Origin: Aptenodytes patagonicus
Taxonomy: Eukaryota > Chordata > Aves > Sphenisciformes > Spheniscidae
Assembly: GCF_965638725.1 (NCBI RefSeq)
Contig: NC_134963.1
Span: 8,253,501-8,317,500, forward strand
Length of the DNA: 64,000 nt
Reading direction: 5' to 3'
The notes beneath the pieces are model-generated. The model was given only the letters and a program-made list of their open reading frames with translations, made no database searches and was not told the origin of the DNA. The stretch's first letter is position 1, and each line of letters opens with the position of its first letter. The translations under genes and the position numbers were made by a program. Of the stretch, positions 1-64,000 are shown piece by piece.

Positions 1-826
1 CGGTCTGTCCACACACTTTCCAAACGGACAGCCTAGAAAAAGGTCATCAAGCTCTGCAAACTAGCTTTTGGATAATTATTACTTCCACTGCTGCCTAATA
101 TATTTTTTTTTTAAGGTGTAATTGTGCCCAAAAGCTTTATTTAGCTGCAGCATGAAAGACACAGGGAGGGACGGTCCATCTTCCAGCAAGGCTAGCTGCC
201 AGTTTGACTTGGCGTCGGGTGGGGAGAAGATTAGCCTAGATTACCTGCCCCACTTTGGAGAAATACTACAAAATGTAACCTGAAGATTTGTTCTAAAGAG
301 GTTGAGCTAGAAAGTTGGTAAAAACATTGGTCATGCACTGAACTGAAAACAGAGGCAGGCTCAGAGGATTCTTCCACTCACAAGCCTTCACTGGAATATG
401 TTAGTCATGCTGGAGGGGATAACTGACATAGACTTTTCGGCAGTGACTTTTATAGCCTCTGCAGATTTCTTTAAAAGAAAGCCCAGCCCCATTTGGATGC
501 AATTTCAAGACCGACTTAAGAGTGTCCACTAGCATCAGCAAGCTGCTGTCTCTTCTCCTGTATTAGTGTTTGTCAGCTGACTGGAAAATTAAATCTAACA
601 ACACAAACACACTTCAGACAGATCAGTTTCCTGACCCAAATCATTACCTGGACGTAAGGACCAGGGCAAAAGGAGTGGACAGGAAAATGCGGTAGGGCTG
701 GCAACCAGCACAGAGTTAAGCTGACTCTGAAACCTAGGATTTGCCAGTGCTTTTTCATGAACCTCTACAGGTTTGTTTCAAACGCCTCCAACAGAAAGGA
801 GAGCAGGAAAATGCATCTTTTCTTAC
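1..826 (-). other. SSH1: SSH1 intron 4, partial
   Basis: This is the intron downstream of coding exon 4. It is A/T-rich with a few short homopolymer runs. I looked for the next slingshot exon on the minus strand and did not find one. Nothing else is recognisable here. Confidence 0.7.
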
Positions 827-891
827 CAGTTTGATCCTATCCTCACAGCGAAGGAGGTTGATCATCACCTGGAGGTGCTGGGGCAAATCAC
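827..891 (-). CDS. SSH1: SSH1 coding exon 4 (residues 71-92)
   Basis: This 65-nt exon lies between the acceptor TCTCTGCAG and the donor GTAAGA. It encodes (G)DLPQHLQVMINLLRCEDR followed by IKL and ends in phase 0. The next exon, expected to begin with the AVRLES-like segment, is not found in 1-826, so the gene continues beyond the left edge. Confidence 0.93.
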
Positions 892-3800
892 CTGCAGAGA
901 AAGCAGAGAAATAATCAGAAAGGGTCTCTCACTTGCTGCACTAAGAATCGCCAGAGTCTTGACCTTTAATGAAATTGGATGTTTCTAAGTCAAAAAATAC
1001 CATTTAAAGGAGGCCAATTAACGTTGCTGTCCCAGAGAATACTAACAGAAGTGAGCTTCTTGGATGAGTGTTATCTGGCTGTGTGAGAACTCGACCTTAC
1101 GGTATTTGGAAGCTACCAAATATATTGAGACCACCTGTGACTGGCACAAATGATGATCCTCTTCCTGTTACAGCATCTTAGAGAAGACAGAAAGATATGG
1201 GCACTGAGGACAGGGGAGGAAGAGGCAGGAGGAATAACTCTAATTAAAAAAAAAAAAAACAAAAAGAGAACAAAGGAGAAAAGAAAAAGACTTTGACTTG
1301 TGAAACACACATAGCATCGTGGGATCAGCCCACGATGGCCTTATGGAGGGTATATCTGAACATGAGAAACTTCAGAGGATGAAGGGCTGCAGGAGTGGCC
1401 CGGTTTGGGTGGTGGATCCCTTTTATCTCAAGCAAAGTGCTGCTCATGCAACAAGTCCCTTAGGCTCTAGAGCAGTGGGTACAGTTCTGTTTGGTGAAAG
1501 CAAGCGAAAGGAACAAGGAATCTACAAGAAAACAAAACAAGTTCACATCTAATAACTTGGTAATGCACTCATAACTTTCCATACAAGATAAAATTCCTTC
1601 CGTAGGATGTTTGCTGGGTATATGAAATTGCTGACAATTAAAGAAACCCAAAGCCAAGCTTGGCATTCAAACACCCTCTTTGTGCTTGGAGTGTTTACTA
1701 AGCAGCAGACACACAGTACCACACTGTGCCTTTCCCACATGCTCCTGCTCTCAGAATGCCCCGATGATCTTATTTCTTCTTTCCCAGTAATCACTTATTC
1801 CAAAACTGCCAAAGACAGAAGGCATAAAACGACTGGGTAAGTAGAATCCACTTCCCTGAACCCCCTATCTGCTTATCAATCCTTATGTATGTTCATCATA
1901 CATACATCCCTACCATTTCTTCCCACCAGTTTGGCACACCGGAGGGGACTGGGGGAAGAAGGACAGTCTGTTCTTAAACCGTGATAAACTCTTACAGGCC
2001 AGATTGTGATGAGTTAACTGAAAAGGGGATTTTCCTGAAACCAGGAAAGGGGATATAAGGAGCTAAGAAACATACATCTACCCAGAGACCCAAATCCTGT
2101 TAAAACGTTCCTCACTCTCACCGGCAACATCAAACAAAACTAAGCAACAGGTAGTTTCAAAAGAACAAACGCTGTCAGCTGGCACCGAAAGTCCCAAGCT
2201 TCAGATTATCGGAGGCTGGGAGAGCACTCAGAGAAATGTCCCTGCCATGCTGAATCAGGACCTCGATAATTACAGAAGAGATGCTAGAGCCCCGTGACTC
2301 AGCCCACCCAATTTTCGTCCCCACAGGCCAAAGGCGAAGGCAAAGATCAAATCACTGAAGCACAAGTGACATTTCTTCATCTGCGGCTGCGGAAAACAGG
2401 GATACATATTCAGCACAGACCTTCTGGCTCAGCAGGCTTCCCTGCCTAAAGAATGCCATGCCGAATGCCATAATGTCTGCAGAGAATAAAGTTCTACTCC
2501 AGTTACAGTTTCGAGATAATGACAAAAGTTTAAACAAAGACTCAATAATCATACGTTCCCATTCGAATCAAGTGGGCTGAAAACCTGATTTTACTCAGCA
2601 GGTTGTACAAGGCCCACTGTGACAATTAGAGGAGTCATCCACCCACCCACCCACCCATGCTATTAGCCATGTCCGCGTGGACGGACGAGCAGCAAAGCAA
2701 GAGGGAAAAAGAATTTCAGTAGGTGATTTAATCCACTACCTGCATGTTTGTGAGGATGCTGGAGACTTCGCTGGCCCTGGGAGCTGTTTCCTTGTTGTAG
2801 GAAAAGGGCTGCGCCTTTCACCATGAAAAAGCTCTCGCTTAGGCTGGAAAACAAATGACAGAGGAAGTCAACTGAAAGGAAATATCAGCAAAATGCGTGC
2901 TCAGGTCTGTACGGCTAGGGAAGGAAGGGCTTCCTCTCACTAAAACGTAGTAAGATTTTGCCATGAGAAGCCGTTCGCAAAGTTTGATCCTGCCACTTGC
3001 ACGGCATGGCTCCAGGATTATTCATGGATTATTCATGTGTCATTTTCCACCAACACTTTATTACTTGGCCACTGCAGGAGATACTTGCCTGAGCTGTCAT
3101 GGGCTGGAAATGACTTTATCATTTGATTATCAAATTCTGCAACTTAAAAACAGTAGAGGGTAAGACTTTTTACAGGCTTAGACCTGTAAAATGACTGAAG
3201 ATCAGGTTCTGAGTCAATCAGTTCCTACTAATTTCAGTTCTTGAGATTTCTTTGGAATGCAAAAGCGAGAACATGCAACCATAAATTGTCTGTAGATTAA
3301 AAGAGGAAGGGAGGGCAGATGAAACCTGCACATCACAAGAGAAAGGAAACTGCACTGAAACCTCAGGGGAAAAAACAACCGACACAATAGCAAAGATTTT
3401 GCTTTGCTCCGGCTAGATACAGCCGTCCTGGAAAATACTACCGGTAAGAAGGCAGGTCGCAGTATGTGCAAATACATAACGATATTTCCACAGAGTCAAA
3501 TGACACACAGGCCCCAGAATATAACTAAAGAGAAGGCTGAACAAAATCAGTAGTTACAGCAAGCACCAGCACAAGCCTAATTACATAGTACCATAATGCA
3601 CTTGCGAGCATTTTAGAATTAGACTCGGACGTAAGCGGTAAAGTTAGCATTTCCCACAAGGCTGAAAATCAACATCTAGTAAGCTACCTTTTAGTTGCCA
3701 CAGTAACTGCTTACACTGCATTTCCTACACCGCTCAAAACGTCGCAAGAGACATTCCTTGTTACAAAGCCCCATTTTCTGCCACCCTACACTTCCAAACA

Positions 3801-6800
3801 TAGATCATCATTAATTACTGTCTGCTATCTACTAAATATAAATGCTCCATTATGAGATTGTGCTACACGGGAGTTACTTATGCTACAGAAAATGATCCCA
3901 CAGGAGTTACTACTCCCAGCACTCATCTATTCTGTACTTTATCTGGGGTCTTTGCCTTTGGGCAGAAGTGAGCACTAACGCTCCATTCTACACTACTGTT
4001 TTTGTGGAGACAGACATGAATTTCATGTCTTTACAGCTTTTGCTGCAAGTTCAGCTTTTCCCTTCTCTGAGAACACAGCCAAGGTTCCCAGGCAAAGCTT
4101 TCTCATTTTTCAACTGAATTTTCAAGGTGCAAAATTCCCAGAAAAATCTGCATCAGGTTTACATTTGAGATTTCAGCTGCTTTTAAAAAGCAAACTAAAA
4201 TTTTCGCTTAAGTTCCAGGCTCCACAAGTCATATATCAGATCAATAAAATGCCAGCAGGACAACTGCACTCTAATTAAACCAAGCTTTTCTCCATTTACA
4301 CTCCCACAATATTCTAGCACTCACCACTCACTTTGCTAGCAAGTTGTGTCTGAACAGGAGCTGCGCAGGGTTTGCTTGTGATCCAAAATACCGGCTCTGC
4401 TCTGCCTGGCACACAAGCTAACGGCAAGAATTTCTGCAAATGGGAATTTGGTTCATTCCATAAGTGAGCCAGGAAGAGTCTTGTTTCCTTCCACACCAGA
4501 TCTCACAGGAAAGTGTTAAAAGAGGCCAGAAGTTACACAAAAGCAGTCACACCAACACAATGTATAGGATATTCAGCTAGATACCAGCTTCACGCACACT
4601 CATCTCTGTTCTCAGCAAGAGGAAGGGAATGGTTAGATAACGCACGAGGAGATAATTCACAGTATTCCTGTCCCAAGAATTTTGGGAAATATTTCTTGGG
4701 GAAAGTCAAAAAAGATCCCAAAGGATATTCTTTTATCCCTAATAAGGTACTGACTGGAATTTCTACAGCAGGAAAAACCTTGGAAGAGACACAGAGCTCC
4801 CTCCCAAAGGCATCGGTAACTCCTGCTCTGACGGTTCGTCTTGCCTGATGTTCTCCTCTCTTGCGGTCAGGAAATCTTTTACAATAAGGCAGAATATTCC
4901 TAGTTGCAGGCAAATGAGAAAGCTGCGCTGCAGGAGCAGAAAGCGACTGCAGGAAAAGGACAACCCACGTAGCAAAATTTTTGCCACCATGTATTCATCT
5001 GCATGGAAATGAACCGGAAAGCAAAGCCAAAGAACCTGTTGAGAGCAAGATTTCTTTTTTTAATTTAAATGTTTGTTTCCTAAACTGCGCGCTAACCTTA
5101 CAAAGCGCAGCTTGCCGTGACTCAGATTGCCCGTACCTCCCCAGCACTACCCGTGCTCCCCGATTTCCACATAAGCTCCCATTTCCATACGACCAGCACG
5201 GTGCCGTACGGAGGTAACACATCCAAGCGCCTCTTCGCAAAAGCTCGTATTTTTCACCATACGGAAACAGCAACATTACCCAACACCGTCCCCTACCTCC
5301 GCCCTAGGAACACTCTGCTCTCAGTCACTTCGTACAACTGCTCTAAAAGACAGCTAACAAAATAAAAGCGAGAAAAAGCCAAGGCATGATATTCCAACCC
5401 AGTTTTAAAAAACCCTTTTAAATCCTGCAGTTCCAGTAAACAACTAAAACTCCAGCCTTTTGAAAAAAAGTCTCCTAAAGAACAGAAAAATCCTATCATT
5501 AAAGAACATCCCCAGCTTTTGACCCTCGGCAGCAGTGATAAATGCCCTAGTAAGCAGCATTTGTTAGCAGCATAAAAACGAGTGGCTTATACATACTAAT
5601 TTGGACTGGTTTTCTTTGAACAGCAGAAGCATTGTGCTGGCCCAAGAGTCAGACAGAAGTCAGTAAATTCGAAAAGATTCATAACTAGCTGTAAAGCTCA
5701 CATCCTTTTGCTTCTAAACCCATAAAAACAAAAAGAAAAGAAGGAAAAGAAAAGGTTGACCGTATATTCTGTGCGGAGCAGAGAAATCGCGCCTGTTGAT
5801 GCTACCCAGGAACTGGATGACTTTTACAGAACACTCTGTCTTCCACTGATATCCTGGCTTGAAAAAGCACTTGTCCTAACATATCCTGATGAAAGAGGGC
5901 CATTCAAGAGGGGAAAAAAACAGCTGAGGCTCATCTAATCATTTCCCTCCTCCAGACTTGTTTGTTTGTTTGCTTCCTCCCGCATGCTCTGAAGGCAACG
6001 CAGCGCCTATCAGCAACCGCAAAGCAAAGCAGCCCGTTGCTGTGGAAAGTCCATATTCCCTGGGATGGGACTAGATAAAAAGCATTGTATTGTATTGACT
6101 GATGCCTGTTTGTTTCTTTACAGTTAAAACACTGCGTGCCACCACTGTAACATACGTATGACAAAGGCATTAGCTGTCAAATTCAAATGCTTCTTCGCTT
6201 ACTGTACAGCTACCACAGTTCGATTTTCGGAGCGACTCACGAGTAACTGAGCTACAACTGAACAAGAAAGTCTTTCAGGTGGCTTGGTATTTATTTGTTA
6301 GTGGCTGGCTATAATCAAATTCACTGAAGGCTTGTTTCTTACAGACTCCTGACTAATCCCTTCTCTAGGCATAAACCATAACCACACGCTCGCGTCTCAC
6401 CAGTACCACCAGCCTAACCAGGGGGAGAAGCAGCTTTCTGTCCAATTTTTACCCGGCCCGACTGGCACGCACAACAGAAACCACCCATTCCCTGGATGCC
6501 CTTCCAGGAATCCTGACCAGCACAGCTACTTTACAGGAGTCACTTCAGGTTCTCAAATAAATGCAGAGCCCTCAGGTTTTGTCACAGCCCCGGAACCCTG
6601 GTGCTCCCTAGTGCTCCGGTACAGCTGCAGACCAGTCCCCTTTCCACTCCATAACCTCAGCTTACCAAACTAATGGCATTTACCCGCTAAGGGGGGTAAA
6701 ACCCCATGCTTACAAGCATCTGGGAAATGCAGAGGGTGTCAGCGGGAGGGTACAGACAGTTATGGTGCTTTGCTGACCGTAAAGCAGGGGCCCTTCTGCA

Positions 6801-9800
6801 CCCAGAGGGATGGCACCCGGAGGGTGGCAAGGAAAGGGTGCTTAACGGCCACAGCACTGCTGAGAGCAGGCTCCAGCGTCTCCTGCTTCACTGTCCCTTG
6901 CTCCATCCGTTGGCTCCGTGCTGCTCAACTTGAAAAGGAAATATTTCTTCCCCGTTGGGAAAGCTCCAGAAGAGCGTGGCTGCAACACACATCAATTACA
7001 TTTCAAGTTGCTTAAGAACACAATAGGCAGTGCCTTTTAATCATTACAAAATGCCGCCCCCCGGGTCCACAAATGCCAATAAGCAATCTGTTAAAAATAC
7101 TGGGTTTCGTAACAAGAGACAGAGCTGCTCGTGTTACTGAACAGACAGAGCGAGCTGGAAGCCAGCTGCCAGTCACAGAACAATTTTCCCTAAGCAGCTT
7201 GATTTGCCATTGTGGCTCAGGCTGTGGTGTGTCCCAGGAAGAAACCTTGTATGCCTCGGGTATTTGAGTTCCCTGCTTTAATGGGAAATCTCACATAAGA
7301 CGTAATCATCTTGGAGGATACAAGAAAACACTCTATTAATATATCTTATAGCTACATAACTCATCTCAAAATAAATATCCATACACAGAAGTTAGTAGAG
7401 AGAAAACCACTTTCCCTGGGAAGACACAGCCAAGCCTGAGGTTGATTCAGCAGTCTCTTGCTAGTCTAAGAATTAAAAAATAGTATCTAGCTAAAAGAGG
7501 CAGAACACAGAAACATCAGAGTTTGCATCTGGCCGGGTATCCCTGCTGCTCCCAGAACTGCCGCAGGATCGCTTGGTGCACGGGACGCCCAAGGAGCCTG
7601 GCTTATCACCACACCTGCAACGACCCTCGGTATTTCTGGAGCCGTAATGAACGTGTTATCTTTGTGTTTGCCGTTGATCACAACCGAGAAGCCCATTTAG
7701 TGCAAGTGCTGTTCAGATCCGCTTGCTTACAGCTCTACTCTTAGAGCATATTTTAGTGCTGAGTTCACAAGAGCAGACTTCCACTCTGCCTGGCTTTGCT
7801 TTGCATTTTCCTCGGGGATACGGACAGCCCCGCAATCCAGCCAGAGGCAGGTCTGAGGGCAGGGAGCAGAGAGAGGAGCTGCTCCTCGCACACCCGGGCA
7901 CAGGCTGTCCTCTGGAGCAGCCCAGCACCACCAGAGGACCGAAGCACATGCACCTGATGGGTCAAAGCTTGCTTCAGCTAACTGCCTGGCTGTTACACTG
8001 AAGTTATATCCTCCTCTCCCAAAGAGAGAGTATTCCAGATGTCCTTTCAAGGTATCTGCTCCCACCCGAAGCTTTCTCTGTTTCTCTTTAGCCTTTTATC
8101 CTGAGCAACTCCCACGTTGTTGACCTGTCGTCTGCTTGTACAGCTCAGGCACAGAGCTCCATGTTCCAGAAAAGTCCTGCAATGAAGCCTTGCCCAGACA
8201 CAGGGCCACACCATCATGCTCTCCGGGCACTAAATCTCTGTCAAATTAGGCTTCTTAATTTCCCCCTCATTAATGGAACAAAACGTACGTGCGGTGCAGG
8301 GGCAGAGAAGGTCATCTCTATCCATCAGGGCTGAGCCAGAGCGCTCAGGGGACAGCGATGGCCTCTGGGCTCATCTGACAGCAGACTGCCCAGACAGCAG
8401 CGTTGGAGCCGAACACCCCCTCGCCCAAGCATCCATCAACGCCATGGTTAGAACAGGCACGCTTGTCCTGCCCTTCCTACCCACTGCATGCAGAACTCTC
8501 CCCGTGCCCAGAGGAGTTGCCCTCCTGCAACCAGGTCTGTGTTTTAGGCAAAAAAAAAAGAAAAAAAAAAAAGCGCAATATTCGCTTCTCTCAAAATTGG
8601 TCACAATTTTATGAAGGCATGAACATGGTAGTGCCTCCCAGCTCCTTGGGTTTTATGGCATCTTCTGCTCAAAACGTTTCCAAACTGATAAGGTGAGGAA
8701 AAAACAGGCCTCCCAAGCTCCACAAAATTAAACACACTTCCCTCTTCCACAGCCCCTTTGATAAGGAGGAAGAGCACTGATTTTTTTCCCCTTTTCTTCC
8801 CCCCTGTTTTCTGCCCAGTCTGGAAGAAGCCCAGCCACCTCAAGGCAATTAAGCAAGAACACAAAACGCAGCCCTGGAGAGGGGCCTCCCCGGTGCCCCT
8901 TTCTGCCACGGTGCCACAGCTCGGGGACCGAGCCAGTCCCCTCGGATGCTCCCGCAGGCCGGCCAGGCCCTCGCCGTGCCAGAAGGTGGATTTAAAGACA
9001 GGGCACCGCTGCAGCGAGCCAGAGGGCCGTCACACAGTCATACCGAAATAGCAACATAAACTAAACTGGAAACGAGCACATCAAATAGAAAGGAAGATGC
9101 GGGAAGAGAAATAGCAGGAAGACAAGGCTGCAGCTGCACGGCCCCTGCTTCCCAAGCCAAGCCGACAATTAAAGCACACTGACTGCTTGCTATGGCTTGA
9201 TAGGAGGCACATCAGATAACACTTCCTGACCGAGAAAAGGGCCTTCAGAAGGGGTCTGAGCAACACAAAACAGCGCCAGGGAAAAAATGAACTTCAAAGC
9301 TACTTGCTCACATGCTACCGTACAACCTGAGAAACAGAAATGGGAGCTTCAACAGCAGCAGCAAGTCATTTCTCATGCTTTTTTTAAAAAGTACTTTGTG
9401 TGTTTCCAAGTGGCCTTTGCTCTGTGTCACACACCAGTCACGCAGAGTCCAGTGCCACAGAAAGATTAAATGAATCGTAAAGGAATCACCTTTACAAATA
9501 TAGCCAAGAATATCGCCACAACCATCCCTGCTTAACTCAACACGGAGTGGGCTGCCGTGCAGAGGGACGAGCAGAGCGCTTCCCATGCAGCAGGACCAGG
9601 AAAGACCCAGTTTCAACACGTGCAATGCTGTTTTAAAACAAAGTGCTATTGCATACCTGCATAGACTTTGTGATATACTGATAAACTGACCTGTGATCAG
9701 AACTGCAGGTGCCCAATACACCTGCTAAAGTTGGCAAGAGCTGCCAGCATCGCTTGGATTGCAGTGCTCTACCTGTACCGAAATCTCTGTGACGCATCTC

Positions 9801-12800
9801 AGGCAGAGGCAGCTACCTTCTGGGCAACTTTTAGAAATGTTTGTCTTCTGAAATGCTATTTTATTACAAAAAAAAAAAAAATTAGGGTGCAGCTTTGATG
9901 GGCTATAAAGAGTCATCACTTCTCAGACTTCCTGACCTGAAAACAAGTCACCCCAAGAAGAAACCCAAAATGTAAGCTGTGAACCACAGCAAGGTCTGAT
10001 GTTCCTTCAGACACATGGAGAACATCTCCCTTTCCTCAGACGCAGCCAGGGCACCATCATGCAGTGGCAGAAGTTAGCCTGCAAGGGGGCCAGGCAGCAG
10101 CCCCTGCTGAGGGCCGGGGGGGTGTCTTGTAGTGCCTCCCCGCGGGGGCAAACATCCCCCCATCTATTTCAAAGGGGAGCGAGATGGTCAGGCAGGCAGG
10201 AAGACCCGGCAGGCTTCGCCCTCGTGTTTTTAGCAGTGCAGCAACAAAAGGGGAGTCTGAACATGTATTGTTCGGCTGAAAGGCGTGGGCCACATCCACA
10301 GCGCAAGAATGCTAAGAGGGGTTTGAGACACTGCGGGCCATTCACAGCACCAGATACAAACGCTCCTCGAGCACAAAGAGGAAAAAGAAAAAAATGAAAT
10401 CAGTCATGAAGCCCACAAAAGCTAATTTCCTAACATAAATAGACTGCTGATGATGTGCCTCCAGCCGCTCCTGCGCACCGGGTGAGCGATGCATCGGGCT
10501 TGGGCAGCGATCGCCCCAGCTCCGCACGGAGCCGAACCGGGTCAGCCGTGCGTACCCCACACTGGGGGGGCACACAGCTCCAAGGGCAGAGCACGACCCG
10601 GGCTGTGCCTGCAGGCAATGCAGGAGCAGCTCGGATAAACCGTCCAAGAGAAAGGGCAGGAAGAGAGAAGCAAACAAATTAGCAGGATTGCTCCCCCGTT
10701 CCAGCAGACTTGTGCAAAATAAGTTAGCAGAACAGCTCCCAAACAGCCAGGAAAGAGAAAATTCTAGGAATCCCTAGTACTTGGATGGTGAAAAGCCAAA
10801 TAAAATAAGAGATTGTTTCACAAGGAAAAAGAAATCATTTTTGCTCATCCTATTAATCGCAGAGTTCAAAAAGGCACAAGGCTGATCACAGCATCACCCA
10901 GCTATGCGATGCGCTTGGAACTAACGGTTTGAATCAGAACGAGCATTTCTGAGATTCCCACTGAAACATGATATCATTTTTGTGATAGCCACTGCCTCAG
11001 GAGGCTGGGGCCAGAACCTCTCCAAACCTCAGCCTGCACGACAGCCCATTCAGCTGCTATAAAGAAACCTCTCTCTCACTCTTAGGAGGTGAGTATTAAC
11101 CCTACAGAGGCTCCCAGCATCTGTGTCCCCAACGTGCACCCGGGGACTGACCCCAGCCCTCTGCAGCAGCCCCACGACCCCCCACCCTGCGGCGAGGGCT
11201 GAGCAATGCTTCTCCATACAGCTACACGGAGTGGCTCACGCTTGCCCAGACTCACAGACTCAAAGAGCAAGGCTAGGGAAGGTGGCAGCTGGCACAGGGA
11301 AGCGCGAGAGGCATATACAGAGGTCCCAGCATTAGCAGCAATGCTGTTTTCCAGCCTAGTGCACCCTCTGCCAGGCAGCATCCTGGTGGTCTGAGGGAAG
11401 CTGGCTATTCCCAAAACACTGGCTCCCTTCTTCCCCTACACTAAAAGGCCCAGAAGACACCCTGTGTTTTTCTACAAGTCACTTTTTTGGATGTTGTTGT
11501 TGCCACGTTATTGCCATAGTTGTTCCGTGACCACAGGTAGGGAGGAGGACAGACCACAAGCCCGGGAGCGACAGGGAGGTGTCTCGGAGCCGTGGTCCAA
11601 GCTAAAGGAGAGGTGGGACAATGCCAGCCTCCAGACTCCTGCCATGGAGGGCACTTCAAAGGCAGAGCCTCCCGTCTGCACTCCCAGGCAGGAGCCGATC
11701 CTGCTCCCATCCTCCTCCCCAGCCGAGCTGTCGGCACATCGGCCGATCCTCCTGCATTCCTCCCATCAACTCATTGTTTTAATCCTTTAAACTATTTTAT
11801 TAAGTCACCCCACTTCACCCACTCAGCGGTGTCTCCCGGAGACAGGCCAGAGAAACAAGTGGAAACTCTCCAACGGCGCCACTGGAAAAGAAAAGGAAGG
11901 TGAATTACAGTTTCAAGGATTAAGAAAGCAGCTTCCAAGCAACGTGCGCGAAGGTCAGCCAGGACACAGACAACAGCATAGGAAGCACGACTGAGAACCC
12001 TACAGTCAGCGGTGGCACAGCAACCCAAAAAATAACTTAGCTGCTGGGTTTCAGAATGACTCCAAAAAAGGCAGCAGAGACCAGGGAGTACTTGACACAT
12101 CAGTAATGCGTAAAAATAAAATAAAATAAATCTAGACAGATCATGTGGGGTAAAAGCAGAGCGAGAATAGTTCTAGCTCAACCCTGACATCCCCTCTAGT
12201 GTTTAGCTAGACCGCAGCCTGCCTTCCCAGCTCCCCCAAGGGTATGCAGGCAGCACCCCATGGGGAGGAGGTGTACCCCAGAAATTAGGAGACTGCCAGC
12301 CAGGGGCAAAGCTACCTCAAGACAGAAAAGTGTTGGTAAAAACCTCAGGATCATCCTTCTTTTTCCCCTCCACTTCAAACCCATCTTTTACAAGCAGAAT
12401 CGGTGTTGCAGAGAGAAGCAGACATCTGTAGTCCAAGAAGTTTTACAGGGCTGGGAGGGAGATGCCCACACACAGGCACGCTGCAAGCAGCCCCACAGGC
12501 AGCGGTCTCCGCAGGGATGTGAGTGTTGGACGTGACCGTTTGGATGGCAGACAGGGCAAACAAGCAACCTGGCAGCTTTCCGGAAAATCTGAAAGGGACA
12601 TTTTGTCCCGTTCCCTACATTTCTGGATGCCTTGGCCCCTGATGTTAAGCCCCAGAGGTTTTCTGCCCAGCGGTCAGCAGCACACCGCCACAGATTCCCC
12701 CAGCAGCTGCCTTCGCCAGCGATTCTTGCAGCAAGGATTTCTTTGAGAAACAGAGGTGAGCTGGTGTGGTTTTGGCAGGTTTGTCAGTTCGGCGAGTCCC

Positions 12801-15800
12801 TCTGCACAGGGTCTCTGTGCTAGCGAGATGAGCATCAGGCACAGGCTCCGGGTCCTACAACAAATGTTACGTCAGTACTGGGACTCTGGGGAGAGTTTGG
12901 TGCAATGGGCAATACCTTGACATACCAGTGGTGAGGACCAGTGAGGTGGGTACGAACACACAGCACACCGGCTGCTCCGCAGGCGTGGTTTGTGTTCCTG
13001 CTCCTGCCCCAGGAAGGGCGCAGGGAAACCTACCTCTTTTGTGGCAAAAGATAAACCTTTGCACTGGCTGCAAGGGGAAGACGTCTATGCACACAAGCAG
13101 CTCTGGCAAAGCCGTTAACCACTGCCAGTTCACGCCCTGGTTATGGACGTTCATACCTTACGTTACGGAGAGCTGATGCAGATCTGCCTGGGCTGCACAG
13201 GCTCAACACCGTTGACTTCTGCCTGGACTGCAACTCAAACTTTCAGAGAGGGAAGGCAAGCTCTGCAGAGAAGAGTCCTTCTGATCTTAGATAAACCTAA
13301 ACAACTAACGGATGCAGTTTGCATCCCAATCCATCTGAGGCTGGACTTATTTTTGGCTTATTTTGCTTTCTGATTTTTTTTGTGTAGCAGTAAAGTGATT
13401 GTGCATCAGGGATTCAAACGCTGCAGAGGGATGCGTAAATGTTTGGGAAATAGAAAACAACACTCTCTTCATTGAAAGTAAAGCTATGCCTATGAAGGTG
13501 TTCTGTTCATTTCACATTCTCCAAAAACATCTTAAGAGCACTTGTCAGGCAGACCACAGCTCTGATTTGTATGAGAAATCCCTGACTCACAGATCTTGGC
13601 AACCGATTATCAAAGATTAAGGTATTTAAAAATCAAGAGGCATTTGGAACCAAAATATTTTTCCGACCCGGCTCTAACACCTAAGTAAACAGTAACCACG
13701 CTGGCCTTTTACAGAAAAAAAAATGTTCAGTGCAAAGCCAGTACCTCTGATAACAGGGCCAGTTGTTTTGGTTTTTGCCAAACTGCTGAGGTTTCATGGA
13801 AAAAAAGAAAAAAAAAACCCCCAAGAAAAAAAAAAAAGAAGATTTATAGACAATTCCGAAAAGGGTCTGATCACCACATCTTCAAACTGGCAGGCCTCCT
13901 GCTGTTACTCTACCTACATCCAAGTAAACTCCTCACGTTGCTCAACTTCAAGTCAGCAAGTTTCCTGGAAAGGCCAGATCTTAAATAAGTGTCAAATAAG
14001 TGCATGCTTCCTCGGCTCCACGGTCTTTGAACGTCCCCACACAAGCCACCACAAAATGTAAAGGCCTAATTATATCTCCATCAGCTTCCATGGCCACACC
14101 TACGGGCCAGAAAGTTACCGAGGGTCACGAGCCTGTGAATTTGCCTCCCCATTGTATGGAGCACGCTAAGGCAGGATGCTGCAGCCTTGCCAGGATGTGA
14201 TTCAGCGTCCTGTTTTGAACAGTTAATAAAGTCAGCAACTTCTGCCCCAAGATCTCCCACCAAATAACTGGGAGACAATAAACACTGCAGCGAGCAGGAC
14301 TTATCAAGTATGTAATGAGCTGCTGTCCCCACAAATAAATCCTCAAGACAGCTGCCCCGGTGTACCCCCAGCCCCGAGCACCTTCCCAGTACCATGAACA
14401 TGGCCACTCAAAGCTGCGGGTACAAGCCACTCACTCAATGTTGCCTCCAGCAAAACATGATCGTAAATCCCTAAAAAAGTTAAAGATCCAGGTGTTAATA
14501 AATAATTTTTGGTGCATTAAAATATAACATACAATAAAGTATAACGTATAAACATCCCCAGCTGTGGTGGGCAGTCAGTGCAGCACAGAAGGAGAGCTGA
14601 GCTGTGCAGAGCAAACACGCAGCTGCATGGAGAAGAGCCTGAACAGCAGGCTGGAGTTGCATTCGCTCTTCGAGTTTCCATACTAAGAGGCCAGCTGCAG
14701 CGCCAGTGAGGAATCTGGTTTATTACAGTGATTTTAACCAAACAGCCTCCTTATAACGAGTCCTCTGGCGCGTGCCAGCCAGGATGATGCTCCGTAAAGA
14801 GTTTGTCTGCAGCAATTATTCCTCCTGTTGATCACTGAGCTGCAAAGGGAGTTTTCATCAACCTGAGGGCTCCACCTAATTCCTGCAGCAAACGCAAAAC
14901 CAAGTCAAACCAATGCCCAGTGTAACTCCGCTACCTTCAAAAGAGAAAATTACTTTACTTCATTAAACTACAACAAAAAAGCAGTAACTAAAGGAACTGT
15001 AGAGCTGGTTATCAAACCAGCGTGGTGGAGCATGTTCGTTCCCAACCAGGTAATCATGAAAAAACACAAAGTCGAGTAAGTGAGGTGGAAAGCAAGGGGG
15101 ACGTGGTGCCTTCTACCCATCACAAACAGCCGTAGGTTCCTCAGAGCTCAAAAGCCGTATGACTCTTACAGCTGAAAGGTTTTAATGCTGAATAAAACCG
15201 AACAGACCTAACACTTTACTCTGAGTGTTTCAGAAGATGAGCTGAAGATGAAGACTCAGAAGATGAGTCATCTGCCAGGCTGCAGACGGGAGAAAGGGCC
15301 TCGGGAACATGAAGTAACTTGGCGAGGTACACAGGATAGCATCAGCAAAGAGAGGAAGACCCCCAGTCTCCTCTCCTTCCTCTACCAGTTCTCTGTTCAG
15401 CAGGACACTGGATGCTCCAGGCAGCACTCTCAACGCAGGGTCTCCACTTCACACTCGGCTGTGGCCATGCAGCACGTAGAAGCAGCAGAGCAGTGCATGC
15501 CATTAAAAGACTCTGCAAATGCATACAAGCCCAATCCTGAAAACCTTTACCTCCCACAGCTGCTCTTGCCAGCTCTTAAAACTGGGTTTAGTGGTGCCAA
15601 ACAAGAACAGTTCTTTCCATAACAATCTTCAGGCTTGATCAGAGGCTGGAGACAACTAACTCCCAGGCCCTCCTGCAGCAGTTCAGCCTCCATCTCCCTG
15701 CAGAAGGTGCCCGAAAACACTCACCCAGCCCTGTTTCTGACCGCATTCAGATTGCGACTGGAAAGCCAATAATGGCAAAGATTACAGAATGACTGGCTAA

Positions 15801-18800
15801 ACAAACTTACTTGTGTTTGTAATTAAAACCAGTGATTATCTTGCTGCATTTGCCAACCACATCTGAGAAACAGCCAACACTCACAACACGGCTGGCTTTG
15901 TAAAACGTCTCCTTTGACTTGGTGCTAGAGAGCCAACCAGCAGTGAGTGATGAAAGTCAATCAGGTTGCACCAAAAAGCAGTGTAGGAAAAATTGCACAT
16001 ACCCCATTCTCCCAGAGCAGTCTGCTTGAAAAGAGCACAGCTCTGCTCTCAGTCTCCCCCGCACCCAATATCATCTTCTCTGAGGTTGCTCTGAGCTAAA
16101 AGAGCACGACGTGGCTCTGCGATAAGGTGGCAGGCACCATGCACACAAGGCTCACATTGAACTCAGTGGACCCTGATCTTTTAAAACTTAAGGTTGTGCT
16201 TAACTCTAAGCTAATGCATACTCCCATGGACTTGACGTAACCGTGCCAGCAGTTTTATTAAGATTTGGGCGAGATGTCTCAAGGTCCTGTGGGTGCGCTG
16301 CATCATTAGGGAAAAAAGGGGATCAAGCCACAACATCCCATGGCTGATCAGCACTCAGGAAGGAAGATTTCAGCAGACACAGATAACACAGAGAATCAGA
16401 CATGCAAGCTTTTGTCTGCACCAGCTGCGCCGAGCCCGACTGGGCTGTCAGATCTGAGTCTGTGCTCTTACTTTTTCCTCTGCTATGAATCTTACCCACT
16501 GGGGAGCAAAATGAACTCCTGGCTGTCTGCTGGAAACAGTGTGGATGTTACCTTATCGAGGCTTCTGCAAAATTTTTGGAAAGTGAGAGAAAAGGAAGAC
16601 TTTAAAGCGCATTAATGTCTAAGAAAATGCAGATAGCAACAATATCTTTGAAAGAAAAGCTGAACCTAGAACATGTCCCCTCAGTCTATTTTAAGGTAGA
16701 AACTGTTTCAGGGAGAAAACAGAAAGAAAAACATTTTGGAATGACAGAAACCATAAGAAAGGTCTGCTGCTCTTAGACCAGAGAGCAGCAAGACATGCAG
16801 CTGGTTATAAAACCATGATACAGACCCATTCCTCCAAGAAAAAAAATCAGATAGCTCACATAACCAGATCCAACTATGCACTCCCGGATGAAAATCCTGG
16901 AATTTTTTGGAATGAATGAAAATAATCTGTTCAGCAAGCAGATGAGTAAGTTATGTCATAAATGTGTAATAGCACATCCATACTGTATCGATGAAATGCA
17001 GTTTGAGCTGGCAGCAAGATGGGGTCTTGTTTCCAACAACCCTTCCTTTTTTTAACCATTAGGATCCTTGAGGTCTGCAAAGTCAGGCGCTGGACTGCCG
17101 ACCCCTGCACTCAGGGCACATGTGACAAAGCACAGCTGTCACCGAAGTCTCCACCAAGGCTAGACCAGGATTTAAAGATTCACAAATATCATCATAGCCC
17201 GTTCCTGCGTTTTTTTCAGAGGAGACCTGAACTCAACTGTTGGAGAAGCAGCACAATGAAGTTGAACAATTCTGCCACCCCATGGGCACCAGGTAAAGTC
17301 TCAGCAAATTGATCCGGAGCAGGTGCCAGCAGGAAGGGGACAGGATCTACCCACCTCCCCGCGAGAGGAGCTTCATTTATCATCTATGCTATGTCCACAC
17401 TAGGGCCACACGTTTTCTTCAGTCCTTAGCAGTGTTTCCCCCTGAGTACAGCAAAGGCTCTGCACAAGAGCCTATTCTCGAGGTCTATCTAGTGATTTAA
17501 CTACCAGATTCTTATCCTGAAAATCGTATACGGAAGAGCAGCCCCAAGAGACCGAAGGACAGAGAAAGCCTTTGGGATCTCGGTATCTAAAGTCAGTGCT
17601 GCAGCATTTTTCAACCACCAGTAGAAAAGTATCAGCCTTTAAGCGCAGTCTCACTGCATCTACCCCCACGATTGCTCTGGTCAGTGATGGATGCACATGC
17701 CTGGCTTGCAAAAAAAGGCCAGACAGACCAAAAGTAGGCACAAAACCAATGATCTCCCAATGATTCATCTGTACATTGTAATTGAGTTCATTTGTAATGA
17801 AGAGGGATAAAGCTGTATTTCCTCCTTCAGCACAAGAACCATATACACAAAAGAGGCTATCATACTGCTTGGTTAAGTGTTACTATTTAATACAACATGG
17901 GAAAAAGCACAAGAATTAAGGATGCGTTGCTATTCATGACTTCAGCAGGTTCCTGCTTGAGCCTTGAATTGTACAATAAGCCCACAACCAAGCTGGGAGC
18001 AGAACCAGGAATCACGAATTTTGCTTTAACCGATACAAAATACATTCTCCAGAAAATAAGCTAACAAATGACATTACAGACTGCCATTAAATGCCCATAC
18101 TCAGGAGACCACACAGCAACCAAACATACATTTCTGACCCGCGTGCATGCAAGCAGGACAGCTACCGAACGCCAGGCTTCCCAGACAGGCTGCAGCCACG
18201 ACAAATCATCCCCGGGAAATAGAAATGGCAAGGCCTGACACTTTCCTACTCTGTAAAGGAGCAACTTTGCTCTTCTGCTCTCTGACTTCACTTGCAGGGT
18301 AAAGACCGTCTATACCCTAACATCCTCCTGCTGCTCCCAAAACCACAAGGTTAACCAGACTTCAAATCAACTCCACTTTGTCCTAGCCTCAGTCCATCAG
18401 ACTGCGACAGAAAACCCACTGCCACCAGTGTCTCGGTTTTATCTCTCTGCAACAGTAGGTCTCAAAGCATAAAATGGGGTGGAAACAACAAGATCGAACT
18501 CCAAGCAGCAGCATGAGTGGCTTTGCTTTTACCTGAAACCAGGATAATTAAAGTAGAAAGTAGTAACAAGGAGAAGAGACCGAGCCTGCTGAACCACTGC
18601 TGTGTTTTTACACTTTATCTCGCGGATTGCAGTTTACAGGTTAGAGGGTAAGAGCTGTCTGCAACAGCTGGGTTTAGAGTGAACAATCCACATAATCACT
18701 CAGAGCCCCGTTAGGCCAGGGTCCCACCAAACTAGCTTTATCATTACTACTTCTGATCTCTGCACAATGTCAGCAAGAGAAGCCTTTCTCTTCTCCAGCA

Positions 18801-21800
18801 GGGTATCTCAGCCCTTTCCTCCCCCTGACGTGAAGAAAGTGGCTCTACACAACCCCAATACCAAAGGAGTCAAATTCCTGATGGTTAATACCCAGGAACG
18901 AGCAGAGCTCTCCCCTACCCACCCTAGGAGCGTACCCCGCTTCCCGACCCAGAGCCCCAACCTCAGAGAGCAGCAGCAGAGACAGAGATGCTGCGATAAC
19001 AGTTAAATGCCGTGGCCAGAGTTGACGAGCAATTTTCTAGTCTCTTTCCACCAGGGAAAAAACCCCCACAAACCCTCTTTTATGCTTTCAGTTCATTAAA
19101 CGCTCGTCTCAAAACTAAACTGATAAGGGAGAGAGCATCCCCACTGTTTAGCTCTCTGCAGAGCATGCAATCCCCTCCAGGCAAGCGTACACGCTCGAGG
19201 CTGGAGTCCTGCGCGGGATCAAGACTCAGCTACATGGCAGACAATTAACAAACAGTGGAAACGATGTTTAGAGCCAAATAGCTCTGCTTACCTCACATTT
19301 AATTTACGCTCTTCATCACTGCCAACCTCCAGCTGAGGGGAGAAAAGAAGGACACAGAGAAAGTTACATGCTGGTTGTTTCCATACTACAACTTTTAAAA
19401 AATCCCCACGCTTTTTAAAACCATCCCTACAATAACAGGTTTTGGGTGGTTGCTTTCCGTGGGGGTTTTCTTTCCGGTGCCAGGGATAAGTGAGACTCCC
19501 TGGCCATATATGCCATCAGCACCCAGTGCCGGGTGACAAAGGGGCTCATGGGGATTTTAAAGCTATTAGATCCTAATCCTGCAAGCTGGTCCTAGGGCGC
19601 AGATCGGTTTGAAGATCGCCAACCTCGATGTCACCCAGAGCGCGCACACATCGCTCCCACTGAGCGCCACACGTGAGGGCAGAACCTGTCCCCAGTGAAA
19701 GGCTGCTAACAAAGAGCTGGGCACAAATTAATGCTGTGATTCAGGGTGTGCAGCGACAGCACAAGTGCCCTCCAGCGGATGCAGCCAAAACTGCCCAGCT
19801 GGGACTGCCCCAAACTCCAGCACCTGAACCCCAACCTGGCACTGATGTGCAGCTCCACTGCACACACCGGCAGGGCCCCTCTGCCCTCTCTGAGCTGCCA
19901 CCTCACCAACGAGGCCACCTCCATCTGGGCGCTGGCAGAAGCCGTGTCCCGAGGCTAGGACGATGCACACCTGGTTGTCCAGTCATCAACAAGTCCTATG
20001 TCTGCTGCCTTCCTGATAAACACACTGCTTTGATGGCAGGCATGTATTAAAACGGCCGCTTTTTCACCGGGCACTGGTAGAAAGCCCCCCTGGAAGCAAA
20101 TCTGGCTGCTCAGGTGACATTACTGGCCCGTACACTTTATTTACTCTCCTTAAAACAGAAGCATGCTAGCTGACTTAAGCCTATTTTCTGAGAAACATTT
20201 TCACATTGCTGTGCTTTCCAGCCACCTCCTTCAACTTCTCTATTAGACTCTGGACAAAATTCCATATGAAAGAAAAACAGAGTTGGGGCTAATTGCATCC
20301 AGAGCTGACCGAAAATAAAAAAAGGCTCAAAGATAATTCTCCTCCTTTGGTCCTGTGTAAGCAGACAGAAGAGAAAGGGCCAGGAGCATCCCCTCAGAGG
20401 GCAAGGTGGTGGGGAGATGGTTTGGACCCATGAAGCAAAGCGGGGACCTTACAGATCGCCCGGCAACAGGAAAACCTTCAAACTTGCAACACACCGCACA
20501 CCAGCGCCTAATGAAGCTGGAGGGACACAAACCTTTAAGAAATCATGCTCCATCAGTGCTAACACTCAGCCAACATTTTGTTACTTACTCCAACATTGCT
20601 TAAAACCCACATCAAATAAGGGCCACCGTAAGGCTTACTCGTTTCCAGGCGGTTTTGTAGAAGTTAAAAATAAGCAAATAGTTTCATGTTAAGCGTTCAA
20701 GCTTTAAGTTTTGCGTGTGTGTAGGACCTGGGTTGTTCCCCACCCCGCCAAGTTAAGACTCGGGAGGCCAGAGCGCACAGGAGCTGCTCTGTTTACAATC
20801 TGCGAGAACCAAGTAATGCCAGGAAAAAAACCCCAAATGCAACCTCACAGGCCGGATATTAGAAATATAGCCATTTGGAGGAAAAGAGATACACAAAGCC
20901 CATCCCAAATGACTGCAGCTGATGGCGAGAAACATACCATGGCTATTTTTAGTCTGTTTACACTGTGCAGTGGCAGCAGGCAGAGCCCCGGGAACACCCC
21001 GAGCCCCAGTGCCCCCCGCCAGCAGATCCCCCCCAGCCCTGGGAAGGTCTGGCAGGTTTTTGGCCTTTGTAAGGTCACCCTCCTGTTTGTTTGGGTCTGT
21101 CACGTAGCAACAAGGGGCAGAAAACCTTTTTTTCTTTTTAAACAAAAGTGACTGTGAAGTCATGACTGTTGTCAGCCGAGGCTCCGCAGCAGAGCCGGCC
21201 CCTGAATCTGCTGCGGGCTCACCTTTTGCAGAAGCTGACTTGCTTTCAAAGTCAACTCTCCCTGTATTTTCTATTAAAAAGCTGCAGTAAAACCAAAACA
21301 AGGCAGAAGCAGTCAGCGTGGCAGACAGACCACAAAGTTGCTGTCTGCCATGCTGAGTGCTTCTGCCTTGTTTTGGTTAGAGCATCCCTCCGAGCTGGCA
21401 GGTTTTATGGTGTGCCACGCATGTGATGCCGTGGACCTGCAGCTGCCCGCCAGCACCACGGATCCCACCACGGCACGGACACCAGCGCCGGGGCCAGACC
21501 TCCGCATCCCTCCCCGGGGACTGTGCAGAGTGCGGCCAGGCTGAAGGACCTGGCATGGAGTGGGAGGTGGTGTGGAAGGGAGAGGGCAGCGGACCTAAGA
21601 AATGCATGCAAGTTTGCAAGTGTGTATGAACTACTCTCTCCTCCTAAGAATTTACGGCACGCTACGTTAACACGGCAGCAAGCCTCTTGCAGGCGGCAGC
21701 ATCCATTTTATAAATTCCTTCAGGCTCATGAGTTACGAGAGGCTGCAGCAGCATACTCACAATTAGCAAGGACGTATGGTCATCATTTTCCATTAAAAAA

Positions 21801-24166
21801 AAAATAATCTAATAATTATTCACATAGGCTAAAAGCCCCAAAGAGCCCTAATTTTTCTTGCAAGAAAGATCATAAAAGATCAGGGAGCAGGCTGGCACTT
21901 TTTGATGGGATTTTTCTTTGAAATAACTTTGTAAAAACATGCTTAATTTGGAAAAGGAAGGTTTATAGTTTTATGGTATTTCATGCCAGAAGGGACCATT
22001 CAAACAGAACGGGAGCTGATGTCTTCCTCTGGGAGCCACCGAAGCACACCTGAGCCACGGACATCAGTGGCCGAAGTGCCCTGGCATGGACAAAACCAGG
22101 TGACAAGTTCGGGGCAACATTTTCAAGAGGGAAAAGGAGACTCGTACGGTCACCCCACTGAAAAAATAATAGTGAACACAGAGCTCCTACACAATGCCAT
22201 GCCTAACGCAGATGTACATGGCAAGGCGAGGGGCATACTGCTTTGACTCCTCTCCCACCTGCACCAGTTAAATCCAGTCTAATTCCACTGCCTGCAACAG
22301 GGTTACAGCCCATTTACATCTGTGTCAATCAGGTGGCCACTAGGTCTCGTTTAAGACTCTGTCTAAACCAGAACCCAACAAAATTCCTTCGGAAAAATCC
22401 TCAGAAAAGCACAAGTCCTGTCTCCAAGTTTCTCAATGAACACAGCGCGGTCCAAACACCGGGTCCCTGCAGCCTCAGGAGCCCAAATCACACGACACAG
22501 ATCTATGGCAAAACAGTCGGCGAAAGGAGGGGATGAGTCACGTCTCCAGCGAGGGCCGTGCAGAGGGAACCCCTGCAGCCCCTCCGGGCGAGGGAGAACC
22601 TGTGAGCCCCGTGGCACTGTCCTCCTCCTGCCTCCCCCGCCTCAGACCGGCTAATCGTGGGAGTCACAGGGACCTGACAGGTGACAAATAGGATTGTTTA
22701 CCTGGCGGGAGCTGGGACAGAACAAAGCCAAGGGCAGCCAGCACCAAATAAAAGGGGGGGGGGGGGGGGGGAGAGGGGTGCAGAGGGAATATGTAGGGAA
22801 ACACTGGGCCTGTCTTTGGGGGTCACAAAAGACATGGGTTAGGAGGAAAAAAGGGATGGACAAGGAAGAAGAAAAAGAAATTGGAGGGTGCAGCTGTGTT
22901 GGGATGGCACATGGGAGCTGCGGTGAGGGAAGACAGAAGCCCAAGGCCGGGCAGAGGCAGGAGAAGGCATTTCTGGGGTACGAGAGTGAAGGGGGCGTGC
23001 AGCAGAGCTGGGACACACAGGGTGCCTGTCCCAGCAGGGCAGGGGCATGCGGAGTGCAGCATTATAGGGGCAGCAGGTTAAGCGGCGTGTACACGGCTCC
23101 AGAGCAGCAGAGCCGAGGAGGAGGAGAGGGCAGCAGCATGGTGCAGGCTGCGCTGCAGTGAGCAGTGGCAGCAGACAGCGCGGCACTGGGACGTCGCACA
23201 GGTACGGGGTGGAGCGGGACGGGAGCTGCTCGGGCAGCGGGGAACTGCCCGCGGCTGCCTTGGGGAAGGGTGAGCGTGAGCTTCCTGCGGGGCAGAAGCT
23301 ACAGTGGGTGCGGGGAAAGGCGGTGCCGTTGCAGCACAGGCTGCACAGGGACAGAGGGGTAACGCAGGGGGTACAGCAGAGCATCCTGGCGCAGGAGGCG
23401 GTGGCGGCTGTGGGGTGTCAGGGAGGGAGAACGTATGGGGCCACGGGGCCAGCAAGCACAGCTGCTCCACAAAGACAGGCCCAGCACGCTGCCCGGGGAT
23501 TTACCTGGCAGAGAACAGTGGAGCAGGCTGCCCCGGGGTTCAGCTAGCCCGAGCTACTGCCCGCAAGGGCTGACGTGGGGGACAGCGATGAGGGAAATGG
23601 GGCTGCATGGGGGCGAGGAGGGGGCGGCCAGTGTGCAGCGGGGCAGAGTGGGGAGAGGGCTGGATGGTCCCGGGTCTGGTTCAGCCTGGCAGCATCAAGG
23701 GGCTGGAGGCTGAGGCAGAGTGGGGCTGGCAGGGCTGGGCAGCATCGGGGGGCTGTGAGGGGAAGGGGCTGAGATGGCCGGGGGCCTGTAAGGGGCTGAG
23801 CTGGGGCCAGGAGGGGCTGGGGGGGGCCTGGGGGCTGCGAAGGGCCAGGGCCTGCGAGGGGCCAGGGCCTGCGAGGGGCCAGGGCCGTGGTGCTGGGGGC
23901 CGTGAGGGGCCTGGCGCCGCCTGGGACCGTGGCCCTGCGCGGGGCCGTGAAGCTTTGCGGGCCGTGGGGGCCGCGGCCGATGCGCGGGGCCCAGCCGAGG
24001 CGCCGCGTCCCGCCCCGCCCCGCCCCGCTCCCCGTCCCCCCGCCGCCGGGGCCTGCTCTGCCCCCCGCGGCCCGGCCCGGCCCGGCCCGGCCCGGCTCAC
24101 CTCGCTGGTGCTGGCCGAGGAGGCGGCGCTGGGGGTCGGCGAGCGCTGCAGCGTGACCAGCGCCAT
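827..24166 (-). CDS. SSH1: SSH1, slingshot protein phosphatase 1: 5' part of the gene, coding exons 1-4 (residues 1-92), continues off the left edge
   Basis: Slingshot phosphatases dephosphorylate and reactivate cofilin/ADF at F-actin and so drive actin turnover. Four minus-strand exons with consensus splice sites join in frame: 24166-24101, 19332-19292, 2843-2740 and 891-827. The encoded N-terminus begins MALVTLQRSPTPSAA, continues through a short acidic stretch (EVGSDEERK) and the segment SESFFMVKGAALFLQQ, and reaches LPQHLQVMINLLRCED. I recognise these as the conserved N-terminal region of SSH1; human SSH1 is nearly identical here. The catalytic dual-specificity phosphatase domain and the actin-binding tail are outside the window. 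The start lies in a CpG island in the context GCCGCCGCCATGG, and an in-frame TAG six codons upstream excludes an N-terminal extension by direct read-through. Introns 1, 2 and 3 are about 4.8, 16.4 and 1.8 kb. Paralogues SSH2 and SSH3 are less likely, given the match and the linkage to DAO and SVOP. Confidence 0.95.
892..2739 (-). other. SSH1: SSH1 intron 3
   Basis: This GT-AG intron of about 1.85 kb contains a 14-nt A run at 1246-1259 and a short CCCA tetranucleotide repeat at about 2637-2657, roughly 85 bases inside the 5' end of the intron. No further exon or RNA gene is recognised. Confidence 0.8.
2637..2657. repeat. (CCCA)n tetranucleotide microsatellite
   Basis: About four and a half perfect units of ACCC/CCCA lie within SSH1 intron 3. 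The array is short, so it may be only weakly polymorphic. Confidence 0.8.
2740..2843 (-). CDS. SSH1: SSH1 coding exon 3 (residues 36-71)
   Basis: This 104-nt exon lies between the acceptor TTTTCCAG and the donor GTAGTG. It encodes LSESFFMVKGAALFLQQ, then a Gln/Ser-rich stretch ending HPHKHA. It begins with one base of a split serine codon and ends with one base of a split glycine codon, both consistent with the neighbouring exons. This is the most recognisable slingshot sequence in the window. Confidence 0.95.
8550..8572. repeat. A-rich simple tract
   Basis: Two long A runs are separated by a single G. No flanking target-site duplication or retroposon body was seen, so this is annotated only as low-complexity sequence. 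Confidence 0.85.
12111..12131. repeat. (AAAAT)n pentanucleotide repeat
   Basis: About four units of AAAAT/TAAAA lie in SSH1 intron 2. Confidence 0.75.
13800..13840. repeat. A-rich low-complexity tract
   Basis: Repeated A runs are interrupted by G, CCCCC and AAGAA. This is simple sequence within SSH1 intron 2. Confidence 0.85.
16153..16247. repeat. Decayed copy of an old sauropsid/amniote interspersed repeat
   Basis: The phrases ATTGAACTCAGTGG, GTGCTTAACTCTAAGC and CTCCCATGGACTTGAC, in this order, resemble a dispersed family that I recall from turtle, crocodilian and bird DNA, with a hallmark close to CCCATTGACTTCAATGGG next to GTGCTTAACTTTAAGC. The family name is not asserted. The copy is diverged and has no intact ends. 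Confidence 0.5.
19292..19332 (-). CDS. SSH1: SSH1 coding exon 2 (residues 23-36, last codon split)
   Basis: This 41-nt micro-exon lies between the acceptor TTTTCTCCCCTCAG and the donor GTAAGC. It encodes LEVGSDEERKLNV plus two bases of a serine codon, completed by the first base of exon 3. The short acidic sequence matches the human SSH1 segment at this place in composition and length. It is too short to stand out as an open frame and was found by reading-phase and protein continuity. Confidence 0.92.
21291..21378 (-). ncRNA. Near-perfect 38-bp foldback hairpin in SSH1 intron 1; candidate microRNA-like precursor or recent inverted duplication
   Basis: Bases 21291-21328 are the reverse complement of 21341-21378 over 38 positions, with one mismatch (21312/21357) and one G-T pair (21318/21351). 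They flank a 12-nt loop at 21329-21340. Read on the SSH1 sense (minus) strand, the loop contains TGTG. Known primary microRNA transcripts have a stem of about 35 bp and an apical loop of at least 10 nt, often with a UGUG element, so the geometry fits. Near-perfect pairing is less typical of an old microRNA and equally fits a young template-switch inverted duplication. I do not recognise the arm sequence as a known microRNA. The foldback is certain from the sequence; an RNA product is inference, and confidence refers to that. Confidence 0.35.
21961..22330. repeat. Possible diverged interspersed repeat remnants
   Basis: The phrase CATGCCAGAAGGGACCATT at 21982-22000 resembles a core that I remember from amniote dispersed repeats. 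The stretch 22250-22330 (CACCTGCACCAGTTAAATCC, GGGTTACAGCCCATTTACAT) resembles another that contains TGTAAAT/CACCAGTGTAA motifs. Both are short and diverged. Only a repeat-library search could name them. Confidence 0.35.
22754..22771. repeat. 18-nt G homopolymer run
   Basis: Eighteen consecutive G are followed by GAGAGGGG. The run can form G-quadruplexes on the plus strand and gives a C run on the SSH1 sense strand. Such runs are prone to length error in sequencing and to slippage. Confidence 0.9.
23836..23886. repeat. 17-bp GC-rich tandem repeat, about three copies
   Basis: The unit GGGGCCAGGGCCTGCGA is repeated almost perfectly about three times inside SSH1 intron 1, near the 5' end of the intron. 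Confidence 0.8.
24069..24095. repeat. (CGGCC)n array beside the SSH1 exon 1 donor
   Basis: About five units of CGGCC lie immediately downstream (minus-strand sense) of the GTGAGC donor of SSH1 exon 1, in the CpG island. Confidence 0.8.
24101..24166 (-). CDS. SSH1: SSH1 coding exon 1 (residues 1-22)
   Basis: The ATG at 24166-24164 has the context GCCGCCGCCATGG. The exon encodes 22 residues, serine/threonine rich and ending STSE, and stops at a GTGAGC donor (24100-24099) in phase 0. The in-frame stop codon 18 nt upstream fixes this as the start. The 5' UTR continues toward higher coordinates in the CpG island, but its 5' end cannot be read from sequence. Confidence 0.93.
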
Positions 24167-26030
24167 GGCGGCGGCGGGGCCCGGCTACAGCGGCGGCTGC
24201 GGGGCGCCGGCCGCCTCCACCGCCCCGGCGGCTGCGCAGCCCGCCCGGCCGCCGCGCCGCGGGGAGGGGCGAGGGCGCTGCGGCGGCGGGGGCGGCCCCG
24301 GGGCGGGACGGGGCGGTGCGTCCCCCGGAGCCCGCCGGCCCGGCCCGGCTCGGCCCGGCCGCGCTGGGAGCCCCCCCGCTGGGCTGGGCTGGGCGAGGCG
24401 ACCGCGCCCACGGGCCACCCCACCCCACCGGGGGGTCCAGCCCCTCGGCACGGGGGGGGTGGCGGTCCCCACCGCCCCAAAAAGTGTCGGTAGGGTCTGA
24501 GCTTCACCCCTAAAGCACCTGAAGGGCTTCGGGGCGCAGCAGCCAAGAGCATCCTTCAAACCGGACGGAAGAAAGTGCGAGGGGTCAGCAGTGCCAAAAG
24601 CAAGAGGCAGACGAGTAATGGGGTAATTAGTATAAGAGGCTTTGCTGATTGTATGTAAAGCCCTTAATAATTCAGGCCGTTGGGTGACTGCCTTTCCCCC
24701 TCCGTCCCTGCCACGCTGCAAAGAGGAGCTGTGCCAAAGCACCCCGGGGTCCGAGGGGCTGGATGCCGGGGGCTTGAACACCGTCTGCCCCAGGGGGGTT
24801 CTCCTGGCAGCATCCCCGGGAGGATGCGATGATGAGGCAGCACACGTGGCGGACGAGCCTCCTCCTTCACGGCATCCAGAGCGGGATCCCGAGCCGTGGC
24901 TTCGCCAGCCGCCGCCCTCGGGAGCTGGCCAGGCAGCTTGGATGGGGTCGGTCACTTGCTCATGCTGCCGCTCCTGCCCAGCAGCGGGAGGCAGGACGGC
25001 AGCCACCGCAACGATGCTCGGGGTTGGAAATGTGTGCGAGTGGTGCACCACTACGAAAAGCATTAAAGGTACCAGGTGCTTAAGCCCTATGAAGCCAACT
25101 TCACCCTCCTGCACCACCCCTGTTGACCTCTCGGGGTAAAGCATCCTTCTGCTCAGGCCGGCGTACGCCTGCCCGTGCCTTTCCTCTGCCTTTTGTGGGA
25201 CCAAACTCCCGTCACCTGCGGTGGGTCGTGCTGCGTGGCTGCAACCCTGGGCCCGGGACTCCAGAGATGTGTCTGCAACCTGACTGTGTGGGAGACGAGT
25301 TCCCATTTCTTTTATCCTTGTTACCTCTCTTATAAAAGCTTTAGGCACAGTAAAGTCCCTAACTGTAGCAACCCTGCCCGAGCACCGCCTGTGCTTCCAG
25401 GGCGGCATCCGCTGCTGGTAATGATAAACACACAGACAGAAACCTGGCTTTTCAGCCCAGAACCCAAAGTTGTGGGTTTTGTGAAGGGAGAGGCAGCTTA
25501 GAAATGAGAAACGAAGCCATCTGACCCCTGAGAGGGGGAAGCTGGGAGGCACAGCGCCTGGGGTCTATCGGGAGGGAGGCAATGCCATTTCTCTCTTACC
25601 ACACGAAAATCAACACCAAAGCATCCAATTTTCCTGGATCCCGCAGGAATCCAGTGGCTGGGGAGTCCCGTCCTCATGTCCCCATCCGCCAGGACGCGGC
25701 GGGGCAGCCAGCAGTCACCATGGAGACAAGTGTCAATGATGGCGTTTTGCCACGGACCGTGGTGACCCCGTTTTCTTTTCAGAGGAGCGACTCTGGGGCC
25801 GGCTGCCAGCGGCGTGCAGGGTCCGGCGCAGGGGACTCCACCTCCCCGGGTCTGGAGCAAAGACTTTGGCCCCGTTGCCCGGGGGGCGGGCTGTGATCCC
25901 GCTGCCCTTGGCGCTTAGACCTTGCACTGCGAGCAGTTTGCTGGGCTGTAAACAAGCCGCCCTGAGAAGGTGGCTCTGTTGAAGTCTCTGAAAACCGCAG
26001 CGGCTGCCCCAAGGACCACGCGCTCTGCAG

Positions 26031-26036
26031 GTAAGC
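26031..26036 (+). promoter_or_regulatory. DAO: Candidate 5' splice site of a non-coding DAO first exon
   Basis: CTCTGCAG|GTAAGC is a strong donor consensus 1.4 kb upstream of the acceptor that precedes the DAO start codon. Human DAO has a non-coding first exon, so one is expected here. The 5' end of such an exon cannot be seen, and other donors in the interval are possible. Confidence 0.3.
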
Positions 26037-26174
26037 TGGTGAAAAACGTGTGTTTCCGTTATTTATTGGCCAGTGAGGCGGATACCTCCTTGGCTGGTGC
26101 TGCAGGGGCAGCCCGGGGTGAGTTCCGGGGGCTGCAGGTAGAGGAGGCGGCCCTGGTTCCTGCTGGCCGTGGGT

Positions 26175-26181
26175 TATAAAA
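26175..26181 (+). promoter_or_regulatory. DAO: TATA-like element upstream of DAO
   Basis: GGGTTATAAAACC is the clearest TATA box on the plus strand between the SSH1 CpG island and the DAO coding start. It would give a start near 26205. It could be a tissue-restricted DAO promoter or chance. Confidence 0.25.
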
Positions 26182-27443
26182 CCATAGCAGATGGGAAGCA
26201 GCGCAGCTCTCCTGCTGCCTTCGGTGCTTCACCGTCCTGATGACTCATCCCTCCATCCCAGCAAATGTCAGTCCCGCTGCGGGCTGCCTCTCACAGCAGA
26301 GATGCTGCACTTCACCTTGTCCAAATAAAACTATGGGCTAGAATTTAGTCATGCTGCCCAGAACCAGGTCTGGTGTGCTGCTGGCATCCTTGCCCCTACC
26401 CACACGCTGGCAGCTGAGTGTCCAGGCCGAGGTGATCTGCCCTGTTGTACCCCCAGCCCTTCCTTGAATCGGTCCTTGGCCGCTCTCTGCCCAGATGGTG
26501 ACCACAGGGCTTTTTCCAGGATACAAGGCAGGAAAGCTCCATCGAGAGGGAAGAGCCAGGGGACCGAGGAGGGCTGCAGACCCTCTTTGCAGCTGGTGTT
26601 TACAAACAGCGGTTCTCCCAGCTGGTGCCGGGAAGGGTTTGGGGTGGTGGCACAGCCGCCCTCGTGTGCAGGCAGTCCCGAGGGCAACAGCGGCGCAAGG
26701 AGCCCTCCTTGCATTTATCTCATCTGGCATTGCTCCCTGGAAAACACCCGTTGTTTCCCATTTCTTTTATCCGTGCCCACTTCTTTTGTCACCAGCCTGT
26801 GCCAGGGGCTGGGGAGAATTAGGAGCGCCCTGGAGTGGGGCTGGGTCGCTGGGTCGCTGGGCATGGAGGGCTCACGCCATCCTGTGGGAGATGGTGAGAG
26901 TGGGTGAGTGCACCCACCTCTCCCTGGCTGCTTGCCCTCGGCATGCTGGCTGCTGGAAGGGAGAGAGAGGAGGACGCCGATGGCTGTGCCGCTCTGCCCT
27001 GCGCTGCTGCAGGGCACGAAGCAGCCGTGGCTCTTTCTGCCAGGCAGAGGAGCACGGCCGTGGGCAGCTGAGCCCCAGCTTTAGTGCTCGCCAGCGGCTA
27101 CAGCGTGCCCAAGGGTAGAGCAAGTTCTGCGAGCAATGGAGAAACATTCCCCTGCCACCGTGGCAAACTACACCCCCCTCATCCGTGATTTCAGTGCCTG
27201 GTCAGCGCAGGCAGGTGTTGAAGAGGACTTGGGAGGCTTTACAAGAAATGCGCACAAATGCACCAAGAGCAGCTCAGCACCTTCCCTGCAGCCCAGCTCT
27301 GCTCCAGCAGCAGAGCCGAGGCCAGGTCGGGTCCTGCAGGAGCTGATGCCCTTCCTCCTGGGAAGGCCCAGCTTGTCCAAGCAGCTCCACGACCCCGGCG
27401 CTGCCCTTCAGGCATTTCCCCCCCCCTGCAGAGAGCTGGAGCC

Positions 27444-27637
27444 ATGCGTGTGGCCATCATCGGGGCCGGGGTGATCGGCCTCTCCACCGCCCTGTGCATC
27501 CACGAGCAGTACCACAGCCTGCTGCCCTCCCTGGAGATGGAGGTCTATGCAGACCGCTACACGCCCCACACCACCAGCGACGGGGCAGCCGGCTTGTGGC
27601 AGCCCTACCTGAGCGACCACGGCAACCTGCAGGAGAC
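27444..27637 (+). CDS. DAO: DAO first coding exon (residues 1-65)
   Basis: The acceptor CCCCCCTGCAG at 27430-27431 is followed by 12 nt of 5' UTR (27432-27443) and the ATG. The exon encodes [20 protein letters not shown], the FAD-binding dinucleotide fold, then [16 protein letters not shown] and NLQE, with a split threonine codon at a GTAAGT donor. A GAG triplet array starts six bases after the exon end. Confidence 0.96.
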
Positions 27638-30600
27638 GTAAGTGAGGAGGAGGAGGAGGAGGAGGAGGAGGCTGGTGCCGTGTGCCCCCCGGCGTGCCCA
27701 TCGGTGCACGAGGGGCTGAGCTGCCCGGGCACAGCTCCATGGGGCTGGCAGAGCCACCGCCCTCCTGTTTTCATCGCAGGCTCTGGAATAAAGAGACATT
27801 CGATTACCTCCTCGGGCACCTGGGCTCCCCGGCAGCGAAGGAAATGGGACTTTTCCTAATTTCTGGCTACAACCTGTTTACGCAGCCGGTGCCGGTAAGG
27901 AGAAAGTCACAGCCAGGGCTGGGAAGGGCTCCAGCTCGGAGGCTGCCCGGGGGCGGGCAGGGTTGTACTTCTTCCCAGACGATGCTCTGAATGCTTCTGA
28001 ATCCTACCAAGTTTGTCTTGTGACAGTTTGCCCGGGACTCGGTGTCTTCTGGGTGCTGTGATGCAATATTGGTATGAAGTAAGGGCTGAGCCCTCCGAGG
28101 GTGGGAGCCGGCAGAGCCTCCCTGGCCGTGGTGTGCCACAGCTGCACGCCTGCCCGCGCTCCTTTGGGGTGGGCTGTGTCCCCCCCACTGCTTCTGTCCC
28201 GCGATGGCACAACGATTCGGGTTCATTAATGAGCTCGGACCTTTTTCCCTACTGCAGGACCCGTCTTGGAAGAACATAGTCCTGGGATTCAGGAACTTGA
28301 CACCAAAAGAGCTTGAACTCTTCCCTGGTTACAGGTATTCTTCAGTCCGTTTCCCAGAGAGTCACTGATGTGCTTTCCCCCAGGCAGGACAGGTATGGCT
28401 GGATGGTCCCAGACGCCTCCCTGTCAAGGGGCGGCAAGGACAAGAAACTGCAGGCGCAGAAGTGGCCTTGCTTGTTACAGCTGCTTCCCTTAAAATAAGC
28501 AGGAAACACCTCAAACAAGCCGAAAAAGCAGCAGCCCAGCATGGAAACCATTCCAGCTCCTCTCTTACTTCACGAGATATTATTAAACTGGGGGAAGAAA
28601 ATCAGCAGAAGGTGTTTTATGCTGTAAACAGAGGGAAAAAAACACACACTTCTTGTGCAAAGGGGGAATTGGGGTCCCAGAGCTGCAGCGGCCGTTGGGA
28701 GCGCCGGGGCAGGAGGCGGCTGCTCTTGTAAAGCTGCTGCGGGTCCTCATGGCTTCCTCTCCTCATCTGGTTTCAGCTACGGCTGGTTCAACACGGCGCT
28801 GATGCTGGAGTGCAGGAGCTATCTGCCGTGGCTCACCAACAGGTGAGTGCGGAGCTGCCACGGTGCTGGGGCTGGGGCTGTGCCTGTGCGGGAAAGCTGC
28901 TGCTCCCCCCACCCTGATTTCTCAGGCTGGCAGGACATGGGAGGCAGGTGTGGATTTTCGTCCTGCACATCAGGTGTTGCCCCAGATCCTTCTCTCATGC
29001 CAAGTTGGTGACTGAGTTTAGGCGGCACTGATTTTAGGCGGCCGCCCCGTGTCCTGCTGCACCTCTGACCTGCTCAGCTTGAAAATGCTGGTGCTGGTGG
29101 CTTCCACGTGACCTTCCACAGGGGACCTGAGCATCCTCCCCTGCTCTCAGCAACCCTCACCCTGTGCCCCACAGCAGCGCAGGGGTGAGGGCATGGCAGG
29201 ATGAGCTAGAGGAGAGGGGAGGCAAGGGTGCATCCCTGGGAAGCGGGGAAAAGGGTCTGGAATTCCAGCTCGTTGCCCCAGTGGGGTAACAGACTCCCCA
29301 GTTTAACAGTTAGCCCAGGAGTGTATTTTTGCATGATAAAAATGAAAATAATGAGATACATAGAGCTGCATTTGAGCACTTTCTGGCTTTTAGCTATGGG
29401 AGTGTTTGGGGCTTGGTTTTGTTCTTGTCATTTCTAACATGGAGCGGGTGCCCTACCCACAGCAGAAAGCCTGGGCTCTGATGCAGGGCTTAGCAGGACT
29501 GATCACCTTCGGTAGCTCTGGGCCATTAGGGAAATGAGCTAATGACTGGAGACCATTAGGAACCGCTGAGAAGACCACGGCTGGTTATTGCAAGGAGCAA
29601 CAAGCCGTACCTACTCTGGGTATCAATTACAGGCACTAATTTGAATGGTACATTTGCTTTTAATTTCCCAGTAACAAATGAAATCGTTCTTCCCAGGTTA
29701 ATGCAGAGAGGAGTGAAGTTTTTTCATAAGAAGGTTGAATCTTTCCAGGAGGTGAGTGGCGATGTCGAGCCAGGGCAGAGCGGGCACAGCCCCGTCCCGA
29801 CATGGAGAAGCAGCATCCAGCAGGCACATGCTGCTCTGGGATGTCCCTTGGCATGAGTGATGGGCCAGGGGACAGCGGCAAGACTACGCCAAGATCTAGG
29901 AAACAAATTCTACCAGGAAAGATAAAGGCTCTCGGGCATCAAGAGATGGCTGAGAGGGGACGGGGTAGCGCATTTGGCCGGCACTGAGCGAAGATGCAGC
30001 CAAGCATCGGCAGTACAGCTTTCCCTTAAACTGCAAACATTCTCCTTGCCTGCACACATGGGGTCTCTGCGGGAGCTGTGCCGGGGAAGCTATGCCCTGG
30101 ATCCGGCCCTTATGGTTTATTCATTACCAGACTGTTGGACCGAGTACTTGGCTTGGCTTTGATGCAGGAATCTCCTGCCGCCCGCGGGTAGCGCCCTTGG
30201 AAGCATCACTGTGTGTGCACCGCTCACCGCGCCGCGTCTGTCTCTCATTAGATGTTTGCCCAGGGCATGGATGTTGTAATAAACTGCACTGGGGTGCGTG
30301 CGGGGGAGCTGCAGCCCGACCCGGAGCTACAGCCTGGCCGTGGACAGGTCATAAAGGTGAGGTGGGTGCAGGGCTTGTGTCCCCTCTCTTTTTTCCGGAG
30401 GAGCCATTCGTTAGCTACCTTATGAGGAGGTATGCCCTCTAGGACAAATCGCGGGCTTGTGGGCTGGACCCACACTGGGCTCAGGTCCTGATTCCCAGGA
30501 AACAACGGTCATGTAAAATCCTCGTGGGGGGGGGGGGCAGAGCAGAAAACCTGGATCCTGTTCCTGGTTCAGCCGTGGGGATGCCCCGAGTGTCCAGCCC

Positions 30601-33600
30601 GTTTCTTGGTTGGGTGAAGGTGGGGGGAGGCCAGAGGCATAATGCTAATAATAAAAAGACAGAAAATCCTTGTGAGAAGAGGATGATTATTTGGGGAAAC
30701 ACAGACTCACACCAGGTAGGAAGCTCCTCTGCTTGCCTACCTGCCCTCCTATCTCCCTGTCTTCCCATGGCGGCAGCGCAGGGAAGCCAGCACCGTGCTG
30801 TACATAGAGCCTGAGCAGAAGGGGGGGCACCACATGCAGACCCCAGTGTCTGCATTCGCTGAGATGCCCACATCCCTCCCGCTGCCTCCCTGAGCCAGGG
30901 ACCCTGCTCTCCAGCTCTCCCTGACCCTCTCCCCTTCGTCTCCCAGGTCCTGGCCCCGTGGGTGAAGCATTTCATCATCACGCACGACATTGAATCTGGT
31001 ATCTACAACTCGCCGTACGTCATACCGGGGTAGGTGACAGCGGGCGAGGCAGGGTCTGGCTGGCGTTAGCGATGCTTTGCTATCAGCGCTCCTAAAGCAC
31101 CAGCTCGGACGCGGCTCCCTGCTGACGCCTGCCCTGCAGCACCCCTGGTGCAGCAGCCCAGGCCTGGGTTCATACCTGGCCTGATGATGCTTTTATTTGC
31201 TGCGTGGGAGGAGAGCAGAAGGACGTGGGCAGGCAAAGCAAGGGAGCTCCCTCGGTTGGCACAGAGAGCACGAGCTCCCTGCGCAGACCCCAGCTCGGCA
31301 CTCGGACGCGAGGTGGGTCCGGGCTGGTCCTGGGCTCCCGGGCTCTTGGATCAGGCTGCACCACAGGGCTTCGATGTCCCTGGTCTTGTCCTTTTCCAAG
31401 GAGCAAATCCCACCAAAGCAAAACGCCAGTCTGGGCCAGGTCCTCAAAAGAGCCAAACACTGACAGTGGGGCAAGCATTTTGGGAGAGATCTTTTGTTTT
31501 CACCTTTATACCCAGTTCTTTTGTCATTGGTGTTGACAAAACGGCTGTACAGCAGCTCATCATGGGGAAAGGCTCTTCTGATTCATGCTCCCATTAAAAC
31601 CAGTAGCAGGAATCCTTTTTACTTTAATAAAAGCCGACCCTAAAAAGCTCAGCCCTTCCCGCACTGTTACGCTGAGCTGTGCCTGCAGCTGTTGGTGAGA
31701 CATCTCCTGAGGGCATCCCATTCGGTTTAGCACCCGTGCAGGGCTCCCTGCCACCTCCCTGCAGGAACCAAGGAGTCCCAGGGGAAAACCTTATTTCTGT
31801 GTCCCCACAGCAGTGAGGAGGGCTGAAATGGGATCCTGGCCCCAAAAGCACCATCTCCCGAGCTCAGCGAGCGGCAGTGGCTGTGCCCAGGCAGAGCCCA
31901 GCTTCCAGCACTTATCTTGCACTTTCCACCTGCTTTCCACCAGCAGCTTTCTTAGGGGAGTTGGGATCTATTTGAGACGGCAGCGTATGCATGTACCCAG
32001 GGAGATAAATTGCAGGAGAAATAAATATGTCTGCTGTTCATCCCACCTCTGTTTCCTCCTGAGAGCAGTCATCTACTCTGCTTTGGCAATGGGGAGTTTT
32101 TTTAAGCTGTAACTTGAACACTGCATTTCTGGCACTTCCTATTGTGCTAATATTTCAGGATTAGGCAATAAGCCATTATGTAAAGAGGAACTTTGAATGC
32201 TCACAGCCCCCAAGCAAAGTATTCCAAGAGATTTCTGATCACAGTCCCAGCTACATATGAATTCCTCTCCCTGTGTTTATTTTAGCTTGAGCTGTCATAG
32301 CTGGCCACCAGGCTGGCTCCCGAAGGAAGCAGCCAGGTCCAGCTCTCAGGCGTGGGGGACACCTCTTCCACGCTGGAGAGCTCGGCCCCGGGGGCTCCCC
32401 TCCTGCATGCCCCAGCATTCAGCCCTTTTGTCTTTGTGCTTCCTAGGGCTCAAGCAAGGTTTTAGAAGGGTCCAGCAGGTACAGACACCCCCAGCTCCCC
32501 CCAGCCTTAACCTGTCATGTCCTCTGTTAATCCGCAGGAGTTTTGGGGTGGCAGCAACAGAAATCTGTTTCTTTGTGTTCCCCACTGCAGCCATCCTGTT
32601 CCTTCCAACTCTCTTCCCCAGCCAGACAGGAGCAGACCTGTTTGATAGAAGATGAAATTAGCTGTTTGGTTTGCCCAGGCAAGGGCCTTTGGGGTGCTGA
32701 TAGTATTTAATGAATGACTTGCTCATGAGCAGACATGCAGGCACCGCTCTCTTGCCTGCTTGGTGTGAGAGTTTCTCTGGGAGGAATATGTTGCAGGCTC
32801 AGGGCGTAGCAGGATCCATACATCACACACATGCAGAGTCCCTCCGTGTGATGGCCCAGCAAGGGACGGCTGGGGACACTCACCACCATTTATCTCCTTT
32901 GGCTCTTGGTGCAGGAGTGAGTCCACGGTCTTGGGAGGGATCTATCAGCATGGCAACTGGAACGAAGAAAACAGCGCCCAGGATCACAAAACCATCTGGG
33001 AGAACTGCTGCAGGCTGCTCCCTGCTCTCCAGGTGGGTGACCCCGACCCAACGCCCACCGCCGGGAGGTGGGGAGGGAGGGGGCATGGAGAGCCCGGGTG
33101 CTCGGGCACAGGTGAAGCCGCCGGGGAAGGATGCTGAGGACAAACCACAAAATCTGAATGAGTAACACACGGTGCCTGCCTTCAGCAGGCCAGGAGAGCT
33201 GTAAAGCGACCATTGCTTATGCAGTGTCAGCCGCCGCGCCGAGAAACATACCAGTGACAGGTGAAGCGTGCACATAGAGTAACCCTGGGCTTTTTGCGTG
33301 CACCTCACAGCAGCACGTAGCACTCAGCTTAGGGTAAAACACGGGGGGGTGGCACAGCTCGGTGTTTGTGCGTGCCTGGCCGTGTTCACCGTGCACATCT
33401 CGGGCTCTGTACACCTGGCTGATCGACAGGCAGGGTCTGGACTGGCATTACTGTTGAGACAACGTTTGTAGGAAAAAGGAATTACTGATATAGCTGGTAA
33501 ACAATTAGAACAAAAGCTTTGGGGGGGCCCAGCCCGGGGGGCCCAGCCCTTTGGTCGTGGTGCATCCCTCCTGCCTTTTGGCGCTGCTGCACTAGAGAAG

Positions 33601-35708
33601 GGCTGGCGTGTGGTGAGGCTGGTTTGTATCCACGCCTGACGCTGCGCCCTGCATTAGCAGCAAAGGCAGCGCTAATTGCGGTTGCCTTGCTGGCTCTGCT
33701 GCAGGCTGGCGATGTGCAGGCTGTGATCCAAAATTGTTCTGCCCAGTCGCCCTTTGCAGCATCACAGGAGCCGGTGCAGCAGCGGGGATGGGGGAGCCTC
33801 TGTCCCTGCTCATTGCAAGAGCCCTCATCTCGCGGATCGCTTAGTGCCGTGACGTTTGGCTGCTGCAATTCGCAGAAATGCTGTGCAGGTGCTGATGTGC
33901 TTTTGCTTTCAGAAAGCAAAGATCGTACAGGAATGGAGCGGCTTGAGACCAGCGCGCCCCTGGGTTCGCTTGGAGCGGGAGACCGTCCGCCACGGGCATT
34001 TCCAGGCAGAGGTACTGTGCACAGCCCCCGGGTGCCGAGTGCCATTAACCACCACGTTAATTGTGCATCAGTCACTGTGACCTTGGCAGTGCAACACCAA
34101 CGTCCAGCTAACGCTGTCGCTCTTCAGCCCGCAGCTGCACTGCCCTGCGTTCATTGGTGCTCGCCCTGTCTCCCCTCTAATAACGGGTGAATCTTTGAGC
34201 CAGTTTCAGCCCAGCGTCAGAGATAAGTGTCAAAGATATTAAGTTTTGTTGGATTTTATGGGGACAGTGGGCAGGGAATGCTCCTACCAAAGGAAAACCT
34301 GCAGCTGGACCTTAGTCCTTAATAGACACCAAAAAACCCATATGGGAGAAAAACTCTGGCATGGGCTCTGCTGGTCCCAGAACCACATGAAGCACACGTG
34401 AACCATGTTTTGGTCTCAGCATTTAAAGTAGCGTGGTTTTCTGCTGGGAGCCCGTAAGTGTACAGCCCTTGTGCATGCAAACTTCATGTCTCCGTTTAAT
34501 AAAACCCAATACGCAGTTTTTAATAAAATGCTCAGGGCCTCCAGCACTGACACCAGGTTGTTGGTGCAAAAGGTTGGACTTCTTGAGATTTCTTCCAGTT
34601 CGAAGCTCAGCAGCAGCATGAAAGGAAACCTGGTGAAGGCACAGAGGGAGGCTGGCGGGGCTGTAGCTGCCGTGGGGCTCTGAAAAATTCAGCTGCCTCT
34701 GTGTAGGTAGAGCTGGGTGTCTAGTGTAAAACTTCCCCCGGACAGTTTAAATTGCCTTCCACGGCTAATGTATCTTTTAAGAGAAAGGAGACCAGGGATG
34801 GCACGAGTTTCAGTGTGCCATCTGTTCTCGGGCCCTCAGCACAGCACCTTTTCATGTAGGACCACATCACGCCTTAGCGCTGTCGCCTGAACGCTCATCA
34901 GCAGACCTGCAGAGGGAATCCTTGATTCGATTGCGTGCATATGTCTCTGTACAGCTTGGAAGAAGAGATTAAAGCTCCAAAGGGGATGGCGACTGCAAAA
35001 TGTAATTAAATGTAATGAAAATATATTCAATTTTTAGCTGGAGAGTCTTGGAAAGAAAACGGTGTATTTAGGCAAAGCCCAGAGCACGGTTCAAAGCCAT
35101 GCTGTATTTGAAATAATTTATGGATCGCTCTGTTCCTTTATCAGCACATCATATCTGCGCTGCCTTGGCACAGGAGAGGTGTAGCTATTGATCCCAGCGA
35201 TGAGTCAGGGCTCCTGCTGAAGCAAAGTAATTTACCTTGGCAGGAACAAACACTAGGTGGGATGTAACGTGTTGTGCTCTGAGGACCACGGCTGCCAGCC
35301 CTGCTGCTGCATTTCGGGGTGGCTGGAGCAGCGGGTGCAGAGGATGCTCCGGGGCCCCGCTGAACCATGCAGAGTTTCTCCTGCCTCTCCAGTGGCTTTT
35401 GGAGGGAGGGAAAGAGCAGTGGGTCGCTGAGCTGTGCACTGGGAGCCCCCAGATCGAAGGATCAATCTAAAGACACTAAGGACATTCCCAGCCACTATCG
35501 TGGCTCCTTGCTGCCCTTAGCCCCAGAGGGCTCCAGCGCAGCTTTCCCAGCACGGATCCCTTCTCTTCTCCCCCAGGTGATACACAACTATGGCCACGGC
35601 GGGTTCGGGATCACCATCCACTGGGGCTGTGCCATGGCAGCAGCCAGGCTCTTTGGGACCATCCTCCAGGAGAAGAAGCTGGCCAGCCCGCCACAGCCCC
35701 ACTTGTGA
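27444..35708 (+). CDS. DAO: DAO, D-amino-acid oxidase: complete coding region, ten coding exons, 347 residues
   Basis: This peroxisomal FAD flavoenzyme oxidatively deaminates neutral D-amino acids, including D-serine, to 2-oxo acids, ammonia and hydrogen peroxide. Ten exons with GT-AG introns join into 1044 nt with no internal stop: 27444-27637, 27780-27894, 28258-28334, 28777-28842, 29697-29751, 30252-30356, 30947-31029, 32915-33032, 33913-34011 and 35577-35708. The product has 347 residues, the same as human DAO. The Rossmann GAGVIG lies at residues 7-12. Active-site Y224, Y228, R283 and G313 are in register, as are the lid segment IYNSPY and the HNYGHGG motif (307-313). Two oddities are GAAGL at 47-51, where human has VAAGL, and a C-terminus PHL, where human has the peroxisomal signal SHL. 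The start has G at -3. Related D-aspartate oxidase (DDO) is excluded by length and by these motifs. The gene is intact. Confidence 0.97.
27644..27670 (+). repeat. (GAG)n triplet repeat adjoining a DAO 5' splice site
   Basis: About nine perfect GAG/AGG units begin right after the GTAAGT donor of the first DAO coding exon, on the transcribed strand. Confidence 0.92.
27780..27894 (+). CDS. DAO: DAO second coding exon (residues 65-103)
   Basis: This 115-nt exon lies between TCATCGCAG and GTAAGG. It encodes [16 protein letters not shown] and [17 protein letters not shown]; the ISGYNLF segment is characteristic of DAO. Confidence 0.96.
28258..28334 (+). CDS. DAO: DAO third coding exon (residues 104-129)
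   Basis: This 77-nt exon lies between ACTGCAG and GTATTC. It encodes [18 protein letters not shown] and LELFPGY, ending with two bases of a serine codon. It matches the human DPSWKDTVLGFRKLTPRE segment. Confidence 0.96.
28777..28842 (+). CDS. DAO: DAO fourth coding exon (residues 129-151)
   Basis: This 66-nt exon lies between TTTCAG and GTGAGT. It encodes [11 protein letters not shown] and YLPWLTN and ends with a split arginine codon. Confidence 0.95.
29697..29751 (+). CDS. DAO: DAO fifth coding exon (residues 151-169)
   Basis: This 55-nt exon lies between TTCCCAG and GTGAGT. It encodes [18 protein letters not shown], matching the human RGVKFFQRKVESFEE segment. It is short and recognisable only through phase and protein similarity. 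Confidence 0.95.
30252..30356 (+). CDS. DAO: DAO sixth coding exon (residues 170-204)
   Basis: This 105-nt exon lies between CTCTCATTAG and GTGAGG, phase 0 on both sides. It encodes [15 protein letters not shown] and the [10 protein letters not shown] motif, part of the FAD domain. Confidence 0.96.
30526..30537. repeat. 12-nt G homopolymer run in a DAO intron
   Basis: Twelve consecutive G occur on the DAO sense strand, in the intron between the sixth and seventh coding exons. Confidence 0.9.
30947..31029 (+). CDS. DAO: DAO seventh coding exon (residues 205-232)
   Basis: This 83-nt exon lies between GTCTCCCAG and GTAGGT. It encodes VKHFIITHD and [11 protein letters not shown], carrying Y224 and Y228 of the active-site lid. 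Confidence 0.96.
32915..33032 (+). CDS. DAO: DAO eighth coding exon (residues 232-271)
   Basis: This 118-nt exon lies between GGTGCAG and GTGGGT. It encodes [20 protein letters not shown] and [14 protein letters not shown]. The motif LGGI-Q-GNW is typical of the family. Confidence 0.96.
33913..34011 (+). CDS. DAO: DAO ninth coding exon (residues 272-304)
   Basis: This 99-nt exon lies between TTGCTTTCAG and GTACTG. It encodes [16 protein letters not shown]; the R in GLRP is R283, which binds the substrate carboxylate. Compared with the human GERTGFRP stretch, the residues just before it differ (EWSG). Confidence 0.95.
35577..35708 (+). CDS. DAO: DAO last coding exon (residues 305-347 and stop)
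   Basis: This exon follows the acceptor CCCCCAG. It encodes [17 protein letters not shown], then the C-terminal helix and QPHL followed by TGA. The HNYGHGG loop contacts FAD. The terminal tripeptide PHL differs from the canonical SHL. Confidence 0.96.
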
Positions 35709-38700
35709 GTTGCCTGCTCACCTGGGATTATCGTGACAGCAGTAGCTTAGAAATCACAGCAGAAAGATGCGAATAACACAGTGATACACGTGGGCCGTTC
35801 AACCCTCCTGCCAGCTCCAACACTGGTTCATAGTGTCTCGTTTTCAGGTTTCTGCCAGTTCTGTCACTGCCGTTTGCCAGCCGGCTGAGTTGCCTCCACC
35901 CTGGCCTTGCACAACCTGCCTAAAGGAAGTGCTTTAAAACATGGACTAATTATCTGTGGCAAAGTGCACTTCTGTCCTGGGGATCAGTCTGCAAAGGGCA
36001 GGCAGGGTTCAGCTGAAATCTTGACAGTCCTGCAGTTCATCTGCACGATGGGACAGGATCTGAAACTGAGCTGGTGCCACCTGAGGTCTTCACTGACTGC
36101 TCCAACACCCAGTGCGTAATTAGATTTGCAAGCTTCCCCCAGGAGGCAAAAGCTCCTTAGTAGGAAGCAGCTCTGAAGCTCCCAGGGAAGTAACAACAGC
36201 TCTAAAAGCACGTGCTTCAGTTACAATAGCTTTTCTTAACGTTCATGCCAGGACAAAGCATGGGTCTACAGCACCTGGTTAGTGTATCTGGCAATAGACA
36301 GCAGCAGTTGCCTAAAATGGGCTTTCCAAATGATGTTTTTAGCAACAAAAGCAACATGTTCCAGCCCTGTGTACTTGCCAGACTCTATATATAGCAGAGA
36401 GCATACGCAAAATAGCTGTTCTCGTCCCTAAAACTCCCACGGGCCCTTCAGTTTCTCATTTTCTCCAGCCGTGAGATGTGGCTGGAGCAGCAGCTCTGAT
36501 AGAGGAGCTGACTCGGGGTAGGTTGTGCCTCCCGAAAGAGTTGGGGACAGCTCCCAGGAGGCTATGACTTTTTGGGGCTGTTCAGTGCCACTGCTGAAAG
36601 GAGCCAAGGCACTGTTCTGAAGATACAGTTTGGCCGATTTTTCCATGCCACTTCTCTTACCTGCTCTAAAAACATCACAGACAAGGTTCTGAATGGTCAA
36701 GAAGCATTAGCCTCAAATCCAAAGGCTAGCGGTTGTCCTAAGCCCAGCGCATAGCGCCTGGCTTGCTCCTCTCTGCAGAGAAGCCAACTGTTTCTTACTC
36801 AACTGTGATGCAGGTTCTCTCTCCCTCTGACTCCATGTGCCAGAAATAGCTCATCAACCTGATTTGTGATATACCAGGCAGCTGCACCTAGTGAATGAGA
36901 GATTCTGCAGTGCAGCTGGGCTCATTTTACCTCCTGGGCACCTGGATTTAAAAGAGTCCCACAAATAGCGCATGCTTCCTGCTCACAGCCTAGCACCAGA
37001 GTTGCTCCCTGTTGAAGGACCCATCTCCTAACATACTGCTTTGGTTTCACCGAGGAAAAGAGAAAGTTGTGAAGACTTTGTAGGAAGCGATGAGCACTCA
37101 GTGCTGCTGGAGGTGGTCCATGCACACAAGATCTGCTGCCCCGTGGGCGCGTATGAGACTGGTCTCATTTTCAGCAGTGCTATGGAGGTTACCGTGCCAG
37201 TGCAGCCGTGGCCCTGGGAGATCTTCCAGTGACCTCATTTTCCACTGAACACTATGTGACCGTTGTGTACTTCTCCAGCTTACACACCCTGAGCAGTCAG
37301 AAAGCTCTGACGAGCTTTGCTGAGTGCATCTGCTAATTGTCTGCCCTTTTACAAAAGCAGCAATGGTCACTCTCACTGTAAGGGCCAGAATTTCTCAGCG
37401 GCTGCTGCCCTGTCCCCTTCTCTTCCTCACTTCCTTATGTAAAGGTGCGGGATGGTTGTGTTTGCCTCTGCTATGACACCTGCAGTGCTGGCAAAGTGAC
37501 ATTGCATGGCAATTCTCATGCCTGTGGCACTCGAGTCCAAGGCAACAGCTTGCTGTCGAAGGCACCAACGAGGGCAGGTGCTGAAGTTCCTCTGGCTGCC
37601 ATTTTGGCCTAACGCTGGTGCTCCTCGCATCCTTGCAGAGCATAAAACACTTTATGATAGCTGTGGTCATTTGTGCTTTCTGGTTGTCGCTCAGCTGCAG
37701 AACACAGTCACTTAGGCCAGCCCTGTCCAGCTGCCACCGTAACAGAGGGGACAGGAAGCTCTGTTAGCTGCTGTGGAGTTATGGCACAGGTTAGGGCGGA
37801 CCAGTGCCCGTCCTCAGGAGGCAGCGGAGCGTGGGGGTGCGTTAAAGAGCCTGCCGTTGTCTGGTAGCTGATGCACCTCTGCAGTGTGCTTAAAAAACAA
37901 AGGTAGACATAGGAAAATTAGGAGCCCCTGTCATGTCCAGTCTGTCTGTCAAAAGGATTTCCCACTTTAGCTGGCAGCTCCCCTGATACGTTGCAGCCAC
38001 GTTCAAAGGGGTATAATCAGGAAAAGGATAGGAAAAAGAAAACACCACCTGGAGAAAATTTACCATTGATTAATGCTAAACCTAATGGTCTGTGATACCA
38101 CTTCAGTAGAAGCCATCCAGTGGAATAGCCTCCACTCCATTTCGCTTATTCCAAATATGAGATATTAAGGACCATGTTGTCCTCCCATTTGCACTGCTGT
38201 AAATCCAAAACCACTCAACCGATTTCAGAAGAGCTATGCTGGATTAGCAGGGGTGTAGCAAATCATTGTATAGCTTGCATAAGCAGTTGATTCTTCTGAT
38301 CTTAGAGCCTATAGGAGCAGCTGTCTTGTGATCTGGCATGGCCTCTTAGAAAACAAAACAAATGATTAGGTGTGTAATTTTATTTGCAGTCTAATTTTGC
38401 TTATTTTCTAAAAGGCCACAATTTAGTATGTGTGCACAATAAAGGTAATATTCAAATATCTCATGCGTGATGCTTTCTCCTCTTAATGATGGCATGGATA
38501 GGGCCTCAAATGCTAATTCCATAGAAACATCCCAGTAGATCATCATTCCATGTCTGCCCACACATTTTTCCTGAACATTTTATCCTGCAGGAGGAAGAGC
38601 CATCATTTCAGATTCTGAGTAGACAAATGAACCTGAAATACCATCATGCGAAATTACGTGGTTGCCCGCATGTTGTTGCTAACAGCCCCGGGCCCATTAA

Positions 38701-39600
38701 GAACCCACACTCCCAGACAGAAATGTTTGGGACGCTCTCACGTAGCTCAGCTGATCACTCTGTTTTGAGACTAGAGCGACAGGAAAGGTATTGTACAGTG
38801 TTGGCAGCCACAGATGAAACACTGCGGGACAGAGGAGTCATGAGATTGAAGTTCACTTTCGTGGCAAGGGTAAGGTAAGAGAGTCAGTGGGATGTCTGGA
38901 CAGCTACTGCACGTACTTTCTTGACAAGCACAAAACGCCATCTCCAGCGGCCAGCATCAGCACATTTTACGAACTCACAGTTCTCAACAACGATCGCCTG
39001 TGACACAGAACAAAGCTGGAAATACATCAAGTATCAGTAAAGTTATCCTCTGTAAGCAAACAGCAGCTCTGGCATTTTGGAAAACAGAATGAGCTTTAGA
39101 AATGGCCGAGGATGCCAAAAAGTTCACAGAAAACACAGAAGAATGAATATTCTCCCTAAGTGTTGCTTCCACGATACAAACCCTTCTGTAGTTACCAACT
39201 GTTTCCATGCCCAGAAATAAGACTCTTCATCCCAGTGGACTGTCAACGGCTGCACAAGCTGTGAGAAGGAAGATTAATGCACGCTGAGATGAGAACGCAC
39301 TGCATTAGCATGCAAAGTATTTGCAGATCGTTAGTCATTTTGACTCAGACATGAACAACGTTATGTTTGTAAACTACTGGACATCAAAATAAGAAGATCA
39401 TTTAAAGGGTAGAGGAATACAGTCAGGGTTATGCACTTAATTATATTTTATAAAAACAAGATAGGTAAAAGAAAAGTTTACATTAAAAAGTAAATAAATA
39501 AAAGGAACCCTCCCTGCCCCGACGTCCAGGCACATGAGCCACCTCCTCCCAACATGCCTTGTGACCTACAATCACATACTGCAGCATTAAGGGCATTGCT
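35709..39600. other. DAO 3' UTR and tail-to-tail intergenic interval before SVOP
   Basis: No coding exon is recognised. The DAO 3' UTR must begin here, but there is no clear AATAAA close to its stop. The first canonical one I found on the plus strand is at 38438-38443. Composition shifts from GC-rich to AT-rich across this interval. Short open frames (for example near 36.6, 37.5 and 38.7 kb) have no recognisable product. Confidence 0.55.
38438..38443 (+). terminator. Candidate polyadenylation signal (AATAAA), plus strand
   Basis: AATAAA lies in the context CACAATAAAGG. It could end a long DAO 3' UTR of about 2.7 kb, or be chance in AT-rich DNA. Confidence 0.2.
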
Positions 39601-42600
39601 AGAAATTACCCATAGGCAAGAAGCAAAACTGGCTGGTTTTTATTGTCCAAACTGAATTAAATGCAAAAGCAACTAAAGATCTTAAGATAATTTTAAAAAT
39701 ATTCAGCTGTAGTTATCGATGAGGTTACTTATAATGCGGACGTGAATCCTGTGACTTTTCTTTATGTCCAAATGCACAAAACACACACACAAAATGAGTG
39801 AGATTGCAACGTGCGGAGCCCTTGCATATCCAGCTGAGTCCACAGAGCAGCATGTAGCTCAAATCTCTGAATATCAAGACAAAAAATGGTAAAGTTACTG
39901 ACCCTTCATAGAAGTCCCATAGAACAGCCAAAAGCATTTTTACTGAAAAAAACTATTTATTTGTTTAACATAAAATATCTAGTGTGGAATTAAACTATCC
40001 AATGTTGCATCAGTAACAGAGGAACAAAAGGAGTATTTTACAAGCAGCTTGATATACACAAAGTTTTTAAACATTAAAATGTATCCAGCTTAGAAACTGT
40101 ACATTCAAACACAGGAAAACATTCAGTGTTCTTTCAGCAAGCATTTAGGAATAATAAATCATTCCATCAAAGCACACTTGGAGAATTTTTTTTCCCGCAA
40201 CAGCTTTGCACATTAATACATTGGACGGTTAGCAAATCTCTGAATCCCACAATTCTGTTCGCTCTCGATTTTAATTCAAAATTATCTCACTTTATTGTTT
40301 TAAATGAACGAGCTATATTAATTCCTTCATCAGTGAAAAATACTTGACAGTGTGTAAAACAATCTTTGGAAGCTTATTATATACATCAATGGTGTTGCCA
40401 TATTAACAAAATATGACTCGTGATTATTTATAGGCTATTGTGTATCAACCCAAATGTTCTTCAGTTTTTCAGTGAACAATCTAAAACGTCCTTCCATCAT
40501 TAATAATACGCAAGGACCTGCAAAACCTGAACCTCAGTTCTGATTCTTCAGTGCCCAACAGGCTCCTACTGATTTCAGTGAGGTGGGATCAGCTGTGGCG
40601 GGCTCCTACCTGTCTTCCTCTATTTAGCTGATCCAAAGCCCAGGAATATCCACGGGAGATTCCCCCAGACTTCAGTGAGCTTTGGATCACGCTTTAGGCA
40701 TCACTGTCTTTAAGTCAAAGACCCAGAGTATGAAGATGTCTCAGCAGGACCAATCTTGGCATTTATATCAATATATACATTTTCAGCGCAGAATTCATAA
40801 AAAATGAAAAGCAAAAATGCCTTCAATTTTTTTTTAATACTGTAAATGTCACAGGTTAAAAACTGAACTACTCAACAGCATCAAAAGGTTTTGCGTTACC
40901 TATAAATCTTTACCTGGGAAATGAAGTATACATACGTGCAGATCTATGAGATATATATACTTCACCTAAAGCACTCTGAATGCACACTTTGAAGGCCAAT
41001 GCAATGCAGTCCTTTAAAACTGTTGAATATTGACTCAAAAAAATGAAGTGACATGTGAACATTAACACTGGAAAAGCAGAATTTTAACTAAAGGCGCTCA
41101 GTAACAGACAAACAAACTTAGCAGCTAGGCTGTAAGGTGGCATTCCTTCAGGCCATGGATGTCATGCACTTCAAATTCTTTTTCACCTCTAATGCAGGCT
41201 TACACCCTGCTGAATTCTCCTAGAGGCCATCCAGTTTTGGGGTGTACACCTAACTGTAAACACAGCTAACGGCAAGCCCACGTGGCGAGAGACACATAAG
41301 CATCTGGATGTGCCCCCATCAGGTGTGGGCTGGCACACTCTCAAGTGCCTTCACCAGCAAGAGGAAGAAGATGGTAGTCAGAACTGTCATTAAAGGGTGA
41401 ACAGTCCATACTATGCAAAGGCAAAGCAGGTTTTCTAGCTCGCTGGTCACCTGTGTGGTCTAACATCTGATCTAAACCCATCCAGGAACTGCTTCCTCAC
41501 TGCCAATGTCCTGTCCAGCTCTCGCACATGGGAGGGACAGTCCAAGGAGAACAAGCCCATCTATCTCTACTTCGAGGCAGCACTGAGCTACCCCAGTTGC
41601 ACAGTGCATTAGGGAGAATTATCCAACTACAGCCTGACAGAAGGAGGTGAAAACAAACTATTGGCACTGGTTGTCAGCGCCACGAGAGCCCTGCCTGTTT
41701 ATTGGGGATCGACTGGCACTTGAGCTTGCTGGAGATCGAGCACACAGGATACAGAGACAGCAGAGACAGAGATAACCAAACCAGCGCACAGCAACGGCCA
41801 CTGGAACAGACAGTGTGTTTCTATGTCATCAGCCACATCTAAAGTGGGATCCCCTGTGAGCTGAATTGCATTTTCGTATTACTGTGAAAAGGAAAGTTTG
41901 CCTGTTTAGACCAACCGCTTCTGGAGTCTTTCATTGCAGTCACCATCATCGAGTGGTAAATGAATGAATGGACATTTCGGTGCCTTGTCAAACTTTAACT
42001 TTTCTCAGCAGGAGATACCCACACACGCAATATCAATAACCTCTTTGGCCTTTTTTTGAGTTTCCTCAGTTTCTTTAAGGAATTATCCGCTTCTGGTTTT
42101 CCTTCGGTGCTATAAACAAACAGCCTAACATATCTTGGAGCATTATACGGCAGTACAGTGCTGTAAAACCCTAAGTGAAAACTGAACCCCAACTGTGTTC
42201 ATTTGTATTGCACCCAAACATGGACTCAGTGACCTATTCTTGCCCCACAGAAAAAGGGCCTCGTTCCCAGAATACTTAAAATGTTCTACTGTGCAAAAAT
42301 TTGCTGCACACTTAACTATGTTTATGTGAGACAACTGACCACACATACTATAAAAATGTATTGCTTTCCACAGCCTAGTGATTAGCATTTAGTCCATCTC
42401 ACTTACATTTGGTTGTGTGTTCCATAGTCTGGAATCCTGAAAACAAACTGAGACATGGATGAGACATGTCTCAGCTTCCTTATGCATTTCCTCGCTGCAC
42501 ATCCACAGACTCTGAAACCTGACTTCCTGCATAGTGACAGATTTCTGACAAACAAGACAAACTTATCCTCACCTGAACTCTGTTACATGCTCTGACAAGA

Positions 42601-43763
42601 GCAGAATCATCAACCTCGAGGAGCGACATCTGAAGGAGTGAAGTTCCTCACCTGAGGATGCTTGCAGTTCGGTTCTTCCCATGATTTTTGTTCGTTTACG
42701 ACGTGATGCCAGCTACATTCCTTTGTCACCAGCTTGACGTTACAGTCAATGTACAATCAGCAGCTATCGAAAAGTTCTGCCCAGCTGTCAGGAGGCCAGC
42801 TTCTGTTGGGAGACACTTGAGAGCAGCTCCATCCAAACTGCTACACGCAGCTGTTCAGACTGAGGCATTTTTATCAAAGGTTTTGGCTACACCACCACAA
42901 GAACATACTTAGGCAAATTGAGCAGAAACATACCTGGACCCATGCAGAAAACCACAGCGTGCATCTCCACACACAAAGAGACACCAGTACAGCTGAAGCA
43001 GTCTTCACCAAGCAACAGACAGAGTGCTCAGTGATTCTGGCAATGTTAGAAAAGTCAAATTCTGCTCCAAACCATGAGGATTTACATTTCTTATATAAGG
43101 TTCCATCTCTGCAACAAATACCACTCCTCACTGACTCAAACTACCTGCCTTGGATGGGAGAAACATTCAGAAAATCGTTTCCAAGCAATCAGTGCCTGTT
43201 AATTCTCAAGGAACAGAACCCATAAGCAAGGGAACTAGAAAGCATTGGTTGATTTGCCGTTATCACATTTTGTTGTTGTTGATGGCTAAAAAGTGCAAGG
43301 CAGGCATCTAGTTCATAAAACTTATTCTGTAGTGTATGGAATCCACCGTGTGCTATGCCAGGTACACAATAAATATTAATCTTTTGTTTTTAGGCATCAA
43401 GAGTACATTATTTTAATTACAGCTTATACTGAGTTGCATTCAGTTAGCTATTTGCTTGGCACGGGACGTTTTAAGCTGAATAGCTGACCATGCAAGCACA
43501 ACAGACTTAAGAAAAACCCTTCCTGCTAAACTTCAGATGATATCTGGATCAAATGCCTCTCAATACAGAAGTAAAGTTTTTATGAGTGTGAGCAAAGAGC
43601 AGCAGAGACACAATTTGCTTAGGTTCAACCCAAAAGTTCCTGCAGTTTGACACATGACATTGGCAGTGACAGTATGGTCAGCTTTCTATGCTTCAGGGTT
43701 GGATTTTTTGTGAAAGAGATCTTGCCCGTATCATTCATTCTTTCAGCAGGTTTTCATGTCCCA
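39600..43763 (-). other. SVOP: Probable SVOP 3' UTR and downstream sequence
   Basis: AT-rich sequence without coding potential follows the SVOP stop codon. Minus-strand AATAAA hexamers occur at 41703-41698, 40296-40291, 39962-39957 and 39644-39639, any of which could end the transcript, giving a 3' UTR of 2 to 4 kb. The true end cannot be read from sequence. A possible old repeat lies at 40540-40690. Confidence 0.4.
40540..40690. repeat. Possible decayed interspersed repeat
   Basis: CTCCTACTGATTTCAGTGAGG and CAGACTTCAGTGAGCTTTGG (the second in the form near 40668-40687) resemble a dispersed amniote family whose hallmark is close to GACTTCAATGGGCTTTGGATCA. The copy is diverged, and assignment needs a repeat library. 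Confidence 0.4.
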
Positions 43764-43970
43764 TCATTCCTGTGATCCGGAGTTTGACCTGGTGACCCCT
43801 GGGGAATGAGATCCTCTCCCAACCATCTCCTGTCCCCATTCTCTGTGGCTGGACTCCTGTAAGCCACGACCTTTTGTTTCAATGGGCAAGAAGCAGGAAG
43901 CCACAGCGGCCAGCAGGCAACATCCACTGTAAACCACCAGTGTTAAATAGACTGACGATTCCAACATCAC
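43764..43970 (-). CDS. SVOP: SVOP last coding exon (residues 481-548 and stop)
   Basis: This exon follows TTTTCTGCAG. It encodes [18 protein letters not shown]12, [18 protein letters not shown] and the tail ending TRSNSGSQE. The cytoplasmic tail is nearly identical to human except for a few residues around GSHSPGV. Confidence 0.96.
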
Positions 43971-46900
43971 CTGCAGAAAAAAGGCAGAAAATACAAAACA
44001 GTACCCCTGAGCCTTATCACAGAAAGAAATACAAATACTAATGTAGTAGTAGAAATTTTAATTACAGTATGGAAAAAATGTTTAATGTGCACTGCTGCAT
44101 AGTTTCTTTCCTCAATGATTACACATAGCTATTAAGCACTTACAAAACAGTCTGGATTACAAGTGCCACAAGGTGCTGCTGCCCTTACGTATTAGACAGG
44201 ACTTAAGGAAATCACAAGTTTTCTACCTAGCCATCTGCAGAGCCACTGCTTCTTACACAGTCTTCTGAGTCCTGTCCCTGCGGAGCCTGGCTCCCCCAAC
44301 CTCGCTGCCTAGCTCTTTCCACATACCCCGAAGGTTTGTAGCCCCCAGGACCTCAGCCTGGGATCTCAAGAGAAAGGTGGCGTTGCACCATGCACAGAAA
44401 CTCCCTGCCTCTCACAAATCCCAGCTCCAGGTGGTAGCTTCTAAGGTGTCCTTACAGCCATCCAGCAGCCTGCTTCTTGGTTATTTATCCCCCAACATAT
44501 GGAGCTCTGGAGCAAGAGGTAAATTCAGAGATGAGCCTGAACTCCCCTCAAGGAACAGGCAACAACAACCCTCCTTCAACACATCATGCACAGATTGCCC
44601 TTGGTTTGGCCCTTACAGCAAAAAAGCAGGTTGTCCATCACCTTCCTGTGCCTTCAGTCTCAGAAGGAGAAGGGATTTTACCTGTGCAATGAACGGGGTT
44701 ATGAGGGCTCCCACTCTGGCCATTCCACTGCATGTTCCCAGGCCCAAAGCACGTGTGGCTGTCGGATAAACCTGTGAACAAAGCATCAGCCCATTAACGC
44801 TAGTGGGAAGTTCTCTTCCCACCGGTCTCCTAAATCAATGGAAATTAATAAGTGGTATTACAGCAAGTTCTGTTAGACAATGACAATGAGATCACCAACT
44901 CATATCTGGGGTAAGGTCCATTGTGAAGAGGTCATAAAAATGACTTTCCCACCATGTTCTCACTCCCCTTAAATATTCTCATTACAAAAGCAACCTCCTT
45001 ACCTCAGGAGTGTAAACATAAGCAGCCTGAAATCCTCCTGAAATAAAAGCTCTTGCAATGAAGAGCAGCACAGTAAGAACATTTCTGTGAGAATAAAAAG
45101 GAGAGCAGTGTTTGGGATTGTTCTGTACAGTCTGTTTGTTTAACTTGGAGGCAAGTGCAATAAAAATGCTAAATTTGTTAGAACGATTCCTTTTGTTTTT
45201 TAATGAACCCTTTGTATTTTTTCTGGACCTTTAATATAACAATGATGCCAAACAATCTGCATTCCCACAATCACATCAGCTTTCTACGTGTATTCATTCC
45301 AACTCACAGCTGTGGCCTATTGAAATAAGCAGCGAATGCCTAAGTTTATCTAAATAAGAAAAATATATTCCACGTTATGAATGGTGCTAACAAAAAAATG
45401 GCACGCATGAGAAGGAAATGAGAGTGCAGTTTTCCTGTTTAAAAGACACGAACCTACGTACTACCTGGATATTTGCAACTTTGTAAGGTTTCTTATTACA
45501 AGGTTTCTGTACTATAAGGTTTGGTACAGTGCCTGAAAAGGTTTAGATTCAGAGAGCTCTCCTCTGGCTGTTAGGTCATTTCCTTGTTCGTCAGCCCCAA
45601 GGTACAGACATTGTTCCATGCATGTGGCATGAAGGCGAGATGCAGTCAGAGGCAGACTCTCAGAGCCCAGCTGGAAATTTGGTACCTTTAAGATTCAAGG
45701 GCAGAGCTGCCAACTGACTTGTTCTCTGGAAAATCTGCATGAAGGACAGACACTGAACAATACAAAAATGTGAACCCAAGTTCTTTTGAAAGTTGGGCCC
45801 CATGTATCTGCAATGCCAGCATCAAGCTCCACCAGCCATGCTGTATACAGCTTCGAGGTTGTGCCAGTCTGTGTCGACTGCTTCTCATGTAATTGTGCCA
45901 CAGCACCTAGACCACCGAGAGCCCATGACAAGTGAACCAGTCAGAGCAGCTGAATGGGAGGCAGAGACTGGGCTTGGTTGTGAAGCACTGCCCTGGTACA
46001 GTCAGCCTGGGGAAACATAGGTAATGAATGGCAGAGAGCAGTACATGAACCAGCTACCGAGGCTCATGACATCAGATCTAATTTAAAAATTGTCCAATGG
46101 TGGCCTCCTACTCAGACATAAGCTCTTATTTTCCCCTTTGGATTGTTCTGTCCTCAAGATTATAGTGAAGGATTTCTCCTCTCCTGCTTCTTTTAGTTTC
46201 CTTCCAAACTCTGGTGAGAAAACCTAACACCATCCTTAATTCATTCGCCAGTTGAGCACGACCATCTCACGGCTTTTCAAACCACCACTTCCAGTTCTCC
46301 TGCCATAATCAAGAGAGATCACGGATGAATCAGATATACCAGTTGTTACCATGTTTTACTTACCTTCCAACGCAGAGAAACAGCAGAAGACTGCAAAACG
46401 AGAAGACAAAAAAGGACAGGGCCATGGTTTTCTTGCGACCTATCCGATCAATAATCCATAGTGTTACTAACACACCTGTAGAAGGAGACAAGTTGACTGT
46501 TGGGAATTGAGCAAAGGTGGAGGCTGCAGCAGCTGGCTTTTAACATAGGCTGGGTTATTTAGATTTGAAATTTTGTTGTCTCTTTCTTTAAAATACTTTG
46601 CTGGCAGAGGCATCAGGCAGGGGTATAGAATGGATTGCCCCAGTCATTGGTGCCATGTGAAAACAGAAGCTCTGTGTCCCAGCTGGTCAGTCTTGCCCCA
46701 TGTTCACAGCCCCACTGGTCCACGCATCCACATGCCCACACGCTCAGGGGCTACAGTGAGCAATCAACTCTGACATCTGTTAACCACTGATTATTGCAGT
46801 GGTTATCAACGTGAATGCTAAAAATGCCTGCCTTATGTCTCATTGGAATATCTTTTGTTCAACTTCTGACCATTGTTCCCTGCTAATCTTCCTACTGCTA

Positions 46901-49900
46901 GATTTAAGGGATCTTTAGAACTTCGTATTTTCCTTCCATTGTGTTATTTATATGCTGCCATCAAATTATTTCTCACCTGCTCTTTGATAAAGAAAATAGA
47001 TCAAGCTCTGTTAAGTCTCTCAATGTTAAGTATTCTCTCTTATGCAACTTTTCCAGATCCTTTTAAAAAGCGGATGTACAGCAAGTGTGGGGATTATTCA
47101 AGCATCAGAGTTGCCAGTGTCATATTCAGAGGTATCCCTGTTAGTATTTCTTACTCCTACCTGTTTCTACTCCTAATCCAAGTCTCAGGATTAAACCAGT
47201 CCTTTCAGCTATAGCATCAGTCCAAGAGTACATACTCTCTTTTCTGTCCACCGTACACTGACATCCTCCCCAGAATGACTGTTATGCAGAACAGTCCTCC
47301 CATTAGGTAGGGACTATGCATATTTACCGGTCATAGACTTACAACTTTTCATCTATTAAATGGCTTCTCTTTGAGCATTTGTCCCTGAAACTATAATCTA
47401 GAACAGTGAAAATAACTTGACCACTGCCTCACAGTATTATTTCAAACATATTAATACTGAGAGATCATCTTCTACATCTGAAGAAACAATGGCTATTACA
47501 TGCTAACTATCTTGCTTGTCCTGTGTCAAACTGTTCATTGAAATTCACTGAAATTGACTGAAAATCATGACTGAGGCTGGACACAGAGCTTTAGGAAGCA
47601 AGTTCATTGATTCACTATACCACGATCCTTTTAAAATAGTTCTGGGAAGTCATTTATGGATAAAAGTTCAAGTGATTCTGCCCCTTTGATTTAATTGTTA
47701 CTCTTCCTCTGAACGCCTAATATGTTGTTTGGATAGAATCCATAGTCAGAGGGACCATTATAGCTTCATAAAGCAATTACTGGTGATTTTCTCTGTAGTG
47801 ATCACATGGGCAGTGAAGAGAGCTACAGCTACTGTGTGCACTGCATATATCAAGTAGTCCAAGCAAGGAGCTCCAGTGCTGCGGGAAATGCATTGGCATT
47901 AGGCCAGGCAGAAGAGCCCATTTCATGGCTTGTGCCAGAGCCCATTCCAGTCACACTGAGCCACTGGCAGTGAAGAACTGGTGCTTCTTATTGCCGCTTA
48001 CCAGGGAATTCTGACAGGGTTGTCCAGAGCAGATCAGTGTAGTCTTCCTCTGTCAGATACTCACAGGTCAGGCTGCACTTTGCTTTAACTTCTTTCCTTC
48101 TACTGGATACTGTGGGAGGAAAAAGAAAAAAACCAAACATTTAATATATTTTAAGTAACCTCTTCTCTGCTTACCTTCCTTTACTCCTGCTATGTCTTTA
48201 TCACTCTTACTGCTGAAACTGATAGAAGGGACGTACTGAAAAGACCCTGCTACACAGCAGGTATGTTCTACCTGGAAGATACAGCTGAAACTTAACAGTT
48301 TATAATCTTATTTGTGGCAGGATGTCTTACCTCTGCAACCATCACTATCAGAATGAAAACTTACACCTCCTTATCAGCTGTATGGGCTTAGTTATTTTTC
48401 AGTCCAGGGCTCATGACAGTGAACAGAATTAACATCAATAATTCAGTTTCTCCCTACATAAATTGGGATACTAACACTTAATGTATACTTTGAGAAGACT
48501 GAATAATACCATGTCTTTGTGAAAACAAGTATTTTTAAAGGATGCATGCTCCTTTGTGGAGACTAACCAGAGTTAGACCTCTCAAATAGCTAATACACTG
48601 TTGTACAAGCTCGGGATCTGTGTCTTCTCCCAATACTACCCATCCTCTTTCTAGAATTTTCCAACTATCAGACAGTTTTCGCTAATTACAAGTGTTCTGA
48701 ATACAATCATGCCTCCCCTGGGGAATCAAACTTTTCAAGCCTCTTCTTAATGCAGTCAAAGCACTTTTTTTTTTTTTTTAAACACAAAAATCTGCAACAA
48801 AAAGGGCGATGGTTTCCCACCATTATCTTTTTTCTCAGCAGGTCTTCACAACTTGAGAACCTGAGAGCTCCCCAGCAGCAGCAGTTACCTCTATCTCAGA
48901 ACTAATTAGGCCTGTCAAATCTGGAAACTTACATTTATTCAATCACTTTTTTCTCAAGAAGAACAGTTACTTTTTCTAACAAGTCTCCCTTGAAGGTTGT
49001 CTTGCTGTTTTACATTTTGGGCTCAGAGACACTGCAGGACCTCTCTGCATTGCGCAGAAGACAAGGAACAGTCTATCAAAAATGTTTCAAATAAGTAACC
49101 CTTTAAGTGGAAGCCTTAAAATTCAGGCTGGCAACCACAGTCCTTTCCAAACTAACAGCAGAAGGTGATCTAATAAAAGATATTCCACCACTTAACAGGG
49201 TATATTTAAAATGGACTAATACTCACTGCTGCAGACGTCTCCTGCTTGGAAGAACTCTGTAGTTAATAAAACTAACCCATAATATGAAAAAGCATTGGAA
49301 AACCTGCAAGGAAGAAAATGAGAGAGGAAGTCTCAGCAGGTCAAACCTATAGTAAACAACATGAATGAAAATTGAACCTACTGTGTGTGGACTTCCACTA
49401 AGTGCTACCTCAAAGCTATTTCCTATCAGCATTTAGAAAATGAAAGGGCAATTAGATTGAGAATGCTAGTGATTGGGTGGTTTAATAAATTACAAATCAA
49501 TAGAAGTAGGCGGGTTTTTTTAGGAGGAAGTTGCTGTATTTTAATGATACTGTAAAATACCTCCATTAAAAACCATTTAGAATTGTGCTGGCACTGAGCC
49601 ATTTATATTTCCTCTTACCATATAAACCAGAGTAACAATGTGGTCCATCTAAAATGGGGCGTAAAAAGGTCCCTCATTTTTCCTCGGTCTTCCTGTTGAA
49701 AACAAGCGGAAGTCAGATGATCAGGGCACTCACTGGTCCCGGGCTGGAGGGTGCAGAGTGGCAAGGGATAATACAATACACAGTAGTATGTACTATATCT
49801 CAGGATGAGTGTTTGGTTTCAGCTGAGGGCTCTTCAGGTTGTAGGAGCCACACTGGAGCTGGGATCCAAGCAAAGAATTCCTCTGCCAAGGGGAATTCTC

Positions 49901-52900
49901 TAGGAGCACAACGATATCAAAACCAGTTCATGCACAGGGCACACTACTCCTCCACAAGGAAGGTGAGGATCTGTCAGAACAAGGTGGGGCTGGAAAGAGG
50001 TAGAGCAGAACTTTGCCAATCCACAGGTGGCATACGATTCATGTGGTGCACAGTCAGCTCCCGTAAATTAGAGCAGCCCCTCAGGGCTTCTGATCTAGGG
50101 TAAGGTACTGAGGAACTACAAGCAGCCCTCCTGCAAGCAGACCCCTTTTAAACTGTGTGGTTCTTAGAGAGAGAGAGTAGAGGGCTCAGCCCATAAACTT
50201 GTGGTTAAGGAAAAGTACTTTCCCACCCCACCCTGAAAACAAAGCCACCCAAAACTTGGAGAGCGTTCCTGCACAGCCCATCAAAATTACCGTGACTGAA
50301 CCAAGCATTTGTGAAACGCACAAGAGCTCAAATCCTCACTGAGCCAGACCTTAGAAAATCAAACCTCCGTCTCTGATCAGTAAAATGCTGTCGTTACCAA
50401 CAGGCTCTTGCCTAGCTCTACAATTTTGCTCTTGTTCAAATCTACCAGTCTCCCTCTGCTGTCCTTCCTTGCTGGCTAACTTTGTAACTTTCTTTTCTTA
50501 CAAAAGTCTGCTCTTTGTTCTGTAAATGTAGAGCTGCTTTAAATGTTGACAGCGTGCTGAAAAGTTGGCCATATAAAGCTGAAATGAAAAAAAATCCAAT
50601 GCAATTCATACGGTAATATGCAGCTCAGAAATAACAGCCTGAATTACTCCATGCATTAGGACTGAATAGGAGCTTGCAGCTTTCCCACTCCAGAAAATCA
50701 GGATTAGATTAAAAATGAGGTACAGCTAAAGAGTCAAATTCCATCTTGTCTCATGAGTTCAGATCTGGGAATTCTGATCTGAGTTCTTCGGTAGCCTCAA
50801 GGTTTGATTTTCTTTAATAATAGGGTCTTAGAGTGAGGTTAAATAACATTAATGCCCACTTTAAAGGTCCTTTTCACTTTCAGGATTTTCATGTAAATAA
50901 AAATGAGAAACCAGCTCTTCCTCACTGTGAAAGAGGCATATAAGATCATCCCTCATTTTTTTATTACTGGTTGAGACATTAAAATTAAACTTAACATTGA
51001 TTATTTGCTTATAAAAATACATATGAATGTAGCACAGTTTCATTGTATCCCACGTTATTCATGTGCCTGCTACCTGTACATACCTGTCTGGAAATAATTA
51101 ATTTTCCCAAAGGCATTGGAGCTCCATTTTCCGTTGCTATCCGCTTTAAAGTGGCAATTGCTTTTTCTTGATTTCCAGATAATACATCATACCTGGCACT
51201 TTCTGGCAGCCACTAAGAGAGCAAAGCAGAGCACATGCACAACGATGTCAAAACACAGCAATAAACACACTGAGGATTTTCTTTGTGGGCTTACAGTGGG
51301 AAATCTCAGTGACTCCAGCAGACTACTCGCATAGGAAAGGATTACAGAACTAAACTTTAACAATTCAGAGAACCATCTTTCTGCCAAATGTCAAACTCCT
51401 CGTTAGGCTTTAAGAAACTGCAAAACCCCACTTTCACCGTGAAGTCAGAACTCCAGCCTAAAATCTTTCCCTTCTGTTACCTTGGTTTTATTCCTGAGAA
51501 ATGTTAGGCATTTTTGCAGGTTCTTTACATTATACCTTCTCAGGAGGAAAGGCAAAGCATCCAGGGCAGATAACAAGATGCTCTAGGCATTCCAAAATTT
51601 GCATTTTTAAGCTCCTTTTAAAAACAAGCATGTTAGCACCTGTATAACTGGAGTTATTTCTGAAAAACAATGTCAGTGACTGAGGAATAATAAGAGCTGC
51701 TAAACAACCTGAGAAGGACGTATATCTTTGAGAAGACTGAGTGATTGGCAAATATATTACCTAATAGTGCACTGAAGCTCAGGGTTAACTGATATACATC
51801 TTATTTTAGAATCTGATGGGCACTATGCAGATTTTACCTCTGATTTGGGTGGATATTTTAAGTGGACAGAAATTATAAAAGTTATGATTTTGACAAAATA
51901 ATTTAAAAATCTAAAGAGCAATCAGGGAAATAGCAACAGCTTTTAATAAAATGTTGATTCCACTGAGCTTAGTTGAAACAAAGTCATTAAATTGGAGAGA
52001 TTTCCAGGCCTGATTTGGTTTCACAAAATTCCAGCCCACCATTGTCCTCCAGCAATTACAGTCACATAAACAGAGCTCTCACTGGAATGTTTTTACTAGC
52101 ACTGTTGAAACAACAGCATTTTTTCCGTTATTTCAGATGTTTCAAAGAAGACACCAACAGAAAGCTCAAAACTGTCACGATTTCCTTCAATCAGGTTACA
52201 GAATCAGGTAGAGAAGTGGTAGATTGATGGCACATACATTCGTCTTTGAAAGAATACCTACAAAACATAGGACAGCGAAGAGCAAAAGTGGGAGGGCAGA
52301 AAGAATGAGAAGCCACCGCCAGCCAAGAGTGGGCATCACCAACACTGCTAGAAGGACTTCAAACACAGTCCCAATGGCCCAAAAGACCTGCCAAAGGGAA
52401 AAGAAACAGTCACAAATGAGAATAAGAGTGCTCTTAAGGCCTCTTTTTTTTGTAACATTCCAAGACGAGCTCTCTAGGGACAGCTGGAGAGAGAAATGCC
52501 AGAGACATTTCAAATATGCACCACTGTATGGAAATAGAGTCCAGACATTTTAAGGGGATTTGGTTAAATGTTGCAGAAGCTAAAATGTTCATTTCTGAAA
52601 ACCTAGCACCGACTTTCTCTAGACACTCATGTTTAACTGTAGGTAGCTTCTCATAAGGAATAGACTCATCACACGGTGTTTCTTAAGCAAAATGACTATT
52701 AATTTATCTGTCTATGAGTATTATTCCCAGCTACCACCACAAGATTTATGGTATTTGCTTTCCTTACCAAAACCAAGCTACCAAAGCCACAGAGTTTGGC
52801 CTGTGGATGAAAGAAGGAATTGATACCTTCTTAGCAAATGATGGAGCTGGCATCCTCTTGCATATCCTACCCATGCAGGATTATTCTCCTTTAGATTATG

Positions 52901-55900
52901 AATCCACTTAGCTCATTATTTAAGGCTCAGAATATATTTCTAACCCAGGGTTGCTCAGAGGCAGCCAAACTGTGGCAGAACAAAAGTGACACAGAAAGAA
53001 GTAATTCATCTACTGAACTCTATTTATGAAAGATTAATCAACTGAATGTAGGACTAGCCAGCAGATATCCTAGAAGACTGGTTTTGCATTGAGAAGCTGT
53101 TTCAATTTGGTGAGGCTTTCCACAAGGATGCTCTTCCCAAACTGACTGATGCAGACAAGTAATAGTACTATTCTCTGACCCTTCTACCGTCCGTTAAAGG
53201 GCTGCAAATTTTGCCTTAAAGTATTTATAGGGCAAAATTCTGCTCTCTCTGACTTTGATACATTTGGATTGAATACGGGGAGCTGAATTTAGCCCTGCAT
53301 TTACTGAACAGTCAGTTCTCCACCATCCATTACTGAGTTGTAGATTAATTTCACCATGAAATTAGGTGACACCCAAATGGCCCCCCTTGTGCCAACAGCA
53401 GTAACTTGCTGGATGCAAGTTAATTTGCAAAAAGGCAGATTCAACAAAAAGAGTGGAGCATTACATGAATGCTTTATGCTGCTTTTGGACCTGAGCTAGT
53501 ACTAGTGTATGGGGGTAACCTCAGCTCCACACTACTTGGACAATCAAGATTTGACTGCAGCTATGTGTGAGATTTCTAATTGGTAGGATTGAATGGATGT
53601 AACCAACAGCAGAATTTGTCCCTCTAGGGACCAGTATGCATAGCTACACTGCTCACCTCTATTAATAAAATGCATTTTGCTCTGGCTTTCATTGGAAGGA
53701 ATTCAGCATATAAGGTTACCCTGTAAAGAGTGAACATTGAGAAAAATGTCATGTTAGCACATTGAGAAAAATGCCACGTTAGCACAATGAGAGAGGTTCA
53801 AACATTTCGTTTGCCTTTTATTAGAACTGCCAAACCCATAGTAGTAACGCAAAACCCTTCCTAGCCCTCAGAGTCAGCAAGACTGCGGACACTGGTTCAG
53901 ACTCCCCTTTCTACATCAGAACAAAACCCCTTTAGTTCATCATTGCAATGGAGGACAGAATTTGCTCTGTTCGTGTGATTTTGTAACCCTATAGTTGTTA
54001 GCTAAATGCAGCAGTTCTTGATGCATATGTTTTCACAACCCTGCTCTGGTCTGGGACAGGCATTATGCCTGTTATTTTCAGTCTGGTCCATCAGCATTCA
54101 ATACACTCTTGCTGGGTAAAGTACTTCTTCAGGGCTTTACAACTGGCTCAGAGAATTTCACATCAGTCTACTCTGCCAGGTTTCAATTCTCCAAAAGGTG
54201 AATACTTTCAAGGTCTGATCCTGTTACTGGTATAAAATAATTTGCATTCTTTTATTGTGGGAATTCAAAAAGAAATCATCTAACTCTGCAGAGCCTTTGT
54301 TTCAGACTGTGCCAAGGAGTAATGGTACAGCTTCTCTGTGAGTACTTCCTGAGGATGAACGCAAGCGCCAGCAGCCAGTCAAGGCTCTCTTGTCTTCTTC
54401 AAACCGTCTGGTAAGATTTGTCGTTCTTTGCTCCTACTCTATTTGCATTCCATTGACTCGTCCTGTTTCTGCCTCTAAACTCCTTAGGCTTTCTTTGATG
54501 TTTGTGACAAAACTCCTACTAACTTGACAAATGGTGGATTGATCTCTGAGTAGCTTCCCAGAACTCAGTTCATCAAAGTACAAAGTTGCACACAATATTA
54601 TATTAAATCAGTGATTAAGAGGAGAAGGAAGTAAAATCATGTAATGAAATGTAGAGCAGTCCCCTATATATCGCAGCAGAAAACAGGAACTGATTAGTGC
54701 TGTACAGAACTATTTTCTTAAGAGAATACTCCATATCTTTGCAAGTCTGGATGTTGGCACTGTGAATGAATAGTCATACTCAGCATTAGATAATATCTCA
54801 CAGAAAATTCCCAGAGGAGGCCACAGCTTCTCAGGTGCAGCTCCTACATATGTACAGATAGAGGGATGTCTGCTATAGTCAGTTAATTTATTATTGCTGG
54901 ATGCTTTCTTTTTAATAGCACCTTTCATAAAAATCTCTCTCTCATACCCATTATAGAAGATACAATTATAAAGATACCCATGTCATTCCATTGAAATTCA
55001 GCCACTCATATCCAAAGTTACATAGCCTACTTAAGGATATTAGAAAGGAGCTACTTTTCCTGCTTCATATATACTTACTCCTCTGTCAAAGGAATCACTA
55101 TTATAGTTAGAACAAGAAACAGACTCAGCAGCAATGAAATCCACTCTGAGGTCTGTAACCGGCTCTTTGTCTCTCATTAAGTCACGTAGCCTTTGTGCAT
55201 TATCCGCCCCTCTGTAAAATGGCACTAGCTGTGCTGTAGCTGTTCCACTGGGGCTCTGTGGAACATCATTAATATGTGTTTGCAGTACAAGGCATTATTA
55301 ACTCTGATGCTTTGTCTTTGTTGTTCGCCTGCCTCATTCCAGTTGCGCTCAGTTGGAGCTGCATGGCAGAAACTGCCTTACCGTTGGGCAATACACAGCA
55401 GGCTAGGGACTTTCCTATTTTACATACACGTTACGCTTTTGTGCAGCTTCTAAAGGTGGGCAGGAGAGCAGTAAAAGAAAATTAATAATACTGTGATGTT
55501 CCATCTCAGCTTTGAATCTTTTATCTGGGAATGGCAATAGAAAAGACAGGATATTGACTTGCCTTGTGAAGAAGTCTGTGAGCCATCAATCAAAGTTAGA
55601 CTCTGACTACTCCGAAATAGCACCTCCATGGGGCAAAATATCAATTATTAATAAGGATAAAAGACTACACAGAGAGAGAATGGCTATACTCTTCCCTTTA
55701 CATTTATAATTAAAAGCCTAGAGCAGAGTTATTTATTCCAGGTGGAAAATTTAGAGATCCCCCTCTTCAGTGAATGGAATGACACAGTAATAGAGAAATA
55801 TCCTGATGCTGCCTTCTTATTAGAAATGCGTCTGAGCCATCAAGATATCTTCAGTGCTCCAGGTTTCGGCTGTGTGGTTTTGGAATTCCAACGCAGGTTC

Positions 55901-58900
55901 AGACGTGAAAGTTCAGGCTCTGACTGAACAATAATCTGCAGTTTTACAATCAGGAGTCAGGGCTCAGCTCTACCTCCAAATGCTAGTGTTTAGGGCATGA
56001 CCTGTTTTGCAACAAGACCACGTCATCCCTTATGGACTCCACCAATACAATCTAGCAATGCAGTGTTTAGGCACAGCTACAAAATGCTGTCTGTTGTGTT
56101 TTACCCACTTCGAGGTGGGCTCTTTGGGCCCCTCATTTTCACCATGGTTTACCCGAGAGAATGAGAGAAGCTTAAAAGGACTTAAGGCATATAACATCTT
56201 ACATTTAGGAACCCAGCTTGTTCGCATAGAAGTCATCGTAAATCCAATTCACCTCAGTGATGTATTAGGTATCTTCAGAGCCTTCTGAGAGTTTAATATA
56301 TTAGTTCCAAAATACTTAGAAAAAAATGGGTTTGGGAAAACTTAACAGAGGCATGTCTTCAATTTGACATAAACATTTTTAAAAAAATAAATAGAGAAGA
56401 GAAAGTTTGGACTTGTGAATATTTACTTACGACTGAGGCACTCCTCCAATCCCAAAGCCCACCAGTCCCCTCAGCACCAAGATCCAGCTATATGCTGGTG
56501 CAAAACCACTGAGGATCCCATAATAGAGCGTCCACAACACACTGATCTTGAGGCCCTGTATTTAACAAACAAGCACGGGGAAAAGAAAGTCTCTGCTGTA
56601 ACACAAATTAATGAAATGCAAAGTAGAGCTTCAAACTCCTTTTATTTCATGGGAGGTCAATTCTGGCTCTGTTTAATTCTGCTTCATACATGTGGACTAT
56701 GATACTTGTGAACATCATGCACTGAAACATTCACACTGTAGAAATATTAGACTATATTCTAGTAGGAGCTGAAGACTTACTGTTTTTCTCCCGTACTGGT
56801 CTGAAATGTTTCCCCAGAGGGTGGAGCTGGACATCATTCCCACAAACACCACCTGTGAAACACCAGAAAAAAATCTTCCCCTTAACAACAAGACAAGTGA
56901 AAATTTCCATGTGACAGCAAAGAGAATACAACTTCACAGTGAAACTAGAAAATTTCGGCTCTAACAATAGAGCAAAATGTCCAGCTGTTCTGGGTATAGT
57001 GCCTTTGCAGTAGAGACTATTAAAGATCATTATTCATATGGTGGGATTTTTCAAAAGTCACTCAGCATTAGCCTAACTTCACTTCCATTGACTTGAAAGG
57101 GAATTTGCTATTGCCCAGGAGTGGGGATGAGTGTCAGCAGACTGTTCAAGCCAAGGTCTCTCAGCTTCTTCCAGTGGTGGGCCCATTTTCAGTAGTTGCC
57201 TTGCTTTTTGTTGAGGTCAGGAATCTAAACACAACATAAATAAACCAAATCTCTGCCAGGCTACTTGTCATCACCTCACCCTTATCTTACCTGTTAATTT
57301 GTGAACTACTGAATTAGACCAGTGCTGTATATTTTTCAGTTTTTGATAAATGGAAGAAAATGAAATACAAGAAATGACTGGAGAGCACAATTTGCCACTA
57401 AATGGAAATAATTTTCTTGTTTCTGGGCTGGGCTTTTTTTGCTGAAGGGTTTTCATAACCCACAAAAAAATCCTTCATCTGCTTCACAGCAAGGCCCCAT
57501 TGAGTGTTTCATCAGGATTACTGAGGGGACAGGCAAGTGGAGACAGGAGCAAGTGCCTGGGTTGGAGAGGGGAAGCAACTAGGCACCTCTCAAGTCAGCT
57601 TTGCAATTAAAAGATCCATCCAGTGACAAACCAGTCTGACACTAGAATGTGCACTCTGGTATTATACACATTGTGAGTCCAGCCCTGGAAGATGCTGAGT
57701 TGTCCAGTTCCAACGAACATGTTCATGAATAAAAGCTGATCAGTGTTGCCTGAGGTCTGCAAGATAGAGCTGTTCTAGGAGCCCAGTGCTGATGCAGTAC
57801 TTCTCAGACAGCTCGCCTCCAGTCTCCTACTGCCATTCTTAGCAGGTTGTCTCAGATTTGAATGGAGACAAAATTAGATCTTACAACTTCAGAAAAGTCT
57901 GAAGACTGAGGTGTCAAAGAAAATATATTGTACCCTTTTCAGAGGTGACACCAAAAAGTATAGTTTATTCTGTAGATGGAGAGAGAAATGAAATCCTGCT
58001 CAGTGAAGGTAATGGCAAAACCCAAGCACGTTTCCCCCATCAGCGCATTAAAACCATAGGATTTTTTTCTGAGAAAGAAGTGCATACTCAAGCAGTAAGT
58101 GGGGTAGGAAGCAGTCCTGTTTGTCAAAGCTTTTGTCTCATGTTCACTGACCCCTTCTCCTTCTGATTTTGCTCACTAAGAATAAAATCGTGCTGAGCTG
58201 AAAGAAGGAACGAGACCCTCCTTCAGATGGGCTGGCTGCATTCAGGTATGGGAAAGGACATGATCTTAACTGATTTAAATCTACTGAACATTTTGACCAA
58301 TTTACACACCACCACAAATGGCATCAAAAGCTAAAGGAAACAGAAATGTAGGAGTTAAAGTGCATGCCATACAACAGTGGCATATGCTGAGAGAAGGGTC
58401 CCAAAACTAGTTTTCTTATCCCTAAAGGCATTGCATGTTTCCAACATCACAGCACCATACGTAGAGGTGGTGTTATAAGAGCTCTGCTTGCAAAGATCAC
58501 TGAATGATCCACCTCGAAAAGCAATTGCTTGCTCTCTCTCACGGCTCCCAGACTGTCTATGTACAAGCGAGCTTAAATGTGGTGAGAGAGAAAGATTTTC
58601 AAGAAAGATAGTAAAAATTTACCAATCCTTTTTTCAATTAATCAAATGGTTTGAATTTTAGGATGAGTCTGAGTCAATTCATATATTTTCCTGGAAATTA
58701 CATGAAACTTTGAACCTGAAACTTGCGAAATTTCCTCAGTTCTCACTGAGTTTCATTTCTTCAAGCTCTGGCTTTTAAAAAAGACTCCTACATTCTTCCG
58801 AGCCAAAGGCAATCTGCAAAGGCCATGAACAGATTTAACTTTGGGATATAAAGCATAATGTCTGAATAACAATGAGTGGAAAAACCTTACAGAATACAGC

Positions 58901-61879
58901 AGCTGTCAGTTATTTTTCCTACCGATGTGAGCAATGCAACCTGCCAGCTTGGTAATCGCCACTCACAATGAAGCTGAGGAGCTAGGATACTTAAAATCAT
59001 CATTTCCATAGCATCTGCCATCTAGAAGGGTAGAAAAGAAACAAAAATAAATTAGCTGCCTGAAAATTAGATTGATGTAGTGGTCCATAATATACCTTCT
59101 TGAAATTAACCTTGTTTCTGCTGGTGCCATTCTCACTCTGTAGGTGAAACAAAACAGTCATGTTTGCAAGGTACAGTGGATGTACACAGTGTAGAGAAAA
59201 AAAGCAACAGGTGCACTTTTAAACTAATTTCTGATTGTCATAATGTTTAGTAACGCTGGCAGAGAGGATTCAAAGAGCCAAATCAAAAGTTATCGGTGGG
59301 TGATTTCGAGAAGGCTTGTCTGGTCAGTCATCCAGGTTCATTCACTTCCATGTTGCATATTACAGGAATGAGCTTTCAACTCCTTTACACACAGATTCAG
59401 TCAGAACTGTTTATTACCTTAAAACTTACTCCCTTTTCCCTTACACACTGCTTCTGGATTTGTATCAAATATATTGATAGATCATCTGTAGACCAAATTC
59501 TACTACTGATTTAGGATCTAAACCATGGCAGATTGTAACCTGATATGTAGACAATAGCTGGTAAATACAGGCTCCAGATATCATTACCCTAAAATATACC
59601 ACAGTAGATGTAAAATATAGTGCTTCAGAAACAGTAGAAAAGTGAAAACAAAGCCTGTATTTCTGTTCTTGACATCAAGGTTAAAACTAGAAGTACAGGG
59701 TTGCTGTTCACCTGAAACTGAGATTATAATAATACTGACTAATAGAGAAAACAGATATTGTAGCTAATGGGATGGATGTGGTAAAATCACTGATTTTTCA
59801 AACCCTGATTTATAAGAACTTCAGAGACAGAGAAATCAATCAGTTATTCATTACCCCCACATAACAAGTTTGAGTCCAGCTGTCATTTTAAAATTTCAAG
59901 TAAAATTCCTTGTTTATTGTACAATTATCTGTTTGGAGACTTTTTGTCAACAGAGAACGGTTACATTATTTGAAATCACTGAGATTCTCTAACTGATGAT
60001 CATGCAATTGACCTTGATAACCATTACTTGCCCATGCTAATCCAGTAATAACAGACAGCTTCCACTGGAACTTTCCAAATCCAATGGCTTCCACCGCATC
60101 TTCCACCATGAAAGTATCTAGAAAGAAAACAATTCTAGTGCAGAAGTGTATTCCTTTTCTAGTAAGAGCCATCCCTTGAGACAGCATTTTCTGTGAATGC
60201 AATTACTTATTAACTGGGTAATCTACTGAGATCTAAAATACATAACAGAGAGTGACTTTGCTTTTATACAGTTCCTACTCGGGAAAATCTCTACATTCTT
60301 CAGGAATTGTGCTAAAGCCAAAATAATTCTAAATATTCCTAGAATATTTTATTCACATAGAAGTAAATCAGCGTAGCACCAATGACTCCAGCACACGTTC
60401 AGCCTATTACTCCTGGGAGTGACTCCACCAGCCACTGAATTGCACCTTCCTCTGGTGAGAAGTGTATGAGCTGTTCAACAGCACATAGCAATACTATGCA
60501 AGAGATGGAAAGTGCAGAAGAATATCTTACTGCATGGAGAGTCAAACTGTAATTATTTGAATCAAGAATTTGTCCAAGACATATATCTTGAAACACACTT
60601 TTGTTAAAAATGCTGATGGTTCTTGTTTCCCGCACATTGTCATGACCTCATTATTTTTTTCTACCTGAAGAAGCTGAGATATCTCAAATTCCTTTGCTCA
60701 AGTGCAAAATGAAATATACAACAAAAATACATTTTGATATTCAAGTTGTTTAAATCAATTTAAGTCTCAAAGTTTTAACACTTCCAGCAGTTTAAAAAGT
60801 ACATTTGCCACAGAAAAGTTTTATCTAGCTAAGAGTTGGACATCCTCAGAAAGCAAAAGACAAAAACACAAACCAAAAGGAAATCAAACAAAATCTAACT
60901 GATAAAACGAAGCAGAGATGTCATAAAACCTGTTTGTGACTTCAGTCCAGGCATTTGATGTGATGGCCCTGAAGCTCAGCATATTGGGTTGTTGCATCAC
61001 TTGCACTTTTTTTGGGCGATGTGCCAACTGAAATTCTACATATATCTGCAGACTTGCACTGATGCACTGAGTCTTTTGAGAAACTCACTGAGCTCACTCC
61101 ATGGTATTTTGGCTTCCTCTTGCATCAATCTGTTAATAAATAAGTCCCTGGGAAAATAGTCATCCTACAAAATTTTAGTATGCCTTGTGCTAAGACAAAA
61201 TTAACGTTTCTCATGTCTTCTAAATTGGTGTTGCCTTCAGGGCAGTCAGCACCTCTCTGCTAGGCAGAAAGCAGAGGCTGGGATGTACATTCATTCTGTC
61301 CCTCTTGTCCTCTAGGCAAGGAGGAGACAGGAACACTGCAGAGGCTTCATGCTCAGCCTTGAAGGTGAGCCACGTGTAACTGCTCCAGCAAACTTGGCAA
61401 CGTTTTAGGAGCACTGATCAGTTCTAAAGGAAACTAAGTCAAACCTCCGTATGAAATAGGTGGTGACAACTGGATACACAACTCCTTAAAAGGGTCTATT
61501 ACTGGTAATATAAAAAAAACGCATAAAGCATCCCTCAGAGAACAAGGTAGCTAAATCATGATTTTCAGGTGTAACATAATTTGCCTGTGTTATTGTTTCC
61601 TTCTTTGATCTGGGGATCTTTAACTTCTCTAAACCCAATGTATTCAGCCTGGTTGCAACATGACTGAAATGAAGAGGTCACACCTTTCTCCTTACAGGAA
61701 AACAAGAAACCTACTCACCATCAGTTGGGTTGGCAAATTCTTTCGGCACTGCAGCTCCATCCTCAAGCTCAATAGGCTCTAGCTCTGTCCGCACACCCTC
61801 AATCTGAATTTCATGTTCTCCTGAAATGACATCCTCATCTGACCTTGAACTTTCCCCAGTGCGGCGGAACTTGACCACC
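43764..61879 (-). CDS. SVOP: SVOP, synaptic vesicle 2-related protein: coding exons 2-15 plus last (fifteen exons, residues 13-548); first coding exon outside the window
   Basis: SVOP is a 12-transmembrane major-facilitator-superfamily protein of synaptic vesicles, related to SV2, that binds nucleotides; its substrate is not established. Fifteen minus-strand exons totalling 1612 nt join without a stop: 61879-61719, 60117-60032, 59021-58923, 56852-56781, 56555-56431, 53720-53657, 52387-52262, 51212-51084, 49692-49619, 49303-49227, 48109-48002, 46475-46364, 45084-45003, 44771-44682 and 43970-43764. The order is an acidic N-terminus, TM1-6 with the MFS signature SDQYGRKT after TM2, a cytoplasmic loop ([11 protein letters not shown]), TM7, a Cys-containing luminal loop, TM8-12 with the second-half signature DRIGRKK, and the motif PIETKGR before the tail. 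With the missing exon (eleven and two-thirds codons in human) the length would be 548, as in human. The first intron read here in full has a GC donor. SVOPL and SV2 are excluded by near identity to SVOP. Confidence 0.96.
44682..44771 (-). CDS. SVOP: SVOP coding exon 15 (residues 451-480, TM10-TM11)
   Basis: This 90-nt exon lies between TTGTTCACAG and GTAAAA. It encodes [20 protein letters not shown] and [10 protein letters not shown]. Both borders are phase 0. Confidence 0.96.
45003..45084 (-). CDS. SVOP: SVOP coding exon 14 (residues 423-450, TM10)
   Basis: This 82-nt exon lies between ATTCTCACAG and GTAAGG. It encodes [18 protein letters not shown] and QAAYVYTPE. Confidence 0.95.
46364..46475 (-). 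CDS. SVOP: SVOP coding exon 13 (residues 386-423, TM8-TM9)
   Basis: This 112-nt exon lies between CTTCTACAG and GTAAGT. It encodes [17 protein letters not shown] and [26 protein letters not shown] is the second-half MFS signature. Confidence 0.96.
48002..48109 (-). CDS. SVOP: SVOP coding exon 12 (residues 350-386, luminal loop)
   Basis: This 108-nt exon lies between TCCTCCCACAG and GTAAGC. It encodes [34 protein letters not shown] and one base of a glycine codon. Two cysteines here and one in exon 11 suggest luminal disulphides. Confidence 0.95.
48765..48779. repeat. 15-nt T homopolymer run
   Basis: Fifteen consecutive T occur on the plus strand in an SVOP intron, read as an A run on the SVOP sense strand. 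Confidence 0.85.
49227..49303 (-). CDS. SVOP: SVOP coding exon 11 (residues 324-350, TM7 end and luminal loop)
   Basis: This 77-nt exon lies between CTTGCAG and GTGAGT. It encodes [19 protein letters not shown] and AGDVCS, ending with one base of an isoleucine codon. Confidence 0.95.
49619..49692 (-). CDS. SVOP: SVOP coding exon 10 (residues 300-324, start of TM7)
   Basis: This 74-nt exon lies between TTTTCAACAG and GTAAGA. It encodes [19 protein letters not shown] and LLWFI, ending in a split tryptophan codon. Confidence 0.95.
51084..51212 (-). CDS. SVOP: SVOP coding exon 9 (residues 257-299, central cytoplasmic loop)
   Basis: This 129-nt exon lies between TCTCTTAG and GTATGT. It encodes [29 protein letters not shown] and [14 protein letters not shown] is the conserved motif after TM6 in sugar-porter-like transporters. 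Confidence 0.96.
52262..52387 (-). CDS. SVOP: SVOP coding exon 8 (residues 215-256, TM5-TM6)
   Basis: This 126-nt exon lies between TTTGGCAG and GTAGGT. It encodes [29 protein letters not shown] and [11 protein letters not shown]. Confidence 0.96.
53230..53622. repeat. Element-like interval with inverted termini in an SVOP intron
   Basis: GGGCAAAATTCTGCT at 53230-53244 and AGCAGAATTTGTCCC at 53608-53622 are inverted copies matching at 13 of 15 positions. The sequence resembles the ends of a dispersed amniote repeat that I recall (GGGCCAAATTCTGCTC). The inside is too decayed to recognise. It may be one old element or two independent fragments in opposite orientation. Confidence 0.45.
53657..53720 (-). 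CDS. SVOP: SVOP coding exon 7 (residues 193-214)
   Basis: This 64-nt exon lies between CTCTTTACAG and GTGAGC. It encodes [19 protein letters not shown] and IE, the TM4-TM5 cytoplasmic connection. A 25-bp tandem duplication sits just upstream of its acceptor. Confidence 0.95.
53736..53785 (-). repeat. SVOP: 25-bp tandem duplication just upstream of an SVOP 3' splice site
   Basis: Two 25-bp copies match at 23 of 25 positions and lie in the intron 15-65 nt upstream of coding exon 7. On the sense strand each copy contains TGCTAAC, a good branch-point match, placing candidate branch adenosines about 33 and 58 nt from the exon. Confidence 0.9.
56431..56555 (-). CDS. SVOP: SVOP coding exon 6 (residues 152-193, TM3-TM4)
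   Basis: This 125-nt exon lies between AAATACAG and GTAAGT. It encodes [27 protein letters not shown] and [11 protein letters not shown], and ends in a split serine codon. Confidence 0.96.
56781..56852 (-). CDS. SVOP: SVOP coding exon 5 (residues 128-151, TM2 and MFS motif)
   Basis: This 72-nt exon lies between TTTCACAG and GTAAGT. It encodes [15 protein letters not shown] and ISDQYGRKT, the motif-A signature of the major facilitator superfamily in the TM2-TM3 loop. Confidence 0.96.
57060..57110. repeat. Possible fragment of an old interspersed repeat
   Basis: CTAACTTCACTTCCATTGAC, followed by TTGAAAGGGAATTTGC, resembles a CCCATTGACTTCAATGGGA-type repeat core. It is very short and offered only as a pointer. 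Confidence 0.3.
58923..59021 (-). CDS. SVOP: SVOP coding exon 4 (residues 95-127, TM1 and the start of TM2)
   Basis: This 99-nt exon lies between CCCTTCTAG and GTAGGA. It encodes [19 protein letters not shown], then the luminal EWRLPSWQ and VALLTS. Confidence 0.95.
60030..60031 (-). other. SVOP: Non-canonical GC 5' splice site in SVOP
   Basis: The exon end GCATGG is followed by GCAAGT. This joins LAW to MADAMEMM in phase 0, as in human SVOP. The nearest GT donor, 4 nt downstream (GTAATG), would shift the reading frame. The GCAAGT form is the usual consensus for the minor GC-AG class, spliced by the major spliceosome. Confidence 0.88.
60032..60117 (-). CDS. SVOP: SVOP coding exon 3 (residues 66-94), followed by a GC donor
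   Basis: The acceptor is TTTCTTTCTAG. The exon encodes [20 protein letters not shown] and SVITGLAW, the start of TM1. The phase-0 junction to the next exon (LAW then MADAMEMM) demands an exon end at TGG followed by GCAAGT, a GC-type donor. Confidence 0.95.
61719..61879 (-). CDS. SVOP: SVOP coding exon 2 (residues 12-66, cytoplasmic N-terminus)
   Basis: This exon lies between TGTATTCTTAG and GTGAGT. It encodes [17 protein letters not shown], then HEIQIEGV, an acidic stretch and [12 protein letters not shown]. It begins with one base of a split codon, so an upstream coding exon carrying the initiator is required. Confidence 0.95.
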
Positions 61880-64000
61880 CTAAGAATACAGAAACAAGGA
61901 TCAATACTTTGGTGGGTCTTTTCCAGGTCGAAGCTGTGTTTGCTTAGTCTTGAAGCCCTATTTGGTCAAACAGTAGCCAGGCTTCTCCCCACCCTCCTGT
62001 CTCCATTTCACATTCACAGAGAATGCTGTGACTTTTATCTATATCCGCTTTTAGATATGGGATCCTGCTGGTTGCTACTGGCTTCGGAAAAACTGCAGAG
62101 GTACATTGCTATATGATATAATCATCATTTTTGTACAAAGAAGATGTCATCGTGCTAACATATAAAGTTATAAAAACATACAGGTTATAAAAATATGTTA
62201 AAATGATACATTTAATCGTAACCATGTTTTGTGTGCCTAGACTTTTATTGCGAATTAGACATAGCTGTGTCATGGAATTTCAAGTGCTTTGTCTTTGTAG
62301 GAAGAACCCAAATTCAATTTTCCATGTTGATTTCATAAGAGTGATCTGTGTCTTAGAAGAAGCGGAACTCCTGAAATTTGTCAGATTTTTAAGCATTACT
62401 TAGTGAAGTAGGATTCATACGATAATTCAGTGAATTGACTGATCTTTTTCCATTATGGTGATGATTCTGTGACTATAAATATGATTGCTTTCATTTCTTG
62501 TCTTAAACTGAAGTCTTTAATTTTATGGAATTAATTAAATACCTGTATTTTAAGAAACTATTTGATTTCCAATACTTGGTTCATCTGTGCATTTTTTGAA
62601 TCTCTTAGGTAATGAGGTGGGACAGAATAAGAAAGTGAATCAAAGGATACTCCTTTTCATAAAGTTCAAGTCAAGACTGAAGAGTATACCTGCCCGCCAG
62701 TTATAGTCCTGGCATATGAGATGATGAATGTCACATGAGTGTCATGCTCATGGCTGTCTGTATTTTATATAATTTCTGGCCCTAGCTGAGAGATAATCAT
62801 CTAATCTCTGCAGCGAGGCCACGGAGAGAATAAGACATGAAAACAGAACTTTGTTAAATCGACACAACTTTCACCTTTTGGTTAGAGTGATTTTGTGCAA
62901 CGCTTCATGTACACAGAGGAGCTCCATTTTCCATCAATTAAGTTTCCCGTGACCAAACAAAGATTTTGAAACAGATCTACCATATTTAATGTATCAGATT
63001 CCTCAAGCTTCCTTCACTTTACCTGCAACATCAGTGTAACTTCTTCACCTTGGCAACTGACGATTTCTTGCACTTCAGTTAAACATTTTGGAAATAGATT
63101 AAATTAGTCTCGCTACTACCTCTTCAGACTTCCAATACCTGAACATTTTAACTCTACAATAAAGATTAGCAGAGAGTCTCTTGAACTTCAGTTTAATCCT
63201 CTGGTTTAAGGGTCAGCAAAACTAAACTATCAGCATCCCTGCCAACTGCAGCTGCAGCAAACTGACATGCATGTATGACATTTCTAAAGGTGATCTGAAA
63301 GGCTTTTCATATTTGGCAAGACCTCAACTCTTATTTTCTCTTACAAGTGCTGATGATACAATCAATACTTAATATAAGGGCAAAGTGATGGGCAATCTAC
63401 AAAACCCCCATAAATGGATTTTGGTCCAATGGTAGACAAGGGGATGGAGGAATGAACATCTCAGTCACCCATGGGGTTTTTTACAAAGAGAGGAGTCCTG
63501 GCCACGACCAGCCACTCAGTCCAGCTTAAGATTTCACTGCGGTAGAAACATAAAGCAGAGGGATAGAAAACTTTTTTTTTTCCTCCTCACAGTTCTGGCA
63601 CATCTGTTATTCCCCTGACCACATCCCATTTGGGGAATTGCACATATTCACTAATGATATTCTGGCAGTAACCTGGAGAGAGAGAGAAGTACAGTGACCA
63701 TTTTGTGAGGTTATCACTCATCTTTAGGACAGCCTGCTTTGCAGGCTGTAGAGATGTTTTGGGATGATTTTTTCAGGTAAACAGGGCATTCCAAGAGCTG
63801 TATGGGGCAAATATTCCTTGTACTACTTTAGTAACGCTCTCAGCTGCAGCAGGAAACTGAAAGCTTTTCTCTGGCCTTTATGTCTTGGCAGACAATAACA
63901 GAGTCACAAATTTTGTTTTCTAAGATAACATTTGAAGATCTTAAACATAAGAACACAGAACAAAACCCCAGACCTCTTCGAAATGAGCAAGGAAACTACA
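61880..64000 (-). other. SVOP: SVOP first coding intron, partial
   Basis: AT-rich sequence lies upstream of the first SVOP exon seen. I searched the minus strand for an exon encoding the expected short N-terminus (starting MEEDLF in human) and found none, so the initiator exon and promoter lie beyond the right edge. No other feature is recognised. A near-repeat GTTATAAAAACATA / GTTATAAAAATATG is seen near 62166-62200. Confidence 0.65.

What the first reader, a model, noticed from the sequence alone, without database searches (positions are those of the whole stretch)
21291..21378. 38-bp near-perfect foldback with a 12-nt loop in SSH1 intron 1
The arms 21291-21328 and 21341-21378 are reverse complements except for one mismatch and one G-T pair. 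As RNA this is a stem of about 38 bp with a 12-nt loop that contains UGUG on the SSH1 sense strand, close to the known geometry of Drosha substrates. The flanks outside the arms do not pair, so it is a discrete unit. It is too perfect for a deeply conserved microRNA. It is either a young microRNA or endogenous hairpin-siRNA source, a target for A-to-I editing, or a recent template-switch inverted duplication. I do not recognise the arm sequence.
Basis: partly seen in the sequence, partly recalled or inferred. Interest (0 to 1): 0.75.

Follow-up and report, generated by a model that had tools for sequence, protein, structure and literature searches.

The report
Young foldback in SSH1 first intron
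A unique 38-base-pair near-perfect foldback in the first intron of what looks like a bird SSH1 gene is real and far beyond chance, and it most likely arose when the DNA-copying machinery briefly switched template and copied a short stretch backwards; whether its RNA is ever cut into a small regulatory RNA is not known.

Summary
The foldback is real: arms 21291-21328 and 21341-21378, 36 of 38 positions complementary, 12-nt spacer. It is far beyond chance: foldback score 30, against maxima of 10-16 in 100 composition-matched resamples and a next-best of 20 (an AT repeat) in 304 kb of the same genome. It lies in intron 1 of SSH1, on the - strand. Three searches of the 1.35-Gb genome found only this place, so no repeat family was found. 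No Rfam family reaches its cut-off; weak miRNA matches fall on both strands to unrelated families, at levels that antisense strands of real mir-147 and mir-30 loci also reach. Nine let-7 precursors score 9-14 and fold at -31.5 to -46.9 kcal/mol, against 30 and -64.8/-70.3 here. Best explanation: a fairly young local inverted duplication from short-range template switching, a published mechanism that can seed microRNAs (PMC8794818). Its RNA should form a stable stem in SSH1 pre-mRNA, but Drosha features are mixed and no expression data could be examined. No related genome was available to date the second arm. Real, ordinary in kind; interesting only if small-RNA reads show precise processing.

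The parts
21291..21328 (.). left arm of the foldback, 38 nt
   Evidence: 36 of 38 complementary to the right arm
21329..21340 (.). 12-nt spacer (loop); on the SSH1 sense strand CAACUUUGUGGU, with 3 further pairs in the MFE
21341..21378 (.). right arm of the foldback, 38 nt
21318..21351 (.). imperfect pair 21318 G / 21351 T: left arm keeps a CpG (21317-21318), right arm has TpG, as expected of a deamination after duplication
   Evidence: polarity is inference
21312..21357 (.). mismatch 21312 G / 21357 G
24101..24166 (-). SSH1 exon 1, coding part, followed by GTGAGC donor
   Evidence: identity by resemblance to recalled human SSH1 N-terminus; a Pfam scan of this piece was off frame by one base and says nothing
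19291..19335 (-). SSH1 exon 2 candidate (QLEVGSDEERKLNVR); boundaries approximate
   Evidence: best of all minus-strand frames of the window (score 50, next 26)
2720..2845 (-). SSH1 exon 3, approximate; the match runs a few codons past the likely donor
   Evidence: (85.7% over 42 aa of recalled human SSH1)
824..895 (-). part of the next SSH1 exon
   Evidence: 95.8% over 24 aa

Best explanation
It is a fairly recent, single-copy inverted duplication made in one step by short-range template switching during replication: the nascent strand folded back, or jumped to the opposite strand, copied about 38 nt in reverse complement about 12 nt away, and returned. Since then two point differences have accumulated, one of them of CpG-deamination type. 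SSH1 pre-mRNA carries it as a stable intronic stem-loop. Shown: sequence, apparent uniqueness in its genome, location, rarity in the sample examined. Inferred: the mechanism, the age and the absence of an established function.
For: Arms 95% complementary with 12-nt spacer and almost no pairing outside. No other copy of a 27-nt arm core with up to 3 mismatches in the 1.35-Gb genome, and none of the 128-bp or 1.3-kb stretch, so no repeat family was seen to supply the arms. Far beyond chance. Published precedent: template switching can create perfect stems in one event, human MIR633 among the examples (PMC8794818, abstract, sections 5 and 9 read); great-ape gold-standard events have median copied length 12 and maximum 128 nt, and the process generates nearby perfect inverted repeats (PMC7954356, abstract, passages and section 11 read), so 38 nt is within range though above the median.
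Against: No outgroup sequence was available, so the one-arm ancestral state was not seen and the direction of copying is unknown. The poly(dA:dT) enrichment reported within 150 nt of great-ape events (T8) has no real parallel: the only run of six or more A or T in 21079-21590 is a T7 at 21127-21133, just over 150 nt from the left arm; the 150-nt flanks are 51% and 32% AT against 53% in the window. An old hairpin kept near-perfect by selection or repeated conversion would look the same.
Confidence: 0.75

Rival explanations
1. A young functional intronic microRNA (or hairpin-siRNA source): the SSH1 pre-mRNA stem is cut by Drosha about 11-14 bp above its base and by Dicer near the loop, giving a lineage-specific small RNA of about 22 nt. 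The same template-switch origin would apply.
For: Stable stem in the transcribed orientation; a CNNC at +16 to +18 from the modelled 3p cut on the sense strand for all four modelled cuts, 11-14 bp; one motif can suffice for Drosha (PMC10954719, passages); precedent of miRNA loci born by template switching (PMC8794818).
Against: A CNNC also falls at +16 to +18 on the antisense strand for three of the four modelled cuts, so it is weak evidence; nearest UG is 17-20 nt before the cut on the sense strand, not at the base; UGUG misplaced; 38-position stem lengthened by 3 loop pairs, with 4 nt left open in the sense MFE. No Rfam family above cut-off. No held paper contains the six core strings searched (supplements not searched). 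No expression data could be examined.
Confidence: 0.12
2. A member of a hairpin transposon family (MITE) or another dispersed repeat.
For: Short non-autonomous elements can have the size and shape of RNA hairpins (PMC3495686, start of abstract seen in the listing).
Against: Only itself is found in its own genome by three searches; no clear target-site duplication at the arm ends on reading.
Confidence: 0.04
3. An old structure under constraint (for example an ADAR-editing substrate or splicing-regulatory stem) whose pairing is maintained.
For: A stem of this stability in a pre-mRNA could bind double-stranded-RNA proteins (established knowledge); location 2.7 kb into intron 1.
Against: Nothing tested here shows conservation; both differences (A.C and C.C) break pairing on the sense strand; conserved let-7 hairpins of this genome look quite different.
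Confidence: 0.06
4. Assembly or sequencing artefact (foldback chimera).
For: Foldback artefacts exist in long-read data (general knowledge).
Against: The arms differ at two places and have a 12-nt spacer and unique flanks; artefactual foldbacks are as a rule exact and much longer (general knowledge). Raw reads were not available.
Confidence: 0.03

Closest known systems
Short-range template-switch mutations forming inverted repeats (Walker et al. 2021, PMC7954356; Monttinen and Loytynoja 2022, PMC8794818)
   Same: Local near-perfect inverted repeat with short spacer, single copy, abrupt ends, length within the reported range
   Different: The published events are polarised by comparison of related genomes; here no outgroup was available
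Young microRNA loci born as reverse-complement repeats (MIR633 in PMC8794818)
   Same: Long near-perfect stem in transcribed DNA, plausible substrate
   Different: No small RNAs shown; Drosha motifs mixed
let-7 and mir-147 precursors of the same genome
   Same: Stem-loop of similar total length
   Different: Foldback scores 9-14 for nine let-7 loci against 30; mir-147 model 38.7 bits here against cut-off 57, while the true mir-147 on C10 scores 91.3

Membership tests
template-switch inverted duplication | near-perfect reverse-complement copy close to its source | tested here: met
   36 of 38, 12-nt spacer
template-switch inverted duplication | not part of a dispersed repeat family | tested here: met
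   only itself found in 1.35 Gb
template-switch inverted duplication | outgroup with one arm only | not testable with these tools
   no related genome held ('no relatives here')
canonical animal microRNA | stem of about 35 +/- 1 bp with unpaired flanks and open apical loop | tested here: inconclusive
   38 positions, flanks unpaired, loop 12 nt but partly paired in the sense MFE
canonical animal microRNA | Drosha motifs (basal UG, apical UGU, CNNC) | tested here: inconclusive
   CNNC in range on sense for four of four modelled cuts and on antisense for three of four; UG and apical UGU not in their usual (recalled) places; PMC10954719 passages say one motif can suffice
canonical animal microRNA | precisely cut 20-26 nt RNAs from both arms | not testable with these tools
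   no small-RNA reads
mir-147 (RF00693) and other Rfam microRNA families | score above the family's gathering cut-off | tested here: not met
   none; best sub-threshold 42.5 of 95 and 38.7 of 57
MITE | multiple dispersed copies | tested here: not met

The most novel reading that the evidence does not exclude
A lineage-specific microRNA caught close to its birth: a one-step template-switch inverted duplication in SSH1 intron 1, still nearly perfect, already processed by Drosha and Dicer into a small RNA found in few birds.
Probability: 0.1. Interest if true: 0.45.

Novelty: new member of a known kind. Interest (0 to 1): 0.22.

Why it matters
If it is what it seems, it is one more clean example of how a single replication error makes a long RNA stem, here in what looks like a bird intron. 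Its near-perfect state makes it a cheap test case: orthologous introns would date it, and small-RNA data would say whether such a newborn stem is processed.

Tried and rejected
Rejected: known RNA family; repeat family; let-7-like conserved miRNA; chance. Led nowhere: exact-pattern scans of viral contigs and genome contigs for any relative (0 matches each); full-text search for six core strings of the arms (0 papers); SSH1 with intron, microRNA and chicken (one paper, in which SSH1 stands once, in a pathway table). Literature searches showed only the top 20, 20, 20, 12 and 10 of 415, 85, 4,647, 71 and 39 papers, and none of the listed titles is about this locus; one search held a misspelt author name. 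A recalled 2023 paper on miRNAs from template switching was not found and the identifier that I tried is not held, so I do not rely on it. (Pfam on the exon 1 piece) was off frame by one base and is uninformative. In one search two of nine let-7 loci (L035, L037) were folded on the wrong strand; one search repeated all nine on the right one. The age range rests on recalled bird substitution rates. I could not establish the species.

Full report
What is there. The arms at 21291-21328 and 21341-21378 are complementary at 36 of 38 positions with 12 nt between them. The two exceptions are 21318 G with 21351 T and 21312 G with 21357 G. Pairing ends abruptly: of the first six positions outward only one would pair. 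As RNA the 128-nt stretch folds at -74.1 (+ strand) and -71.9 kcal/mol (- strand), z = -11.46 and -10.71, with 0 of 200 shuffles as stable on either strand.

Is it chance? No. With a simple ungapped foldback score (+1 match, -3 mismatch, loop up to 60 nt) the window scores 30, whereas 100 first-order resamples in 2-kb blocks had maxima of 10 to 16. In 264 kb (the window plus 20 stretches of 10 kb from the same contig, 878 N) the next best was 13. With four further stretches from four large contigs (304 kb in all) and loops up to 1000 nt the next were 20 and 18, both in one AT-rich repeat. These 24 stretches are a small sample (240 kb of 1.35 Gb), so how many like it the whole genome holds is not known; there may well be hundreds.

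Where it is. SSH1 runs on the - strand: the coding part of exon 1 at 24101-24166 with a GTGAGC donor after it, an exon 2 candidate at 19291-19335, exon 3 at about 2720-2845 and part of the next exon at 824-895 (queries recalled from memory). The hairpin is therefore in intron 1, about 2.7 kb after exon 1 and 2.0 kb before exon 2. DAO lies to the right on the + strand.

What it is not. Whole-genome searches with the 128-nt stretch, with 1.3 kb around it, and with a 27-nt arm core allowing 3 mismatches found only this place (the DNA search warns that it skips very common words), so no MITE or other dispersed family was found. Rfam gives nothing at its gathering cut-offs over the whole window. 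With a relaxed threshold 17 matches appear in a 288-nt stretch, 17 of 17 below their cut-offs; six at E below 0.001 come from five unrelated miRNA families, mir-147 on both strands. The best E-values are not small things on paper: 2.4e-7 for mir-147 and 4.4e-7 for mir-1263. But a perfect stem earns much of such a score by shape. In this genome the genuine mir-147 is on C10 at 91.3 bits, and its antisense strand scores 36.4; of six mir-30 places over the cut-off (62.3 to 82.3 bits), two also match on the antisense strand at 45.9 and 37.9 bits. The six matches here have 28.2 to 42.5 bits. That such scores reflect shape is therefore well supported but is inference: a random perfect hairpin could not be put through the tool. 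Nine let-7 precursors of this genome have foldback scores of 9-14 and, each folded on its own sense strand in an 88-nt cut, energies of -31.5 to -46.9 kcal/mol, against 30 and -70.3 (+) or -64.8 (SSH1 sense) for this one (in one search two of the nine had been folded on the wrong strand). One further control family, mir-17 (RF00051), did not complete.

How it probably arose. A near-perfect, single-copy inverted duplication with a short spacer is what short-range template switching leaves. In the gold-standard great-ape set the copied length has median 12 and maximum 128 nt, and the process generates nearby perfect inverted repeats (PMC7954356; abstract, passages found by search, and section 11 read). 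Monttinen and Loytynoja describe microRNA loci, among them MIR633, created as reverse-complement repeats with mismatches added later (PMC8794818; abstract, sections 5 and 9 read). Of the two differences here, 21318/21351 has a CpG in the left arm and TpG in the right, as expected if the right arm lost a CpG after the duplication (inference). Two differences over 76 sites at recalled bird rates of 1.9 to 3.3 per site per billion years give about 8-14 million years with 95% limits from 1 to 50; a CpG change, or repeated conversion between arms, would shift this either way. The poly-T association of the ape events has no real parallel here: one T7 run just outside 150 nt, and flanks no richer in AT than the window.

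What it may do. If SSH1 is transcribed, its pre-mRNA carries the stem. For Drosha the picture is mixed (stem length, cut distance and motif names from passages of PMC10954719; the usual motif positions are recalled). The stem has 38 positions where 35 +/- 1 bp is typical; flanks are unpaired; a CNNC lies at +16 to +18 on the sense strand for all four modelled cuts (11-14 bp above the base). But a CNNC falls in that range on the antisense strand as well for three of the four, no UG lies at the base (nearest 17-20 nt before the cut on sense), and the loop's UGUG is on its 3' side. The sense-strand fold also closes three more pairs in the loop, leaving 4 nt open. Editing by ADAR is possible for such a duplex, but nothing here tests it. 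Six core strings of the predicted mature RNAs occur in none of the 5.39 million held papers; supplementary tables were not searched.

Verdict. It is a new example of a known kind.

Noticed in passing
27444-35705 (+): Nine pieces matching recalled human DAO (D-amino-acid oxidase) at 58-75% identity, in order and on the + strand; human residues 272-303 were not matched. The one stop in an alignment lies past the likely exon end.
   Followed up: partly
53734-53792: Tandem repeat of 25 bp, 2.4 copies, 91% match.
   Followed up: no
L026:6392-6536: Overlapping AT-rich imperfect palindromes (TA/CA-rich) on contig C1, the next-best foldbacks in the background sample.
   Followed up: no
L039 (G000:C10:3670454-3670531) and mir-30 places on C21 and C2: miRNA covariance models match the antisense strand of their own loci at 36-46 bits, a useful yardstick for sub-threshold miRNA hits.
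   Followed up: partly
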